A stretch of 64,000 nt of DNA from Stieleria magnilauensis (lineage in GTDB: Bacteria > Planctomycetota > Planctomycetia > Pirellulales > Pirellulaceae), in contig CP036432.1 in assembly GCA_007753675.1 (NCBI GenBank), positions 6,946,233 through 7,010,232 of the forward strand, written 5' to 3'. Numbering within the stretch: the first letter of the stretch is position 1; each line of letters begins with the position of its first letter. The notes below the pieces were generated by a model. The model was given only the letters and a program-made list of their open reading frames with translations, had not been told where the DNA came from and made no database searches. Positions 1-64,000 of this stretch are shown here, piece after piece. Position numbers and translations under genes: made by a program.

Positions 1-15
1 AAAGGTGTCAGGACA

Positions 16-779
16 AAAGGTGTCAGGACTCTTTTTTTCGGTCATTCAGATCTGTTAGGCTATCGCAATGGGACGACCAAAACGTGCTGACGAAGCCGGT
101 GGCATTTATCACGCGCTGAACCGCGGGAACGCTCGCGCGGATATTTTTCATAAACCAGAGGACTACGACGCCTTTGAGCGGATCCTTGCCGACGGGCTGA
201 GTCTTTACCCCTGTCAAATCCTTGCCTACCAATTGATGCCAAACCATTGGCACTTTGTGCTCAGCCCGACCCAGGATGGCGGAATGAGCAACTTCTTGCG
301 GTGGGTTTCTCTGACACACACCATGCGCCTGCATGCGCATTATGGCAGTGCCGGTGAAGGACATATCTACCAGGGAAGATTCAAGAGCTTTCCGATGCAA
401 GATGACGAACATTTCTTCACAGTCTGCAGGTATGTGGAGCGAAATGCTCTACGGGCGAACTTGGTCGATCGAGCAGAGGATTGGAAATGGGGATCACTCG
501 CCCGTTGGCTCGCCAAGCGTGAGCCCGAACCAAAACTTCTGTCGCCCTGGCCGATTGCACGTTTGCCAAATTGGTCACAACGGGTCAACGAACCACTCAC
601 CGAGGACGAACTGAAAGCGATTCGGTGGAGCGTCAGACGCGGAAGCCCCTACGGCGATGAAACGTGGGTCGAGTCAATCGCGAGACGTCTTGACCTGGAG
701 TCCACGCTGCGCCCCCGAGGACGGCCCCGGAAAAAGCAGCTAGCTAAGCAAAAGGCAGAAAAAGAGTCCTGACACCTTT
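16..779 (+). mobile_element. REP-associated tyrosine transposase unit with 21-bp terminal inverted repeats
   Basis: Positions 16-36 and 759-779 are a perfect 21-bp inverted repeat whose core is AAAGGTGTCAGGACTC. They bracket a single transposase gene, and its stop codon lies inside the right repeat. A further direct copy of the first 14 bases (AAAGGTGTCAGGAC) sits at 1-14, so the repeat continues toward or beyond the window start. REP-associated (RAYT) transposases are usually single-copy genes flanked by the palindromes they recognise, which fits. Whether the unit still moves cannot be told. Confidence 0.75.
68..772 (+). CDS. REP-associated tyrosine transposase (Y1_Tnp / IS200-like superfamily)
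   Basis: This 234-aa protein is an HUH-type single-strand DNA transposase of the RAYT group. The HUH motif is visible as MPNHWHFV near residues 58-65, and the putative catalytic tyrosine lies in CRYVERNALRA near residues 119-129. The N-terminus MGRPKRADEAGGIYHALNRG is the usual opening of this family. The C-terminal tail is basic (RPRGRPRKKQ), as expected for DNA binding. The ATG at 68 fits the family start. The gene lies between 21-bp inverted repeats, and the stop codon overlaps the right one. It appears intact. Confidence 0.93.
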   Translation: MGRPKRADEAGGIYHALNRGNARADIFHKPEDYDAFERILADGLSLYPCQILAYQLMPNHWHFVLSPTQDGGMSNFLRWVSLTHTMRLHAHYGSAGEGHIYQGRFKSFPMQDDEHFFTVCRYVERNALRANLVDRAEDWKWGSLARWLAKREPEPKLLSPWPIARLPNWSQRVNEPLTEDELKAIRWSVRRGSPYGDETWVESIARRLDLESTLRPRGRPRKKQLAKQKAEKES

Positions 780-784
780 GTTGC

Positions 785-1684
785 CTACACGATGGTTGTG
801 TCGAACGCTCCGACCGATTGGTCGTTATCACAATCGTCCGGTCGATCAATTCGGCAAACGATGACTGAGATATTGTCCTCGCCTCCTGCACGGTTGGCCT
901 CGTCGATCAAACGGCCAACGGCCTGCTCGCTGTTGTCAGCCGATGAAATGATCAGACGAATCGTTTCGTCATTCAACATCCCTGTCAGGCCATCGCTGCA
1001 CAAAACCAGCACGTCATCGTGTTGCAGGCGGCATCGAACCGCTTCCGGACGAACCTGTTTTTCACTCCCGCCAACGCAATTCCAAAGCACATGTCGCCAG
1101 TTCTTGACAGCCTCATCGTCGGGTGACATGCCGCCGGAATCAATCAACTGTTGGGCGATGGTATGGTCCGTTGTCAGCTGTTGAAACTGACCATTGCGGA
1201 GCAGATAGCACCGACTGTCACCGGCATGAACGACGAACATCCGCGGCCACAACAGATAGGCCATCGTCACGGTGGTCCCCATGCGTCGCCCGCCGGGTCC
1301 ACCCGCGGACCAAATTTTCTTTTGCACCGACTTCAAACAATCCGACAATTCGTCGAGAAACTCTTGCTCGTCGTCGGCCGAGAGTTTCAGGAACCAATGC
1401 ATCATATCGAGCACGTATTTTGCCGATGCTTCGATTGCCGTATGGCTCGCTTGTTCGCCGCTCTGATGCCCCCCCATGCCGTCGGCGACGACCATGATGC
1501 TTCCTTGCTGACACCCGAACAGTTCCGCGTTTTGCTTTTCCGGAATGTCCGTTTGCCGAACGGTAAGCTGACGCCGTAAATCGGCAACCATGAAATGATC
1601 TTGATTTTCCTCACGTTTTTTGCCGATGTCGCTGGCACCGAAAATATCAAACCCATCCGTTCTCATCGGACATCCCTCGTTCAC
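785..1684 (-). CDS. PP2C-family serine/threonine protein phosphatase
   Basis: A 299-aa soluble Mg/Mn-dependent phosphatase of the PPM/PP2C family, expected to dephosphorylate Ser/Thr phosphoproteins in the cytoplasm. The motifs appear in family order: REENQDH near 24-30, VADGMGGH near 66-73, GTTVT near 136-140, HAGDSRCY near 153-160, CSDGLTG near 229-235 and GGEDNISVIV near 268-277. All metal-binding aspartates appear present. The start is a GTG at 1684 that overlaps the TGA of the upstream small ORF (GTGA), which suggests translational coupling. An alternative ATG lies at 1666. No partner kinase is adjacent; the nearest Ser/Thr kinase in the window is at 46493-49309. Confidence 0.93.
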   Translation of the reverse strand: MNEGCPMRTDGFDIFGASDIGKKREENQDHFMVADLRRQLTVRQTDIPEKQNAELFGCQQGSIMVVADGMGGHQSGEQASHTAIEASAKYVLDMMHWFLKLSADDEQEFLDELSDCLKSVQKKIWSAGGPGGRRMGTTVTMAYLLWPRMFVVHAGDSRCYLLRNGQFQQLTTDHTIAQQLIDSGGMSPDDEAVKNWRHVLWNCVGGSEKQVRPEAVRCRLQHDDVLVLCSDGLTGMLNDETIRLIISSADNSEQAVGRLIDEANRAGGEDNISVIVCRIDRPDDCDNDQSVGAFDTTIV

Positions 1685-1872
1685 TTACGTTCGCTTAAAT
1701 CGTTTCCCTGACTGCTTGCCTTCACATTTCGCGGCAACGTCTTCATGTCGCGCGACTCCAAATGCGGCCGCCGCTGAATGATCGCCGTTTTCACCCGATC
1801 CCAAGGATCCTCGGACCACGTCGGTTCGGCTGACTGTTTTTCAACCACGGTGACACTGTTTTCAAGTTTCAC
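1681..1872 (-). CDS. small hypothetical protein translationally coupled to the PP2C gene
   Basis: A 63-aa ORF with no recognised domain, rich in charged residues and without a membrane segment. It starts at GTG 1872 with a good Shine-Dalgarno sequence (AGGAG on the minus strand, 1880-1884, spacing 7). Its TGA overlaps the GTG of the phosphatase gene by four bases. That arrangement is the main evidence it is translated; the protein sequence itself offers no family match. It could also be only a leader ORF that couples ribosomes to the phosphatase gene. Confidence 0.5.
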   Translation of the reverse strand: MKLENSVTVVEKQSAEPTWSEDPWDRVKTAIIQRRPHLESRDMKTLPRNVKASSQGNDLSERK

Positions 1873-1879
1873 GGTGGCA

Positions 1880-1884
1880 CTCCT
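1880..1884 (-). promoter_or_regulatory. Shine-Dalgarno site of the small ORF upstream of PP2C
   Basis: AGGAG on the minus strand, seven bases upstream of the GTG at 1872. It supports translation of the 63-aa ORF and fixes its start. Confidence 0.5.
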
Positions 1885-2263
1885 ATGCTCATTTTTTTCG
1901 ATAAGCCGCGTCTGCCAGGGGTGGCGGATCGATTCGCTTCATCGATGCGAGGCTCATACGCAAACGATGTGCCATTGACAAACCTGACGCGACAATCCGA
2001 GGGGAATCAGGAGACGCGAGATTTGCAACGTTTGATGGAGCTGCGTTTTCGCATGAACAGATGGCGGTCATTGCCGTGCGGATTGAAGCCAAAATACAAC
2101 ATCGAGCAGTCCATTGACAACGTATCTAAGCAAGACGACGTCGAAATGAAGGGAAGAGAGAACACGACGAACGAAGCAACGTGCGACGGGGACGTGCGAC
2201 GCGGACACGGCCCCGGTCGACACGCATCTTGTGCGGTCCATCGAGACACCGGACGTCGAGAAG
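1885..2263. other. intergenic stretch, nothing recognised
   Basis: About 380 bases between two minus-strand genes. The open frames here lack domain-like sequence and convincing ribosome sites. It should contain the promoter of the small ORF/PP2C pair, but no clear -35/-10 could be chosen. Confidence 0.4.
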
Positions 2264-3892
2264 CTAATCTCCCGCAGTCGGTGCCGGAAGCACTGATACC
2301 AAGACTGCCGTGTCAGAAGCCTCGCCAGAGTAAAAGGCGAGGTAGTGGGTGTCCCCGATCGCGGTGGCGTTCACGTTACCCGCGTCGAAGGTGATCCGGC
2401 TGCCCGTGGCGACGGCTTCCGAATCGGGCCATTTGAGCGGATTGTCGAACACGTCGTCTGGATCGACGACTCGACGACGAAGGATCCCTCGCCCACGCTG
2501 GTAGTAGTAGTTGCTCAGCAAACCGGTTTCGGCGTCGAGGATCAGGCTGGGCGTCGAAGCGAGGACCTCGCCGATGTTTGTTTGCGTCCGCGTCCACGTG
2601 GCACCAAAATCAGTCGAGACCATTTGGAATTGAGATCGCGCCGTCGAAATGCCTCCCTGTTCGGTCCGTGCAACTGCCAGAATCCTTCCGTCGCCAAGAT
2701 AGACAGCAGAGGGCTCGGTCGGCCACTGCGGTTTGGTCAGCCCGGATTCGATGGTGGTCTGTGCCCAAGTTGCGCCATCGTCTCTGCTGGTCAGCGTGCC
2801 CCACGAGTGACTCGGGCCATTATCACCGTAATTCCCTGCAAACCACAGTGCCATGAGCCCGACGGTGGGGACGTTGAAGATGTCGGTGATCTGGATGGGC
2901 ATCACGTCGAGCTTCGGGGTTGCCACGAGCGAGAACGTCACGCCATCGGTGCTGCGGTAAAGGTCGTGGTTCCACTCCGATCCGATTCGACGCACCCAGA
3001 GGAACATCGCCCCTGTGGAATCCAGGCCCTTCCCGATGGCGACCTCGCCGCCGTTGGGCGTGTCGGCGACAACTGTTTCCGCCGTCCACGTTTTTCCGTT
3101 GTCCATGGACGTGCGGGCGTAAACAGCGCGCGCATCTTCGGCGATCGTATGCCCCGAGCCTCGGCTATACACGCAGACCAGCTTCTCTCCGATGGCCTGA
3201 ATCATCGGCCATGAGTTATAGCCGCTGACGTCCTGCACGACCCGCGGCTTTGGCAGAGCGTTCAGCGGCGTCACCTTGACCATTGCCAGGCCAGTGGGGT
3301 GGGTGAACGAGTCGGCGGGATCGCCCGGCTCCCGCTGAATGCGCACCCACAGGGGCGCGTTCGGATCCACCGGATAGTAGGACTCCAAGACGATCGTCCG
3401 CGTGTACAGCGGTGCGGACGGCAGTGCCGTTCGCACGGGCGTTCCCAGCACATACCGGGACGTGAAGGCGGCATCCTCCACCATCTGCGAGAGGTGGCAT
3501 CGATAGACATCACCATGGATCGGGCTCGTCGACTCATCCGTCGTGGTCACAACGATCTCAACCTTCACGGCGGCGCAACCGCTCGGTAAGCCCGACACGA
3601 GTCCGGCGACCGACTGCCCCACCGTGGAACCCGACAATGACCATACCGGGATGTGCGTGGAGCCGCTCGACATGAGCACTTGCGAAGGTTGGCCCGTGGC
3701 GATCGACAGGTCGGTTGCGCTCAGGCAGATCGGAGGCCCCGCTGAGCCGCCGGGTAATCGCTGTTCACTCCCTCGCCCACCATCCCCGGCAAACGCTTGT
3801 TCTTTTTCACCGGGAGATTTGGCCGGATTGTCCACCCCGACGCTGGTGGCAGTCGAGGCGAGTATCGCCATGGACAGGAGGATCATTCGCAT
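2264..3892 (-). CDS. secreted BNR/Asp-box repeat protein, sialidase-like beta-propeller
   Basis: With the ATG at 3892 the product is 542 aa and opens with a signal peptide (MRMILLSMAILASTATS). The reading frame runs back to 4015, but the extra 41 residues look unlike a signal region. Four Asp-box motifs (SxDxGxTW type) are visible: SMDNGKTW near 262, STDGVTF near 314, SRDDGATW near 369 and STDFGATW near 426. These mark a six-bladed sialidase-like propeller in the C-terminal two thirds. The N-terminal ~210 residues look like a separate beta-rich domain. The catalytic Arg triad of true sialidases could not be verified, so the substrate is unknown; an exported glycan-acting or glycan-binding role is inferred. 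Confidence 0.8.
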   Translation of the reverse strand: MRMILLSMAILASTATSVGVDNPAKSPGEKEQAFAGDGGRGSEQRLPGGSAGPPICLSATDLSIATGQPSQVLMSSGSTHIPVWSLSGSTVGQSVAGLVSGLPSGCAAVKVEIVVTTTDESTSPIHGDVYRCHLSQMVEDAAFTSRYVLGTPVRTALPSAPLYTRTIVLESYYPVDPNAPLWVRIQREPGDPADSFTHPTGLAMVKVTPLNALPKPRVVQDVSGYNSWPMIQAIGEKLVCVYSRGSGHTIAEDARAVYARTSMDNGKTWTAETVVADTPNGGEVAIGKGLDSTGAMFLWVRRIGSEWNHDLYRSTDGVTFSLVATPKLDVMPIQITDIFNVPTVGLMALWFAGNYGDNGPSHSWGTLTSRDDGATWAQTTIESGLTKPQWPTEPSAVYLGDGRILAVARTEQGGISTARSQFQMVSTDFGATWTRTQTNIGEVLASTPSLILDAETGLLSNYYYQRGRGILRRRVVDPDDVFDNPLKWPDSEAVATGSRITFDAGNVNATAIGDTHYLAFYSGEASDTAVLVSVLPAPTAGD

Positions 3893-4248
3893 GACAGGCT
3901 GAGCGGAAACGGAGTAGGAGTTGGCCAATACGGCATCGAAAAGTTGTAACCGGACAGGCTGGGGGAACGGCACGGTGTGGTTCTCGATATTTGGTGGGTA
4001 AGTTTTGGTGTTCATTGTCAGAGGTAAATGGTCGCATGTACTGAGTCCTCATTCGGCGTTGTACGAATGCCGCGAGAACGAAGTCACGTCATTTGAAGAA
4101 ATTGTAACCCGACGCGAGTCGCGACAGCGGATGTGCGACGACTCGGGGCGGAGTATGATGAAGCGCCGAAGTCTTTTCGAATACACTTGCATTTTGCCGA
4201 AGCGATTTAGGTCTCATTTCTGAGACCACGCCTCAAGGGAATCTGAAT
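3893..4248. other. intergenic region between divergent genes
   Basis: About 350 bases between the BNR gene (minus) and the DUF3500 gene (plus). It presumably holds both promoters, but no distinctive operator or repeat was seen. Confidence 0.4.
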
Positions 4249-5328
4249 ATGAAACTGCTCGCCGTCGCCACCTGCCTTTTACTCAGCATCACAGTCGCAC
4301 AAGCTCAGGAGACTGAGGAGAAACACAAGGCTCCCGTCACCGAGATGCGCCAGTCCGCGGTTGCCTTTCTCGAAGGGCTCAGTCCGGAACTGCGAAAGCA
4401 GGCCATGTTCCCGCTCGACGATAAAGAACGTCGAGCATGGAGCAATCTCCCGGCAACTTCGTTTAAACGGGAAGGGGTCAGCTTCAAGGAGATGTCACCG
4501 GAACAACGGACGCTCGCACATCAATTGCTGCAAAGCACCCTCAGTAGTCAGGGCTATCTGAAAACAACAGGGATCATGCATCTTGATGAGATCCTCAAGA
4601 GCCTGGCTGAGCAGCGTCGCCCCAACAATACACCGATGTTTGGGCATGACCTTTACTGGATCGGCATCTTCGGCGATCCCGCGAAGGACGATTCGTGGGG
4701 GTGGCAACTCGACGGGCATCACCTCGCGCTCAACATCACGGTCGTTGGCGATGAGGTTTCAGTCCGACCGGCATTCATGGGCTCGGATCCTGCCAGGCTG
4801 CCCGAGGGCACGTACTCGGGCTGGATGGTTCAAAACGCGGAAGACGAGAAAGGGAAACGGCTTTTCGAGTCGCTGACCGAAAAACAGCGAGCCAAAGCAA
4901 TCATTGACACTGTGGCCCCCCGTGACGTGATCACCGGCCCGACCCGCGGGGATCAGTTAAAGACGCCAACGGGTTTGCCGGCGTCGGAGCTGAATGCCGC
5001 CCAGCGACGCCTGTTGATGTCTCTGATTGACGAATACGTTCATAACTACGAGCACAACATCGCTCATCTCCAATTGGATCGAATCTTGAAATCCGGCTTG
5101 GACAAGATTCATTTTGCTTGGGCCGGCACGGCCGAGGGCAAGCCCTATTACTACCGAATCCACGGCCCCACGGTGATCATCGAGTTTGACAACCACTATC
5201 CTCCAGGACGCAACTCCGGCCCCGTCAACCACATTCACACCGTGTTTCGCGAACCAGGCAACGACTACGGTGACGATCTGTTGAAGAAGCACTTACTGGA
5301 AAGCCCGCACCACCAGAACGAACGGTAA
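4249..5328 (+). CDS. secreted DUF3500 family protein
   Basis: A 359-aa exported protein with a clear signal peptide (MKLLAVATCLLLSITVAQAQ, cleavage after AQA). The body matches the DUF3500 pattern as I know it: an N-terminal helical part with ELRKQAMFPLDDKERRAWSN, the central FGHDLYWIGIFGDP and WGWQLDGHHLALNI blocks, and the C-terminal IHFAWAG, YYYRIHGPTVIIEFDN and NHIHTVFRE blocks. The histidine-rich motifs suggest metal binding, but no function is established for the family. A short ORF resembling a propeller fragment follows closely at 5346. Confidence 0.88.
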   Translation: MKLLAVATCLLLSITVAQAQETEEKHKAPVTEMRQSAVAFLEGLSPELRKQAMFPLDDKERRAWSNLPATSFKREGVSFKEMSPEQRTLAHQLLQSTLSSQGYLKTTGIMHLDEILKSLAEQRRPNNTPMFGHDLYWIGIFGDPAKDDSWGWQLDGHHLALNITVVGDEVSVRPAFMGSDPARLPEGTYSGWMVQNAEDEKGKRLFESLTEKQRAKAIIDTVAPRDVITGPTRGDQLKTPTGLPASELNAAQRRLLMSLIDEYVHNYEHNIAHLQLDRILKSGLDKIHFAWAGTAEGKPYYYRIHGPTVIIEFDNHYPPGRNSGPVNHIHTVFREPGNDYGDDLLKKHLLESPHHQNER

Positions 5329-5345
5329 CTCGCCGCACCAAGCTG

Positions 5346-5675
5346 GTGCGCTATGACGACGACTGGACCGAGACAGGCGAGTGGTCGTTCAGCGAATCGG
5401 TGATTCAACGTTTTCTGCCCAATAGCAATTCCGGTGGCGCGTTCGGCCCAGATGGACGACTGTTCGTGACCGGACATGACCACGCGGAACTCTACGTCCT
5501 GGACGTGCCGGCCGACGATCGCGAACTCAAACATGTCGCGACGGTTCCAGCACCGATTGCGGGCCAGGGGATCGCCTGGGACCACGATGATTCGGGTATC
5601 TTGTTGGGAATCGTTCGTGCCCGTCATGAAGTCGTCTTCATGCGAGTTTTACATTCAAACCGAAGTATCCCATGA
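5346..5675 (+). CDS. short beta-propeller-like protein, probably a C-terminal remnant
   Basis: A 109-aa ORF starting at GTG, 17 bases after the DUF3500 stop. The sequence (GGAFGPDGRLFVTGHDHAELYVLDVP, GQGIAWDHDDSGILLGI) reads like the last one or two blades of a SMP-30/propeller-type protein, with typical GPDG and GHDH turns. No signal peptide or full propeller is present, and the frame stays open upstream into the DUF3500 gene without an obvious start. It overlaps the next gene's ATG by four bases (5672-5675). A decayed gene tail is more likely than a functional small protein. Confidence 0.45.
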   Translation: MRYDDDWTETGEWSFSESVIQRFLPNSNSGGAFGPDGRLFVTGHDHAELYVLDVPADDRELKHVATVPAPIAGQGIAWDHDDSGILLGIVRARHEVVFMRVLHSNRSIP

Positions 5676-6946
5676 ATCACCGAGCGTTTGTTGCCTTGCT
5701 GGCAGTCGCTTGCCTTTCGGGGGCATCTCATCGATGCCGAGCCGATGAACCGCTGGTCGTTGTCGCCGATTTCGAAGGAGCTTCGGTTCGTGACGTCGAA
5801 ATCGACGAACGAGAGCGAAGTGTAAGTTTCGCGCCGGGGGGAGATCCCGAACGGGGTTGGCCCTGTTGGTGGTATTTCCGGATTGACGGGATCGAAGTCG
5901 ACGAAGAGATCACGTTGCGGTTGCGCGGATCGAGTGCTGCGATCGCAAAGCAAAAACCGTTGGCAGCTTCGTGGGCGATGCCGGCTCAGGCGACCTATTC
6001 GATCGATGGGGAGTCTTGGCAACACACGGCCCCGGGCGAACGTCAGGGCGAGTGGATGATCTACACGCTCAAACCGAATGCGGCGTCACTGTATGTCGCC
6101 TGGGGTCCGCCCTACACACCCAAGACCGCCGAGAAGTTCGTGCGAGACGTCGGCGAACGTTCATCTCATGCAACTGCCACGGTGCTCTGTCGTTCCCGCG
6201 CCGGACGCCCGGTTCCAATGCTTCATGTGCGAGAGGGCCAGCGGGAGTCGAAAGATCGGTTCGGCGTCTGGGTCCAGGCTCGTCAACATGCCTGGGAGAG
6301 CGGTTCAAGCTGGGTGGCTCAGGGGTTCGCAGAATGGATCACCGGTGACGATCAGAATGCAGCATGGCTCCGGCAGCATGCCGACATCTATGTCATCCCC
6401 ATCATGGACGTGGACAACACCGCGACCGGCAACGGCGGCAAGAACGCACTTCCGCACGACCACAATCGCGACTGGTCACCCAAGCCACATTGGAACGAGA
6501 CCCGGGCGGCGCAGCGAATGGTCACGGACTTGATTGCAGAAGACCGCATGGATGTCTTTCTAGACCTGCACAATCCCGCTCCCGGCGACCCCAGTTTTTT
6601 CTACATCCTGCCGCGAGAGCTCATCGACGAACCGATGATCCGTCTACGCGACCGGTTCATTGATCTTGCCTATGCAAAGATTAGCAAGATCAAGCCCATG
6701 ATCCCGATGAGTCGTCACCCCAAAGTGACCGGCTCGAGTTATCACCCGCTTTGGCGACAGATCAGCGCCAATTGGGTCAGCATGAATGGAAACGCGGACA
6801 CCGTGAGTTTGTGCTTGGAAACGATTTGGAACTCACCGAAGAGCACGACAACGGGTTACCGGGCGGTCGGTGCGAGCCTTGCCGCCGCGGTGCAGGAGTA
6901 TCTCGCCGAGCGAACGGTGTCACCACCAAAGTTACCACAGCGGTAA
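5672..6946 (+). CDS. secreted M14-type zinc carboxypeptidase (cytosolic carboxypeptidase-like)
   Basis: A 424-aa protein with an N-terminal signal peptide (MNHRAFVALLAVACLSGASHRCRA). Residues ~25-170 form the beta-sandwich N-domain typical of cytosolic-carboxypeptidase-like M14 enzymes. The peptidase domain follows, with ARQHAWESGSSW holding the zinc ligands His and Glu (HxxE), then HDHNRDW, LDLHNPAPGDPSF with the third zinc His, and LCLETIW with the candidate catalytic Glu. All key residues seem present, so an active exported metallocarboxypeptidase is likely; substrate unknown. It overlaps the preceding fragment by ATGA-like spacing. Confidence 0.83.
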   Translation: MNHRAFVALLAVACLSGASHRCRADEPLVVVADFEGASVRDVEIDERERSVSFAPGGDPERGWPCWWYFRIDGIEVDEEITLRLRGSSAAIAKQKPLAASWAMPAQATYSIDGESWQHTAPGERQGEWMIYTLKPNAASLYVAWGPPYTPKTAEKFVRDVGERSSHATATVLCRSRAGRPVPMLHVREGQRESKDRFGVWVQARQHAWESGSSWVAQGFAEWITGDDQNAAWLRQHADIYVIPIMDVDNTATGNGGKNALPHDHNRDWSPKPHWNETRAAQRMVTDLIAEDRMDVFLDLHNPAPGDPSFFYILPRELIDEPMIRLRDRFIDLAYAKISKIKPMIPMSRHPKVTGSSYHPLWRQISANWVSMNGNADTVSLCLETIWNSPKSTTTGYRAVGASLAAAVQEYLAERTVSPPKLPQR

Positions 6947-6970
6947 GCGGGCGAACGATCAAAAACAATA

Positions 6971-7043
6971 CCCACCGATGGCAGCGCGAACCCACGGATG
7001 ACAGGGTGCCAAAAATCCGTGGATTCGCGCTGCCATCGGTGGG
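6971..7043. repeat. dispersed hairpin repeat, copy 1
   Basis: A 29-bp inverted repeat (arms 6971-6999 and 7015-7043, one mismatch) around a 15-base loop. The arms contain CACCGATGGCAGCGCGAA. A second copy lies at 37039-37111 in opposite orientation, with loop and arms largely conserved. It lies 24 bases after the carboxypeptidase stop, between convergent genes, so it could also act as a transcription barrier. Confidence 0.85.
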
Positions 7044-7125
7044 CTCACTGGTCAATTCATCGCTCCGTCAGTCACAACCTGTCCCGCTTCTTCGCGGCTT
7101 CCTCAATCTGAGAGTTGAGGGAGCA

Positions 7126-8475
7126 CTAGATCCAGGTTGGTTCCCAGCCTTTTCGATAAGGCTTGGTGACCCACTCTTGCGCCTGAGCATGGTTGGTGAT
7201 CGTGAGAGCGTCGGCATCCCACGCAAGCTCTTGCCCCGGGAATCGAATGCCGATGGTTCCCAACAACACGGTCTCGGTCAGCGGTCCGGCGTAGTCGAAG
7301 TGGGAGGTCGTTTTCCCGTTGCCCATGCAGGCATCGGCCCACTGCGTGTAGTGGTCGACTCCATCGATGACAGGTAATTCCTTCGCAGGAAATTTCTCTT
7401 CGGGAAAAATCGTGGGCATCGCCACGTGCGGAATGACCAACGAACCTTTTTCGCCGACAAGAACCGAGCCTGCCTTGGGGAGCTGATAGTTCGCGGGGAC
7501 ATCCCCCAGCTTCTCTCGCGGCGGCAACACACCCGCCGCGTCGTACCACGTGACGCGCAGCGTGGGTTCGGCCGTATACTCGGTGCCTGGGAACTCGTAA
7601 TAAACCGTCGCGCGATCGGTCCATGACTCTGCAAGCAGTGTCGGCGCCTCCACCGTGAGCTTGGTGGGTGACGTCAGCTTGAGCGATTTGAAAACGGGAT
7701 CCAAAATGTGGCATCCGAAATCGCCGAGTTGTCCGGTCCCGTAAGCTTGCCAACCACGCCAATTGAACGGGTGATACATTTCAAGCTTGAAGGGACGCTC
7801 TGATGCAACACCCTGCCAAAGGTCCCAGCGGACATGCTCGGGTACGGGATCGCTGCCCTTTGGTCTGGGGATGTTCCTGGGCCAGGACGGTTGCCCTCCT
7901 TGCCACGAATGGACTTCCTTGACCTTTCCGATCATACCCGTGTGCACCATGTGCACCGCCGTGCGATACGCGGAATGGGATTGAATCTGATTGCACATTT
8001 GCGTCGTGACGTTGAACTTCGCGGCGGCCTTTCGCATCTGCCTCGCTTCGTGGACGGTGTGCGTCAGAGGTTTCTGGCAGAATACGTGTTTTCCGAGGTG
8101 CATGGCGGCCAACGAAATCGGCGCATGCATGAAATCGGGTGTCGACACCAGCACACCGTGGATGTCACTTGAATCATCAAGAAGCTTTCGCCAGTCGTCG
8201 TATTGTCGTGCGGATCGGTACTTCTGTGCCGCTTGGCCAAGATGCTTGGCGGAGCTGTCGATGTCGCACAGCGCGATGACGTCGACATCAGGACTAGCGG
8301 CCACACCGTTCAAGTCGCTCCAGCCCTTGCCGCCGGTTCCGACACTGGCGATCCCCAGTCGTCGGTTCGCACCGTAGACACGCGAATAGTGAAGGGCGTT
8401 CAAGCCGATTGCTGTGCTACCTGCGGCAGCTGACTTCAGGAACGAGCGGCGGGTGGGAAAGGAGGGCATGGCCAT
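7126..8475 (-). CDS. Gfo/Idh/MocA family oxidoreductase with Tat signal
   Basis: A 449-aa NAD(P)-dependent dehydrogenase exported by the twin-arginine pathway. TRRSFLKSAAAGS at residues 8-20 is the Tat motif. The Rossmann fold begins at GIASVGTGGKGWSD near 41, and the family EKP motif is present as CQKPLTH with Gln replacing Glu. The C-terminal domain carries GQLGDFGCHILDP, which contains the usual active-site His. This is the common planctomycete periplasmic subgroup. The substrate is presumably a sugar or polyol but is not predictable from sequence. Confidence 0.9.
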   Translation of the reverse strand: MAMPSFPTRRSFLKSAAAGSTAIGLNALHYSRVYGANRRLGIASVGTGGKGWSDLNGVAASPDVDVIALCDIDSSAKHLGQAAQKYRSARQYDDWRKLLDDSSDIHGVLVSTPDFMHAPISLAAMHLGKHVFCQKPLTHTVHEARQMRKAAAKFNVTTQMCNQIQSHSAYRTAVHMVHTGMIGKVKEVHSWQGGQPSWPRNIPRPKGSDPVPEHVRWDLWQGVASERPFKLEMYHPFNWRGWQAYGTGQLGDFGCHILDPVFKSLKLTSPTKLTVEAPTLLAESWTDRATVYYEFPGTEYTAEPTLRVTWYDAAGVLPPREKLGDVPANYQLPKAGSVLVGEKGSLVIPHVAMPTIFPEEKFPAKELPVIDGVDHYTQWADACMGNGKTTSHFDYAGPLTETVLLGTIGIRFPGQELAWDADALTITNHAQAQEWVTKPYRKGWEPTWI

Positions 8476-8814
8476 TTTCCGAGGTGGGTTGGATGGGGAG
8501 GGGATTACCTGGCGAAGGTGGGAGGCAGCACGTCTTCAGCACACCGCTTTGCAGAGGCACTTCAGTCGCGCAGCCCACATCCTACCTTGCCCACGCACGC
8601 GTCACAACAAAATGGACGCTTTCTTGGTGGGTGCAACAACGGAGGTATGCGCGTTTCGCTTTCAATCCCGCCGACCGACGCCAGTCGCGCCGTGAGAAAC
8701 TCATTCGTGCTATTCGTGGACAAATTCTTCTCCGCTGGTTCCGTGAATGTCCAGCGACTGAAAACCCTGCTGCGATGGATGTGCTCAATGGACGCCCTCT
8801 GCTGGAATTTCTAT
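8476..8814. other. intergenic stretch, nothing recognised
   Basis: About 340 bases between two minus-strand genes. Open frames here (8409-8900 plus strand) have no family-like sequence. No repeat or RNA was recognised. Confidence 0.4.
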
Positions 8815-9345
8815 TTACGGTCCACTGGGTTCAACAACCTCGGCATCAAACGGCACTTCGGGCAACATCCAAAACTTGGCCAAGAATAGCAAAGTGGTGA
8901 TGATGCCCCAACTGAGCCCGATAATGACACCGAAATCCAAAATGCCTCGCCAGGGCTGTGGAATAAACTGAAAGCAGACAACGATTGACGCAATCAGAAT
9001 CAACAGCACGAAGACCGTGATCCTGCGTTTGCGTGGTGCGTGAAAGAAACCCATGCAGAACAACGGTGCCAGCAGCAACCGCGACAGGGTCGAACGCCGG
9101 CGCAAATACAAGGCGCGGGCCGCGACACGCGGTGAATAGCCCCGTTGAAAACCCCGATAACCTTCGCTGTATGCCATGAACACGGCCCACGAGACCAGCA
9201 CCAAATAGTGCCAAAGACTCCATGGGGTCATGAATGCGTCTCTCGTATGCCCAACCATTCGGACCACCGCGTACGCCAAGATCGCGATGGCACCACCGGC
9301 TCCCCAGATTGCAGCAATCGTGCCCAATATTCGATTTAAATGCAT
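8815..9345 (-). CDS. hypothetical membrane protein
   Basis: A 176-aa protein with about four hydrophobic segments: TIAAIWGAGGAIAILAYAVV near 9-28, LWHYLVLVSWAVFMAY near 44-59, ITVFVLLILIASIVVCF near 109-125 and FGVIIGLSWGIITTLLFLA near 138-156. The central loop is basic (GFQRGYSPRVAARALYLRRR). No family was recognised. It stands alone, and its membrane character and coherent hydropathy argue for a real gene. Confidence 0.72.
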   Translation of the reverse strand: MHLNRILGTIAAIWGAGGAIAILAYAVVRMVGHTRDAFMTPWSLWHYLVLVSWAVFMAYSEGYRGFQRGYSPRVAARALYLRRRSTLSRLLLAPLFCMGFFHAPRKRRITVFVLLILIASIVVCFQFIPQPWRGILDFGVIIGLSWGIITTLLFLAKFWMLPEVPFDAEVVEPSGP

Positions 9346-9594
9346 CGGAGTCGCTTGTGTGTCTGGCGGCCAGCTAACAAAATTTCAGTCCTGTGAGTGA
9401 GAGGGCTAGACGTCCGTCGATTTTAGTGATGGCGAGCCACGACACAATGCAGGGGCGGTCCCGGTCACGTCGTGCTTGAGGGTGCCGATCAACCACCTGC
9501 CACCGGCTACGACTTGATCGCCTTGACCGCGTGTCGGCGCGGTGACAAAGCGGCGGCAGGCGGTCTGGTCCGTACGCCTGCTTGAAGCGGACCG

Positions 9595-11115
9595 TCAACG
9601 CAGGAACAAACGATAGACCGGATTCTGGGTTTCTTCGGCGCAGCGGTAACCGAGGTTGCTGATGAAGTCTTTGAACGCATCGCGGTCGTTCTTGGGAACC
9701 TGGATGCCGACCAGAATGCGGCCGTAATCAGCGCCTTGATTGCGATAGTGAAAAAGGCTGATATTCCAATTGGGGTGCATGTGGGACAGAAATCGCATCA
9801 GCGCACCGGGGCGCTCAGGGAATTCGAATCGGTACAACTGCTCGTCTTCGCTGTGGTGACTCCGCCCGCCGACCATATAACGGACGTGCTGCTTGGCAAG
9901 TTCATCGTCGACCAAATTGATGGATGCGAATCCTTGGTCGGTGAGATCCGAGCGGATCGCTTCGGCTTCTTTCCGGTCGGTGGTTGCCAGCCCCACCAGC
10001 ACGTGAGCTTGTTCTGCATTGTCCATGCGGTAACTGAATTCCGTCACGCTGCGATGTCCGATCACTTCGCACAGTCGTTTGAAGCTGCCGCGTTCTTCCG
10101 GGATCGTGACGACAAACAGAGCTTCCCGTTCTTCACCGACCTCCGCTCGCTCGGCGACGAACCGCAAACGATCAAAGTTCATGTTTGCACCACAGGTGAT
10201 GGCGACAACCGTTTCGTCGGTCAATTGATGCTGAGCGACGTACTTTTTCATGCCGGCAATTCCCATCGCCCCGGCGGGCTCCAAGATGCTGCGTGTATCC
10301 TCAAACGCGTCCTTGATCGCCGCACAGACCGAATCGCTATCGACGGTGACAAAGTCATCGACCAACTCTCGGGTCAGCCGAAACGTTTCTTCACCGACGT
10401 GCTTCACCGCGGTGCCGTCGGAAAACAGTCCGACGTCGTCCAGCTTGATTCGCTTGCCCTCGCGAACCGAGCGAATCATCGCATCGGAGTCCTCCATTTG
10501 AACGCCGACGACGTTGATTTCGGGCCGAACGGCTTTGATGTACGCCGCGACACCCGAAATCAGTCCGCCACCCCCGATGGCAACAAACACCGAGTGGATC
10601 GGATGTTGATGCTGACGCAAAATCTCCATCCCGATCGTTCCCTGCCCGGCGATCACGTCGGGATCGTCGAACGGATGAACGAACACCAATTGCTGACTCT
10701 CGGCCAATTCGAGTGCGTGGTCATGGGCATCAGAATAGCTCTCTCCGTACAGCACCACGTTGCCGCCGAGTGCTCTCACCGCATCCGATTTCAGCTTCGG
10801 TGTCGTGACAGGCATCACGATCACAGTGCGGCACCCGAGTCGCCGGGCGCTGAACGCGACGCCTTGTGCGTGGTTGCCTGCGGAGGCACACACGACGCCT
10901 CGTTCTAGCTCCTCGGACGACAGGCGTGCCATTTTGTTGTAGGCGCCGCGCAGCTTGAAACTGAACACAGGCTGCGTGTCCTCTCGTTTCAGCCAGACGT
11001 GGTTGGACAGCCGCGCGGACAGTTTTGCGGCACGCTCGAGCGGCGACTCCACCGCCACATCATAAACACGGGCGTTGAGAATACGTTGCAAGTAGTCGCG
11101 TAGAGTTTTCTGCAT
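9595..11115 (-). CDS. ilvA: threonine ammonia-lyase (threonine dehydratase), biosynthetic
   Basis: A PLP enzyme that converts L-threonine to 2-oxobutanoate, the first step of isoleucine synthesis. Taking ATG 11115 gives 506 aa (MQKTLRDYLQRIL...), close to the usual length of the biosynthetic form. The frame extends to 11166, but the extra 17 residues do not fit the family. The PLP lysine is in SFKLRGAYN, the phosphate-binding loop is GGGGLISG and the substrate loop is SAGNHAQG. Two C-terminal ACT-like regulatory subdomains (EEREALFVVTIPEERGSFKRL and YRFEFPERPGALMRFL) indicate isoleucine feedback control. No other ilv genes are nearby. Confidence 0.95.
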   Translation of the reverse strand: MQKTLRDYLQRILNARVYDVAVESPLERAAKLSARLSNHVWLKREDTQPVFSFKLRGAYNKMARLSSEELERGVVCASAGNHAQGVAFSARRLGCRTVIVMPVTTPKLKSDAVRALGGNVVLYGESYSDAHDHALELAESQQLVFVHPFDDPDVIAGQGTIGMEILRQHQHPIHSVFVAIGGGGLISGVAAYIKAVRPEINVVGVQMEDSDAMIRSVREGKRIKLDDVGLFSDGTAVKHVGEETFRLTRELVDDFVTVDSDSVCAAIKDAFEDTRSILEPAGAMGIAGMKKYVAQHQLTDETVVAITCGANMNFDRLRFVAERAEVGEEREALFVVTIPEERGSFKRLCEVIGHRSVTEFSYRMDNAEQAHVLVGLATTDRKEAEAIRSDLTDQGFASINLVDDELAKQHVRYMVGGRSHHSEDEQLYRFEFPERPGALMRFLSHMHPNWNISLFHYRNQGADYGRILVGIQVPKNDRDAFKDFISNLGYRCAEETQNPVYRLFLR

Positions 11116-11338
11116 GACGCTGTTGATCGCGTTGGCCGGAAATCCGCTCGCTGGTCGTGCCAACACGCGAAATCGAATGGATGAATCAGACTATACTGAA
11201 ACACGGTCGCCAAACAACCAACCGTTCCACCGCCCCGCATCGGGCGCGTGTCAGAATTGAACGAAACGACAGATGATCGCGTGCTACCCGCGTCGGCAAC
11301 GCTGTGAAGCATTGTTTTCATGTGTTTTGCCAGGTTTC

Positions 11339-11390
11339 AGCGGCAGGGCGCAAGCCCTCCGGTCTTTCAAGGACAAACCGGACGGCTCGC
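11339..11390. repeat. hairpin repeat, left part, interrupted by MITE and IS1182 element
   Basis: The left arm 11339-11363 (begins AGCGGCAGGGCGCAAGCC), loop and most of the right arm (11377-11390) match the intact hairpin at 45212-45274. The rest of the right arm is found at 13506-13516, after both mobile elements. This gives the empty-site sequence and shows the insertions went into the hairpin. Confidence 0.8.
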
Positions 11391-11502
11391 GGGCTGTCGG
11401 TTTAGTCGATGTGCCGAAATCAACGCGATGACGTTAGCCCGACGCGTGAGCGAGGGGCGCCGCGTGGCCTTGCTAACGCATGCGGGCTTAAATCAACAGG
11501 CC
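11391..11502. mobile_element. 112-bp MITE, copy 1, with 6-bp target duplication GCTCGC
   Basis: The element begins GGGCTGTCGGTTTAG and ends AAATCAACAGGCC, an imperfect terminal inverted repeat. It is flanked by GCTCGC at 11385-11390 and 11503-11508. The interior contains a foldback around GACGCGTGAGCGAGGGGC. The reverse complement of the element at 20711-20824 aligns along its whole length at roughly 80% identity by eye, with one 2-base gap. The tips match the ends of the adjacent IS1182 element, so it is probably a non-autonomous derivative mobilised by that transposase family. Confidence 0.85.
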
Positions 11503-11615
11503 GCTCGCGGCCTGTCGGTTTAGTGTATCCACAAAACGAGGGGAGGTGGCTTAGTAGGCATCGTCACGATGTTTGCTATTCTTGGCGGATCGTCGTCGCG
11601 ATTCACTTCTCACGC

Positions 11616-11622
11616 AGGGAGG
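11616..11622 (+). promoter_or_regulatory. Shine-Dalgarno site of the IS1182 transposase
   Basis: AGGGAGG eight bases upstream of GTG 11631. It decides the start against the longer frame that opens at 11409 outside the element. Confidence 0.65.
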
Positions 11623-11630
11623 CTTGCCCA

Positions 11631-13340
11631 GTGAGCCAGAGACAACCCAAGACCAGCTATTGGCAGGAAGCTCCTACACCACGCGGGCAACTGGTCCTCA
11701 TTCCCACCGCCCTGGAGGAACTCATCCCTCAGGATCATCCCGTTCGCTTGGTCGACGAGATTCTCGATCAGATGGACTGGACTGATTGGGAGGCGGCCTA
11801 CAACGGCGGATTCGGTCAGCCGCCGATCCATCCCAGCGTAATGGCAAAGATCCTGCTGTTTGCCATGATTCGGCGAATCCGATCCAGCCGGAACATTGAA
11901 TACGAACTCAAGCATTCGATCGATTTTATCTGGCTTAGCAGCGGTCGCCGCATCGATCACAGCACGATCAGCGACTTCCGCCGAAACAATAGTGATGCAG
12001 TCAAAGGCATCTTCAAACAAATGGTCAAGCTGGCGATCAACCTGGGGATCGCCAATCTCTCGGAACTGTGCATCGACGGCACACGCATCCTGGCTGACGC
12101 CAACAAATACAAGACTTGGACGGCCAAACGATTAGCCAAAGCACTCGAAGAACTTGACGCGCAAATTGATGAGGCCCTGGAAACCTTCGAAGTCAACGAC
12201 GCATGCGACGAAGATCTCATCGGCCAGGACGTTTCGGCGGACCGCCTCCCCGCCGCCGTCGCCAACTTGAAGTCACGCCGCTCACAACTGGCCGCTCATC
12301 TGGAGACGGTCAATGCGATGGACGAAGTCCGCAGGAAAAATGGGACGAAGGGCCCCGCCCAGTTACCCAAGACTGACACGGACAGTCGCATTCTTCCCAA
12401 TAAGGAGGGTGGTTACGCAGCCAACTTTACTCCGATGGCGACGACCGAAACGCAGAGCGGCCTGATCGTTGCGGCGGACGTCTTGATCGGCAACGTCGAA
12501 CACCACGAATTTGCCACCATCGTCGACTGTGTGGCCAACGACTTTGGAATTGACATTAAGCGAGTCATGGCTGACTCGGCTTACACGACGGGCAAAAACC
12601 TCACTGCGGCTGAGGAAAAACAGATCGAACTGATTGGCCCGCTTGCCGAAACCAATCGCGAGAACAACCCTGCCGAGCGTTCGGATTTGACTGAGCCCGT
12701 TGCCGCCGATCAGATTGATCAGTTGCCGGTTAATCCACAAACCAAACGATTTGACAAAGCAGCGTTTGTGTACGACGAAGCGAACGACTGCTATTACTGC
12801 CCGGCAGGCAAAGTGCTTTCACATCGGACGACCGAGAACACGACGCATGGCGACGGCTCTCCGGTGCAGCGAAAGGTTTACACCTGTTTTGAATGCGAGG
12901 GCTGCACGCTGGCTGGGCGTTGTCGCAAGAACGTGAAGCCAAAAGACGAGGCAAGCAGCAGCGAGGCATCGTCCCAGGAGTCCAGCGAAGCGACCTCGTC
13001 GGACAAGCGAGCGGGCAAGCGACGTGGTCGCAAGCCTGGCCCGCCACGTGGTCGCGAGACGATGCATGATGAGCATGAAGGAGCGCGACGTCGGCAGCGT
13101 GCGCGAATGGAAACGCCTGCAGCCAAAGAGGCTTACTCTCGTCGTCAGCATTTCGGTGAAACGCCTTTCGCCGTGATCAAGAGCACGCTTGATATGCGGC
13201 GATTCCTGCTTCGAGGTATCGCAGGTGTGAATCAAGAATGGCGCTGGGCGGCGACCGGATTCAATCTGAAGAAAATCATGAGTTACTTGGCGAAGCTGCG
13301 CGCCGCCGCGGCGACACAATCGCTCGGAACAGCAAACTAG
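11631..13340 (+). CDS. IS1182 family DDE transposase
   Basis: With GTG 11631 as start the product is 569 aa (MSQRQPKTSYWQEAPTP...). The frame is open from 11409, but that lies in the neighbouring MITE. The N-terminal DUF772-type domain includes HPVRLVDEILDQMDW, GQPPIHPSVMAKILLFAMIRRIRSSR and IDHSTISDFRR. The DDE core follows, with ELCIDGTRILADANK holding the first Asp and IKRVMADSAYTTGKN a second. A C-terminal region has cysteines (YYCPAGK, CFECEGC, CRKN), then a basic low-complexity linker and GETPFAVIKSTLDMRRFLLRG. The frame is intact, so the element may be active. Confidence 0.93.
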   Translation: MSQRQPKTSYWQEAPTPRGQLVLIPTALEELIPQDHPVRLVDEILDQMDWTDWEAAYNGGFGQPPIHPSVMAKILLFAMIRRIRSSRNIEYELKHSIDFIWLSSGRRIDHSTISDFRRNNSDAVKGIFKQMVKLAINLGIANLSELCIDGTRILADANKYKTWTAKRLAKALEELDAQIDEALETFEVNDACDEDLIGQDVSADRLPAAVANLKSRRSQLAAHLETVNAMDEVRRKNGTKGPAQLPKTDTDSRILPNKEGGYAANFTPMATTETQSGLIVAADVLIGNVEHHEFATIVDCVANDFGIDIKRVMADSAYTTGKNLTAAEEKQIELIGPLAETNRENNPAERSDLTEPVAADQIDQLPVNPQTKRFDKAAFVYDEANDCYYCPAGKVLSHRTTENTTHGDGSPVQRKVYTCFECEGCTLAGRCRKNVKPKDEASSSEASSQESSEATSSDKRAGKRRGRKPGPPRGRETMHDEHEGARRRQRARMETPAAKEAYSRRQHFGETPFAVIKSTLDMRRFLLRGIAGVNQEWRWAATGFNLKKIMSYLAKLRAAAATQSLGTAN

Positions 13341-13544
13341 GGGAGATAGGGGGCATTTCGAACGAAATCCGCCACAAGCGAACGCCACGATCCCGTCAAC
13401 ACGCTTACCAACGACTCTGGATGCCCCGCATAGCACCATAAAAGCCTCGTCCGGAACCAAAATCGAATCAACCGTCCCCAGGAACTAAATCGACAGGCCG
13501 CTCGCGCCGTTCCGCTAAAACGGTCGCTTATTTGAAGGCGGTCC

Positions 13545-13895
13545 CTAACGCATTTCGTGGTCCTCGTTTGCCGAATCCGCGAGCGGTGATTCATCGACAA
13601 CCGTGCCGCTCCATTTCGGAACGTTTTGCTGGTGGGCGGCGCGTCCGATCATGTGGGCGGCCACCGGCGTCGTCAAGAAGATGAATCCGATGACGAGAAT
13701 GGCGACGGTCGTCGTTTCCATGTCTGCGAATTGAACAGCGGCGGCAAGAATCGTGCACCCGACGCCCAGAGTGGCACTCTTGGTCGCACCGTGCATGCGT
13801 GTGTACAGGTCTGGCATTCGCACCACCGCAACCGACGCCAGCAAAGCAAAGGCGGTGCCGGTGATCAGCAACACGATCGTCACCACGTCGTTCAT
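13545..13895 (-). CDS. mrpG: Mrp-type Na+/H+ antiporter subunit G
   Basis: With ATG 13895 the protein is 116 aa. It has three hydrophobic segments and the family sequence [25 protein letters not shown] near residues 20-44. MrpG is a small membrane subunit of the multisubunit monovalent cation/proton antiporter. Last gene of the operon, overlapping mrpF by four bases. Transcription runs toward the IS1182 element, whose right end plus hairpin remnant lies only ~30 bases beyond the stop. Confidence 0.92.
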
Positions 13896-14221
13896 TGCCC
13901 TGTCCCTCGTTGCAGATACCAACAAAAACCGATCGTCCCGACAAAGTTGAACAACGCCACCACCATCGCCACCCGCAGAAAAATCACGTCACCGGTTTCC
14001 ACCGCACTGACGGCAATCAGCCCGACCAGCAGCGACGCGACCAGATCAAGTGCAACGACGCGATCGGGAAGCGATGGCCCTAGCACCAGACGCAGAAACG
14101 AAAGGCCGAGAGCGATCACCAGCACCACCAGCGAAATTTGAGCGGTGAGGTTCACCCCTGCCGCCGATGCCAATACCGAGGAGGCCGCGGCACCAGGATT
14201 TGCAGACCAGTTCAGCATCAT
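13892..14221 (-). CDS. mrpF: Mrp-type Na+/H+ antiporter subunit F
   Basis: A 109-aa membrane protein with three predicted helices. The conserved [28 protein letters not shown] block (residues ~41-68) identifies MrpF/MnhF. It overlaps mrpE upstream and mrpG downstream by four bases each, consistent with coupled translation in one operon. The N-terminus is slightly longer than usual, so an internal start is possible. Confidence 0.92.
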
Positions 14222-14687
14222 CGGATCAACTCCAATAAACGTCGTTCGAAACCGTTCTTGATGCTGTCCCGGACACTGTCGGGGCTATCCACAAACATCG
14301 CATGCACATACAGCGTGCGGCGATCCTCGGACAAATCAAGACTCAGCGTCCCCGGTGTCAGCGTGATCAGATTCGCCAGCAAGGTGATTTCCCGATCGGT
14401 CGTCGCGTCCAGCGGCACCGCAACAATCCCCGGCCGCATGTACAAATGAGGTGTGATGACGTCATAGGCCACGCGGAGATTGGAAAGCAGCAATTGCCAG
14501 ATGAAGAAACCCAAGAACCGAATGGCGATTGGCAGTTTCTGGAAGTATCGAGACGGCTCCATCAACGGTTGTGCAAACCACAAGACACCGTACCCCAGGA
14601 CGAACCCGATCGTCAGGCTGAGCAGAGAGATCCGCCCGCTGGCCAGTGCCCAGACCAACGCCAGAAAGACATTGAAAAAGAAGTGCT

Positions 14688-14691
<4 letters not shown>
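14218..14691 (-). CDS. mrpE: Mrp-type Na+/H+ antiporter subunit E
   Basis: A 157-aa subunit starting at ATG 14691, four bases inside the end of mrpD; the frame runs upstream to 14964 inside mrpD but that part is only a shadow. [19 protein letters not shown] gives the first membrane helix. The conserved [17 protein letters not shown] motif and the C-terminal YVHAMFVDS are typical of MrpE/MnhE. Required for assembly of the antiporter complex in characterised systems. Confidence 0.93.
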
Positions 14692-16240
<1,549 letters not shown>

Positions 16241-16244
<4 letters not shown>

Positions 16245-16588
16245 GTGTCGGTCGCCTTCAGTTCGTCTAAATCTTCAGTCCCCAGCGTTTGGTAGGTGCG
16301 GTAGATCAGCACGAGAGCGAACGCCAGCACCGCGAAACTGATCACAATGGCAGTCAGGATCAGGGCTTGGGGCAACGGATCGGCGACGATCACCAGCGGC
16401 CGCGTTTCCCCGTCTGGAATCACCGGGACACGACCACGAACCAGTCCACCCGCTGTGAAGAGCAGCAGGTTGGCGGCGTGGCTGAGCAGGCCGAGCCCGA
16501 TCAGCAGCTTGACCACATTTCGGCGCAGCATCATGTAAATGCCTGCCGCATACAGTCCGCCCACGGTGATCGCTAAGAGAATGTCCAT
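16241..16588 (-). CDS. mrpC: Mrp-type Na+/H+ antiporter subunit C (NuoK-like)
   Basis: A 115-aa protein with three membrane helices, homologous to NuoK. Diagnostic sequence is [25 protein letters not shown] near residues 20-44 and [20 protein letters not shown] near 70-89. It starts five bases after the mrpB stop and overlaps mrpD by four bases. Confidence 0.94.
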
Positions 16589-16593
16589 GCCGG

Positions 16594-17007
16594 TTATTCT
16601 TCAAGGAGTGAAAAAACGAAGACGAGCGTGACTCCCGTTACCACGCAATAAACGCCGAGGTCGAACAACAGCGGCGTTCCGATGTGCAATTTCCCCAGCC
16701 CCTCGGTCGTGATCGTGGTCCACAACCCTGTCAGAAACGGTCGGCCAAAGAACAACGGTGCCACTCCACTGACCAATGCAAACAGCAGCCCCGCACCAAT
16801 CAGAAAGCGAGGCGGCACCCGAACGACCTGCCGTGCGGCAGCCGCACTGTGTGTCATTGCATAAAGCGCAATGGCACCGCTGGCCAACAGACCGCCCACG
16901 AAACCGCCTCCCGGTTCGTTGTGACCGCGAAGAAACAGAAACACGGACGCCAACAACAGCAGCGGCAACAGGAATCGAATGGCGGTCTTCAGAATGACGG
17001 AATCCAT
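16594..17007 (-). CDS. mrpB: Mrp-type Na+/H+ antiporter subunit B
   Basis: A 137-aa membrane subunit. [31 protein letters not shown] at residues ~11-41 is the MnhB/MrpB signature, including the conserved GHNEPGGGF. Four hydrophobic helices are seen. It begins three bases after the mrpA stop. Here it is a separate gene rather than fused to MrpA. Confidence 0.94.
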
Positions 17008-17010
17008 CGT

Positions 17011-19437
17011 TCAAACTCCCTCCGCGTCAACGGCGCGACCGGCTGTGCTGTCCAACTGCGTCCCAGCAGCGTCTTTCCTCGAGCACTCTTCGGTCCCTTC
17101 CGCAGCATCGTCCTCTCCGTCAGCCTGTTTGGGCGGCCGCAGTGTCAACAGCGAATAGACACCGATCGCCGCAATCGCCAGCACGGTGATTTCGCCGAGT
17201 GTATCGAGCGCTCGAAAGTCCACCAAAATCACGTTCACCACATTGCGACCATGTGCTTCGGAGACGCTGTGCGCGAGGTAATAATCCGAGATGGGATGAT
17301 TGGAACGCACGGTCATGGCAAACAGCAATAACACCGTGATCGTCGCGCCGGCCACCACGGCGATCAAGGCGTCTCGGCCACGCGTGGCAGAAGTTGACAG
17401 ACGGCGAAATTCGGGCAACCGTGAAAACGCCATCACAAACAGAACCACCGTCAACGTTTCGATCACGAACTGAGTCATCGCCAGATCCGGGGCACCAAAC
17501 AACACAAAGACCCCCGCGACGCAGTAACCCACGACTCCAAGTGCCCCGACCGCGAGCAACCAGGTCTTCGCCCGAACCGCCACGACCGCTGCGGCCAGAA
17601 TCAGGCAGGCCAACAAGACTTCATGGCCGCGAACATCCAGTGGCATCGGTTCCAGATGCGATCGCAATTCGTCCCCCAACGCCATCCACACACTGGCAAC
17701 GGTGAGGCCGACCATCGTGAACAAGTAGAATCGCAAGTAGCCGTTCTGCAGCAGCGCTGTTTGACCGCGTGCGAACTGATTGACGGTACGCAGAAGCCAA
17801 TGATAGACCCGCGATGGCCCGTACTGAATGACACCCTCGAAAAAGTAGAAGTACGGTTTCAGCCGATGCAATTGCCCTCGACGCAGGATCCAGTACAGCG
17901 TGATCCCTCCCGCCAACGTCAGCAACGACAACAGCAGCGTCACGTTGACTCCGTGCCACAGCGCTAAATGCACGGACACCGTTCGCCCCGCGATGGCACC
18001 ACTTCCGGTGGCCAACAGTTCGCTGATGCGTGTCGGCAACAACCCCAACGCCAATCCAGCGATCCCAAGCACGACCGGTGGCCCCCACATCGCCGGACCA
18101 CCCTCGTGCGCATGCTGGGTGCTTTCGGTTCGCCCTCCGAAAAACGGTTTGACACAAACGAACCCCACGGCCGCGACCAATCCTATGTTGGACAAGATCG
18201 ACGCAGCCAGAAACCCGTTGCCGGCAATATGGCCGACCGATTCGTACCACGTTTCCTTGGCAATAAAGCCGAACGTCGGCAAGACGCCCGCCATTGAACA
18301 TCCCGCCAAACCGGCCGCAGCGAACGTGGCAGGCATTGCTATCCTGAGTCCGCCGAGTTCACGAACATCGCGCTGATGCACGGAGTGATCGATCGCACCG
18401 GCCACCATGAACAAGCCGCCTTTGTAAAACGCATGAGCCACCAGAACCGCCAAGGCGGCAACCAAAGTGGCTTCTGTTCCGATGCCCAGCAACAGGGTCA
18501 GCGTTCCCAGCACGCTGATGGTGGCATAGGCCAGGATTTGCTTCAGGTCAGTTGCCCGTAGCGCCAGCACCGCTCCGAGCACCATCGTGATCGCGCCGAC
18601 CGAAGCAATCATCCAAAACCATTCCGCCGTGCCGCCCAAAATCGGATGCAACCGCGCGATCAGATAGACACCCGCCTTGACCATCGTTGCCGAATGCAAG
18701 TAGGCGCTGATCGGCGTTGGAGCTGCCATCGCATTCGGCAGCCAGAAATGAAACGGAAACTGAGCCGACTTCGTGAACGCTCCGACCAGAATCAGAACCA
18801 GCATCGGCAGATAGAACGAGTGCTCACGGATTGGCTCGGCACTGGTCAGCAGCATCGAGATCTCAAAGGAGTTGCCTGCCAAACCCAATAAGATCAAACC
18901 GGGAAGCAGCACCAATCCACCACCGCCCGTGACCAGCAGCGCCTGCAATGCGGATGCTCGCGATTCGGGACGGTCGCTATTGAAACCGATCAGCAGGTAC
19001 GACGTGATGCTGGTCAGTTCCCAGAAGATGAACAGCGTCAGTAGGTTGTCGGCCAGAACCAGCCCCAGCATGGCGGCCATGAACAACAGCAACAGCATCC
19101 ACAAGTGCCCCAGACGATCGTCGCCTTTCAAATAGGCTCCCGCATACACCAGGATCAGCGCACCAATCCCGGTGACCATCAGGCCGAACAGCAGACTCAG
19201 ACCGTCCAACCGCAGCGACACGGCAAGGTTAAGTGCCGGAACCCAATCCACAAAAACCGACACATCCTGTTGGTTCACAACCGACGGCCACAGTGTCAGC
19301 AGCGCGATGAACACGCCCGCCGGGACGACGGCCAGAACCCATCCGCCCAATGAACCTCTGCCCAATGAACCAACGCCCCGGTGCACCGTCGGCGCGACAG
19401 CAGCAGCAATCAGAATGGCCAACAACCACAAGAGCAT
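17011..19437 (-). CDS. mrpA: Mrp-type Na+/H+ antiporter subunit A
   Basis: An 808-aa large subunit, NuoL-like in the N-terminal ~500 residues. The key glutamate is in [17 protein letters not shown], and the lysines are in [15 protein letters not shown] and [12 protein letters not shown]. The C-terminal part contains the DUF4040/MbhD-like block [21 protein letters not shown] and the MbhE-like block [21 protein letters not shown] polar 30-residue acidic tail ends the protein. First of seven consecutive mrp genes; the complex exports Na+ in exchange for H+ and suits a marine habitat. Its ATG overlaps the stop of the small upstream ORF (TGATG). Confidence 0.95.
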
Positions 19438-19703
19438 CAGTTCGCCTCGTGGGGCGACTTCGCTGGCGTTTCCAGTGGTCGGGCTTTCGTGTCGATGTTC
19501 TTCAAATGCACGGAGTGGCTCATGAGCACGATTCTACAGAGAAACGAAGCTGCACCGATGGTCCATCCCCTCACCACGATGCCGGCTTCGGACGACGACG
19601 CAAAGCCTAATCCGGACAGCAGGAACGCGACACCGCCCGTCGTCCCCGGCCACCAGAGTTCGGTTCGTCGAGCGATCGGGCGAGTCACTGGAGTGTCGAA
19701 CAT
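19437..19703 (-). CDS. small putative membrane protein coupled to mrpA
   Basis: An 88-aa ORF from ATG 19703 (the frame is open to 19904). Two hydrophobic stretches are seen: [17 protein letters not shown] near 26-42 and [20 protein letters not shown] near 48-67. The polar tail ends in [20 protein letters not shown]. Its TGA overlaps the mrpA ATG as TGATG, implying translational coupling. No clear ribosome site precedes it, and no family was recognised. It may be an accessory of the antiporter operon or only a leader. Confidence 0.45.
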
Positions 19704-20001
19704 TGGTGTCGCAACGTAACGTTTGTACCTTTTGAGGTTTGTACCTTCGTATCCGATCCACAGCCCCACCGCACGCAAATTTCGGACCAAACCTTCCGGA
19801 TTAGCCGATCCGTTTTGGAAAGATCCATCGCGAAATCTTGATTCGCGTGCTATCGGCACGTGACGTAATTTCGGGTTCGCATGCCAAATGCCGTACCACG
19901 TCATCCGAACGAGAGCGTTGGAGGATGTCGAAAACCAGCCACCGTGAGCAGTACGCTATCATCAACTTCACCGACACAATCACACGGGACAGTGGCAACC
20001 G
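19704..20001. other. divergent intergenic region upstream of the mrp operon
   Basis: About 300 bases between the minus-strand mrp operon and the plus-strand GH5-like gene. It probably carries both promoters; no confident boxes were found. A short direct repeat GTTTGTACCTTT/GGTTTGTACCTTC occurs at about 19731-19748. Confidence 0.35.
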
Positions 20002-21345
20002 ATGAAAACAAAACGTCATCCCAACGCAGTTCGTCGCATTGCCTGCTCGGCTGCGATCCTCGGGGCAATATTCGTTGCTGGCGTGTTTGGCCCCGTGCTT
20101 GGACCTGAGCGTTCCGCCGTCGGCCAGGAGCGTCCCCCACAGATGCTGAAGGTGCGGATCTCCGATGACGGTCATTCGTTCGTACTGGGAGACTCGGGCA
20201 AGCCCTTCGTTCCATGGGGTTTCAACTATCTCGGCGAATACGGCAAGCTGGTCGAGGAGTCGTGGGACAGCGATTGGGAACGCGTCGAACGAGACTTTCG
20301 CGGCATGCGAAATCTCGGCGCCAACGTCGTTCGCATTCATCTGCAGTTTGGCACCTACATGACAGGGCCGGATCAGTTCGACCAGGCACAACTCGACCGG
20401 CTGAAGCAGATGCTCGACCTCGCCAGCCAAGTCGGTTTGTACCTCGACGTCACCGGGCTGAGCTGTTACCGCTTGAACCGCATTCCCGCCTGGTACGACG
20501 CGCTGGACGAGTCGGAGCGGTGGGCTGTTCAGGCACGTTGGTGGAAGAGGATTGCCAAAACATGCAGTGGCCATCCCGCCGTCTTTTGCTACGACCTGAT
20601 GAACGAACCGATCGTTGGCGGGACGCCCAAGGAGGGCGAACCACGTTGGGTCGGCGGCGAAATCGACGGTCTCTACTTTGTGCAGCGGATTTCACTGGAA
20701 CCAGGCACGCGGCCTGTCGATGCAAGCCCACACGCGTCAGCAAGGGGCCACGCGGCGCCCCTCGCTGACGCGTCGGGCTGGCGTGATCGCATTGAATTCA
20801 AAAGATCGACCAAATCGACAGGCCGCACGCGAACGCGCAGCGAAATCGCCGAAGCGTGGGTCACGATGTTGACAGCAGCGATTCGAGAACAGGATGCACA
20901 GACGCCCATCACCGTCGGTGTGATCCCCTGGGCGATGGTCTGGCCCAATGCCAAGCCGTTCTTCTACTCCCCCGAAATCGCCAAGCACTTTGACTTCGTG
21001 AGCATTCACGCCTACCCCGGCAAGGACAAATTCGATCAGGACATCGCCGCGCTGGCGGTGTACGACATCGGCAAGCCGCTCGTCATTGAAGAGACGTTCC
21101 CGCTGAGTTGCTCAATCGATGACATGGATCGCTTCATCGAGGGCGGTAAAGATCACGTCGACGGTTGGATCAGTCATTACTTTGGCTATTCGATCCAAGA
21201 GCATGCCGCAGGAGCCGAGCCACATGGTGTCGCGCCCGAATCACCATTCGGCGTCACGGTCGCAGATTTCCTTCAGTACTGGAGCCAAAAGGGTCAGTCG
21301 ATTTCGACGACGCTGCCCCCAGCGATTAATCATGGCCGGGACTAA
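20002..21345 (+). CDS. GH5-like glycoside hydrolase (cellulase fold) with in-frame MITE insertion
   Basis: A 447-aa secreted (alpha/beta)8 glycosidase. The N-terminal hydrophobic segment at 13-34 acts as signal or anchor. Family features are GFNYLGEY near 73-80, GANVVRIHLQFG near 106-117, the acid/base Glu in CYDLMNEP (Glu202), SIHAYPG near 334-340 and a candidate nucleophile Glu in VIEETFPL (363-364). Residues 238-277 are encoded by a 114-bp mobile element plus one copy of its 6-bp target duplication. Removing those 120 bases restores an uninterrupted PGTR-TRSEIAEAW. The extra loop follows the acid/base strand region and precedes the rest of the barrel, so folding may or may not survive. Substrate unknown. 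Confidence 0.85.
   Translation: MKTKRHPNAVRRIACSAAILGAIFVAGVFGPVLGPERSAVGQERPPQMLKVRISDDGHSFVLGDSGKPFVPWGFNYLGEYGKLVEESWDSDWERVERDFRGMRNLGANVVRIHLQFGTYMTGPDQFDQAQLDRLKQMLDLASQVGLYLDVTGLSCYRLNRIPAWYDALDESERWAVQARWWKRIAKTCSGHPAVFCYDLMNEPIVGGTPKEGEPRWVGGEIDGLYFVQRISLEPGTRPVDASPHASARGHAAPLADASGWRDRIEFKRSTKSTGRTRTRSEIAEAWVTMLTAAIREQDAQTPITVGVIPWAMVWPNAKPFFYSPEIAKHFDFVSIHAYPGKDKFDQDIAALAVYDIGKPLVIEETFPLSCSIDDMDRFIEGGKDHVDGWISHYFGYSIQEHAAGAEPHGVAPESPFGVTVADFLQYWSQKGQSISTTLPPAINHGRD
20711..20824. mobile_element. 114-bp MITE, copy 2, inserted in frame inside the GH5-like gene
   Basis: Perfect 11-bp terminal inverted repeats (GGCCTGTCGAT / ATCGACAGGCC) and a target duplication GCACGC at 20705-20710 and 20825-20830. 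The interior is an imperfect foldback around GACGCGTCAGCGAGGGGC. It is in opposite orientation to the copy at 11391-11502. No stop codon occurs in the host gene's frame, and 114 + 6 = 120 bases keeps the frame. Confidence 0.88.
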
Positions 21346-21410
21346 CCCAGTGGCACGCGACATCCACGCCACCACACTCGCTTGATCTCCTCGTCGTTGG
21401 CCCGCAGCAA

Positions 21411-22592
21411 TCACTGCAATCGTGAGAATTCGGCAAGCAGTTGCCAACAAACGAACTGCATCCGGGGCAGATGGAAGGGGCCTTTCCAGAGGTTGCCTTT
21501 CAAGGTCGAGCTGATGGAACCGTCACGGTGCAGATAGCCGAACCATTCGCCGTGATCCGCGTCGGGGAAGTGCGAGTAGGTCCAGTCGTGAATCATCCGA
21601 TGCCAGCGCTCGTACTTGGGGTCGGACGTAAGCAGAGAGGCAAACAGCGTGGCGATGATCGCTTCGTTCTGAGGCCACCAAAATTTCATGTCGTGCCAGT
21701 ATTCCTGAACCGGCAGGCCATTCACGTCGACGAAGTAGAGTATGCCGCCGGTCTGCGGGTCCCAGCCCCGCTGCCACATCCAGTCCAGCATCTGACAGCC
21801 GGTGCGAATCAGTTCGCCATCCCCCCGTCGCTTGCCTTCCAGCATGATGAACCAGGCGCCTTCGATCGCGTGCCCCGGATTCAGCGTGCGGCCGTCGAAA
21901 TGGTCGATGATCTCGCCGTTGGGGCCGACCGTCTCCATCACACACTGAATGTCCTCTTTGAGATGGAATCGCCGAATGTCATTGACACTGCGGTCGATCC
22001 ACTCGTTGGCCTCGGGTAAGTCGATCGACTCACGTAGCTCTTGGGCGGTCGCGATCGTGATCATCGGAAATCCGAGTCCACGCAGGGGACGTGTGTCGGT
22101 GAATTTGGGATCGATGCCCTGTGGATCCAGGTTGTGGTCAATGAAACGTTGAAACGTCCGTTTCGCCTTTTCGGCATATCGTTGGTCGCCAGTCGCTTTG
22201 GCCAATTCCCCGAACGCGATCGCGGCAAAACTTTCTGAGAATGCGTAGCGTCGCTTACGAATCGGTTTGCCATCGCGGGTGACATGAAACCACATCCGAC
22301 CGTCACGGGGATCAAAGCAATGATCGTCGAGAAACTGTGCACCGTGCTTGGCCAGTTCGAGCCATTCCGGCCGTTGCTCGACGTTGTTGTAAAGTTCCCC
22401 CAGCAGCCAAGTGAAGCGTCCCTGCTGCCAAACGCCCTTGTCGGTGTCGATGACGGTGCCGTCACGATCAAGCGACATCATGAAACCGCCATGCTCTCGA
22501 TCGACACAGTGCTTTATCCAAAACGGCAGCGTGTCGTCGAGCAAGCCGTCACGGTACGTCGAAATCAACTCCTTTCGGCGAATCTTATCCAT
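21411..22592 (-). CDS. AGE family epimerase/isomerase (N-acylglucosamine 2-epimerase-like)
   Basis: A 393-aa cytosolic (alpha/alpha)6-barrel protein starting at ATG 22592 (MDKIRRKELISTYRDG); the frame extends to 22706 without family-like sequence. Characteristic motifs are WIKHCVDREHGGFMMSLDRDG, KGVWQQGRFTWLLGELY, RKRRYAFSESFAAIAFGEL, NPGHAIEGAWFIMLEG with the candidate catalytic His, FWWPQNEAIIATL and HGEWFGYLHRDG. Members interconvert N-acylglucosamine/mannosamine or act on unmodified sugars and disaccharides; specificity cannot be read here. It is near a divergently read sugar-type AraC regulator and PIG-L deacetylase. Confidence 0.9.
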   Translation of the reverse strand: MDKIRRKELISTYRDGLLDDTLPFWIKHCVDREHGGFMMSLDRDGTVIDTDKGVWQQGRFTWLLGELYNNVEQRPEWLELAKHGAQFLDDHCFDPRDGRMWFHVTRDGKPIRKRRYAFSESFAAIAFGELAKATGDQRYAEKAKRTFQRFIDHNLDPQGIDPKFTDTRPLRGLGFPMITIATAQELRESIDLPEANEWIDRSVNDIRRFHLKEDIQCVMETVGPNGEIIDHFDGRTLNPGHAIEGAWFIMLEGKRRGDGELIRTGCQMLDWMWQRGWDPQTGGILYFVDVNGLPVQEYWHDMKFWWPQNEAIIATLFASLLTSDPKYERWHRMIHDWTYSHFPDADHGEWFGYLHRDGSISSTLKGNLWKGPFHLPRMQFVCWQLLAEFSRLQ

Positions 22593-22746
22593 CGACCTTG
22601 ACTCCAACATTCCGTATTCGGTTGAACCATCACATACCCGGCAAGTTAGTCGACCTTGTAATCCATTGGAAATACCAATCAGTCGCAATGAACGTCGCCC
22701 ATCCATGTCGGCAATGCACCGTGATGGCGAAGCGAAGTCGGGCCCA

Positions 22747-23628
22747 TCAAATCGAGGTGCGGAACCGGGTTCGGTATTCTCGCGGCGTCATCTGTCGAAG
22801 CTGCCGGAACCGGCGGTTGAAGTTGGACAGATTGGAAAATCCGGCCTGATGGCAAATCGAAACAACGGCAGCGTTGCTGTCGCAGAGCAGTCGACAGGCG
22901 AGCCCGATGCGCAACTCGTTGATGTAGGCAGAGACCGTGCGGCCAGTTGACTGCTTGAAAAAGCGGCTGAACGCGGACGGATTCATGTCAGCCAAGTCCG
23001 CTAATTCATGATGGCTGAGATCAGGATCGGAAAGATTGCCGGCGATGTGATCACAAATCGTCTGGATGCGTGTTTCCATGGCATCGTTTGCAACGCCGAC
23101 AGCAAGGTATCGGTAGTGCTCACTCGCCAGCGTCTTGGCCGCGTTGCAGCGAGACAACCGGTCCAGGATCGATAGCAGTCCGATCAATCGCGAAGGTCCC
23201 ACCGCAGTGATCAGTGCTTCCATGCGGCGACCCACTTCGACGGCGACGTCGTCAGGAAACCAAAGCCCTCGCTTGGCTCGCTCCAGAAGCCTCGCAATCA
23301 CTTCCATTTCGACGCAGGAAAAGAAATCGGGTCCAAGAAAATCCGGATGAAACTGGAGCACAATCGCCGCGTGTCGATCATAGGGCTGGCCACGATACTC
23401 GTCCGACGCCCAAGTGTGAGGAAGCTGCGAACCACTGAGTACCAGGTCGTGATCGCCGTAGCTGCCAATGTGGTCGCCGACGATCCGAGAACCCGAGCCT
23501 TTGGCGATGTAGGTCAGCTCGACTTCGGGATGGCGGTGCCACTTCACCGGCGAACGCAGCGCAGATCGGTCGAAGCACCGAAACGATTCGCCCGACGACG
23601 GGACCAGTTTTTCGTAGGAGGGCTTCAT
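22747..23628 (-). CDS. AraC family transcriptional regulator
   Basis: A 293-aa regulator from ATG 23628 (MKPSYEKLVPSSGESF). The N-terminal cupin sensor domain carries WHRHPEVELTYIAKGSG and SQLPHTW. The C-terminal ~100 residues hold two helix-turn-helices: LSHHELADLADMNPSAFSRFFKQSTG and AVVSICHQAGFSNLSNFNRRFRQ followed by MTPREYR. It probably controls sugar-use genes nearby. It is divergent from the PIG-L/oxidoreductase pair, with an interval of ~190 bases that may be its operator. Confidence 0.93.
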   Translation of the reverse strand: MKPSYEKLVPSSGESFRCFDRSALRSPVKWHRHPEVELTYIAKGSGSRIVGDHIGSYGDHDLVLSGSQLPHTWASDEYRGQPYDRHAAIVLQFHPDFLGPDFFSCVEMEVIARLLERAKRGLWFPDDVAVEVGRRMEALITAVGPSRLIGLLSILDRLSRCNAAKTLASEHYRYLAVGVANDAMETRIQTICDHIAGNLSDPDLSHHELADLADMNPSAFSRFFKQSTGRTVSAYINELRIGLACRLLCDSNAAVVSICHQAGFSNLSNFNRRFRQLRQMTPREYRTRFRTSI

Positions 23629-23821
23629 GGGAACACTCTGGCATGCGTTTGGGATGCGCACAGAAAGTACGCATTCGTGCAAAGATGCGCCTACAAACGA
23701 AAATAAAAAACATCCATGCGCACAAATTGTATCAGATCATGCGAATGGAGAGGAGGAAACCGTTGGCAAAAAATGGATCATTGAACCACTGAAACAACCC
23801 GTTCCCAACGAGGCTCGCTTC

Positions 23822-24604
23822 GTGCCCCCTACCAACGACCAACCGGATCGCAGAGTTGCGTTAGCACTGATGGCGCATCCCGACGATGCCGAAATCACTT
23901 GTGCCGGCACCTTGATCCGACTTGCTGAATCCGGCTGGGACGTTCACATCGCCACCACCACGGCCGGTGATTGCGGGGCACTGGAGGGATCGCCCGAAGA
24001 AATTGCAAAAATACGGATCGCCGAAGGGACTCGTGCCGCCGAGTCCGTGGGGCTGAGCTTTCATTGCCTGGGACAACCCGACGGTCGAGTTGTTTATGAC
24101 CGCGATTCGTTGCAGCAAACGATCGATCTGTTTCGTCAGATCGCGCCGACGCTTGTGATCACGATGCCGTTGTCCGACTACCACGCCGACCATGAGGTCA
24201 CCGGCCAGCTTGGACGGGCAGCGAGTTTCGTCTACGCGGCGCCGAACGCATCGGCGGTTCCATTGAAGAAAGGCTCTACCGTTCCGTACCTGTACTACTG
24301 CGACGGACATGGCGGTGTGGATCGGATGGGCAATCCGATCGAGCCGACGGTCTGCGTGGACATCACTGAACAGCTTGACCGCAAGACCGAAATGTTGGCC
24401 TGTCACGCGAGTCAACGCGAATGGTTGAAGGCACACAACGGCATTGACGAGTACCTGTCGATGATGCGCGATTATTGCGCCGATCGAGGCCGCCAGTTCG
24501 GAACCGAAGCCGCCGAGGCCTTTGTGCAGCATCGCGGGCATGGGCATCCCCGTGAAGACCTTTTGGCAGAACGCTTTCCGCTGCGTTCGTTGAGTGACCA
24601 CTAA
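23822..24604 (+). CDS. PIG-L family deacetylase
   Basis: A LmbE/PIG-L type zinc-dependent N-deacetylase, 260 aa from GTG 23822. The frame is open to 23627, with ATG at 23654 as an alternative, but the residues before VALALMAHPDDAE do not look like family. The metal-binding motif is AHPDDAE, and the second His comes from YHADHE. TTTAGDCGALEG and LGQPDGRV are also characteristic. These enzymes remove acetyl groups from N-acetyl sugars. It is followed by an oxidoreductase 36 bases downstream, probably co-transcribed. Confidence 0.87.
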   Translation: MPPTNDQPDRRVALALMAHPDDAEITCAGTLIRLAESGWDVHIATTTAGDCGALEGSPEEIAKIRIAEGTRAAESVGLSFHCLGQPDGRVVYDRDSLQQTIDLFRQIAPTLVITMPLSDYHADHEVTGQLGRAASFVYAAPNASAVPLKKGSTVPYLYYCDGHGGVDRMGNPIEPTVCVDITEQLDRKTEMLACHASQREWLKAHNGIDEYLSMMRDYCADRGRQFGTEAAEAFVQHRGHGHPREDLLAERFPLRSLSDH

Positions 24605-24640
24605 CCCTTTCGGATCCCACGTTCCATACCTTGGACAAAA

Positions 24641-25969
24641 ATGAATATGCACCAATCCAATCCGAGTTCATCGACGCCGAATCGCCGTACCGCTTTACTG
24701 AGCGGGAGTGCCTTGTCGGCGGCAATCATAACGAACACCACGACGAAAGGCCTGCACGCATCCGATGGCGAAAGTCGTGATCCCAAGCGAGTCGTCAAGA
24801 TCGCACTGATCGGTTCGGGAGGACGCGGTACCGGGGCGATCAACGATTCATTGACCATCAACGAAAACGTACAGCTGATCGCGCTGGCTGATATAGACCG
24901 CGATCATTGCGAACGAACACTGGCCGCCATGTCTCGACGACACGGCGACAAAGTCGATGTCAAACCGGAACGAATCCACATCGGACTCGATGCCTACAAA
25001 CAGGTACTGTCGGACCCCGATGTCGACCTGGTGCTCATCGCATCGCCGCCCGGGTTCCATCCCCTGCACGCAAGTGAAGCGGTCAAAGCGGGCAAACACG
25101 TCTTCTGTGAAAAACCATCCTGCGTCGACGCCGCAGGCTATCAAACCTGCCTGGCAACCCACGACGAAGCCGTCAAGAACGGAACCGCGATCGTGACCGG
25201 CACGCAGTACCGCAGACAAGTCAACTACATGGGAGCCGTCGAACAAATCCGCGAAGGGTTGATCGGCGACATCATCAGCGCCACCAGTCGGTACTGCTCC
25301 AACGGAATTTGGTTCAAGAACCGCAAGGACGGCATGACCGACACGCAGTACCAAATCTACAACTGGATGCACTTCAACTGGCTGGCCGGAGATCAAATCT
25401 GCGAACAAGCGGTCCACAACATCGACGCAATGAACTGGGTGATGGGGTCTGCTCCCGAAACCGCGTACGGCTGCGGCGGCCGGTTCACTCGGCCCGAAGG
25501 CAGCGAGATGTGGGACAGCATGTCGATCGATTACACCTACCCTGGCAACCGCACGCTGTCGTTTACCTGTCGCCAAATCCCTGGGACTCAGGGCGACAAC
25601 GGCAACGTGATCTACGGCAGCAAAGGCATTGCCACGATCGATGCGGGCAGTGGTGGATCACGCATCACCGACCGCGACGGAAAAGAGCTGTGGTCGATGA
25701 AGGGAAGCATTGCCGACGCCTACAAACAAGAACACAAAGACCTGGTCGATTCCATCCGATCCGGCGAGCCGATTGTCGAATTCAGGCAGACCGCCGAAAG
25801 TTCGCTGACCGCTGTGATGGGGCGGATGGCCGCCTACACCGGACAAAAAGTCACTTGGGATTTCATGAGCAAAGAATCGACGCTCGACCTTTTCCCGGCA
25901 CACTTGGATTGGAACGGCGAACTCCCCGAGCCCGCTCACGCCATTCCTGGTAAAGTGAAGTTGACTTGA
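24641..25969 (+). CDS. Gfo/Idh/MocA family oxidoreductase with Tat-like signal
   Basis: A 442-aa exported dehydrogenase. NRRTALLSGSALSAAII near residues 14-30 resembles a Tat signal. The Rossmann motif is IALIGSGGRGTG near 54-65, the family EKP motif is HVFCEKPSC, and the C-terminal domain contains NWLAGDQICEQAVHNIDAMNWVMG with the usual His and the GTQYRRQ block. It lies directly after the PIG-L gene. Substrate presumably a sugar derivative. Confidence 0.9.
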   Translation: MNMHQSNPSSSTPNRRTALLSGSALSAAIITNTTTKGLHASDGESRDPKRVVKIALIGSGGRGTGAINDSLTINENVQLIALADIDRDHCERTLAAMSRRHGDKVDVKPERIHIGLDAYKQVLSDPDVDLVLIASPPGFHPLHASEAVKAGKHVFCEKPSCVDAAGYQTCLATHDEAVKNGTAIVTGTQYRRQVNYMGAVEQIREGLIGDIISATSRYCSNGIWFKNRKDGMTDTQYQIYNWMHFNWLAGDQICEQAVHNIDAMNWVMGSAPETAYGCGGRFTRPEGSEMWDSMSIDYTYPGNRTLSFTCRQIPGTQGDNGNVIYGSKGIATIDAGSGGSRITDRDGKELWSMKGSIADAYKQEHKDLVDSIRSGEPIVEFRQTAESSLTAVMGRMAAYTGQKVTWDFMSKESTLDLFPAHLDWNGELPEPAHAIPGKVKLT

Positions 25970-26222
25970 AGTTTGTCCGCTGCCACGTTCAATGCGTGGA
26001 ACAGGCGACGTATCCTTTTTCAATGGCGGTTGCTTCTCCAATCGCCTTCCTACCCAACCTGCTTGCCTGGGCGTAGGCAGATTGTTGATCCATCAATGTC
26101 GCCGATGTGTCGACCTTTTCTCTTTTTCGATCAACCAGGACGCCGACGCGCATCGTCGCGTCGAAGACGGTGTTGATCGTGGAACGGTCGCGGTGGTGAA
26201 TTCTGTTTGAGAGGACGGGGTA

Positions 26223-26903
26223 ATGGTGGCCGCGAGATTACAACGCATGATGATCGAAGCAGCAGTGTTTGACATGGACGGGTTGATGATCGACTCGCAG
26301 CCTTTTTGGCAAGAAGCCCAACTTGAGATCTTTGCCCAGATCGGCGTCGCCATCACCCGACAGGACACGATCGACACGACGGGAATGCGGGTCGACGAGA
26401 TTGTCCAACGGTGCTATGAACAGACGCCTTGGGAATCGGTCAGTCGCGAAGACGTTTGCAGCCGAATCGTCGACCGGGTGATCGAACTGGTGCAAACGCA
26501 CAAGCCCGCGATGCCCGGATTGAACCAGGCCATTGGCGTTTGCCAACAGGCAGGATTGAAACTCGCACTCGCGTCATCGTCACCGATGACGTTGATTCAG
26601 GCGACGATCGACGCGCTCGATCTGCATGGCGTTTTCCAAGCGATCGTGTCGGGTGCGGAGTTGCGGTACTCAAAGCCTCATCCGGAAGTCTACCTCAACG
26701 CCTGCGATGCGCTGGGTGTCCAGCCTTTCCGGTGTCTCGCCTTGGAGGACTCGTTCATCGGGCTACTGGCCGCCAAAGCAGCTCAGATGAAAACCATTGT
26801 CATTCCCGAAGCGGCCGCCGCCGATCAAAAACACTTTGTCATCGCCGATCGACAGCTTCCCTCGCTGCACGATTTGTCTGCCGATCTGCTCGGTGCGCTC
26901 TAA
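26223..26903 (+). CDS. hxpB: HAD hydrolase, hexitol/2-deoxyglucose-6-phosphate phosphatase type
   Basis: A 226-aa cytosolic haloacid-dehalogenase phosphatase. Motif I is AVFDMDGLMIDSQPFW, motif II ALASSSP, motif III YSKPHPEVYL and motif IV ALEDSFIGLLAAKAA. The segment after motif I (QAQLEIFAQIGVAITR, TGMRVDEIV) and the end (HFVIADRQLPSLHDL) strongly resemble E. coli HxpB/YniC as I recall it. The start could be ATG 26223 or 26247. It stands alone between the oxidoreductase and the potassium channel. Confidence 0.87.
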   Translation: MVAARLQRMMIEAAVFDMDGLMIDSQPFWQEAQLEIFAQIGVAITRQDTIDTTGMRVDEIVQRCYEQTPWESVSREDVCSRIVDRVIELVQTHKPAMPGLNQAIGVCQQAGLKLALASSSPMTLIQATIDALDLHGVFQAIVSGAELRYSKPHPEVYLNACDALGVQPFRCLALEDSFIGLLAAKAAQMKTIVIPEAAAADQKHFVIADRQLPSLHDLSADLLGAL

Positions 26904-27138
26904 GCACGGCAAAATGAATCTGGCAGAATCACGACCTGCAGCTGTCCGGATTCTCGGTTCGGTCGCGGCGAGAGCCCAAGCGATTGGATTCATTTGCCGG
27001 TAGACTCCGGTCAGCTCTTCCACTGGTCATCACCGTCGAAGAGCCGCCCCCTGACCTGTTTTTGCCTTCGCTACGCGGTATCGATGTCACGGCGTTCGGG
27101 CGCGCGTCTAGAATGCTGATTACGACATCGGAAATGCA

Positions 27139-28827
27139 ATGAAATCGTTCACGACACTGTATCTGCATTTTATGCGCAACCGCGCAAGCCGCCGCAACTT
27201 GCGGGTGCTGACGCAGTTCGCGGTTACGATGCTCATCATGATCTCCGTCTACAGCGTGGTCTTCCATCACCTGATGGCGTGGGAGGGTCGGCGTTACAGC
27301 TGGATCACCGGCATCTACTGGACACTGACGGTGATGTCGACGCTGGGATTCGGCGACATTACGTTTCACACCGATCTGGGCCGGCTGTTCTCGATGCTGG
27401 TTTTGATGAGCGGAACTTTGTTTATGCTGATCCTGCTGCCCTTCACGTTCATTCAATTCTTCTACGCGCCGTGGATGCAGGCTCAGGAGGCCGCTCGGGC
27501 ACCGCGCGAACTGCCCGCCAATACCGAGGGTCACGTGATCGTGACGCACTACGGCCCGGTCGAGGCTGCCTTGATCAAGAAGCTGACGCAGTTCAAATAC
27601 CCGTACGTGATCCTTGTTTCGGAAGTCACCGAGGCGTTGCGACTTCATGACCAGGACTTGAAAGTCGTCGTGGGTGAATTGGACGATCCAGAGACCTATC
27701 GGCTGTTGCGCACTGAATCGGCCGCACTTGTGGCCACCATCGGCACCGACGTCATCAATACGAATGTCGCTTTCACGGCACGTGAAGTCTCCGAGACAGT
27801 CCCGATCGTCGCCACCGCCGCCAACGTTGCTTCGGTTGATATTCTGGAGCTTGCCGGTTGCACACGGGTGCTGCAGCTCGCTGAAATGATGGGCCGGTCG
27901 CTGGCCAGACGCGTGATCGGGCGGGATGCGAAATCGCACGTCATTGGGCAGTTCGATGATTTGTTGATCGCCGAGGCCAGCGCGGCGCGAACGCCGTTGG
28001 TCGGCAGAACGCTTCGCGAAATACGCCTCCGCGATCACGTCAATATCAGCGTGTCCGGTGTTTGGGAACGAGGCCGCTATCAAAACGCGGGTCCCGACAC
28101 GTTGATCACAGAGAATACCGTTTTGGTTCTGGCCGGAACACGCGCTCAACTCGAAGAATACGATAGCCTGTTCTGTATTTATCACTTGAGCAACGTGCCG
28201 GTCGTGATTCTCGGGTTCGGCCGTGTCGGGTCCGCGACCGCTCGTGGCCTCGATCAACAAGGGATCGATTTTCGGATCGTGGAAAAAAACGAGAAACGAA
28301 AATTCGATGACCGACTGATCGTAGGCGATGCGGCCGACCTTGAGATCCTCAAGCAAGCCGGCATCATGGAAACGTCTGCGGTGGTGATTACGACCCACGA
28401 CGACGCGTTGAATGTTTACCTGACGCTGTATTGTCGGCGGTTACGCGCGGATGTCCAGATCATCAGTCGCGCGACGCTCGAACGCAATGTCCACACCTTG
28501 CACCGCGCCGGTGCCGATTTCGTGATCTCCGAGGCATCGATGGGAGCCAACGTGCTCTTCAATCTCCTCCGTCGCAGCGACGTGTTGTTGCTCGCCGAAG
28601 GGCTGGACGTTTTCAAAGTGCGGGTGCCCCCGTCGCTTGCCGGCAAAACGCTTATTGAAGGCGCCGTGCGACAACGAACCGGCTGTAGCGTCATCGCCAT
28701 TGACGGCAACGACGGATTGCAAGTCAATCCGGATCCCAACACGACGCTCCCCGCAAATGCAGAGATGTTCGTGATCGGTACCGAGGAATCGCAACAACGC
28801 TTCTTGGATCTGCACCTGGATCGATAA
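27139..28827 (+). CDS. potassium channel with two cytosolic RCK (TrkA-N/TrkA-C) units
   Basis: A 562-aa inner-membrane protein. Residues ~25-45 are TM1; the pore helix and filter are STLGFGDI near 71-78, a GFGD variant of the K+ filter; TM2 is LGRLFSMLVLMSGTLFMLILLPFTF near 85-109. Two RCK blocks follow: the first with HVIVTHYGPVEAALIKKL near 131, the second with VVILGFGRVGSATARGLDQQG near 355 (GxGxxG, NAD binding). A TrkA-C domain ends the protein (PSLAGKTLIEGAVRQRTGCSVIAI). The first RCK has a weak glycine motif. Likely a ligand-gated K+ channel. Confidence 0.9.
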   Translation: MKSFTTLYLHFMRNRASRRNLRVLTQFAVTMLIMISVYSVVFHHLMAWEGRRYSWITGIYWTLTVMSTLGFGDITFHTDLGRLFSMLVLMSGTLFMLILLPFTFIQFFYAPWMQAQEAARAPRELPANTEGHVIVTHYGPVEAALIKKLTQFKYPYVILVSEVTEALRLHDQDLKVVVGELDDPETYRLLRTESAALVATIGTDVINTNVAFTAREVSETVPIVATAANVASVDILELAGCTRVLQLAEMMGRSLARRVIGRDAKSHVIGQFDDLLIAEASAARTPLVGRTLREIRLRDHVNISVSGVWERGRYQNAGPDTLITENTVLVLAGTRAQLEEYDSLFCIYHLSNVPVVILGFGRVGSATARGLDQQGIDFRIVEKNEKRKFDDRLIVGDAADLEILKQAGIMETSAVVITTHDDALNVYLTLYCRRLRADVQIISRATLERNVHTLHRAGADFVISEASMGANVLFNLLRRSDVLLLAEGLDVFKVRVPPSLAGKTLIEGAVRQRTGCSVIAIDGNDGLQVNPDPNTTLPANAEMFVIGTEESQQRFLDLHLDR

Positions 28828-28949
28828 CGACGCTCTGCAACTGCCGGATCGTTTTCCGGAACGTCACCAATCAATTCCTTAGACATCCGTCCCTCGATCC
28901 ATTTCCTCCGATTTCAGACTCGCTGACGAAACTGGCTTTGGAGAGAACA

Positions 28950-29798
28950 CTAGTCGTCGAGCTTGTCGTCGAGCTTGTCGTCGAGCTTATCGTCTGGGGG
29001 ACGATGCTCCGAAAGCACAAACTTGGGACGCGGGTGGCTGTTGATGAACGCGGCAAGGTCCAGCGATTCCTGCGTGGTTAATGTCGCGTCATCGAGCGGC
29101 ATCGCGACTTTCAACCAGGACGCCAGCTTCGCGACGCGGCTCAATCCGGCACCGTCGTTGTATGATTCGTCGCCCCACACCGGGGGGCCTTCCTCGTTGC
29201 CTTGCCCATTCTCGCCGTGACAGTCGGCACAGCGGTCGGCGTAGAGCATCGCGCCGCGCTGCACGTTTGCCTTCAGCCCATCCAGATTCAACGGTGGCGT
29301 ATGGTGGGGACCGAGTGGATTGGCGGCATTCATTTTCAGCACGCTGCCCTGCGACAACCATGTAATGTAAGCCGCGATGGCGACGGACACTCGGCTTCCG
29401 TTTGGCGGTCGGATTCCGTTTTGGCTGCGCATGAAGCAATTCAGCACTCGGTCTTCCAGCGTGATGACGCGTTGCTCACGGGGTGACCAGGCGGGATAAG
29501 CGGCGGCTGTGCCGAGAAAACTCGCCGCCTTTTCGTGTCGCCCCGCATCGAGATGGCACGACGTGCAGTTCAACGTATTGCCGACGTAGGGTTTCGAGAG
29601 CGGATGTTCGGACGTTCTTCGAACGATGTCTTCGCCCAGCCGAACGATCTTCCCCAATTCACCCGGCGGATAGCCGTCTTGCACGGCACTCGCCGGCTCC
29701 TCCGATTGCCCGGCCGTTGCGAACAACGCACCGATGAGAACGCTTGACAGAAGGGACCATGCTGGCCAGTTGGACTTGAGAGTGGTCATTTCGATCAT
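28950..29798 (-). CDS. TsdA-like dihaem cytochrome c (thiosulfate dehydrogenase family)
   Basis: About 282 aa from ATG 29798, with ATG 29789 as an alternative. A hydrophobic export signal (WSLLSSVLIGALFATAG) precedes two cytochrome c domains. The first has CTSCH inside GNTLNCTSCHLDAGRHEKAASFLG, followed by TLEDRVLNCFMRSQNGI; this block is the TsdA/SoxA-like pattern. The second has CADCH inside YADRCADCHGENGQG. The usual distal haem ligand could not be assigned. The extreme C-terminus is a tandem DDKL repeat encoded by a 12-bp DNA repeat. It may oxidise thiosulfate or serve as a general electron carrier. Confidence 0.82.
   Translation of the reverse strand: MIEMTTLKSNWPAWSLLSSVLIGALFATAGQSEEPASAVQDGYPPGELGKIVRLGEDIVRRTSEHPLSKPYVGNTLNCTSCHLDAGRHEKAASFLGTAAAYPAWSPREQRVITLEDRVLNCFMRSQNGIRPPNGSRVSVAIAAYITWLSQGSVLKMNAANPLGPHHTPPLNLDGLKANVQRGAMLYADRCADCHGENGQGNEEGPPVWGDESYNDGAGLSRVAKLASWLKVAMPLDDATLTTQESLDLAAFINSHPRPKFVLSEHRPPDDKLDDKLDDKLDD
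28953..28994. repeat. 12-bp tandem repeat encoding a DDKL tail
   Basis: GTCGTCGAGCTT repeated about 3.5 times on the plus strand, directly before the stop of the cytochrome gene. The last unit has one change (CTTATC). On the coding strand it gives DDKLDDKLDDKLDD. Confidence 0.85.
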
Positions 29799-29906
29799 CA
29801 ATTCCTGTGAATTCGCGGCGTCGGTGCGACAACGATTGGATCGCAAATAGTTTAGCAAGCCCACCGGCGTGTCTCGACAATTGTCAGTCCTGTTGGAGGG
29901 AACGGA

Positions 29907-30590
29907 TCACGAAGACGCAGAGAACAAACGGGGATTACGGTCGATAAATCGCCGGATTCCGCGGTCGATGATCGAATCATTTCCACGCTTCATGTACAGA
30001 TAGCCGGCGATGGTGACGACCAATGCACCCACGGCGTCGACGATCAAGTCGATCATGGTGTCCGTCAGGCCAGACGGATCACCGAGCATCGGCTTCTGCA
30101 TGTTCATTCCGAAGAATCGGTCCATCCCAAATTCGAACATTTCCCAAACCGCGCCTGTGGCAAGAGCGAAACAGAACGCAAAGAAAGCCACGAACCCGGG
30201 CCGCATATGCAGTTCAACACGGGGCGTTTCGTTGAGCACGTACACCAGCAACAGACCGAGGACCCCCAACAGCACGCCGGAGGTCGTATGCAACGCGATG
30301 TCCCACCACCAGAATCTGCTGTAATACTGACGTGTTTCGCCGAGAAACAGCGAGGCGAAGATAAACGCGACGGTGATCACTTCGAATTCGGGTGGAATCT
30401 TCACCTTGATCCGGTTGGCGAATTGCGTCGGCACAAAGGTCAAGAGCAGAATTCCGGCTGCAACGGCTGCGTTCATCCAGAGGGATTGAATCAACTCCAA
30501 AACAATGCCAACTGTGATCGTCAATCGCAGAAAGACGACCAAGCATCGATGGAGGATATCGAACCAGTTCTTTTCACCTCGGTTCTTCAT
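29907..30590 (-). CDS. DUF2238-like integral membrane protein
   Basis: A 227-aa protein from ATG 30590 (MKNRGEKNWFDILHRC). At least five hydrophobic helices are seen. Conserved-looking features are VPTQFANRIKVKIPPEFEVITVAFIFASLFLGE, YSRFWWWDIALHTTSGVLLGVLG with the WDxxLH motif, and GAVWEMFEFGMDRFFG; these resemble the DUF2238/YjdF family. Function unknown. It sits next to the cytochrome gene without overlap. Confidence 0.78.
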   Translation of the reverse strand: MKNRGEKNWFDILHRCLVVFLRLTITVGIVLELIQSLWMNAAVAAGILLLTFVPTQFANRIKVKIPPEFEVITVAFIFASLFLGETRQYYSRFWWWDIALHTTSGVLLGVLGLLLVYVLNETPRVELHMRPGFVAFFAFCFALATGAVWEMFEFGMDRFFGMNMQKPMLGDPSGLTDTMIDLIVDAVGALVVTIAGYLYMKRGNDSIIDRGIRRFIDRNPRLFSASS

Positions 30591-30948
30591 GGGCGTGCCG
30601 GACAAACAATCTCTCAAAACGAGTTCGCGCGGATGAAAACGCAACTGGCGTGCCAACTACGACTAGAACGACGCGGGGCAACCGGTAAACATGATAGACG
30701 ATTGACAACGTGATCGACGGGTGTCAAATGCCGTCGGGTGCCTGGCCCCGCACCTACCGGAGGTCAGCCCTGAATGGTGAGCGACTGGAAACAAGCGACG
30801 GAGCCGCCATTAGCGATGAAGATTCGATCTACAGACTGCTGGCACGGCTGAGTTGATGTTGTTCGACCTTGTGTAGTCAACATACTTGGTAACATTCAAG
30901 TTGATTTCTGTGAATTCCCGTAGCGGCAACTGCACCAGTCGCGGAAGG
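30591..30948. other. intergenic stretch, nothing recognised
   Basis: About 360 bases between two minus-strand genes. No ORF with family-like sequence, no repeat shared with other parts of the window and no RNA gene were identified. Confidence 0.4.
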
Positions 30949-31824
30949 TTACCTGAAATCGTCCGCGTCGATTCCGTGTCGTTTCAGCAGTTTGTTCAAA
31001 CCTTGACGCGATAGACCGGCTTGTCGAGCCGCGCTCGCGATGACGCCGTTGTGTTTCTTCAGCACCGCTGAAAGATACGCCCGATCGGCATCATCGAGTG
31101 CTTCATCGCGTGAGATTTCCGACAGCGCCGCTGCATCGGAATTGCCAGCTTCCGGCGATTGCAATTGCCGCGGAAGGTCGGAGACCTCGATCGTGCTGCC
31201 GCGCGCAAGCGTGATGGTGCGTTCGATCACGTTTCGCAATTCCCGAATGTTGCCGGGCCAGCGGTAGGTGCGGAAGCAGTCAATCACGTCGTCGGAAAAG
31301 CCCACCACTTTGGATCCGCTCGGACGCAGACGCCTCAGAAAGTGATCGGCCAACGTCACCACATCGTCACCGCGGTCGCGAAGCGGTGGGAGTTCGATTG
31401 GAATGACGGCAAGCCGATAGTACAGGTCTTGTCGCAACCGGCCCGCGTCGACTTCGGCTTGCAAGTCTCGGTTGGTCGCACAGATGAATCGCGTGTCGAC
31501 TGTGACCGGTTTGCTGTCGCCGACGGGTGTGAAGGTTTGCTCTTGGACCGCCCGCAGCAATTTCGCTTGAGAGGACGCAGGCAATTCTCCCGGTTCACTC
31601 GTCACGTCAATGGTTCCGTTCATCGCTTCCACAATCCCCCGGGTGACCGACAACCCGAGGCCCATTCCCTGGCCGACCGTCTCTGTCTTGGTGCTGAAGA
31701 ATGGGTCAAAGATTCGTTCGATGTCTTCTTTCGCGATGCCGTGCCCATGATCCGTCACCGTCACAATGGTGTGTCTCGCATCCGCCCGAGCGTGGACGTT
31801 GACCTGAGCCCCCGCTTCGGAAGC
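30949..31824 (-). pseudogene. fusion remnant: histidine kinase ATPase end joined to C-terminal half of an NtrC-type regulator
   Basis: This frame continues the histidine kinase at 31825-32763 after a TAA. It opens with the kinase G1, F and G2 boxes ([36 protein letters not shown]). At about 31585 the sequence switches from VTSEPGE to [16 protein letters not shown], which belongs inside the AAA+ domain of a sigma-54 activator. The remainder of that regulator follows ([42 protein letters not shown] and a Fis-type HTH ending [19 protein letters not shown]). Walker A, GAFTGA, Walker B and the receiver domain are absent. The product would be non-functional as an activator. Confidence 0.8.
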
Positions 31825-32763
31825 TTAGATGGCGTTGTGGATCAAGTTCAACAGCACCTGTTTCAATTCGCCTTCACGCAAGACAACCTCGTCGGAACCA
31901 AGGCCCGCGTTTTTCCCCGACGCCCCGACCGCGACCGGTGAACCGAACGAGGCCGAAACCTTGACGTTCGCTTTTCGCGACAGGGGAAGCGCCAGCGTGA
32001 TGGCCACGTCCACTGCCTGCTTGAGCGAGAACGTCGAGGCCCGCTGCTGACTGGGGCGGTAAAGCTGATACATCTGATGAATGATGCCGCTGATCCGTTC
32101 AATTTCGCCGTCGATCAAGTCAAGCTTGTCGTAGTGTTTGACGTCAGCGGGAATGTGTCGTTTCAATAATGCGAACGCGTTGCGAATGCCGGCCAGCGGA
32201 TTGTTGATCTCATGCGCCACGCCTGCGGCCAGTTCGCCGAGCGCCGCGAGCTTCTCCATCTTCAGCCGATGCTGTTCCAACTCCGCCACCCGGGCCGCGC
32301 GTTCTTGCACGAGTTGTTCCAGATGCTCGTTGTGCAAACGCAACTGTTCTCGCATTTGCCGCTTTTCCGAAATGTCGCGCACACTCGCCCGAAAGCCCAA
32401 TGATCGCCCGTCGGAGTCGGTCATCGGTTGCCAAGACACCGCCACCCAAGACGTCGACCCGTTGCGGTGCAGACACTCGAATTCGATGTTGTTTTCGGTG
32501 CTACCGCGACCGGCTTCGGCAAAGTATCGGGCAATCCTCTCGCGGTGCTCGGGCGTCATCAGCGGCAACGGGTAATCCTTCATCGCCAAACACTCCTCCG
32601 GCGAGTAGCCCGTGAATCGCTCAACGGCCCTGTTCACCCACAAGACTTCGCCCTCACACGACAGCCAACTTTCCCAGTCGACGGTGCAGTCGGCGATCGC
32701 GCGAAAAATATCGCCTGCAATGGGTTCGCTGCGTTTGGGAATGTCAGGTAATGGCCGACTCAT
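31825..32763 (-). pseudogene. PAS-domain sensor histidine kinase truncated by an in-frame stop
   Basis: 312 residues are readable before the stop. A PAS/PAC sensor covers ~18-140 (VNRAVERFTGYSPEECL, IEFECLHRNGSTSWVAVSW), then a coiled coil, then the HisKA H-box ELAAGVAHEINNPLAGI with His184. The N-box begins as LKQVLLNLIHNAI and is cut by TAA at 31825-31827, where family members continue with a D/E/Q-A-S sequence. The downstream frame indeed continues ASEAGAQ and then the remaining ATPase boxes. A single nonsense change separates the two halves in the same frame. Lacking the ATP-binding lid, the truncated protein should not autophosphorylate. Confidence 0.8.
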
Positions 32764-33202
32764 TCCCTGATTCTAGCTGCGCCGTCCGCCAAGAAAATGC
32801 CGTCCATCCCCGGTGGCTGGCACCACCGGCAGACACTCTATCGGCCCTCCGGGCCTAAGACACGTCGCCACGCCAAACAAATGCGTTCCAACGATCCCGT
32901 TGCATTCAGCAATCACTTTACGGTCGTCATGAGAGACGCCGGTCCGTCTCACTCGGCCGAGTCGACCGCGCACCAATCGAACCTTGGCATCAAAAGCGAA
33001 TACTACGAAACCGAGGTTTGATGAAATCCAGTGAACGCGTTTCAGTTGCACCAATCGCAGTCGGGAAGTCAGGCGTTGGGCATTCACGGCTCCAGCGGAT
33101 CCTCAGACCGAAAGTGTTCCACCAGAATCTGTCCAACTGGGTCATTTGGAGTCCATTTCTGTCCAGTCCGACGAGGGCGACGAACAAGTTGTCCGCGATC
33201 CG
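32764..33202. other. noncoding interval between the broken kinase and the tRNA terminator
   Basis: About 440 bases. Several short frames are open but none has recognisable sequence. It would include the promoter of the histidine kinase. Confidence 0.4.
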
Positions 33203-33235
33203 AAAACGAAAAAAGCCCGTGAAACACGGGCTTTT
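33203..33235 (-). terminator. rho-independent terminator of tRNA-Leu
   Basis: An 11-bp perfect stem (33211-33221 with 33225-33235; AAAAGCCCGTG / CACGGGCTTTT) with a 3-base loop. On the minus strand it is followed by a T-rich run (TTTTTTCGTTTT). It begins six bases after the tRNA 3' end. Confidence 0.85.
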
Positions 33236-33240
33236 CCGAA

Positions 33241-33325
<85 letters not shown>

Positions 33326-33771
33326 GTCAAACTGGGAGCGGCAGTTTCCGAGAATCTTCGTCCCTCGTCAAGCTCCCCCCGACGTTTCCTCGTGAACTTC
33401 CGTACTTACCGAAACGGCGGGTACCGATCATGCAGGTTTCATCGTCCCCCCGCCGCCCGGAGCGGTCGCCCGAAGGGGTGGGACGCCAAGCCGATTGCGA
33501 TCCTGTTCTCAGTCGTGAAACTCGGACGGTCCCGCGGTCTGCGTTGACACGGAGGCCGGCGGCTTTCTACTGTCCGGCCAGCTGCGCCAACGTCATGCGC
33601 TTCTTGCCCCCCACCGCTTCGATTGACAGGATGTTGCTCGAACCCACGACCGCTCCGTTTGGCCGACCACGATCCGAATCCGATGCCGATGCGATCACGC
33701 GTCGCCCCGCATCGTGTCGTGCTGTATCGTGCGGTGCTGCGCCGGCTTCTGCGGGAGGGGAAATTGAACCT
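33326..33771. other. upstream region of tRNA-Leu and of the lipase-like gene
   Basis: About 445 bases. The lipase frame is open back to 33430, but that stretch encodes an Arg/Pro/Ser-rich sequence ahead of a clear lipoprotein signal, so it is treated as noncoding. Promoters for both divergent genes are expected here. Confidence 0.4.
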
Positions 33772-35799
33772 ATGGTTGCGGTCGCGGCGACGTCGGCGAT
33801 TTCGCAACGCGTTTGCCGACTGCGGATTGGGCAACTGGTCGGGCTGTTTCTGCTGCTGTGTCTTTCCGGCGGATGCTCGACCGCTCGGTATTTGACGGCT
33901 CGGTCGGTTCGCGACAACCCGTTGGCCGCCCAGCTGCGGCTGATGACCCGTCAAGGCCCGCAAATCAGCGAGCGGACGTGGAACACGTTGCGACGCTATG
34001 GACTTCGCGACGGCTACGATCAGGACGCCCACGTCTGTCTGAAAAAAATACAAACCACGTTGCGGGACAACCGTGACCCCGAGCTGATTCATGCACTCGC
34101 CGAATTGTCATACGTCGAAGGCAAGAAGGCGGAAACCAAGGGCGACCAGAGTGACGCCCTGGGCCACTTCGGTGTCGCGCTGACCAACAGCTACGACTAT
34201 CTGTTCGACGAAGACCTGTCGGAAACACGAAACCAATACGACCCGCAGTTTCGCGCGACGTGTGATTTGTACAACGAATCGCTGGAAGACACGCTCCGCC
34301 TGCTGTGCGAAGAACATCACATCAAACCGGGCCAAACCTACCGGGTCAAAACACCCGACCGCGAGTTCGTCATCCAGACTCAACTGCGCGGAAACTGGAA
34401 GCCCGACGAGTTTGATCACTACGAATTTGTCAGCGATTACGAGATCGCAACGCTGCGGAGCAAGCACACGACGTTCGGATTAGGCGTGCCGATGATCGCG
34501 GTGCGGAAGAGCAACGAAAAAAACGATCCGCGTGAGAAATACTACCCCGACGAGCTCAGCTACAGCGTCACTGCGATGATGCGCTGTGCCAAACCGGAGC
34601 ACGGTGAATACGGCGACGCCAACACTTGTGTCCTCGAATTTTTCGATCCGCTGACGGCCAACCAGGTCAAATTGGCCAACCACTGGGTGCCGCTGGAAAC
34701 CGATCTGACCACGCCGCTGGCTTTCTTTCTCGACACGCCGCGATTTCGTGAGCGAAACCACGAAACCGAAGGCCTGCTGAACCCCGCCGATGCCGCCAAA
34801 AACCGCGGCTTGTACATGCTGGAACCGTATGATCCCAACCGGATCCCGGTGCTGATGGTGCACGGCCTGTGGTCCAGCCCCCGGACGTGGATGGACATGT
34901 TCAACGACCTCCGCAGTTTTCCGGAGATCCGCCAACGCTACCAGTTCTGGTTCTATCTGTATCCGTCCGGCCAGCCGTTTTGGTTGAGTGCGATGCAAAT
35001 GCGGTCGGACCTCCACGATCTACGCCACACATTTGACCCGGCACACAACGATGCCCCGATGGATCAGATGGTCTTGGTCGGGCACAGCATGGGCGGACTG
35101 ATCAGTCGCATGCAGACGATCGATAGCGGCGATGATTTCTGGAGAATCGTCAGCGACCAACCGCAAGAGAAACTGCGGGGAGCAGCCGAAGAGCGCAACA
35201 AGCTGGTCAGCACGCTGTTCTTCAAGCCCAATCAATCGGTCAGCCGGGTGATCACCATCGGAACGCCCCACCGCGGCAGCAAGTTCGCCAATGAATTGAC
35301 CCGCTGGTTGGCCCGAAAGTTCATCAAGCTGCCGACGATGAACGTCACCATGGGCGAGAATCTGGTCAAGAATAATCCCAACCTGTTTCGTGATACCGAA
35401 CTGTTGACGATGGCCAACGCGATCGATTCGCTGGCCCCCGACTCGCCGATCTTCCCCGTCATGCAGCGGGCGAAATACTCACCGTCGGTCAAGTACCACA
35501 ACATCATCGGGATCCTGCAAGACCCGACGCTGCTGCAAAAGAAAGCCGGTCGCGGCGATGGCATTGTCGCCTATGAAAGCGCCACGATGGAAGACACCGA
35601 AAGCGAACTGATCGTCGATGCCGAGCACACCAAGATCCACATGACCGGTCAAGCGATCTTTGAAGTCCGCCGCATCCTGTTGGAACATCTTCGAGACATC
35701 GATTCGGCCGACCGTGTTGCGACGATGCCGAAAAACGCTGTCGAATCCGCAGCAGCGGGCGAATCAACTACGGTTCGGAAAGTTGGCTTTGAGCGGTAA
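33772..35799 (+). CDS. lipoprotein alpha/beta hydrolase (lipase-like)
   Basis: 675 aa from ATG 33772, preceded by a purine-rich GGGAGGGG about 11 bases upstream. A lipoprotein signal is present (GQLVGLFLLLCLSGGC with lipobox LSGGC), so it is probably anchored in a membrane facing the periplasm. Residues ~40-330 are an N-terminal domain of unknown type. The hydrolase fold follows with VLMVHGLWSSPRTW, the nucleophile elbow LVGHSMGG, VITIGTPHRGS, and near the end GDGIVAYESA and the terminal His of EHTKIHM. This looks like a Ser-Asp-His esterase/lipase. Natural substrate unknown. Confidence 0.85.
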   Translation: MVAVAATSAISQRVCRLRIGQLVGLFLLLCLSGGCSTARYLTARSVRDNPLAAQLRLMTRQGPQISERTWNTLRRYGLRDGYDQDAHVCLKKIQTTLRDNRDPELIHALAELSYVEGKKAETKGDQSDALGHFGVALTNSYDYLFDEDLSETRNQYDPQFRATCDLYNESLEDTLRLLCEEHHIKPGQTYRVKTPDREFVIQTQLRGNWKPDEFDHYEFVSDYEIATLRSKHTTFGLGVPMIAVRKSNEKNDPREKYYPDELSYSVTAMMRCAKPEHGEYGDANTCVLEFFDPLTANQVKLANHWVPLETDLTTPLAFFLDTPRFRERNHETEGLLNPADAAKNRGLYMLEPYDPNRIPVLMVHGLWSSPRTWMDMFNDLRSFPEIRQRYQFWFYLYPSGQPFWLSAMQMRSDLHDLRHTFDPAHNDAPMDQMVLVGHSMGGLISRMQTIDSGDDFWRIVSDQPQEKLRGAAEERNKLVSTLFFKPNQSVSRVITIGTPHRGSKFANELTRWLARKFIKLPTMNVTMGENLVKNNPNLFRDTELLTMANAIDSLAPDSPIFPVMQRAKYSPSVKYHNIIGILQDPTLLQKKAGRGDGIVAYESATMEDTESELIVDAEHTKIHMTGQAIFEVRRILLEHLRDIDSADRVATMPKNAVESAAAGESTTVRKVGFER

Positions 35800-35802
35800 G
35801 AG

Positions 35803-35846
35803 TTTCAAGTTTCAAGTCTCAAGTTTCAGGTTTCAAGTTTCAAGCT
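35803..35846. repeat. short degenerate CAAGTTT-type tandem repeat
   Basis: Five to six near-copies of a 7-8 base unit (TTTCAAG) just after the lipase stop. A simple-sequence tract; no function is evident. Confidence 0.6.
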
Positions 35847-35939
35847 GGACAGCCGGGGCTGAAGGCGTCGCAGGGAAGGTGCCGCGAGTCCATTCGCGGA
35901 GAAGGGAGGTGTTGACCGGGAACACATATCGCTCCCGGC

Positions 35940-36317
35940 TTAGGACGCCGAAACGAAGCTGGCCAAGGGTGCCGGCTTGGCCTTTCGCGTCGGCGAATCG
36001 CCCCTCAATTCCACCTTGCCGCCGTCGGCGGTGACCGATCCGGTGAAGACCTGCGGTCGGACCGACGGACGCGTTTTGGCCGACTTGATGCGATCCGATG
36101 CGTTTTGGTGGGCGAAGGCGAATTCTCGCTCCGAAAGCTCGAATTCGACTTCTCCGTCGATCGACTGTTCGGCGTCCAATTCACCGCGAAGGATGCGGAC
36201 GTCGCGGGGAGCGCTGATTCCGATTCGAACTCGGTTTCCTTCCACACGGACCACGGTCACCGTAATGTCGTCGCCAATCTTGATCTGCTGATCAACTTTT
36301 CGTGAGAGAACTAACAT
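35940..36317 (-). CDS. csrA: carbon storage regulator CsrA with long C-terminal extension
   Basis: A 125-aa protein. The first ~65 residues are canonical CsrA: MLVLSRKVDQQIKIGDDITVTVV, then VRIGISAPRDVRILRGEL with the RNA-contacting Arg of the RILRGEL region. CsrA binds GGA motifs in mRNA leaders and commonly controls flagellar and carbon genes. The remaining ~60 residues (ASDRIKSAKTRPSVRPQVFTG...) are absent from ordinary 60-75-aa CsrA proteins and have no recognised fold. Flagellar-type genes lie ~2.7 kb downstream on the other strand. Confidence 0.92.
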   Translation of the reverse strand: MLVLSRKVDQQIKIGDDITVTVVRVEGNRVRIGISAPRDVRILRGELDAEQSIDGEVEFELSEREFAFAHQNASDRIKSAKTRPSVRPQVFTGSVTADGGKVELRGDSPTRKAKPAPLASFVSAS

Positions 36318-36653
36318 GGCAGTTTCCTTTGCCGATACCGGCGAGAGAGGGTGAGAAACTCGTCAAGGCTGTCACATCCTTGTACGCGGCAGGGGAGAGA
36401 TGCAGGAATTGTGCCAATCGCCGGAGCAAAATCCGTCCTTTTCTCTTAACCTGTTCCCAGCCAATCGGTTACGTCGAACAGCGGGTTGCGACGCCGGATT
36501 CTGTCGTCCACCAAATTGGAAGACTTTACACCGATTTGAAAGATTGACGCGCAACGGAGAATCACTAAACTCCTCTGTTGTTGAGAATCACTTTCAACAC
36601 CGCGCAGTTTTTTGACGTCCCTCCTTCGCCCGCGTCATCTATCCAGGTTTCTG
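36318..36653. other. intergenic stretch between csrA and a small ORF
   Basis: About 335 bases between divergent genes. No repeat or RNA recognised. It should contain the csrA promoter. Confidence 0.35.
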
Positions 36654-36929
36654 ATGAATTCGATGATTCTGAACGTCTTCCCAAGCGATTCTGGCGACCA
36701 GCGACTGGTGCTTGCACGCGAAAGCGATGGCGACGGTTCCAGCACCCTGGTGCTCCGCCAAGAAAGTCGCTCCCCGCACGTCGGCTGGTTCGTGCAAAGC
36801 CGAATCGCGATCGAGCCGAATCAGGTGGCGGCGTTGAAAATGACGCTGACCAGCAACCTGGTGAAGGAAGCGTTGCCGGCCGACGAGACGCCCGCGGTGT
36901 TGAGCTTCCGCTCCGCCATGGCGGGTTAG
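36654..36929 (+). CDS. small hypothetical protein
   Basis: 91 aa from ATG 36654 (MNSMILNVFPSDSGDQRLV); the frame opens at 36612. No signal or membrane segment. The sequence has a regular alternation compatible with a small beta-rich fold: LVLARESDGDGSSTLVLRQES, then GWFVQSRIAIEPNQVAALKMTL. I do not recognise a family, but the composition looks protein-like and the frame is tight. Confidence 0.55.
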   Translation: MNSMILNVFPSDSGDQRLVLARESDGDGSSTLVLRQESRSPHVGWFVQSRIAIEPNQVAALKMTLTSNLVKEALPADETPAVLSFRSAMAG

Positions 36930-37038
36930 TGCTTCGGCCGGGTTTGAACCTTAGGGTTGCGTTTGTCGACCTGGAAATAGGGGGCAGACTGTACCTTAGC
37001 CGAGCGATGAAATGATCGCTGAGGAAATGATCGCGGAG

Positions 37039-37111
37039 CCCACGGATAGCAGCGCGAACCCACGGATCTTTGGCACACTGTCACTCGTGGGTTCGCGCTG
37101 CCATCTGTGGG
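37039..37111. repeat. dispersed hairpin repeat, copy 2
   Basis: Imperfect 29-bp inverted arms (37039-37067 and 37083-37111) around a 15-base loop CTTTGGCACACTGTC. The arms share GCAGCGCGAACCCACGGAT with the copy at 6971-7043. The loop matches that copy's reverse complement at 13 of 15 bases, so the copies are inverted relative to each other. It sits 13 bases beyond the 3' end of the PDZ gene. Confidence 0.85.
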
Positions 37112-37124
37112 TCTTCCTTGCGAT

Positions 37125-38702
37125 TTAGTCGTCGAGTTGCGACTCGAGCTTTTGCAGTTGGTCGCGAAGTCGTTGAATCTCGGCTCGCACCGATTCCGAT
37201 TCGCCTGACGGGTCAGCTTGCGTCTTACTTTCTGGCTGCGGCTGCGGCTTCTTTGCCGCGGGAAGCAATTCCGGCTCAGCGGCCTGTTTCGCCGTGTCGG
37301 CTTCCGGATCCGGCGTGTTGGAGGGTGTTTGCGATGGCGTGGCCGACTGGCCGAACATGCCGCCGAGCACCGAACCGAGGCCGCCGACCAATGAATCGCT
37401 GGCGGCCGGCGTGGGGTCGGTGGCGTCCGTCGCTTGGCCAGCGACCGTCGGTCCATCACCGGATCGCAGCGACAGTGTGGCATTGACGAGACGATTGTCT
37501 CGGATCAACTGCAAATCCACGGAATCGTCAGGCGAAGCGAGCGCCAGCAGGTCGAACAGACGCTGGGTGTCGGAAACCATTTTGCTGTCAATCGCGACGA
37601 TGCGATCATCGGTTTTCAGGCCGGCCTTGTCCGCCGGCGATCCGGGCTGAATCTTCATCACTTGAACACCGCGTCGGCCGGGCACATCGCGAACCTCCGC
37701 GCCGATCTTCGGCCGTGCAGCAGTCTGTGCCGCAGCCGGGGTGGCGGCCTGGAGGGGCACGGCGATCGGATTTCGGCCCGATGCCGCTGGGTCAGTGGCC
37801 GACGTACCGCTGGCGACAGGCGATTTCGTCAGCTCGTTCGCCGGGGCCGCGTTGGTGCCGGGCTTGGCCACCAACGTGATGTCAAGATCACTGACTTGTC
37901 CGCCCCGCCCGATCCGCAAGCGAACCCGATCGCCGGGCTGACGGGCGGCAACTTGACCGACCAAGGCGGCAACCGATGGCGTGGGCACCCCGTCGATCGC
38001 AAAAATGAAGTCGCCGACGCGCAGCCCGTCTCGGTCGGCACGGGAATGGCTGGCGAATTCGGTGATTTGAACACCCGGGTAGCCCGGATCGGCGTCAATC
38101 GCCTTGATGCCGATCGATGCAGCGGTGCCGGCGGATGCTCCAGAGCCGGCAGCTGCCGGACCACCTTCGTCGTCGAAGTCGAGCGGGGAGAGAATCGAGC
38201 GACCGAACGATTGGGATCGCTGGGGAGCTGGAGAGTCGGCGTCGGCCTGGGACTGCGTCTCAGCCCCCGCCTGCCGGACGCCGCCGGGCCCGACGGCCGG
38301 CGTCGGACTGGCAGCCGGAGCTGGACTGACGGCCGGAATGCGACTGACGCCGCTGCCCGGACGAGCCAGGGGGCGATAGCGTGCCCGCGGATTCGCCTGA
38401 TCGGTTCGGCCGGCGGCGGCGGGATTCTGAGCCGCTCCGTTTGCCGGATTGGCGGCGCCGGGCTGGTTAGCGGCACCGGGCTGGCTTCCCGCACGGGGCT
38501 GGCTTCCCGCACGCGGCAGCGGGCGAGCCGGCAGGGCGCTGTTGGCGGCTTCGCCGTCTTGCGGTTGCAGTTGATCTTGGATCAGCGGCACGATCCGACT
38601 TCGCAGCCGTTGCAGCAATCCTTGCCCACGGGCATCGTCGGCGAAACAGGTGGCGGAGACGATCAGCGTGGTGATGGTCAGCAGGGAAGTCAGTGAACGC
38701 AT
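37125..38702 (-). CDS. secreted protein with two PDZ domains and a C-terminal coiled coil
   Basis: 525 aa with a signal peptide (MRSLTSLLTITTLIVSATCFADDARG). A Pro/Ala/Gly-rich low-complexity region covers ~45-190, including GSQPRAGSQPGAANQPGAAN repeats. PDZ1 spans ~195-280 (GVQITEFASHSRADRDGLRVGDFIFAIDG). After another low-complexity linker PDZ2 spans ~330-410 (GVQVMKIQPGSPADKAGLKTDDRIVAIDS). The end is a short coiled coil (ESVRAEIQRLRDQLQKLESQLDD). No protease domain is present, so it is more likely a scaffold than an HtrA-type enzyme. Confidence 0.87.
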   Translation of the reverse strand: MRSLTSLLTITTLIVSATCFADDARGQGLLQRLRSRIVPLIQDQLQPQDGEAANSALPARPLPRAGSQPRAGSQPGAANQPGAANPANGAAQNPAAAGRTDQANPRARYRPLARPGSGVSRIPAVSPAPAASPTPAVGPGGVRQAGAETQSQADADSPAPQRSQSFGRSILSPLDFDDEGGPAAAGSGASAGTAASIGIKAIDADPGYPGVQITEFASHSRADRDGLRVGDFIFAIDGVPTPSVAALVGQVAARQPGDRVRLRIGRGGQVSDLDITLVAKPGTNAAPANELTKSPVASGTSATDPAASGRNPIAVPLQAATPAAAQTAARPKIGAEVRDVPGRRGVQVMKIQPGSPADKAGLKTDDRIVAIDSKMVSDTQRLFDLLALASPDDSVDLQLIRDNRLVNATLSLRSGDGPTVAGQATDATDPTPAASDSLVGGLGSVLGGMFGQSATPSQTPSNTPDPEADTAKQAAEPELLPAAKKPQPQPESKTQADPSGESESVRAEIQRLRDQLQKLESQLDD

Positions 38703-39042
38703 GGAAAGTTCGAATTTCTTGTGGGGCAGAGAGTGATGCAGTCAGAAACGCAGACATGCCAAAGACTCTAGGGCCATCATACGCCTGATTGACAAAAAAT
38801 CGAGGCGTCCGAGGGGACGCGGCCCCCCGGCTTGTCGTTCTCGATGGCACTTTGCCGGCCAATCCGCCTTGCGACCACCGCCGAGAAAAGGCTATGCCGG
38901 TCCATTGTGGAGAACGACTTGAGTCATTCCGACGATTTTTCCCTGTTTTTGCTCAGGTGAAATCCATCGCCGGCGTCGATGACGTGTCGCATCCCGCGGG
39001 TCGTCAAAATCATTTGAACATTCGATAAATGCGGAGGCCACG
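38703..39042. other. intergenic region upstream of the PDZ gene and the flagellar cluster
   Basis: About 340 bases between divergent genes; promoters for both are expected. A short ORF at 38789-39028 lacks support. Nothing else recognised. Confidence 0.4.
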
Positions 39043-39465
39043 ATGGCCAAAGGATGGATGGAACCGGAACAGTGCAGGAACCTCTTGGTTCTTGTCGAGA
39101 CTGTGACCGCACCGTTATTGATCCAACACCAAGCGCCGGTGTGCCTGGAATTGGACATCGACTTGGAAATCCCCATCCCCTGCGACCACCAACGCACGGC
39201 GGATCTGATCACGGCGCTCAGCAAGCAGGCGTTGGAGGCGATGCCTGACGGTGGCGATCTAATGATCACCGCTTGCCAGAGCGAATCGGGATTGGAGTTG
39301 GAGATCGCCGACAGCGGGACCGATGCGACCAAACGCGAGCGTCACCTGCCGATCGCCGCGGCCGCCATCAACGCAGAGCTGCAGTGGCAGAACTGCCCCC
39401 AGGGCGGCGTGGCTGTCACCATCGTGTTCCCATCGCAATCATCCAGTAGTCGATTGGCAGCCTAA
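39043..39465 (+). CDS. small HATPase-like protein upstream of fliF
   Basis: A 140-aa protein with good ribosome site (GGAGG, spacing 5). The middle part resembles a degenerate histidine-kinase ATPase fold: DHQRTADLITALSKQALEAMPDGGDLMITACQ corresponds to the N-box strand-helix region and LELEIADSGTDA to the G1 box DxGxG, with the second Gly missing. HLPIAAAAINAELQWQNCPQGGVAVTIVFP matches the C-terminal strands. There is no dimerisation or phosphoacceptor helix. The stop is two bases before fliF, so they are probably one operon. Role unknown. Confidence 0.68.
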   Translation: MAKGWMEPEQCRNLLVLVETVTAPLLIQHQAPVCLELDIDLEIPIPCDHQRTADLITALSKQALEAMPDGGDLMITACQSESGLELEIADSGTDATKRERHLPIAAAAINAELQWQNCPQGGVAVTIVFPSQSSSSRLAA

Positions 39466-39467
39466 GC

Positions 39468-40922
39468 GTGTTGCGTCAGCGGACCGAACGATTCAAATCC
39501 CATCTCGACACCGTCCCGCCGCTCTCCGGGGCGTCGGCTCTGTCACGAGCGGTCGCCTGTGCGATCGCAGGGCTGCTGATTGTCGGTGGAATCTATTACG
39601 TCACGCCCGCCGGCTCGACGGAAACGATGGAGCCGCTCTTTGGCGGAAAGGTGCTGCGGGAGATGGAACTCAGTCAAGTCGAGTTCGCGTTCAGCAAAGC
39701 GGGCTTGAGCGATTGGCGGCGCGAAGAGGGACGGATGTTGATCCCGCGTGAGACCCGGCACGAATACCTGGCGGCGCTCGAGCAAGCCTCCGCACATCCC
39801 TACGCCTTGCAAAGCAGCGTCGAAGAGGCGCTCGGTGAGGCACCGTATTTCGAATCGGAATCGGCCCGACGCACGCGTCACCAATATGCCAAGGCACGCG
39901 ACCTGGGAAAAAAGATCGCGGCCTTTGACGACATCCTCTGGGCCAGCGTCGACTATGACGAGCAATCCGCCGGCGGGTTTGACGGCCGCACGATCCAATC
40001 CGCCAGCGTGCTGCTGGTCTCCGACAGTGGCAAGCCGATTGCGCCGGGACGGATCAGCATGATCCAGAACCTGGTCGCCGGTGCCTACGCCGGCATGGAA
40101 GCGGATCAAGTGACTGTCACGGACACGTCGGCGCGGAAAACGTACAACGGATCGGACGATCCCTTGACCCGCCAACAGCGTCAAGCGGAATACGAATTGG
40201 AACAACGCCTGACCGAATTATTGGGCGGTTATCGCGGGCTGCACATCGCCGCACGGTCGGTGTTCTGCGAGTCGGGCGACGGTAAACCGATCGCGCTGTC
40301 CAAGTCGATTCACAAAGAATCGACATCGGGCGAGTTTGAAATGCGTGTTTCCGTCGGAGTGCCCGAAAGCCAGTTCCACGCCCAATGGGTCAACGATTAT
40401 CGATCGCAACATCCCGACGGTGCCTTGCCGCTGGCGCCCACCCAAGAACAACTTGACGGCGTGCGCGTCAAAGTCATGGACAATATTCGGGATGCGGTCA
40501 AACCGTTGGTGGCGAGTGATGCCGACAGCGACGAACAAACGGTGCGAGTCTGGAGCTTTCCGGATCCGGACAAGACGCCCAAGTATCCATCACCGGTCGA
40601 TACGGTCGGTCGATGGGCCGGCGTGATCGGACCGCTTCAAGACAATCCGGTGCTGGCGATTTCGCTGGGAAGCCTGTTGTTGGTCGCCAGCGTATTTGCC
40701 ATCGCCACCATGCGAATGCGATTGCGAAATCCTTCGATGACGGCGTCATCGGTCACCGAAGTGCCAAACAGCAAACCCTCACCGCGACACCCCGATCGGC
40801 CGGCCAAGCCCCAATCGAATGCCGCCGATACCACCATGCGAGACGACTTGGCCGAACTGGTCGAATCCAACCCCGAACTGGCCGCGCAGATCGTCCACAG
40901 CTGGATGGCCGACGCCGCCTGA
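39468..40922 (+). CDS. fliF: FliF-like flagellar M-ring protein
   Basis: 484 aa from GTG 39468. One N-terminal membrane helix (AVACAIAGLLIVGGIYYV, ~33-50) leads to YscJ/FliF-type ring-building motifs: MEPLFGGKVLREMELSQVEFAFSKAGL near 61-87 and later ASVLLVSDSGKPIAPGRISMIQNLVAGAYAGMEADQVTVTDT. A second helix lies at ~402-420 (AISLGSLLLVASVFAIATM). The C-terminal DDLAELVESNPELAAQIVHSWM resembles the FliG-binding tail of FliF. It is shorter and more divergent than model FliF proteins. A FliG-like gene follows. Confidence 0.82.
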   Translation: MLRQRTERFKSHLDTVPPLSGASALSRAVACAIAGLLIVGGIYYVTPAGSTETMEPLFGGKVLREMELSQVEFAFSKAGLSDWRREEGRMLIPRETRHEYLAALEQASAHPYALQSSVEEALGEAPYFESESARRTRHQYAKARDLGKKIAAFDDILWASVDYDEQSAGGFDGRTIQSASVLLVSDSGKPIAPGRISMIQNLVAGAYAGMEADQVTVTDTSARKTYNGSDDPLTRQQRQAEYELEQRLTELLGGYRGLHIAARSVFCESGDGKPIALSKSIHKESTSGEFEMRVSVGVPESQFHAQWVNDYRSQHPDGALPLAPTQEQLDGVRVKVMDNIRDAVKPLVASDADSDEQTVRVWSFPDPDKTPKYPSPVDTVGRWAGVIGPLQDNPVLAISLGSLLLVASVFAIATMRMRLRNPSMTASSVTEVPNSKPSPRHPDRPAKPQSNAADTTMRDDLAELVESNPELAAQIVHSWMADAA

Positions 40923-40985
40923 GCGGGTTTGGCGTCTGCCGACGGTACCCGATCGTTCCAATGACCCGACCCATCTATCCCGTCC

Positions 40986-42017
40986 ATGATCACCCCGACC
41001 GAAACACACTCCGGCACCCAAGCCGATCGCGGCGATTCGATCCGCCAGATCGCCATCTTGTTGCACACGCTGCCACGTCGGACCCACCGCGTCCTGCTAG
41101 GACAACTGGGCAACGATGACAAACAACGCATCGCCCAAGAGATGTCGGCGATGGGTGAAATCGATGCGATGGAGCAGGTCCATGTGATGAAGCGGATGCG
41201 CGACGAGCTGCAGACCGAAACCAGCCGCGTCGAAAAAGTGGAATCGGAGATTCAGGACGAGATTCAAATCGGCCGAGCCAGAGTCTCTCAAAAACGCTCC
41301 AAATCGATCTATCGAGGTACCGATTCGGTCGCCGACGCGACTGCGGATTTTCAACGTGAAAGCGGCCTTGGCCCAACACCACCGGCGGAATCGGCTGCGG
41401 TCGAGGTGCCGCCCACGGAGCACACGGAGCCCGCCAAAGCCACGGCCCCCGCAGAGCAATCCCGCGCCGATGCCTCGACTGCGGCCTCGCAGCCGCCGAA
41501 CCGTGAAACGGTGGAACGCATGTTTGCTCAGTTTCACCAGACACAGGCCGCCGGCGTCTTGCCATCGGCGCTGCGGCAAAACGAAAGCAGTCTGTCCCGA
41601 CAATCGCAAGACGACGCGTCGGACCAGGGTCCCGTTGTGTTGCCAATCAATGAAAGCCGGTACGCGGTGGACGACCAACCCGCCAACGAAGCAGACGCCT
41701 ACGCCGACGAAACGCTGTGTCATCCGGCGGAATTGGCCGAACGAGTCGATCGATTCTTGACGCAACTACCGCCCCAGGATCTTTGCCGTGCCCTCGGCAT
41801 GGTGTCGACCAAACAAGCGTTCTTGGTTTTGTGCGGTTTGCCCAACGAGACCGCCGAAACCGTTCTCGACATGCTGCCGCGACGGCAATCACGCAAAGTC
41901 CGCAGCGACATGCGGCGGATGGGACAACTGCAGCTTTCCGATATCGACGCCGCAAAACAAATCGTCGCGCAAATCGCCCTTCGATTCACACAACCGTCGA
42001 CCTCGTTTGCGGCATAA
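40986..42017 (+). CDS. fliG: divergent FliG-like flagellar motor switch protein
   Basis: A 343-aa cytoplasmic protein. The N-terminal ~75 residues (RQIAILLHTLPRRTHRVLLGQLGNDDKQRIAQEMSAMGEID) resemble the FliG N domain that binds the FliF tail. A Pro/Ala/Glu-rich low-complexity linker runs ~100-240. The C-terminal ~100 residues (VDRFLTQLPPQDLCRALGMVSTKQAFLVL, LDMLPRRQSRKVRSDMRRMGQLQLSDIDAAKQIVAQIA) resemble FliG M/C armadillo-type repeats. The assignment relies on the FliF-like neighbour and these motifs. Confidence 0.72.
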   Translation: MITPTETHSGTQADRGDSIRQIAILLHTLPRRTHRVLLGQLGNDDKQRIAQEMSAMGEIDAMEQVHVMKRMRDELQTETSRVEKVESEIQDEIQIGRARVSQKRSKSIYRGTDSVADATADFQRESGLGPTPPAESAAVEVPPTEHTEPAKATAPAEQSRADASTAASQPPNRETVERMFAQFHQTQAAGVLPSALRQNESSLSRQSQDDASDQGPVVLPINESRYAVDDQPANEADAYADETLCHPAELAERVDRFLTQLPPQDLCRALGMVSTKQAFLVLCGLPNETAETVLDMLPRRQSRKVRSDMRRMGQLQLSDIDAAKQIVAQIALRFTQPSTSFAA

Positions 42018-42024
42018 AAGTGGG

Positions 42025-42160
42025 GTAAGCTTCCAGCTTGCCATTGGTAAGCTGGAAGCTTACACCACTGTTGGTCGCAAGCTGGAAGCTTACACCACTG
42101 GTGATCGCAAGCTGGAAGCGTACGCCACTGGTGGTCGCAAGCTGGAAGCGTACGCCACTT
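42025..42160. repeat. 30-bp tandem repeat array with an inverted first arm
   Basis: From 42049 a 30-bp unit (AAGCTGGAAGCTTACACCAC...) recurs about 3.7 times to ~42160. The unit shifts from CTTACACC to CGTACGCC in the last copies. In front, 42025-42039 (GTAAGCTTCCAGCTT) is the exact inverse of 42049-42063, giving a 15-bp hairpin with a 9-base loop just after the fliG stop. It may terminate fliG transcription. Frames read through it on both strands are artefacts. Confidence 0.88.
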
Positions 42161-42165
42161 GTTCG

Positions 42166-42171
42166 AAGGAG
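42166..42171 (+). promoter_or_regulatory. Shine-Dalgarno site of the M28 peptidase gene
   Basis: AAGGAG eight bases upstream of TTG 42180. It selects this start over the frame opening at 42159 next to the repeat array. Confidence 0.55.
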
Positions 42172-42179
42172 ATTTGGGT

Positions 42180-43892
42180 TTGAAACGCGACGCGTCACAG
42201 TTCGGGAGACGAATCATCGTCTCGACGTTGACGTTGGCCCTTTCGGTCTGCTTGGGTTGGTACCAATACCGCGGGCCAGCACCGTTGGCGGCAGATGCCC
42301 CGGTCGATCAGCCGTCGGCGGCGCGAATGCGTGCGACTCTGGTTGAATTGTTGGGCGATCCCCCGCAGAAACACACGACGGGCACGGCGGCCGGCGAAGC
42401 ATTTTTAGAGCGACTGGAACAAAAGCTTGACAGCTACGGGGTCTCAACTCGGCGGATCGAAATCCCGTTCGATCCCGAGCGTCAGGATCGGCATCCCAAA
42501 GGACGTATCGATCTGTTGCCGCCCGACACGGTGTTGAAGAACTTGTGGGTCACCATCGAAGGCTCGGACCCATCGCTGGCACCGATTCTGGTGGCCACCC
42601 ACCATGACTCCTGCCGCTGGGGTCCCGGCGCCGGCGACGCGGGATCGGCGGTCGTCGCCTTGGTCGAACACATACGTGTGCTGGCGAACTCACCACCGGT
42701 CCACACCACCCATTACCTGTTCACCGATGGAGAAGAATTCGGGTTGTTGGGTGCCTACGCGATCGCGGCCCAAGACTCACTGCCGTTCCCCACACCGATG
42801 TTCGTCTTGAACTTCGATGCCAGGGGCAGCAGCGGCGGCATCCCGATGTTCGAAACGCATTCCGGCAATCACGCTTGGGTCAGCGTGTTGATTGACGATC
42901 TGGCGCCGCCCAAGATCACGTCCTCGCTGGCCGTCACTGTCTATCGGATGCTCCCCAACGCGACCGACTTTAACGCTTGGCATGGCAAGCTCGGTCTGCC
43001 CGGATTCAACTACGCGGTCATCGGGGGCGCTCATCGGTATCACCAGATGGACGATACGCCGGACAACCTGAGCGATCGAACACTGCAACACATGGGGGCG
43101 CACCTGTTCTCGATGCACCGCGCCGTCGATCGATTACCCGCCGACGTCGTGCAACGCGTGCAGCAGGCATCCACGCAGCCGGATGCCGACAACGCCGTGT
43201 TCTTTGATCTGTACGGTCTGACCGTGATCCAATTCAGCGAGCGTGTGCAGCAGGTGTTGGCGCTGATCGCGGTTGTCTTGATCGGTGTGGTTTGTCTGCG
43301 TCTGCGGCACCCTTGGCGACGTCTGCCACGGCATGTGCTGAACACGCTGTGGGCGATCCTGATCGGTCTGGCGGTCGGTCTGGCAATCCGATTCGCATTG
43401 TTGACCACACCATGGAACGCGGTGAAATACACGCCGATTGATTTGCCGGCAGGGCTGTTCACGATCGCCGCGTCCTTTCTGGCCGCCACGTTCCTGCTGG
43501 AGTGGCTGGTATCGCGAGCATCCGCGGAAGAATTCAAACTGGTCAGCGATTGGATCTGGCTGGTGACCGCCGCGTTGGGCACCGTGCTGGCTTTCTTGCT
43601 ACCCGGCGGCGGCTACTTGCTGGTCTTGCCCAGTCTCGCGTACGGCTTGGTTCGTAGCGTGACGGCCAACATAAATCTCGCGGCCTGGTCGGGCTGGATC
43701 GTGGCCATTGTGCTCGATGGACCGTTGTTGGTGTTGCTGGTCCAAGCACTGGGGCCATGGCGGCAACCGCTGTACGCCGTACTGGCCAGTTTGCTGGCGG
43801 TCCTGGCGATGACAACCTGGTCGACGCAGATACGAAAAAAGGCGAGGCCGATTCCGAAGAACCGACCCCGCCTCGCACGGGGGGACGCTTAA
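42180..43892 (+). CDS. membrane-anchored M28 family zinc peptidase
   Basis: 570 aa from TTG 42180. An N-terminal hydrophobic segment (IIVSTLTLALSVCLGWY) acts as anchor. The extracytoplasmic peptidase domain carries the zinc motifs: ATHHDSCRWGPGAGDAGSAVVAL (His and bridging Asp), LFTDGEEFGLLGA (catalytic and ligand Glu), VLNFDARGSSGG and GGAHRYHQMDDTPDN with the last His. From ~355 onward there are about seven membrane helices, an architecture like ER/vacuolar M28 proteases. Probably an exported aminopeptidase. It ends ~165 bases before a convergent gene. Confidence 0.88.
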   Translation: MKRDASQFGRRIIVSTLTLALSVCLGWYQYRGPAPLAADAPVDQPSAARMRATLVELLGDPPQKHTTGTAAGEAFLERLEQKLDSYGVSTRRIEIPFDPERQDRHPKGRIDLLPPDTVLKNLWVTIEGSDPSLAPILVATHHDSCRWGPGAGDAGSAVVALVEHIRVLANSPPVHTTHYLFTDGEEFGLLGAYAIAAQDSLPFPTPMFVLNFDARGSSGGIPMFETHSGNHAWVSVLIDDLAPPKITSSLAVTVYRMLPNATDFNAWHGKLGLPGFNYAVIGGAHRYHQMDDTPDNLSDRTLQHMGAHLFSMHRAVDRLPADVVQRVQQASTQPDADNAVFFDLYGLTVIQFSERVQQVLALIAVVLIGVVCLRLRHPWRRLPRHVLNTLWAILIGLAVGLAIRFALLTTPWNAVKYTPIDLPAGLFTIAASFLAATFLLEWLVSRASAEEFKLVSDWIWLVTAALGTVLAFLLPGGGYLLVLPSLAYGLVRSVTANINLAAWSGWIVAIVLDGPLLVLLVQALGPWRQPLYAVLASLLAVLAMTTWSTQIRKKARPIPKNRPRLARGDA

Positions 43893-44057
43893 TATCTCGT
43901 TGTTGTGCTTGCTGCGTGTCGCGTCCCTCGCACACCTAGACATTAGTCCGATTCCGGCGGGTTCAATACAAAAGCTTCAGGAAAAGTCTGCTTTTGACCT
44001 TTCCGATCCCGGAAACCCGTCCGGTTGTTTCGGACGCAACGGTCGTAACGTTTTTTG

Positions 44058-45035
44058 TCAGACGCCGAGTGCTTTGCGCATCCGATCTAAAGCCGCCGGA
44101 ATGTGTTCGTAGGGGTTTTCGTCTTCGTATTCCAGGACCACGAACCCCTGGTAGCCGCTGTCGCGCAGAATCCCAGCGATCCGATCCATGTCGGCCGGAT
44201 ACTCCGTGCCATCGGGTTTCTTCATGTTGACTTTGACTTGAACGTTGACGGCGAAGGGCACGCATTTTTCCAGATCACCGTACGGATCGTCGCTGTAGAA
44301 ATTGCCGGTGTCCAAGTTGATGCCGACCCAGGGATGGTCGACGGCATGAATGATCGGCAACAGTTGGTCGGGCCGGAGATTGCCGTGGTTTTCGATCCCC
44401 AGAAAAACGCCTCGCTCGCCCGCCCGCATGGCGCAGCGTTTCATCGCGGCAACCGCCTCGTTCATGCGTTCGGGATGATCATCCAGTTCCTTTCCTTTGC
44501 CGGCGAAGAAGCGGATGTGCGGAGCCCCCATCACGGCGGCTTTGTCGATCCACCCGATCGCGGTTTCAATCTCCCGCTCCATTTTGTCGCCGGCACCCTG
44601 GGTGAAGTTATTGCCGATCGCGGTGCCGGAAATGGTCACGCCGCGAAGGAACGCTTGGCGTTTGAGTTCCAGGAAGTACGCGTCGTCGGCATCCGGCGGG
44701 AAAAAGTAACTCGTCAATTCAGCCGCCTCCAAGCCCTGCGCGACGCAGTAATCGAGGAACCCGACCATGTCGATCGCTTTGCCGTCGGAGGCTGGTTCCT
44801 TTCGTTTTCCTTTCATGAACGAAAAGTAGTTGCGTAACGAATAGGCGGCCAACCCGACGCGAAAGCGAGCTCCACCGCTGCGGGCAAATGGTTCCGCCGC
44901 AGCGACGGTGGCCGGGGCGACGCCATCACCGGTCGCCGCACAAGCGGCGACGCACGTCGCACCGGCGACGGCGATGAATTGGCGGCGACTGGGGGGAACG
45001 GCAGCGCGGTCGGATGGCTTGGGACGTGTCAGCAC
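44058..45035 (-). CDS. Tat-exported TIM-barrel sugar phosphate isomerase/epimerase-like protein
   Basis: 325 aa from GTG 45035; the frame is open to 45131, but that would leave an unusually long leader before the Tat motif. SRRQFIAVAGATCVAACAA is the Tat signal. The AP-endonuclease-2/xylose-isomerase-like barrel follows, with VGLAAYSLRNYF, ISGTAIGNNF, FLGIENHGN, WVGINLDTGN and FVVLEYEDENP; the Glu, His and Asp positions fit a metal-dependent epimerase fold. Planctomycetes encode many such exported enzymes. Substrate unknown. Confidence 0.87.
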   Translation of the reverse strand: MLTRPKPSDRAAVPPSRRQFIAVAGATCVAACAATGDGVAPATVAAAEPFARSGGARFRVGLAAYSLRNYFSFMKGKRKEPASDGKAIDMVGFLDYCVAQGLEAAELTSYFFPPDADDAYFLELKRQAFLRGVTISGTAIGNNFTQGAGDKMEREIETAIGWIDKAAVMGAPHIRFFAGKGKELDDHPERMNEAVAAMKRCAMRAGERGVFLGIENHGNLRPDQLLPIIHAVDHPWVGINLDTGNFYSDDPYGDLEKCVPFAVNVQVKVNMKKPDGTEYPADMDRIAGILRDSGYQGFVVLEYEDENPYEHIPAALDRMRKALGV

Positions 45036-45154
45036 CGGTGTGTACCTGGGGAAGTGGGGAACGTGGAAGGGATGCAACGTTTTGTCGACCGATTTTAGCG
45101 ACTCGCGGCGCGCTTCATCACAAAATATCAACGCGTTCTTCTCCGGCGTGAAGG

Positions 45155-45323
45155 ACCGGAGGGCTCGCGCCCAATGTCACTTACTTTGGCGCCAAACGGG
45201 GTGCTTTTGTTAGCGGCAGGGCGCGAGCCCTCCGGTCTTTCAAGGTCAAACCGGACGGCTCGCGCCGTTCCGCTACCTCCCTCAGTGCCAAAGTAAGCAG
45301 TATTGGGCTGACGCCCTGCCGCT
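45155..45323. repeat. cluster of nested hairpin repeats, including an uninterrupted copy of the IS1182 target hairpin
   Basis: Three nested inverted repeats fill the gap between the epimerase and hemC genes. Outer: 45155-45174 with 45303-45323 (imperfect). Middle: CTTACTTTGGC at 45180-45190 with its exact inverse at 45287-45297. Inner: imperfect 25-bp arms at 45212-45236 and 45250-45274 around a 13-base loop. The inner hairpin is the same repeat that is split by the MITE and IS1182 element at 11339-13516, here uninterrupted. Confidence 0.82.
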
Positions 45324-45340
45324 AGGAATCATCTGACGAC

Positions 45341-46477
45341 TTACCGTCCGGCTTCGATCAGCGGTTTGGCTCCCTGGTCGATCAGCATCTCGGCTACTTG
45401 GCGTCCCAACGCGTTCGCCGTGGATTGCCAGTCGTCCGATGCCACGTCCAGCATCGTGTCGGCTTCGGATTCCAAGCAGACTTTGCCATCGAGCGACAAC
45501 ACGCGGGCGACCAAGTGCAGGACCGAGTGGGGTTCCTCGCCGGCCGACACATCGGAGACCGTTCCCAAGGCGGCGATCGGCGCTAAACAGCCGCCGTGAA
45601 GTTGCGATAGCAACGTCCGTTCGGCCAGCGTGCAGGCGGTCGAACGGGGAACATTGATTTGTGAGACCACTGCGACGGCATCGGCATCATCGCCGCGTAC
45701 CTCGATCGCCAAGGCGCCTTGGCCGGGAGCGGGCAGCATGCATTCCAGCGGCAGCTCGACGCGGGGCAGATCATGCATCTCCAGCCGCTCGATTCCCGCC
45801 GCAGCGAGCACGATGGCGTCGTATTCGCCGTCCCGCATCTTTTGCAGCCGTGTCTGGACGTTACCGCGAATGGGTTGGACGTCCAGATCGGGGCGGAGCT
45901 TCAGCAACTGAGCCGCGCGGCGACGGCTGCCGGTACCGATTCGGGCGGCGTTGGGCAACGCGTCCAGTTCCAACCCCCTCGGCGAGACCAGGCAATCGGC
46001 CACCGTTTCTCGCGCCGGCGAGGCCACCATTCGAAGACGCGGGTGGGCTTCGGTCGGCAGATCCTTCATCGAATGCACCGCTACGTCTCCCTCGTCGTCC
46101 AACAGGGCCTGCTGGATTCGTTTGGTGAACACGCCGACGGAGCGTTTGCCGTCGATCGGCCGCATGTCCACATCGCCGCTGCTGACCATCGGCACAATCC
46201 GCGGCGCAATGGTGTGCTTGGCCAGCAGTTGGGCGACGTGCTGTGCCTGCCAAAGGGCCAGGGGGCTTTCTCGGGTTGCAATCCGAAGGACGCGGGGATC
46301 CGACTCACCCGCCGGCTGATCAGAGGGCTGGCGGTCGGATATTGACGATTGATCCGGTGCTGGCAAGATAATGGGCCGAGTTCGTGTGAAGACTAACGGA
46401 CGAGTCGGGCGACAACCTGCCGACTTCGTTTTCCGGGTCTTAGAGTAACGTGCCAGATCCGAGTCCGACAACTCCAC
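45341..46477 (-). CDS. hemC: hydroxymethylbilane synthase (porphobilinogen deaminase)
   Basis: A cytosolic haem-pathway enzyme joining four porphobilinogens into hydroxymethylbilane. The core starts at VLRIATRESPLALWQAQ near 63. KRSVGVFTKRIQQALLDDEGDVAVHSMKDLPTE carries the catalytic Asp in HSMKDLPT, GTGSRRRAAQL and RGNVQTRL bind substrate, and LHGGCLAPIAAL holds the Cys that carries the dipyrromethane cofactor. The GTG at 46477 gives 378 aa with a ~60-residue N-terminal extension not seen in typical HemC; the true start may lie further in. The start is only 15 bases from the divergent kinase frame. Confidence 0.94.
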   Translation of the reverse strand: MELSDSDLARYSKTRKTKSAGCRPTRPLVFTRTRPIILPAPDQSSISDRQPSDQPAGESDPRVLRIATRESPLALWQAQHVAQLLAKHTIAPRIVPMVSSGDVDMRPIDGKRSVGVFTKRIQQALLDDEGDVAVHSMKDLPTEAHPRLRMVASPARETVADCLVSPRGLELDALPNAARIGTGSRRRAAQLLKLRPDLDVQPIRGNVQTRLQKMRDGEYDAIVLAAAGIERLEMHDLPRVELPLECMLPAPGQGALAIEVRGDDADAVAVVSQINVPRSTACTLAERTLLSQLHGGCLAPIAALGTVSDVSAGEEPHSVLHLVARVLSLDGKVCLESEADTMLDVASDDWQSTANALGRQVAEMLIDQGAKPLIEAGR

Positions 46478-46492
46478 CGGTATTGCGATATA

Positions 46493-49309
46493 TTGGATGG
46501 GTCGATCGGGTGGACGGATCTCACTCGACCTTCACCTCGCCCCTTCCCCACCGCGACGTCCATCACTTTGTCCCGATCCCTCTCCGATAGCGATGATTTG
46601 ACGCCCGATTCGCTTTCCAGCGAGTTCGAAGGTCGCGTCGTCGACTCGGCGGAGCTTGGAAGTTTGCCGACGTACAGCGAAGCGGTCGGCGCCGATCCCG
46701 CGACCTGCGAGATCGGCGACCTTTCCGAACCGGAAATCGAACTCAGCGTGGCCTCCGATCAGGCGATTGAAGCGGCTAAAGCGACCGCCGTCAGCATCCC
46801 GGGAAAACGCTCGGCGGACTCCGAAGGCAAGGTGCCCAAGCAGATCGGCGAGTATCGCATCACGGGCCTGATCGGTTCGGGCGGCATGGGTCAGGTGTTT
46901 TCCGCCGAACACGTGCGGATGCAACGCAAGGTCGCGTTGAAAGTGTTGCGGAGCGATCGAATCTCGGACGAAGCGTCGGTGGAGCGGTTTTATGACGAAG
47001 TCCGCGCCGCCTCACGCGTCATGCACCCGAATATTGTCACCGCCTTTGACGCCGGCGAATTTGGCGGGATCCATTATTTGGTGATGGAGTACGTCGACGG
47101 ATTGACGTTGACGAAACTGGTTTCCAAAAACGGTCCCCTGTCACCGGGAATGGCCGCCGCGATCGTGCGCCAAGCCGCCTTGGGATTGTTGCACGCCCAT
47201 CGCGCCGGCATCGTGCATCGCGATGTCAAACCCGGCAACCTGATTCGCGCTGTCGACGGGACGATCAAGGTGTTGGATCTGGGGCTGGCCCAAATCAGCA
47301 ACGTCCTGTGGTCCGAAGACGGCCGCGAATTGGGCCGCGTGCAAGACCCCGATTCCCATCACAAACGCAAGGGACGCCTGATCGGGACGTTGGCCTACAT
47401 GTCCCCCGAACAGCTCGAATCCCCCGACGAAGCGGACCCCAGAAGCGACATTTATTCCCTCGGGGCGGTGCTGTTCTTTCTGCTGACCGCCCGACCGCCG
47501 TTCCAGGGGGAATACCTAGACCAGGTCTATGGCCATCGTCACGGCGAGATCCCCGATCTGATGCAACTGCGCAGTGACGTCGACCTGGGGTTGTCCAATC
47601 TGCTGCGTCGGATGATGGCCAAACGGCTCAGCGAACGCTACGCGTCCTTGGACGAGGTCGTGGAAGACCTGGGCGCTTATGCCGAGGAGTCGCACAGTCC
47701 TGCCTGGTTGGCGGAGTTCGTCAATCGACAATCCAGCGTCAACGATTCCACGATGTCCGGCGGGTCCACCGCGATCGCCAATCAACCCGTGTTCGGCATC
47801 GACATGGGGATGTCCTACGCCGCGGCGGCGGAATCGGTGCAAGGGGTCGGCATCCACAACTTAGTCGCCGGCGCCGATGACCAGCCGTTGTTCCGGATGG
47901 TGATTGCCAACGACCACGGACGACTGTTGTTTGACATGGACGCCAACCAGATGCGTCGGGTCGCGCCGAAGCATGTCGTGCACTGCCTGCCGATGTACAT
48001 CGGCAAAGACGTGGTCCGCCGCGAGATTGCCGGAAGCCATTGCCCGCCGGAAGTTCTGCTGGCGCTGGCGATCCGGCGAATCGTCTCCAACGCCTGGCCG
48101 GGACGCGCCATGCCCAAGTTGACGTCGATGGTGGTGCCGGCGTGTTACGACCAATTCCATCGACGCAGCATCAAGCAAGCCTGTCGCATCGCGGGGCTCG
48201 AATCCGTTCGTCTGGTCGACAGAAACGTCGCAGCGATCCAGTCACTGCTGCTGGACATCGATGGCGTGGTGTCCGGCGAGAACAAACCGATCGACATCAA
48301 TTCGGCCGAAACGATGCTGTTCATCGGTTTGTCGGGACAAGCCACCGAGGTCGCGTTGGTGCAACGCGACGGCATGCAGCTGAAACAACTGGCCACCGCA
48401 GGCCATTGGCATACCAGCATGCTGAGCTGGCAACACCGCTTGGTCACGCTGGCCGCCGACGGGTTTCGGCAACGCCATGGTTTCGATCCGACCGAGCAAA
48501 CGATCCAAGCGTCGCGGTTGCAGATGGCGTGCGAACATGCGATGAATTCGTTGCTGATGCTGTCGGAGGTGACGATCAGCATCGAAAAAGACGATCGCCC
48601 CTATTCGATCACGGTGTCGCGAAACACGTGGCTGGAACGATGTGCCGATCTGATTCACGGAATCCGTCGCGACATGCATGCGGTCTGTCAGCAGGCGGGC
48701 GTGCATCCCAAGAAAATTGGTTCGGCCGTGATCCACGGGCCGCTGTTGCGGATCGATGCCCTGCAGACCCGATTGTTCAAAAAACTATCGCCCGACTTGG
48801 ATGTCCGTGTCGTCGATCACAGTGACATCGCGCGTGGCGCGGCCGCCTGCCTGGCCGCCGAATTGCCCCAGCGGAGTGACATGCTGTTGCCGCCGCGATG
48901 CGTTTCCAGCCAGACGATCGGAATCGTGATCGAAGACAGTCGCGGGCGGCGGCGGATTTTGCCGATCATCCCCCGCGGTGAAAAACTGCCGGCACGCACC
49001 AACCGAAAATTGACGATCGCCAAAAATCGATTCTCCATGACCCTGTCGGTCGTCGAATCCTCCGGCGTGAACGGCGACAAATGGCACTCCCTGGGACGCT
49101 ACGAATTCCAGGTCGACAAGGATTCCAACAATCAACTCAAACGAACACGCTCCATCGGTTTCGAATTGAACGTCGATGGATTGCTGACCGTTCGAGCCCA
49201 AACGCCGGGGACGCCTGAAAGCAAGCGTCTGGCCGTCATTCCCGAACCGCTGTTGGACCCCAAGGACGAACCCGACTGGGCCCGCTGGGTGGCCGGTTTG
49301 GATCTGTGA
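46493..49309 (+). CDS. serine/threonine protein kinase fused to an Hsp70-like ATPase domain
   Basis: A 938-aa cytosolic protein. Residues ~118-400 are a Hanks-type kinase: glycine loop GSGGMGQVF (128-136), Lys150 in VALKVL, catalytic loop HRDVKPGN (242-249), DLG instead of DFG (262-264) and GTLAYMSPEQ (298-307). From ~432 an Hsp70/actin-type ATPase follows: FGIDMGMSYAAAAE (phosphate 1), TSMVVPACYDQFHRRSIKQACRIAGLESVRLVDRNVAA (phosphate-2-like area), MLFIGLSGQATEVALV, and IGSAVIHGPLLRIDALQ. A beta-rich end resembles the Hsp70 substrate domain (~800-938). The first ~110 residues are unstructured, and the start is uncertain; a downstream TTG at 46568 is possible. Confidence 0.87.
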   Translation: MDGSIGWTDLTRPSPRPFPTATSITLSRSLSDSDDLTPDSLSSEFEGRVVDSAELGSLPTYSEAVGADPATCEIGDLSEPEIELSVASDQAIEAAKATAVSIPGKRSADSEGKVPKQIGEYRITGLIGSGGMGQVFSAEHVRMQRKVALKVLRSDRISDEASVERFYDEVRAASRVMHPNIVTAFDAGEFGGIHYLVMEYVDGLTLTKLVSKNGPLSPGMAAAIVRQAALGLLHAHRAGIVHRDVKPGNLIRAVDGTIKVLDLGLAQISNVLWSEDGRELGRVQDPDSHHKRKGRLIGTLAYMSPEQLESPDEADPRSDIYSLGAVLFFLLTARPPFQGEYLDQVYGHRHGEIPDLMQLRSDVDLGLSNLLRRMMAKRLSERYASLDEVVEDLGAYAEESHSPAWLAEFVNRQSSVNDSTMSGGSTAIANQPVFGIDMGMSYAAAAESVQGVGIHNLVAGADDQPLFRMVIANDHGRLLFDMDANQMRRVAPKHVVHCLPMYIGKDVVRREIAGSHCPPEVLLALAIRRIVSNAWPGRAMPKLTSMVVPACYDQFHRRSIKQACRIAGLESVRLVDRNVAAIQSLLLDIDGVVSGENKPIDINSAETMLFIGLSGQATEVALVQRDGMQLKQLATAGHWHTSMLSWQHRLVTLAADGFRQRHGFDPTEQTIQASRLQMACEHAMNSLLMLSEVTISIEKDDRPYSITVSRNTWLERCADLIHGIRRDMHAVCQQAGVHPKKIGSAVIHGPLLRIDALQTRLFKKLSPDLDVRVVDHSDIARGAAACLAAELPQRSDMLLPPRCVSSQTIGIVIEDSRGRRRILPIIPRGEKLPARTNRKLTIAKNRFSMTLSVVESSGVNGDKWHSLGRYEFQVDKDSNNQLKRTRSIGFELNVDGLLTVRAQTPGTPESKRLAVIPEPLLDPKDEPDWARWVAGLDL

Positions 49310-50338
49310 TCAACCGCTGACGGAAATCACCGCCTTGATGACCCCGGTTTCCGGTTTGGTGTAGGATTCGAAATCCGACAAGACTCGATCCATGTCGGTT
49401 CGATGCGTGATCCAAGCATCGGTGTTGATCATCCCCATTTCGATCAATTGAATGATCCGGGTGAAATCGCCGGGCAACGCGTTGCGTGACGCCAAGATCG
49501 ACGCTTCGGGCTTGTGCATCGTCGGGTGCCGGAAGGTGACTTCGTCGGTCGTGATGCCGACGTAAACCAACGATCCGGTGCTGGCCAGATAGTTCAGCGC
49601 GCCGCTCATCGAGTGACGGTTTCCCGTCGCGTCGACGATCGATTGATACAGATCGCCGCCGGTCAGCTCACGCATCCGCTCCAATTCACTGCCATCGCCT
49701 TTGAACTGGATGGTGTTCTCGATCCCGTAATTGCTTCGGACGAACTCCAAGCGATCGGGATTCATGTCCATCACGCTGATTTTTGCGCCGGTGAATTTCG
49801 CAAACTCCAGCGTCGCCAACCCGATCGGCCCCATCCCGATGATCATCGCATGATCGGCCGGTTGTGGATTGGCGCGGTCATTGGCGTGACAACCGATCGC
49901 CAGTGTTTCCACGAGCGCGAGTTGGTCGAAGGAGAGTTTCTTGGACGGATGCAACTTGTCGGCGCGAACCAAAAAGGACTCGCACAGCCCGCCGTCCATC
50001 ATCACGCCGATGACTTTCAGGTTTTGGCAACAGTTGGTTGCACCACGACGACAGGGATAGCACGTCCCACAGTTCATGTAGGGTTCCACACTGCAACGGT
50101 CGCCGGCGGCTACGTTCGTCACGCCGTCACCGACCGAAACGACTTCCACGCCCAGCTCGTGACCGGGGATGCGGGGAAAATCGAAAAACGGAAACTTCCC
50201 CAGATAACAACTGATGTCGGTTCCACAGACGCCCATCCGATGCGTTCGCACCAGCGCTTGTCCGGGGCCGGGCGCCCCCGGCGGATCGATCTCGATGGGC
50301 TTTAACGTTTTGACTTCACTGATTTGTATCGCGCGCAT
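49310..50338 (-). CDS. zinc-dependent medium-chain alcohol dehydrogenase, sugar dehydrogenase type
   Basis: A 342-aa cytosolic NAD(P)-dependent dehydrogenase. Catalytic zinc ligands are Cys38 (GVCGTD) and His60/Glu61 (PGHELG); structural zinc cysteines are in CGTCYPCRRGATNCC (~90-104). The Rossmann motif appears as IIGMGPIGLATLEFAK. The downstream gene on the same strand orientation (upstream in transcription, 50348-51181) is a lactonase, and the pair fits oxidation of L-fucose or a related sugar to its lactone and hydrolysis. The exact sugar is inference. Confidence 0.87.
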   Translation of the reverse strand: MRAIQISEVKTLKPIEIDPPGAPGPGQALVRTHRMGVCGTDISCYLGKFPFFDFPRIPGHELGVEVVSVGDGVTNVAAGDRCSVEPYMNCGTCYPCRRGATNCCQNLKVIGVMMDGGLCESFLVRADKLHPSKKLSFDQLALVETLAIGCHANDRANPQPADHAMIIGMGPIGLATLEFAKFTGAKISVMDMNPDRLEFVRSNYGIENTIQFKGDGSELERMRELTGGDLYQSIVDATGNRHSMSGALNYLASTGSLVYVGITTDEVTFRHPTMHKPEASILASRNALPGDFTRIIQLIEMGMINTDAWITHRTDMDRVLSDFESYTKPETGVIKAVISVSG

Positions 50339-50347
50339 GTTCCAAAG

Positions 50348-51181
50348 TTACTCCAAGTGATAAATGCGTTTGGCGGTGCCGCCAAAAAACTGTTCTTGTT
50401 CGTCGCTGGACAATTCGCCGGCCAACGACCGGACCGCCTCCAGCCATCGTTCATAGGTCGATTTCAACAGGCAGACGGGCCAATCGCTTCCGAACATCAA
50501 TCGATCGGGGCCAAACGCCTCGAGCACGGTCTCCCAATACGGCCGAATGGTTTCAATGTCCCAGCAGGTGTCTCGGACTTCCGTGACCACGCCGGAAAAC
50601 TTGCACGACAGATTCGGCAAAGCAGCGATCTCGCGGATTTGTGACGCCCACTGGGCATCGAGTTCGCCGTCCTTGATCGTCGGTTTGGCGATGTGGTCGA
50701 GCACCATCGGGATGTCGGCGTGCGACCGGACGAACTCGATCGAACTTTCCAATTGCCGTGCGAAAATCAAGACGTCGTACACCAGGTCTCGGCCGGCCAG
50801 TTGGCGGATGCCGGAATTGAATGCCGCGCCCAGGATGAATCGATCGTCGGGTTCATCTTGAACGACGTGACGCAAGCCTTTCAAGTTGTCGTTGCCGGCG
50901 AAGCGATCGAGTTGCTCGGTGATTTCATCGGACGCAAAATCGACCCAGCCGACCACGCCTTTGATCAGCGGCTGAGACGGGGCAAGCGAGAGCAGCGTCT
51001 CGGTTTCTTCCAACGACTGCCTGGCCTGAACGGTGACGAAGCCATCGACGCCGTGTTCGTCGGACAGGCTGTTCAAGTCGTCGGACCAAAAATCCTTCCG
51101 CAGCACCGACATCCTGTCACTGATCCACGGATACTGCTCAGCGGAGTATTTCCAAAGGTGATGGTGGGAGTCGATCAACAT
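50348..51181 (-). CDS. amidohydrolase family lactonase (L-fuconolactonase-like)
   Basis: 277 aa from ATG 51181 (MLIDSHHHLWKYSAEQYPWI); the frame opens at 51244. The N-terminal DSHHHLW metal motif, SLEETETLLSLA, KGLRHVVQDEPDDRF, MVLDHIAKP, LSCKFSGVVTE and MFGSDWPVC form the amidohydrolase-2 (COG3618) pattern of sugar lactonases. It lies nine bases before the dehydrogenase gene, most likely one transcript, supporting a two-step sugar acid pathway. Confidence 0.88.
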   Translation of the reverse strand: MLIDSHHHLWKYSAEQYPWISDRMSVLRKDFWSDDLNSLSDEHGVDGFVTVQARQSLEETETLLSLAPSQPLIKGVVGWVDFASDEITEQLDRFAGNDNLKGLRHVVQDEPDDRFILGAAFNSGIRQLAGRDLVYDVLIFARQLESSIEFVRSHADIPMVLDHIAKPTIKDGELDAQWASQIREIAALPNLSCKFSGVVTEVRDTCWDIETIRPYWETVLEAFGPDRLMFGSDWPVCLLKSTYERWLEAVRSLAGELSSDEQEQFFGGTAKRIYHLE

Positions 51182-51527
51182 GTCAGGACAACAACCGTGC
51201 GGGTAGTCTGTTTCGGTTCCAGAGACCGACAAAGTAAACGGCATTGGTTGACCGACGACAAGCCACCTTCACGCCGCTCGGTGTTCCCAGCCGCGTTTTG
51301 TGAACAATCGGAAGGACCGGAACAATCGCCAACGCTGGCAAACCCGTGCCCGATTCACTGGAATTGCAGTTTCGTCTGCCTGGGATCCGATGCAGTCCGT
51401 ACGGCATCCGCGAATGTCGACTGCCAGCTGCTTACGTTCCTCTCTCCGGCGATCGCCCACCCGCGGCGACCACCGGCGCTCGTCCGCGGTGGCGAAATCG
51501 CACCGATTCAACCTACCCAAAATTCTC

Positions 51528-52433
51528 ATGTCTGAATTCGTCGCCCCATCAGTTGATCCGGATCTCGCTGACGTCAAGAAAACTCGCAAAGTGAGTCGGA
51601 GGACCGATGCGGCGCAGTCACCGCTGGAGACCTATCTGCGTGAGATCAACGAGACGGCGTTGCTGACGGCCAAAGAAGAGCTGGAACTGGCCGCCCTGAT
51701 CGAACAGGGCGATGTCGAAGCACGCGATCGTATGGTCCGTGCGAACTTGCGTTTGGTCGTCAACATTTCCCGCGGCTACACCGGCAAAGGCCTCAGCCTG
51801 CAGGACCTGATCGAAGAAGGAAACCTGGGACTTTTGCGAGCCGTTGAGGGGTTTGATCCCACCGTCGGAACCCGCTTCAGCACCTACGCCAGTTACTGGA
51901 TCAAACAATCGATCAAACGGGCGTTGATCAACAGCGCCAAAACGATTCGGATTCCGGCCTACATGGTCGAATTGCTCAGCAAGTGGCGCCGTGCGACCGC
52001 CCGGTTGAGCGAAGAACTCGGCCGCACCCCAACCAACGAAGAGGTCGCTCGGGTGTTGGGACTGCCCAAGAAGAAGCTGCCGATCATCCGCAAAGCGATC
52101 CGCATCAGCAACAGCACGCCGCAAAGCGACCAGAGCGAATCGGGGTGGTCACTCGGCGAGATGGTCATGGACGAGCGTCTGAAAGCTCCCGACGAAATGA
52201 TGCTCGATCACGACATCCTGCGTCACGCCATGGAACTGCTCGGCGATCTGGAAGAACGCGAAGCGATGGTCTTGAAACTCCGTTTCGGACTCGACGGAAC
52301 CGAACCGAAAACGCTCAAAGAAATCGGCGCCGAACTCGGCCTGACCCGCGAACGCGTCCGTCAGATCGAAACCGAAGCCCTGCGTCGGCTCGCCGACGGA
52401 CTGACCGATCCCCGCGAACGGTTCGGTATCTAA
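51528..52433 (+). CDS. RNA polymerase sigma-70 family factor, short primary/RpoS-like (group 2)
   Basis: 301 aa from ATG 51528 (MSEFVAPSVDPDLADV); the frame opens at 51300. Region 1.2 is SPLETYLREINETALLTAKEELELA. Region 2 is RMVRANLRLVVNISRGYTGKGLSLQDLIEEGNLGLLRAVEGFDPTVGTRFSTYASYWIKQSIKRAL. Region 3 includes ARLSEELGRTPTNEEVARVLGL, and region 4 has the HTH TLKEIGAELGLTRERVRQIETEALRRL. Region 1.1 and the large non-conserved insert of housekeeping RpoD are missing, pointing to a group 2 alternative sigma factor. No anti-sigma gene is adjacent. Confidence 0.92.
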   Translation: MSEFVAPSVDPDLADVKKTRKVSRRTDAAQSPLETYLREINETALLTAKEELELAALIEQGDVEARDRMVRANLRLVVNISRGYTGKGLSLQDLIEEGNLGLLRAVEGFDPTVGTRFSTYASYWIKQSIKRALINSAKTIRIPAYMVELLSKWRRATARLSEELGRTPTNEEVARVLGLPKKKLPIIRKAIRISNSTPQSDQSESGWSLGEMVMDERLKAPDEMMLDHDILRHAMELLGDLEEREAMVLKLRFGLDGTEPKTLKEIGAELGLTRERVRQIETEALRRLADGLTDPRERFGI

Positions 52434-52464
52434 ACCACACCGCCAGACCAAACGGCAGAGTCTC

Positions 52465-52575
52465 CCAGCGGGAAGCGTCAGCGAGCGGCACGTGTTTGCC
52501 CCGCGATCAACGCCCGACACTGGCTCACGCCACGTGCTGGGATACCAGCGGGAAGCGTCAGCAAGCGGCACGTGT
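52465..52575. repeat. 31-bp direct repeat, two copies 80 bases apart
   Basis: CCAGCGGGAAGCGTCAGC continues to GCGGCACGTGT at 52465-52495 and again at 52545-52575, with one mismatch (CGAGC vs CAAGC). Between them CACGTGCTGGG at 52531-52541 partly inverts the unit. It fills the gap between the sigma factor and a convergent gene and could act as a bidirectional terminator or REP-like element. Confidence 0.75.
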
Positions 52576-52590
52576 CCGACCGCCCCTCCG

Positions 52591-53505
52591 CTAGCGGAGC
52601 ACCACGGAGTTGGACACCGAGTTGCCCAGGTGCTCAAAATCGGTGAACGACCAAACGACGTTCTTCTTTCGATCGATTTCGATGATTTGTGGCTGGCCTT
52701 CACCGGCGTGACAGTTGCCCACGATGATGTTGCCATTGTCAAGCACCTGCAACGTCGTCACCCAGGCCAGCGTGATGTCGTCTAAATCATGCTGGTCGAG
52801 CTGCCAGACGATCTGTTTTTCCGGGGTCACCTCCAAGATGCTGTGTCCGTTTCCGGTCGCGATCAAGGTGTTTCCATTGGGCAGACGCAGGGCACTGAAG
52901 ACGGAATCGCCAAACGCCTCCGGGCCGTGTCCGCCTTTGGGCTGCTTGCCGAACAGCGGCACGTCGTACTCCCAGACGATCTTTCCGTCGCGGTTGTACT
53001 CGCGGACATATCCGTCGCCTTCTTGAGCGACCAGATACGTCCACTGGTCGCCGTCGATGACCGGGCGGACCAGACGCGTGTCACGGTGGGGATGGGGGCG
53101 GTCGCGTTTGAGATCGAACTGTTTGTGAACCTTTCCATCGCGGTCGATCTCGTAGATCTTTCCTTCGCCGCTGAGTGCCACCATCACATGACCGTCGGGC
53201 AAAAGCGCGATCGAGTGCAATTCGACCTTCTCGGCCGTCGCCAATGAACGCGCGTCGAATCTCCAGACGATTTCGCGTGACTGCGCGTCCAATTCGACGA
53301 TCTCGGTTCCCTGGTGTGTCAGCACGTTGCCGTTTTCGAGCACATGAATGTCATGGGGCGCCCCCTTCAGCTCCACCTTTGCCGTCACCTTCCCTTCGGC
53401 ATCAAACCAGAACAGCATGTTGCGTTCATTGGCCACTAGCGGATAACCGGCGGCAAGCGGGGCGGCAAATAGGAACGCCAAGGACAGGCAAAGGATCGAT
53501 CGCAT
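52591..53505 (-). CDS. secreted beta-propeller protein (arylsulfotransferase/PQQ-like repeats)
   Basis: 304 aa from ATG 53505 with signal peptide MRSILCLSLAFLFAAPLAAG; the frame opens at 53562. Repeated blades have NGN or DGH turns and a closing aromatic strand: HVLENGNVLTHQGTEIVELD, ALLPDGHVMVALSGEGKIYEID, LRLPNGNTLIATGNGHSILEV and QVLDNGNIIVGNCHAGEGQPQIIEID, ending KNVVWSFTDFEHLGNSVSN. No catalytic residues were identified. Probably a periplasmic binding or unassigned enzyme; common in planctomycetes. Confidence 0.8.
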   Translation of the reverse strand: MRSILCLSLAFLFAAPLAAGYPLVANERNMLFWFDAEGKVTAKVELKGAPHDIHVLENGNVLTHQGTEIVELDAQSREIVWRFDARSLATAEKVELHSIALLPDGHVMVALSGEGKIYEIDRDGKVHKQFDLKRDRPHPHRDTRLVRPVIDGDQWTYLVAQEGDGYVREYNRDGKIVWEYDVPLFGKQPKGGHGPEAFGDSVFSALRLPNGNTLIATGNGHSILEVTPEKQIVWQLDQHDLDDITLAWVTTLQVLDNGNIIVGNCHAGEGQPQIIEIDRKKNVVWSFTDFEHLGNSVSNSVVLR

Positions 53506-53631
53506 GGATGGGAATCGGGGGAGCAAAAGTGAGGGGAATGTCTGACTGAGGGGCGACTGCATCGATCGTCTCGATGTTGCGATGGATTGTAACGCATCTG
53601 TCCCGGACGCGGTCCAAGGGAGACACGCGAG

Positions 53632-54891
53632 CTACACCGCCATGGGAACATCGCTGTCGAAATGGGGCTCGATCTCCGCCAGGCTGGGCAGGCCGGCTCG
53701 TGAGAGCAGCTGATCGAGTTGTTGGCGCCGTTGACGGGGATCCAGCGGCCCGGCGGTGGCTGGTTCGTTCTCGTCAGGCATCGCCGGGTCGGCATGGACT
53801 TCGGACAGCGTGGCGGCAAAACCACGCCGCCATTTTCGCTCGATCAGTTTGAACGTGATCACCACCAATGCCACGATCACGCCGATCGTAATCCCCCCCG
53901 CTTTCCAATTGCCGGAGATCAAGGCAAAGATCACGAAGGGCAGGCAGACCAGCACCGTCACCACGGTCACCAGCTTTGCCATCAAGCCCTTGAAGGATTT
54001 GCCGAGTTCGCCGAGCATCGCCGACGGATCGAAGTTCCCGGTCATCAGCAGCATCGGGACCAGCGTTCCGAGCGCTTCGGCGGCCGTCATGGGCGTCCCG
54101 GTGGGGCCGCTGAAACGGCATTGATGCTCGTACCCGTTGGCTTCGATACACTCCACGTCCCAGTCCGGCCAGTAGAGTGCCATTTCACCGGCGGCGGCTC
54201 GGATGTCACGCCCCCCCCAGATTTCGATCCGACGCTCGGGCTCGTTCACGATGATCGCTTCGATCACGTTCTGCTCGGCGGGCACGTCGTAGGCGGGAAG
54301 CGATTTCAGTCGCGACAACGGATCGTCTTCGTTTCGAATCACGTCCGAGGTGATCTCTCCGATCAAACGATGGTGGATCAACTGGTCTTGATCCAGAATC
54401 GTCACCCAAGCGAATCGCTCACCTTCGTCATCGAGGTCAAACTGTTCGCAATGCGGAGACTCCTCGTCGAGCGTCTCACTGCGAAATTCCAGCGGGTCGG
54501 CATTCTCATCGACCACCCGCAGCCGTTGCTGGCTGGCGTGGCTGATCGAATCGCCGGCGGCAATCTGCAGATCGCACATCCCGTCGGCATACAAGATCTC
54601 GAATCCATGCCACGCTTCGGCGATCAGCTTGTCGAGCAACTGGATCGTTCGAGGCTGATCAACCGGTTCCTCTTCGCTGTACCAAAGCAACGCCTGGGCA
54701 TCAAAATCGATCACCGCACCGGCCTCGCAATCGGTGTCGAATTGATGGACCGGTTGGCGTCCGGCGAGCCATTGCTCCAACGCGTCTTGGCCCCAAATCA
54801 ATTGCCGAGCGAAACACACCGATCCGAACGGATCAATGTAAATCGTCGTTTCCCCGTCGCGAATCAACGCAATCAATGCGGGCTGGATCAT
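53632..54891 (-). CDS. hypothetical protein with a central pair of membrane helices
   Basis: 419 aa from ATG 54891 (MIQPALIALIRDGET); a TTG start at 54921 would overlap the sulfatase more. Residues ~1-280 look soluble and mixed alpha/beta (TIYIDPFGSVCFARQLIWGQDAL, HGFEILYADGMCDLQIAAGD, RRIEIWGGRDIRAAAGEMALYWP). Two hydrophobic segments follow, TVVTVLVCLPFVIFALISG and GITIGVIVALVVITFKL, then a polar tail with a QLDQLLSRAGLPSLAEIEPHF helix. No family recognised. It starts 18 bases inside the end of the sulfatase gene on the same strand. Confidence 0.7.
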   Translation of the reverse strand: MIQPALIALIRDGETTIYIDPFGSVCFARQLIWGQDALEQWLAGRQPVHQFDTDCEAGAVIDFDAQALLWYSEEEPVDQPRTIQLLDKLIAEAWHGFEILYADGMCDLQIAAGDSISHASQQRLRVVDENADPLEFRSETLDEESPHCEQFDLDDEGERFAWVTILDQDQLIHHRLIGEITSDVIRNEDDPLSRLKSLPAYDVPAEQNVIEAIIVNEPERRIEIWGGRDIRAAAGEMALYWPDWDVECIEANGYEHQCRFSGPTGTPMTAAEALGTLVPMLLMTGNFDPSAMLGELGKSFKGLMAKLVTVVTVLVCLPFVIFALISGNWKAGGITIGVIVALVVITFKLIERKWRRGFAATLSEVHADPAMPDENEPATAGPLDPRQRRQQLDQLLSRAGLPSLAEIEPHFDSDVPMAV

Positions 54892-54908
54892 CGGAGTCGG
54901 CCTGCGAG

Positions 54909-56333
54909 TTACGGTTGCCAAGCGACACGTCCGCCGCGCTGGATGTGTGCCTGAAGCGAACGCTTCAGCTGACCGACGATTTTCGGATTCGTTTCAATCA
55001 CATTGTGTTCTTCGTGTGGGTCGGCTTCCAGATCATACAGTTCCAGCGGCGAGAACGGGTCATTCTGCATCAATTTCCATTTCCCCCGGATGAGGGCGTG
55101 ATACGCGCCACCCACGTAGCGTTGGTTGCCTTCACGTCGCACAAAATAGAGTTCACGAGAGTCGTCCGGCATTGGATCGCCTTGCAAAATCGGCATCAGG
55201 CTGACCGCGTCCGATTCCGCGTCACGTGGGGCGCCGGCCAAGTCCAAGCATGTCGCCGTCAGGTCAAAGGTCAACCCAGCATAGTCGGATTTGGTTCCGG
55301 CAAGGCGTTTGTCCAGCGGCCGAATGATGAACGGGACCTTCAACCCGCCGTCATAATGGCTCTGTTTTCCGTCGCGCCAGGGCAGATTCCGCTGTCCGTG
55401 CGGAAGCGATCCGCCGTTGTCAGACGTGAACGCGACCACGGTGTTGTCGCGAAATCCGAGACTGTCCAGCTGCGTGAGGAATCTGCCCAGGTTGTAATCG
55501 AGGTGTTCGACGAACGCCACGTTGCGGGCCCGTTTGTCTTCCATGTCCGGGTAACGGGCCTTCGTTCGGTCCAGCCACTCTTGGGGCGGCTGGATGGGAA
55601 AGTGCGGCGCGTTGTACGGCAGATAAAGAAAGAAGGGCTGCTCGGGCGATTGGCTGCGCCGGTTCAAATAGTCGATCGCCCACTGCGTGAACAACTCCGT
55701 CGCGTGCCCTTCCGGATCGATCTCCTGCGAATTTCGACGCATGAAATTGATGCCGCCGCGGCGGTGGTCGTAGTAGTCATCCATCATGTCGCCCAGAAAA
55801 CCGTGAAACAGATCAAATCCACGTTCGTTGGGGGTGTTGGGCGAATCTAATCCCAAATGCCACTTGCCGATGATCGCGGTGTGATACCCGACATCGCCCA
55901 GCCGATCGGCGATCGTCGGCACGCCGGGGGCGAGGTGTCCCCACGAGTTGGCCGGCATGGTCCGGATGACTCCCGGCACACCGACCCGATCGGCGTAGCG
56001 TCCGGTCATGATCGCGGCGCGGGTCGGAGAACAAACGGTGCAATTGGCACGCATGCCGGTAAACGTGATCCCTTCGGCGGCCAATCGATCCAGGTTGGGC
56101 GTTTTTAAATCCGGCGCGCCCTGATAACTGACGTCGCCGTAACCCAAATCATCAGCCAGAATCAAAACAAGGTTGGGACGCGTTTCTGATTCGGCCTGCA
56201 GAATCGTCGGCGAAAGAATGGACACGATCAGCATCGCGGCGATTCCCAAAGCCAGAGCAGCGAGTCTGCGTCGCACATCGACGGGGCATGACCGGCGGCA
56301 ACCGGCCCGCGTCAAAACAAGGAAGTGAAGCAT
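54909..56333 (-). CDS. sulfatase (arylsulfatase type I family)
   Basis: A 474-aa exported sulfatase. The N-terminal hydrophobic helix LAALALGIAAMLIVSILSP is a signal or anchor. The N-terminal metal motif is LILADDLGYGDVSYQG. The formylglycine signature is CTVCSPTRAAIMTGR, where the Cys of CSPTR is converted to formylglycine by a separate enzyme not seen in this window. GKWHLG and FTSDNGG follow in the expected order, with C-terminal LYDLEADPHEEHNV. The likely substrate is sulfated algal polysaccharide, as inferred from habitat. Confidence 0.93.
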   Translation of the reverse strand: MLHFLVLTRAGCRRSCPVDVRRRLAALALGIAAMLIVSILSPTILQAESETRPNLVLILADDLGYGDVSYQGAPDLKTPNLDRLAAEGITFTGMRANCTVCSPTRAAIMTGRYADRVGVPGVIRTMPANSWGHLAPGVPTIADRLGDVGYHTAIIGKWHLGLDSPNTPNERGFDLFHGFLGDMMDDYYDHRRGGINFMRRNSQEIDPEGHATELFTQWAIDYLNRRSQSPEQPFFLYLPYNAPHFPIQPPQEWLDRTKARYPDMEDKRARNVAFVEHLDYNLGRFLTQLDSLGFRDNTVVAFTSDNGGSLPHGQRNLPWRDGKQSHYDGGLKVPFIIRPLDKRLAGTKSDYAGLTFDLTATCLDLAGAPRDAESDAVSLMPILQGDPMPDDSRELYFVRREGNQRYVGGAYHALIRGKWKLMQNDPFSPLELYDLEADPHEEHNVIETNPKIVGQLKRSLQAHIQRGGRVAWQP

Positions 56334-56639
56334 GTTGAATCCCGTTCATTGAAGTGCGGACGCCGGACGGTCGTCTCGAACCCGATTGATGCCATCGCGG
56401 GTGACCTCCGCGCATGAAAAAACCAGAGGATCGCTGTCTAAAAAACGCGTGGTGATCCCCTGGCGGCAAGAAACCGTGTACCTTTCCTGCTCCTAGTTTC
56501 TTCTCTCCGGTCCCCCAAGTCAAATCCGACCGGCAACTCACCCTCGACGCCCGGTGGATCTCTCGGTGTCACGCTGTCCATGATGATCGGTGTGTTGCAC
56601 GCCATCGGTCTTCACGACGAGGCGTCTCAACTAATCTGC
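56334..56639. other. intergenic stretch, nothing recognised
   Basis: About 305 bases between two minus-strand genes. Open frames have no family-like sequence. It should hold the sulfatase promoter. Confidence 0.35.
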
Positions 56640-57686
56640 TCAGGCCTTCTGCTTGGGATAGGGCCTTAATCCGAGCAGCATCTCCGCTCTCTCGGTGAGC
56701 GGCTTGGCCACAAATGCTTTGTCGGTGTGCTCAGCCAGATGGCTGACGACTTCGTCATAAACCGCTTGGCGACTTTGGCTGGTGTCGATCTCAACACACT
56801 TGCCTTGGCTTTTGAACAGTTCAACGGTCGGCAGCGTTTGTGCCTTGAAGGTATCAAATCGCTTCTTCAGGCTCTCCACATTGTCGTCGCGTCTGCCGGT
56901 GTACTTGGCTCGGCCGAGAATACGCTTCCGCAAAACATCGTAAGGGCACTCGAAGTACAGCATCTTTGGCAACTCCGCCTCTCGCCCGAAGATGTCGTAC
57001 CAGCCTTCGAGGTTGCCCAGCGAGCGGGGAAAGCCATCCAGCAGAAAGTTCTTCTTGCCGGTCGATCGGGTAATCGTCTCCATCGATTTCTTCAGCAAAC
57101 TGACGATGATTTCATCCGGCGCCAACTTTCCGTCGCGAATGACCTCGTTGATGATCGCAGCGGTCGGGCCTCCCGCTTCACGCTCGGCCCTCAGCAGATC
57201 GCCGGCGGATAAGTGAGTCCAGCCGAGCTGCGACTCGGCGAGTTCGCACATCGTTCCTTTCCCCGCCCCCGGACCTCCCAAAACGAAAACGACATTCGCC
57301 TTGGGACAAGGGAGTCGTGGGTCGCAGTGATGCACCACGACCTTGGGAGCCGGAGCGACGCCTTTCTTGTAAACGTGCCATTGCCTATCGGTCGGCGGCA
57401 GTTCATCGTCGCACGTCATGTCGTAGGCGAGATGACCATCGAGTCGACAAATTCGCCAGGACTTGTAACTGTTGGAATAGGACAGCGCAGGACTTCGAGC
57501 ACTTTTGCCATCGGCGCGATCCCACGCCATCTTGCCATTCCAATAGCCAAGGCTCGAAACGGTACCGGATTCCGACTCGGTCGGCGGAGCCGTGGATGGA
57601 ACGAACAGACCATCCACTTCGGGAAGACCTGCACCCGATACTTCGATGAACAGAGTGTTCGGCTTCAGCTCGTTGGATTGGACCAT
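56640..57686 (-). CDS. UMP/CMP kinase-like nucleoside monophosphate kinase with extra N-terminal domain
   Basis: A 348-aa protein. Residues ~130-325 are an adenylate-kinase-fold enzyme: P-loop FVLGGPGAGKGTMCELA (~134-150), NMP-binding LSAGDLLRAEREAGG, INEVIRDGKLAPDEIIVSLLKK, NFLLDGFPRSLGNLEGW, and a short LID ILGRAKYTGRRDDN. This is the UMP/CMP kinase subtype of eukaryotes rather than bacterial Adk or Cmk. Residues ~10-120 (LFIEVSGAGLPEVDGLF, SSLGYWNGKMAWDRADG, SYSNSYKSWRICRLDGHLAYD) form a small domain I associate with algal/protist proteins. No signal peptide. The gene sits alone between two sulfatase genes. Confidence 0.85.
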   Translation of the reverse strand: MVQSNELKPNTLFIEVSGAGLPEVDGLFVPSTAPPTESESGTVSSLGYWNGKMAWDRADGKSARSPALSYSNSYKSWRICRLDGHLAYDMTCDDELPPTDRQWHVYKKGVAPAPKVVVHHCDPRLPCPKANVVFVLGGPGAGKGTMCELAESQLGWTHLSAGDLLRAEREAGGPTAAIINEVIRDGKLAPDEIIVSLLKKSMETITRSTGKKNFLLDGFPRSLGNLEGWYDIFGREAELPKMLYFECPYDVLRKRILGRAKYTGRRDDNVESLKKRFDTFKAQTLPTVELFKSQGKCVEIDTSQSRQAVYDEVVSHLAEHTDKAFVAKPLTERAEMLLGLRPYPKQKA

Positions 57687-57905
57687 GACATCTCTGACGG
57701 AGGATTGGCAATTTCGAAGTGTTCTGTCTCGATGATCTTAACCCATCGACACGAGAACTTAAGGGGATTGATCAGCGCTGCCTTCGAGGCACTGTAGGGA
57801 GGATCCGTTTGAGAACCGATTTGCCCGCAACGGAGACCGAAAAAAAGTTTGGGATGTGCAGCTTGATCGGCCACGTGTTCGGGGACGCTCAATGCAGGCG
57901 TGACG

Positions 57906-59759
57906 TCACTGCATCAGCGTCACTGTCTTCCCGGATGCAGGTTTCAGTTCGATGGACTTGATCGACGTGGTTCCGGCCGGGACATGCACCCGGACATGAA
58001 TGATCTTCGATCGGCTGGGCAGGCTGGTTCGGATTGTTTGCCACTGGCCCGACGTTTCGACTGCGACGTTGACACGATTGGCCGCGGCGAAGTCCTTGTC
58101 CGCCGAGGTTCGCCATGAGAAGCCGATCGCACCGGACGTTGCCGTCTTGACAACCATGCTGATCGAAACCGGGCCGAACAGACTCAAACCATTTCTGGTC
58201 ATGAACGGTGTTTTCTGTCCGGCCGGCGTTTGCGATTCTAGCTGCAAGCCCTCGCTGGTGACTTTCATTTTGCCGCTGCGAATGAGCCATCGAGACGCTG
58301 AGTCCTTTGATTTTGATTCGGAGTTTTCCGAGTCCGATCTCGGCACGAACGTTTGACGCGGGGGCGCCGCCGGTTTGCCGTCGAGATAGAAGTCGAAGTA
58401 GTCGGTCGCCGCTTTGGACATGCCACCGCTGGCCAGGCCCGGCGGGTCGAGCTGGCTGGCCCAACGCGTTAACTTCTCTCGAAGAGAATCGGCAATCTCG
58501 GGATGCTCGCCGGCGAGGTTCTGTTGCTCTTCGAGATCGTTCTTCAGGTTGTACAGATACTCACGGTCACCGCCGCGTAGCAGCTTCCAGTTGCCTTCAC
58601 GAATGGCCGACTGGGCAACCCAGCGCCAGGCGAGAAACTCATGGGGGGCTTCTTTCTGTTTACCAGTGAGATAGGGGATCAAGTTGACGCCGTCGAAGTC
58701 CCCTGGTTTCGATTCGATCTTCGCCAGTTCGGCGGCCGTCGCTGCGACGTCGAGCGCGCTGACCGGGTGCTCGAACACTTGACCTGCGGGAATCCTGCCG
58801 GGCCAAGAGATCACGAACGGCACGTGCATGCCGCCTTCGGAGAGCATTCCCTTTTCGCCGTTGAGCGGGTCGTTCAAGGAACCGTCCCAACCTGGTCCGC
58901 CGCCGGGCGCGTCGAGCTTGTGAATCTTTAGCGGCGCACCGTTGTCCCCGACGTAGAAGATCAGCGTCTTTTCAGTCAGGTTGTTCTGCGCCAGCGTCTC
59001 AGTGATCAGTCCTACACCATCATCCACTGCGGACAGCATTGCCAAGGCTTGCCGACGTCGCTCAGGCATTTTGCCCGGAAAGCGATCGAGGTACTTTTGC
59101 GGCGCGTCCAACGGAACGTGGGGCGCACGGTACGCGACATACAGAAAGAACGGAACATTCTTGTAGCGTTCGATGAGCGAGGCGGCCGCTCTACTGCAAC
59201 CGTCGACATGATACATCTCCGGTCGCATGGTCGACATCTCACGATCGCTACCATCGAGAGCAATGTTGGCCGCGAAGGGGGCACCGGAGTTTTGGTTGAA
59301 CACATGCTTGAATCCGTGCTCGGTGATTTTTGGCCCCGGGCCGAGGTGCCATTTGCCGAATTGTGCGGTCATGTAACCCGCTTTCTGCAGACGCTCGGCA
59401 ATCGTCAGCTCACGGTCAAAACCGTCCAACGACTTTACGTTGGATTCGACACCGAATTTCGATTGAAACTTTCCGATCAGTAGTCCAGCACGCGAGGGCA
59501 CACATTGCGGCGCGGTGCTGTATCCATGTCGGGCGAGCACTCCGTTCTTAGCCAACGCGTCGACATTGGGAGTGCGAATGTCATCCACGACTCCCTGGCA
59601 CGAAAGATCCGCATGCCCATGGTCGTCAGTGTAAAAAACGACGATGTTAGGCCGCTCGTCGCCCGCGTCGACTGCTGAATGCGACAAAGCGACGAGTGCG
59701 AGGAGTAACGACCGGAAACCGGTTAGCGTTGCAGCTGCCGCAGCAGGAGATGATTTCAT
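57906..59759 (-). CDS. sulfatase with C-terminal beta-domain extension
   Basis: 617 aa from ATG 59759, giving a signal peptide (LTGFRSLLLALVALSHSAVDAG); the frame is open to 59885. Motifs are IVVFYTDDHGHADLSCQG, the formylglycine site CVPSRAGLLIGK, GKWHLGPGP, and FYVGDNGAPL. The sulfatase domain ends near LYNLKNDLEEQQNLAGEHPE. After a linker, ~150 further residues (SRWLIRSGKMKVTSEGLQLESQ, GPVSISMVVKTATSGAIGFSW, IHVRVHVPAGTTSIKSIEL) look like a beta-sandwich, perhaps carbohydrate binding. This extension is not part of ordinary sulfatases. Confidence 0.91.
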   Translation of the reverse strand: MKSSPAAAAATLTGFRSLLLALVALSHSAVDAGDERPNIVVFYTDDHGHADLSCQGVVDDIRTPNVDALAKNGVLARHGYSTAPQCVPSRAGLLIGKFQSKFGVESNVKSLDGFDRELTIAERLQKAGYMTAQFGKWHLGPGPKITEHGFKHVFNQNSGAPFAANIALDGSDREMSTMRPEMYHVDGCSRAAASLIERYKNVPFFLYVAYRAPHVPLDAPQKYLDRFPGKMPERRRQALAMLSAVDDGVGLITETLAQNNLTEKTLIFYVGDNGAPLKIHKLDAPGGGPGWDGSLNDPLNGEKGMLSEGGMHVPFVISWPGRIPAGQVFEHPVSALDVAATAAELAKIESKPGDFDGVNLIPYLTGKQKEAPHEFLAWRWVAQSAIREGNWKLLRGGDREYLYNLKNDLEEQQNLAGEHPEIADSLREKLTRWASQLDPPGLASGGMSKAATDYFDFYLDGKPAAPPRQTFVPRSDSENSESKSKDSASRWLIRSGKMKVTSEGLQLESQTPAGQKTPFMTRNGLSLFGPVSISMVVKTATSGAIGFSWRTSADKDFAAANRVNVAVETSGQWQTIRTSLPSRSKIIHVRVHVPAGTTSIKSIELKPASGKTVTLMQ

Positions 59760-60128
59760 GGTGACGTTTGTGAAAGCGAGGTTCATTACGTTTTCGTGAT
59801 TGGTGCACAATGCCCGTTGTCGATGGACAGCGGAAATTCCTGGCGATCGGAATTCATTCTGTGACTGCGCAACTGTCGATTTCACGGATCGTCATCATAC
59901 ACGCTGGAAATCTTGACCGTATCCAACGTGTCGTCGCCCTTGGTTTAAGTTAGTAGGACGCCCACAGACGCCCAGGGCGTGTCATCGCAATGTGCCGATA
60001 GGACAAAGAGGCAATCTCGTTCCCATGAGCCCCATTGGTCCATCGAACGCGACGCCCGGCGCAGCCAAGAGTTGGCAACACATCGACGAGAGTGCCGAGG
60101 GCTGATCGAAACGACCTCGCGACCGCAT
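59760..60128. other. intergenic stretch, nothing recognised
   Basis: About 370 bases between two minus-strand genes. A minus-strand frame at 59950-60441 mostly overlaps the helicase gene and is a shadow. The sulfatase promoter should lie here. Confidence 0.4.
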
Positions 60129-62126
60129 TTACCGCCCGGCCATTTTTCGTTGTTTGCGGAACTGGTGGGGGTTGGTCGCTTGGCCGGTGACTTCGTAGAG
60201 AAATTGGCTGGGGATCGTCGGGCGTGGCTTGCCCCATTTGCGTCGCGTCAGTGCCATCGAGAGAGTCAGTTGCTCTTGGGCCCGCGTGATGCCGACGTAA
60301 CACAATCGTCGCTCTTCGGCGATGTCTTCTTCGCGTCCCGATTTGACGCTCCGCGAGTGTGGCAACAAGCCTTCTTCCATGCCGACCATGTAGACGACCG
60401 GGAACTCCAGCCCCTTGGCCGCATGCAGGGTGAGCAGCCAAACGGCGTTTTGCATCGCCAGCTTGTCCTTTTCATTTCCCATCTCACGGCCGGACAGCGC
60501 GATGTCGGCCAGGAAGCCGGTCAGATCGGCGTCCTCGCGATTGTCTTCAAACGCTCCGATCGCGTTGGCCACTTCGCCGAGTGAGGCCATGCGGTTTTGA
60601 CGGTCTTCGGGTTCGTCGTACAGGCGGTTGATTTCATCGGCGTAGGCGGTCCGCGTCAGCAGCGTTTCCATGGCCGCGGTCAGCGACTCGCTCTTAGCCC
60701 GCGCGGTGACGTCGGCGTAGACCGATTGCAGATCGGCGACGCCACGCTGGGCGGCCGGGGACAAATCCGCAACGATGTCGCGGCGCTGCATCACTTGCCA
60801 GATCGAGACCCCGTCGGCGACAGCGTGCTCCATCAACGTCTTGACACTCTTGGGGCTCATCCCGCGCGACGGCGTGTTGATGATGCGAAGCAACGACACT
60901 TCGTCATCGGGTTGGTCGATCCATTTCAGGTACGCCACCATGTCACGGACTTCGCGGCGATCAAAGAACGATTGGCTTCCCAGCATCACATAGGGAACGT
61001 CGGCCTTGCGCAATTCGGTTTCGAACAGACGGGGCTGTTCGTTGGTGCGAAACAAGATCGCGATGTCACGCGGCTGGACGTGTTGGTTTTCAATCAGGTG
61101 TTTGATCTCGCCGACGACCGACTGCGATTCTTTCGTTTCATCCTTGTGCTGCGCGATCCGAGGCCGCATGCCGTCGGGGCGCGAAGGGCGGAGGACTTTA
61201 TCGTGACGCGTGGCGTTGAACTTGATCAGCCGGTTGGCCATTTCCAAGATCGACCCACAGCTTCGATAGTTCGCTTCCAGGCAAACGATCTTCGCATCAG
61301 GCCAATCATTCTTGAAATTTAAAATGTGGGTCACGTCGGCCCCACGCCAGGCATAGATGGACTGGTCATCGTCACCGACGACGCACAGGTTGCGGTGTTT
61401 GCCGGCGAGGTGTTTGGTGATCCGGTACTGGCTGCCGTTGGTGTCTTGGTACTCGTCGACCAGCACGTGATCAAACTTCGCCGCCTCGGCGTCACGGATC
61501 TCGGGATGCTCATCGAACAGGACTTCGGTCTGCAACAGCAGGTCATCAAAGTCCATCGCGCCGCGCGTCTTGAGTCCTTCCTGGTAGCGTCGGTAGCCGG
61601 CCGCGGCGAGGTGTTCTTTGTCGGTCGAGGCGACCAAGGGCGCTTTGTCGGGGTGGATGGAATCGTTTTTCCAGTTGCTGATGATCCCCAGCAAGTCTCC
61701 GGGTTTGAGCGCCGTGCCGGGAAGCCGCAGCTGTCGCAGGATTTCGCGCGCAAGGGATTCCTGGTCGCTGCGATCGTAGATCGAGAATTTTGCCGGATAG
61801 CCGAGTGCCGTGGCGTGTCGCCGGAGCACGCGGACGCAGTGGGCGTGGAACGTGCTGATCGTCGGCTCGGGGCGTTTCTCACCCCGCTTCTTTCGTTTAC
61901 CGGCATAGCCCAGCAACTCGCCGACGCGTTCCTTCATTTCGCCGGCGGCTTTGTTGGTAAACGTGACCGCCAGGATCCGATCGGGGGCCGTGCCGTGGCG
62001 GATCAGGTTGGCGATGCGGAACGTCACCACCCGCGTCTTTCCGGTCCCGGCGCCGGCCAGCACCAGCAGGGGACCTGAAAGTGTTTCGACGGCGTCTGAT
62101 TGCGCCGGGTTCAATCCGTGAGCCAA
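60129..62126 (-). CDS. UvrD/Rep/PcrA-type superfamily 1 DNA helicase
   Basis: A 665-aa 3'-5' ATP-dependent helicase for repair or replication restart. The start is TTG 62126 with AAGGA six bases upstream (minus-strand site, 62133-62137). Motifs in order: LNPAQSDAVETLSGPLLVLAGAGTGKTRV (Q motif and Walker A), VTFTNKAAGEMKERV (Ia), STFHAHCVRVLRRH, LVDEYQDTN (II), VGDDDQSIYAWRGAD (III), LEANYRS (IV), LLTLHAAKGLEFPVVYMVGMEEGLLPH (V) and EERRLCYVGITRAQEQLTL (VI). It is slightly shorter than E. coli UvrD (720 aa) with a reduced C-terminus. Which of UvrD, PcrA or Rep it represents cannot be decided. Confidence 0.93.
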   Translation of the reverse strand: MAHGLNPAQSDAVETLSGPLLVLAGAGTGKTRVVTFRIANLIRHGTAPDRILAVTFTNKAAGEMKERVGELLGYAGKRKKRGEKRPEPTISTFHAHCVRVLRRHATALGYPAKFSIYDRSDQESLAREILRQLRLPGTALKPGDLLGIISNWKNDSIHPDKAPLVASTDKEHLAAAGYRRYQEGLKTRGAMDFDDLLLQTEVLFDEHPEIRDAEAAKFDHVLVDEYQDTNGSQYRITKHLAGKHRNLCVVGDDDQSIYAWRGADVTHILNFKNDWPDAKIVCLEANYRSCGSILEMANRLIKFNATRHDKVLRPSRPDGMRPRIAQHKDETKESQSVVGEIKHLIENQHVQPRDIAILFRTNEQPRLFETELRKADVPYVMLGSQSFFDRREVRDMVAYLKWIDQPDDEVSLLRIINTPSRGMSPKSVKTLMEHAVADGVSIWQVMQRRDIVADLSPAAQRGVADLQSVYADVTARAKSESLTAAMETLLTRTAYADEINRLYDEPEDRQNRMASLGEVANAIGAFEDNREDADLTGFLADIALSGREMGNEKDKLAMQNAVWLLTLHAAKGLEFPVVYMVGMEEGLLPHSRSVKSGREEDIAEERRLCYVGITRAQEQLTLSMALTRRKWGKPRPTIPSQFLYEVTGQATNPHQFRKQRKMAGR

Positions 62127-62161
62127 TGCAAGTCCTTTTGATGTATCAAGCCAGGGAGCGT

Positions 62162-62791
62162 TTAGCGAATCGCGTCGCGGTCCACGACCGGGTCCGCACT
62201 GCCGGTTGCCAACAGGACCAAGTTGCCTTGTTGGGGTTTGTTGGAATTCATCATGGTGCGATTGAAGGGGATGTAATAACAGGCGTACATCCCGGTGGTC
62301 GTATTGAGGACATACACCACCGAGGAGGCCAGGGGATTGCTGTTGCTGCTGGGCATATCGACCAGCCCCGTCATCATCATGTACTCGGCGCCTTTCCCCG
62401 TCCCCAGGGCGTCATGGACATTCACAACAAACAGGCCGAGGAATTGGCCCAGTCGGGGATACATGACGGAACATTGCAAGAGGCCCGAATTGTGGTCCAG
62501 CACAAACAGGCCTTCGGCATTGGCGCTGACGAATCCGGTTGCCATCGAGAATTTTTCGCTGGAGAAGGCGGCCGTGGCGTCCAGGGTCGGCAATTTCAAT
62601 CCCGAGGGAAGATCCGCACCGCTGGCAGCCGCCTGTGCGGTCGTCGCCTGATTGGCTTGCCTCAAGGCGTGGGTCTGGCCGGCGAAATACGCCGCCACGA
62701 AAATCGACGTCAACGTCGCGGCCGCGAGCAGGGGGACCGCCCGACGTCGAACGAACGATCGCTGATCAGCTTGTTGGGGTTGGTCAACCAT
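62162..62791 (-). CDS. hypothetical membrane-anchored protein
   Basis: 209 aa from ATG 62791 (MVDQPQQADQRSFVRRRAVPLL); the frame extends to 63166 but the extra part overlaps the divergent oxidoreductase gene. A single helix at ~17-38 (VPLLAAATLTSIFVAAYFAG) follows a basic stretch, giving an N-in anchor. The soluble part contains SMATGFVSANAEGLFVLDHNSGLLQCSVMYPRLGQFLGLF and YVLNTTTGMYACYYIPFN, a pattern of short beta strands with GLFVLDHxSG turns. No family recognised. It ends 35 bases before the helicase start on the same strand. Confidence 0.7.
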   Translation of the reverse strand: MVDQPQQADQRSFVRRRAVPLLAAATLTSIFVAAYFAGQTHALRQANQATTAQAAASGADLPSGLKLPTLDATAAFSSEKFSMATGFVSANAEGLFVLDHNSGLLQCSVMYPRLGQFLGLFVVNVHDALGTGKGAEYMMMTGLVDMPSSNSNPLASSVVYVLNTTTGMYACYYIPFNRTMMNSNKPQQGNLVLLATGSADPVVDRDAIR

Positions 62792-63008
62792 GGAATTCTG
62801 CTCCGTGCGGCGAGGATGAGGTAACAGGCGAGGGGCGTTCAATTGTATCAAACAGCAACGCCGACGCCGCCGGACAACGAGCCGGCGTGACGCCTGGACG
62901 GGGAATTGTAGGCTAGCCGGCGGGTCTTTACGATTGCCGGCCACGCGAGAAATCAACAACCCGCTCAAATTGTCTCCCTTTGCATCACCGAGGTCAACAA
63001 AATCTACT

Positions 63009-64000
63009 ATGGGCATGAATGAACCCCTGAATCGAAAACTCCGCATGGCCCTGGTCGGTGGCGGACAAGGCTCGTTCATCGGTCGGGTCCATTCGATTGC
63101 CGCCTGCCTGGACAATCGTGCGGTGGTGACCGCCGGGGCATTGTCGAGCAACCCCGAACGGGCCAAAGCATCGGCACCGGATTACGGGATCGACGACGCA
63201 CGGGCCTACACCAGCTATCAGGAATTGCTCGATGCGGAACTGAAGTTGCCCGCCGACGAGCGAATCGATTTCGTCAGCATCGCGACCCCCAATCACGTCC
63301 ATTTCGAGGTCGCCGAAGCGGCCGTCAAAGCGGGATTCAACGTCGTCTGCGACAAGCCGATGACCTACGATCTTGCCCAAGCCGAACAGCTTCTCGAAAC
63401 CGTCAAGAACAGCGACGTCGTCTTCGCGCTCTCGCACAATTACACCGGGTACCCAATGATCCGCCAGGCCCGTGAGATGATTCTCAGCGGTGAACTCGGT
63501 GAAATCAACGCGATCCGGTCCCAGTACATCCAGGGCTGGCTCGTCGAAGCGATGGAGCATCAGGAGAGCAAGCAAGCGGCCTGGCGGACCGACCCCAGCA
63601 AGAGCGGTGCAGCCGGCGCGTTCGGCGACATCGCCACCCACGCCTACAACCTCGGTCGCTACATGACCGGCTTGTTGCCCGACCAGGTCAGCTGCCACTT
63701 GAAAACCTTCGTCGACGGCCGACGTCTGGATGACTACGGGACGGCGATCATCACGTACGAAAACGGGGCGCTCGGCACACTCACCGCCTCGCAAGTCACC
63801 CATGGCCGTGAAAATGATTTTGAAATCGAAATCGACGGCACCAAGGGCTCGTTGAAATGGAGACAGGAAAACCCCAACGAGATGATCGTGCGGCACAACG
63901 GCAAGCCGCATCAGATCTACACGCGTGATCCCAAAGCGGCACACATCAACGCCATGGGCCGTGCCGCCTGCCGCATCCCGGCCGGGCATCCCGAGGCGTT
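63009..64000 (+). CDS. Gfo/Idh/MocA family oxidoreductase, 3' end beyond the window
   Basis: A coding frame from ATG 63009 (second ATG at 63015) stays open to the window end, giving 330 residues of an incomplete protein. The Rossmann motif is MALVGGGQGSFIGRVH near 13-28. The family motif appears as VVCDKPMTYDLA with Asp in place of the usual Glu. GAAGAFGDIATHAYNLGRYMTG carries the C-terminal-domain His. It lacks the Tat signal seen in the other two oxidoreductases here, so it is cytoplasmic. It reads away from the hypothetical anchored protein. Confidence 0.9.
   Translation, partial: MGMNEPLNRKLRMALVGGGQGSFIGRVHSIAACLDNRAVVTAGALSSNPERAKASAPDYGIDDARAYTSYQELLDAELKLPADERIDFVSIATPNHVHFEVAEAAVKAGFNVVCDKPMTYDLAQAEQLLETVKNSDVVFALSHNYTGYPMIRQAREMILSGELGEINAIRSQYIQGWLVEAMEHQESKQAAWRTDPSKSGAAGAFGDIATHAYNLGRYMTGLLPDQVSCHLKTFVDGRRLDDYGTAIITYENGALGTLTASQVTHGRENDFEIEIDGTKGSLKWRQENPNEMIVRHNGKPHQIYTRDPKAAHINAMGRAACRIPAGHPEA

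Follow-up and report, generated by a model that had tools for sequence, protein, structure and literature searches.

Palindromic elements of Rickettsia (RPE) and of Wolbachia are, in the sections of the cited reports that describe them, short repeats lying in frame in unrelated genes, where they encode a recurrent peptide in apparently functional host proteins (PMC10969869, PMC3733652, PMC4224334). Likewise, some QMITEs of Coxiella are found in frame in ORFs, the cases named in the relevant section being hypothetical proteins and a 3' extension (PMC5896051). Among insertion sequences, some members of the IS1182 family target palindromes, and IS1272 is described in the same passages as replacing a stem-loop without duplication (PMC5678879); for ISPse1, also of the IS1182 family, a figure given in a table of one report reads as a 4-bp duplication (PMC3281130). 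No in-frame MITE from a planctomycete, nor one linked to IS1182, was found in searches of the open-access PMC literature.

Here we describe such a MITE in a GH5 glycosidase gene of Stieleria magnilauensis, located in a stretch of 64,000 nucleotides that was analyzed as a whole (hereafter, the window). Judging by those sections, its closest known kind are the Rickettsia and Wolbachia palindromic elements, to which it is likened by behavior and not by sequence kinship; it comes from another phylum. Like RPE, it is inserted in frame in unrelated genes (eight loci, 12 copies). It stands apart from RPE in its terminal inverted repeats (TIRs), its 2-bp target duplication and its likely autonomous IS, in having 12 of 157 copies in genes, and in offering insert-free relatives and a measurement of selection from its shared inserts. 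Unlike the QMITE cases named in the section cited above, it is internal in lpxB, ubiD and a helicase gene, with insert-free sequences in related genomes.

The host gene (20002-21345, plus strand) is open over 447 codons, as an earlier note made from the sequence alone had stated, and its 447-aa product matches PF00150 (E 2.8e-12). Its Foldseek neighbors are glycoside hydrolase barrels, with GH5 enzymes among the best, and its N-terminus is signal-peptide-like as judged by eye. The MITE occupies positions 20709-20826 (118 bp, plus strand). Its left TIR, GCGGCCTGTCGAT (20709-20721, plus strand), matches the end of the IS at 11507-13501 and pairs with the right TIR (20814-20826, minus strand) at 13 of 13 bases. 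Between them lies a hairpin (20732-20773, plus strand) whose arms, 20732-20748 and 20757-20773, match at 94%. Folding of 20705-20830 as DNA yielded z = -6.85, with none of 200 shuffles equally stable. An Rfam scan of the window gave no match on the MITE at gathering score and found a single tRNA. The element is bordered by an AC target duplication (20707-20708 and 20827-20828), the 2-bp length of which follows from insert-free sequences and IS copies. Because 118 bp plus 2 bp amount to a net gain of 120 bp, or 40 codons, and this copy contains no stop in the phase of the host gene, the gene stayed open. The earlier note had delimited an element of 114 bp with 11-bp TIRs and GCACGC flanks. Its location and the net gain of 120 bp hold, both descriptions being equivalent in this respect, while the boundaries are revised: a 6-bp GCACGC duplication was set aside in favor of 2 bp in a GC-AC-GC context, on the evidence of insert-free lpxB and ubiD and of 17 of 19 IS copies. 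The added residues can equivalently be placed at 236-275, 237-276 or 238-277.

Homologues of the host protein were searched for the gap that the earlier note had proposed as a check. Such a gap, of exactly 40 residues between two anchors, was present in all 80 GH5 homologue loci compared (named genomes; the best 80 of 352 confirmed). Within the genus, homologues were found in 12 of 13 other genomes, the search giving no match in the remaining one (G001); when aligned, all lack 40 columns at one place. The closest homologue among the best 80 of 352, from Pirellulaceae bacterium SJ586 (L248), is 81% identical and reads RISQEPGKRKGSEIAEAW at the site, the window protein (RISLEPGTR...TRSEIAEAW) being 40 residues longer. 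So far, a single genome is known to carry the GH5 insert. As the own genome holds at least 77 non-overlapping copies of the element and 80 of 80 homologue loci are short by exactly 40 residues, the insert is not a product of chance; the MITE in the GH5 gene, and the in-frame addition of exactly 40 codons, are both confirmed.

Copies of the MITE were collected with a covariance model built from 25 of them. In the own genome (G000), at least 77 non-overlapping copies were detected (rows of at least 33.4 bits, opposite-strand duplicates dropped), 64 of which score at least 50 bits; this is a lower bound, as the 106 rows at E <= 1 derive from 150 scored out of 7129 first-look candidates. A second copy in the window (11389-11504, minus strand; model match G000:C1:6957621-6957736) lies two bases from the IS. 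The element has features of a MITE: it is short, with perfect 13-bp TIRs and without a transposase gene, it is multi-copy, it shares its ends with an autonomous element (the IS at 11507-13501), and it duplicates a 2-bp target, as seen against insert-free lpxB and ubiD and in 59 of 102 copies of 117-119 bp. The other 43 copies lack the duplication, as do four of 11 in-gene copies tested. The GH5 copy is not fresh, its nearest other copy among 136 being 92.4% identical; mean column identity over the copies is 81%. At L102 (G000:C1:7061498-7062147), four truncated copies with a 180-bp period lie within a single open frame of 318 codons. At E <= 1e-8, the MITE is present in seven of 14 same-genus genomes, with at least 60 (own genome), 71, 43, 23, 21, 4, and 1 matches, all lower bounds. 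A family-wide search, with 24 candidates scored per genome, stricter filters and several same-genus carriers left out of the draw, gave matches at E <= 1e-10 in three of 149 genomes, two of this genus, and the MITE looks nearly genus-specific on these matches.

We read 157 copies, 77 from the own genome and 80 from relatives (40 in G008, 26 in G009, 12 in G006, one each in G005 and G004), the latter taken from 163 matches counted in relatives. Twelve of them lie inside ORFs with a coding signal on both sides; they represent eight loci, add 40-41 codons and contain no stop. Four loci are shared by two genomes each, namely lpxB, ubiD, an Lhr-type helicase and a surface protein with a weak Ig-like match. 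The others are GH5, an exosortase-like ORF (L191), a 305-aa protein and a zinc-ribbon-like protein (L244), 'exosortase-like' and 'zinc-ribbon-like' being labels from sequence reading; a Pfam scan returned no family match for L244 or L002. L191 held up in one frame test but not in a shorter one. Insert-free homologues were seen at four loci (GH5, lpxB, ubiD and the helicase). For L244 we do not claim an insert-free allele, as the orthologues found in three genomes have a greater total length and align without interruption. At ubiD (L084 and L225), the outer ends of the MITE differ from the family symmetrically, with CCGG at both ends, and the palindrome is largely kept.

Other copies have no coding signal through both flanks, save the following. 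The coding flanks of copy G000_5463859 (L107) are out of frame and it contains one stop, which possibly marks a gene broken by the MITE. L009 was not counted as in-gene, since the MITE is N-terminal there, before a signal-peptide-like stretch; at this locus (L009:3-1766, minus strand) the open frame is 964 aa long and the MITE is in frame with it. Also not counted were L027, L087 and L114 (MITE upstream of the likely start), L113, L008, L018 and L089 (weak or antisense coding signal), L212 (coding flanks, but after a stop codon), copies 7555629, 7038668 and 5575039 (positive on both flanks, in ORFs of just 78, 71, and 41 aa), and copies in long open frames without a two-sided coding signal. 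An antisense row at L186 was taken as an artefact.

The shared inserts are distributed unevenly over the genus. That of lpxB is present in G000 and G008 and, by alignment, absent from G009, G006, G005, G004 and G010; for the seven remaining genomes, the comparison extends to residues 320-323, where matching stops. The ubiD insert is carried by G000 and G009; in the twelve others, the match is split in two at the insert site (five of these were aligned). The helicase insert occurs in G008 and G009; the match is likewise split in G000, whose site differs by another 9 bp nearby, and in eight others, and three genomes have no match. Among the three close species, each pair has one insert that is absent from the third. 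The two lpxB inserts are mutual best matches (91.5%, against 86.6% for the next), which favors a single insertion event. Over 200 bp on each side of the lpxB site, G000 differs from insert-free G009 at 13 of 400 positions and from G008 at 24 of 400. Precise loss in G009 would explain this pattern, as would gene conversion by an insert-free allele. Over the same distance at ubiD, the smallest difference is that between the two filled alleles (13/400), and the helicase flanks give a mixed picture.

What the insert does to the GH5 enzyme had been left by the earlier note between a tolerated loop and a recent disablement. AlphaFold, run with 36 sequences, modeled the protein with a mean pLDDT of 82.5; 272 of 447 residues reach 90 or more, and residues 244-271 fall below 50. 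This low-confidence stretch sits between strand 224-231 and helix 279-297 of a confident barrel, the Ala-, Arg- and Ser-rich insert of 40 residues being predicted as a disordered loop between a barrel strand and the next helix. Disablement, with the frame open merely for want of time, appears unlikely to us, although it has some points in its favor: the insert lies 35 residues past the Glu of the NEP motif, a second GH5 homologue in the own genome (51% identical over the first matched piece) might make a loss tolerable, and with the insert in one genome alone, constraint after the insertion is beyond measuring. On the other hand, the predicted loop falls outside the confident barrel, and comparison with L248 outside the insert gives a pN/pS of 0.13, a value that spans both branches and the time preceding insertion. 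Both Glu of the NEP and EE motifs, which we take to be the catalytic residues, are kept (E202 and E364). Because of these Glu, and because purifying selection acts on the genes (lpxB, ubiD, helicase and surface protein) in which sister inserts persist, an enzyme that tolerates the loop is the favored of the two alternatives.

To our knowledge, the enzyme that mobilizes the Rickettsia elements is not known. For the planctomycete MITE, a likely source of transposase lies in the window, namely an IS1182-family insertion sequence of 1995 bp (11507-13501, plus strand) with the same TIRs. Its transposase is an IS1182-type DDE enzyme (NF033551, 329.2 bits; cut-off 270). The ORF as listed (11409-13340, plus strand) has its first codons inside the adjoining MITE, and the true start probably lies further in. 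The IS ends read GCGGCCTGTCG(G/A)TTTAGT; they are common to IS and MITE over 16-18 bp, and the rest of the sequence is not shared. Pairs of such ends 1995 bp apart numbered 35 (pairing by hand), and the window IS and the 22 further copies read are identical at 1988-1995 of 1995 bases (at least 99.6%). A 2-bp duplication was present at 17 of the 19 copies tested out of these 23. Both IS and MITE frequently target GC-NN-GC contexts and the hairpin loops of REP-like repeats, and complementary arms of at least five bases flank the target in 11 of 19 IS and 23 of 102 MITE copies, as against 4.2% of random flanks in the own genome. Frequent insertion into hairpin loops with a 2-bp duplication sets this IS apart from IS1272 as portrayed in the passages cited above. 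Many IS copies (L328-L347) sit in the loops of REP-like hairpins (ACGGC-GCGA-GCCGT, AGGGC-GCAA-GCCCT) that constitute a separate repeat family, and at L343 (G000:C1:161534-165685) an IS pair lies in tandem with exactly two bases between.

Since the window contains an IS that matches the MITE in its ends and in a 2-bp duplication, the MITE is most likely moved in trans by the IS1182-family transposase. Spread by a different, unseen transposase or by recombination alone would fit the observations that the two are alike at their ends only and that MITE copies are far more divergent among themselves than IS copies; it is nevertheless improbable, given the identity of the ends, of the duplication length and of the frequent targets.

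To evaluate selection on the inserted residues, the four shared inserts (windows of 40-48 codons) were pooled. They show a pS of 0.089 and a pN of 0.092 (pN/pS 1.04), compared with 0.179 and 0.025 (pN/pS 0.14) in the host genes outside them (Fisher p = 4e-9). The pooled inserts do not deviate from neutrality (binomial p = 1.0). Single inserts gave pN/pS values of 1.61, 1.00, 2.11, and 0.41 on 16, 15, 7, and 9 changes. As amino-acid constraint is not seen in these inserts while their hosts are constrained, they appear to be tolerated loops, probably functionless. Silent divergence in the inserts reaches, on small numbers, one half of the host-gene value, which plain drift from a common ancestor would not predict.

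This low pS, together with the pN/pS of 0.41 for the surface protein insert (9 changes) and a similar peptide wherever the MITE sits in a gene, always in one of three phases, could point to a functional, domesticated segment selected for its amino-acid sequence. All 12 in-gene copies read one phase, (x)RPVD...STGR or a variant, four loci with the MITE forward and four with it reverse. Of 115 non-genic copies, 34 are open in the forward phase and 15 in the reverse phase; the other four phases are open in 26-43, and the one with 43 is used by no gene insert; in the own genome alone, the forward and reverse phases are open in 7 and 9 of 48, least of all. The gene-used forward phase is open in the intergenic exemplars L168, L170, L171 and L208 (in L171, one other also). 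We weighed the common codon phase as a sign of selection for the peptide: openness can account for the four forward loci and not for the four reverse loci, leaving the common phase partly explained. A selected segment nonetheless seems very unlikely, since the peptide likeness follows from a likeness of DNA that intergenic copies have as well, the pooled inserts do not deviate from neutrality in pN/pS, and the GH5 insert is absent from every one of the best 80 of 352 homologue loci. That the insert is a sequencing or assembly artefact can practically be dismissed, the own genome being a single contig and the same-site inserts of lpxB, ubiD and the helicase occurring in separate genome records.

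We hold with high confidence that the GH5 insert is a non-autonomous MITE, most likely mobilized by an IS1182-family transposase, that would be read as an open loop and presumably drifts without amino-acid constraint. In the mechanism that we propose, an IS1182-family transposase would recognize the shared terminal repeats and move the MITE in trans. Entry into the GC-AC-GC target of the GH5 gene would duplicate 2 bp, the sum of 118 and 2 bp and the lack of a stop in phase would keep the gene open, and the MITE would be translated as a 40-residue loop. Insertions that shift the frame or bear a stop are presumably purged, so that the in-gene copies would be those openly read. Such an insert would then drift without amino-acid constraint and perhaps be precisely lost.

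How mobile DNA turns into protein is an old question, posed by the Rickettsia elements. We tentatively suggest, as a reading that may or may not hold, that planctomycetes possess a counterpart of RPE with an identifiable motor, whose net length of 120 bp and preferred phase would make it a reversible, nearly neutral 40-residue loop that is repeatedly gained and precisely lost. With the insert at hand alongside relatives that lack it, a likely transposase and an estimate of selection on the inserted residues, the tolerance of insertions, their precise loss and the passage from junk loop to protein segment would become testable.
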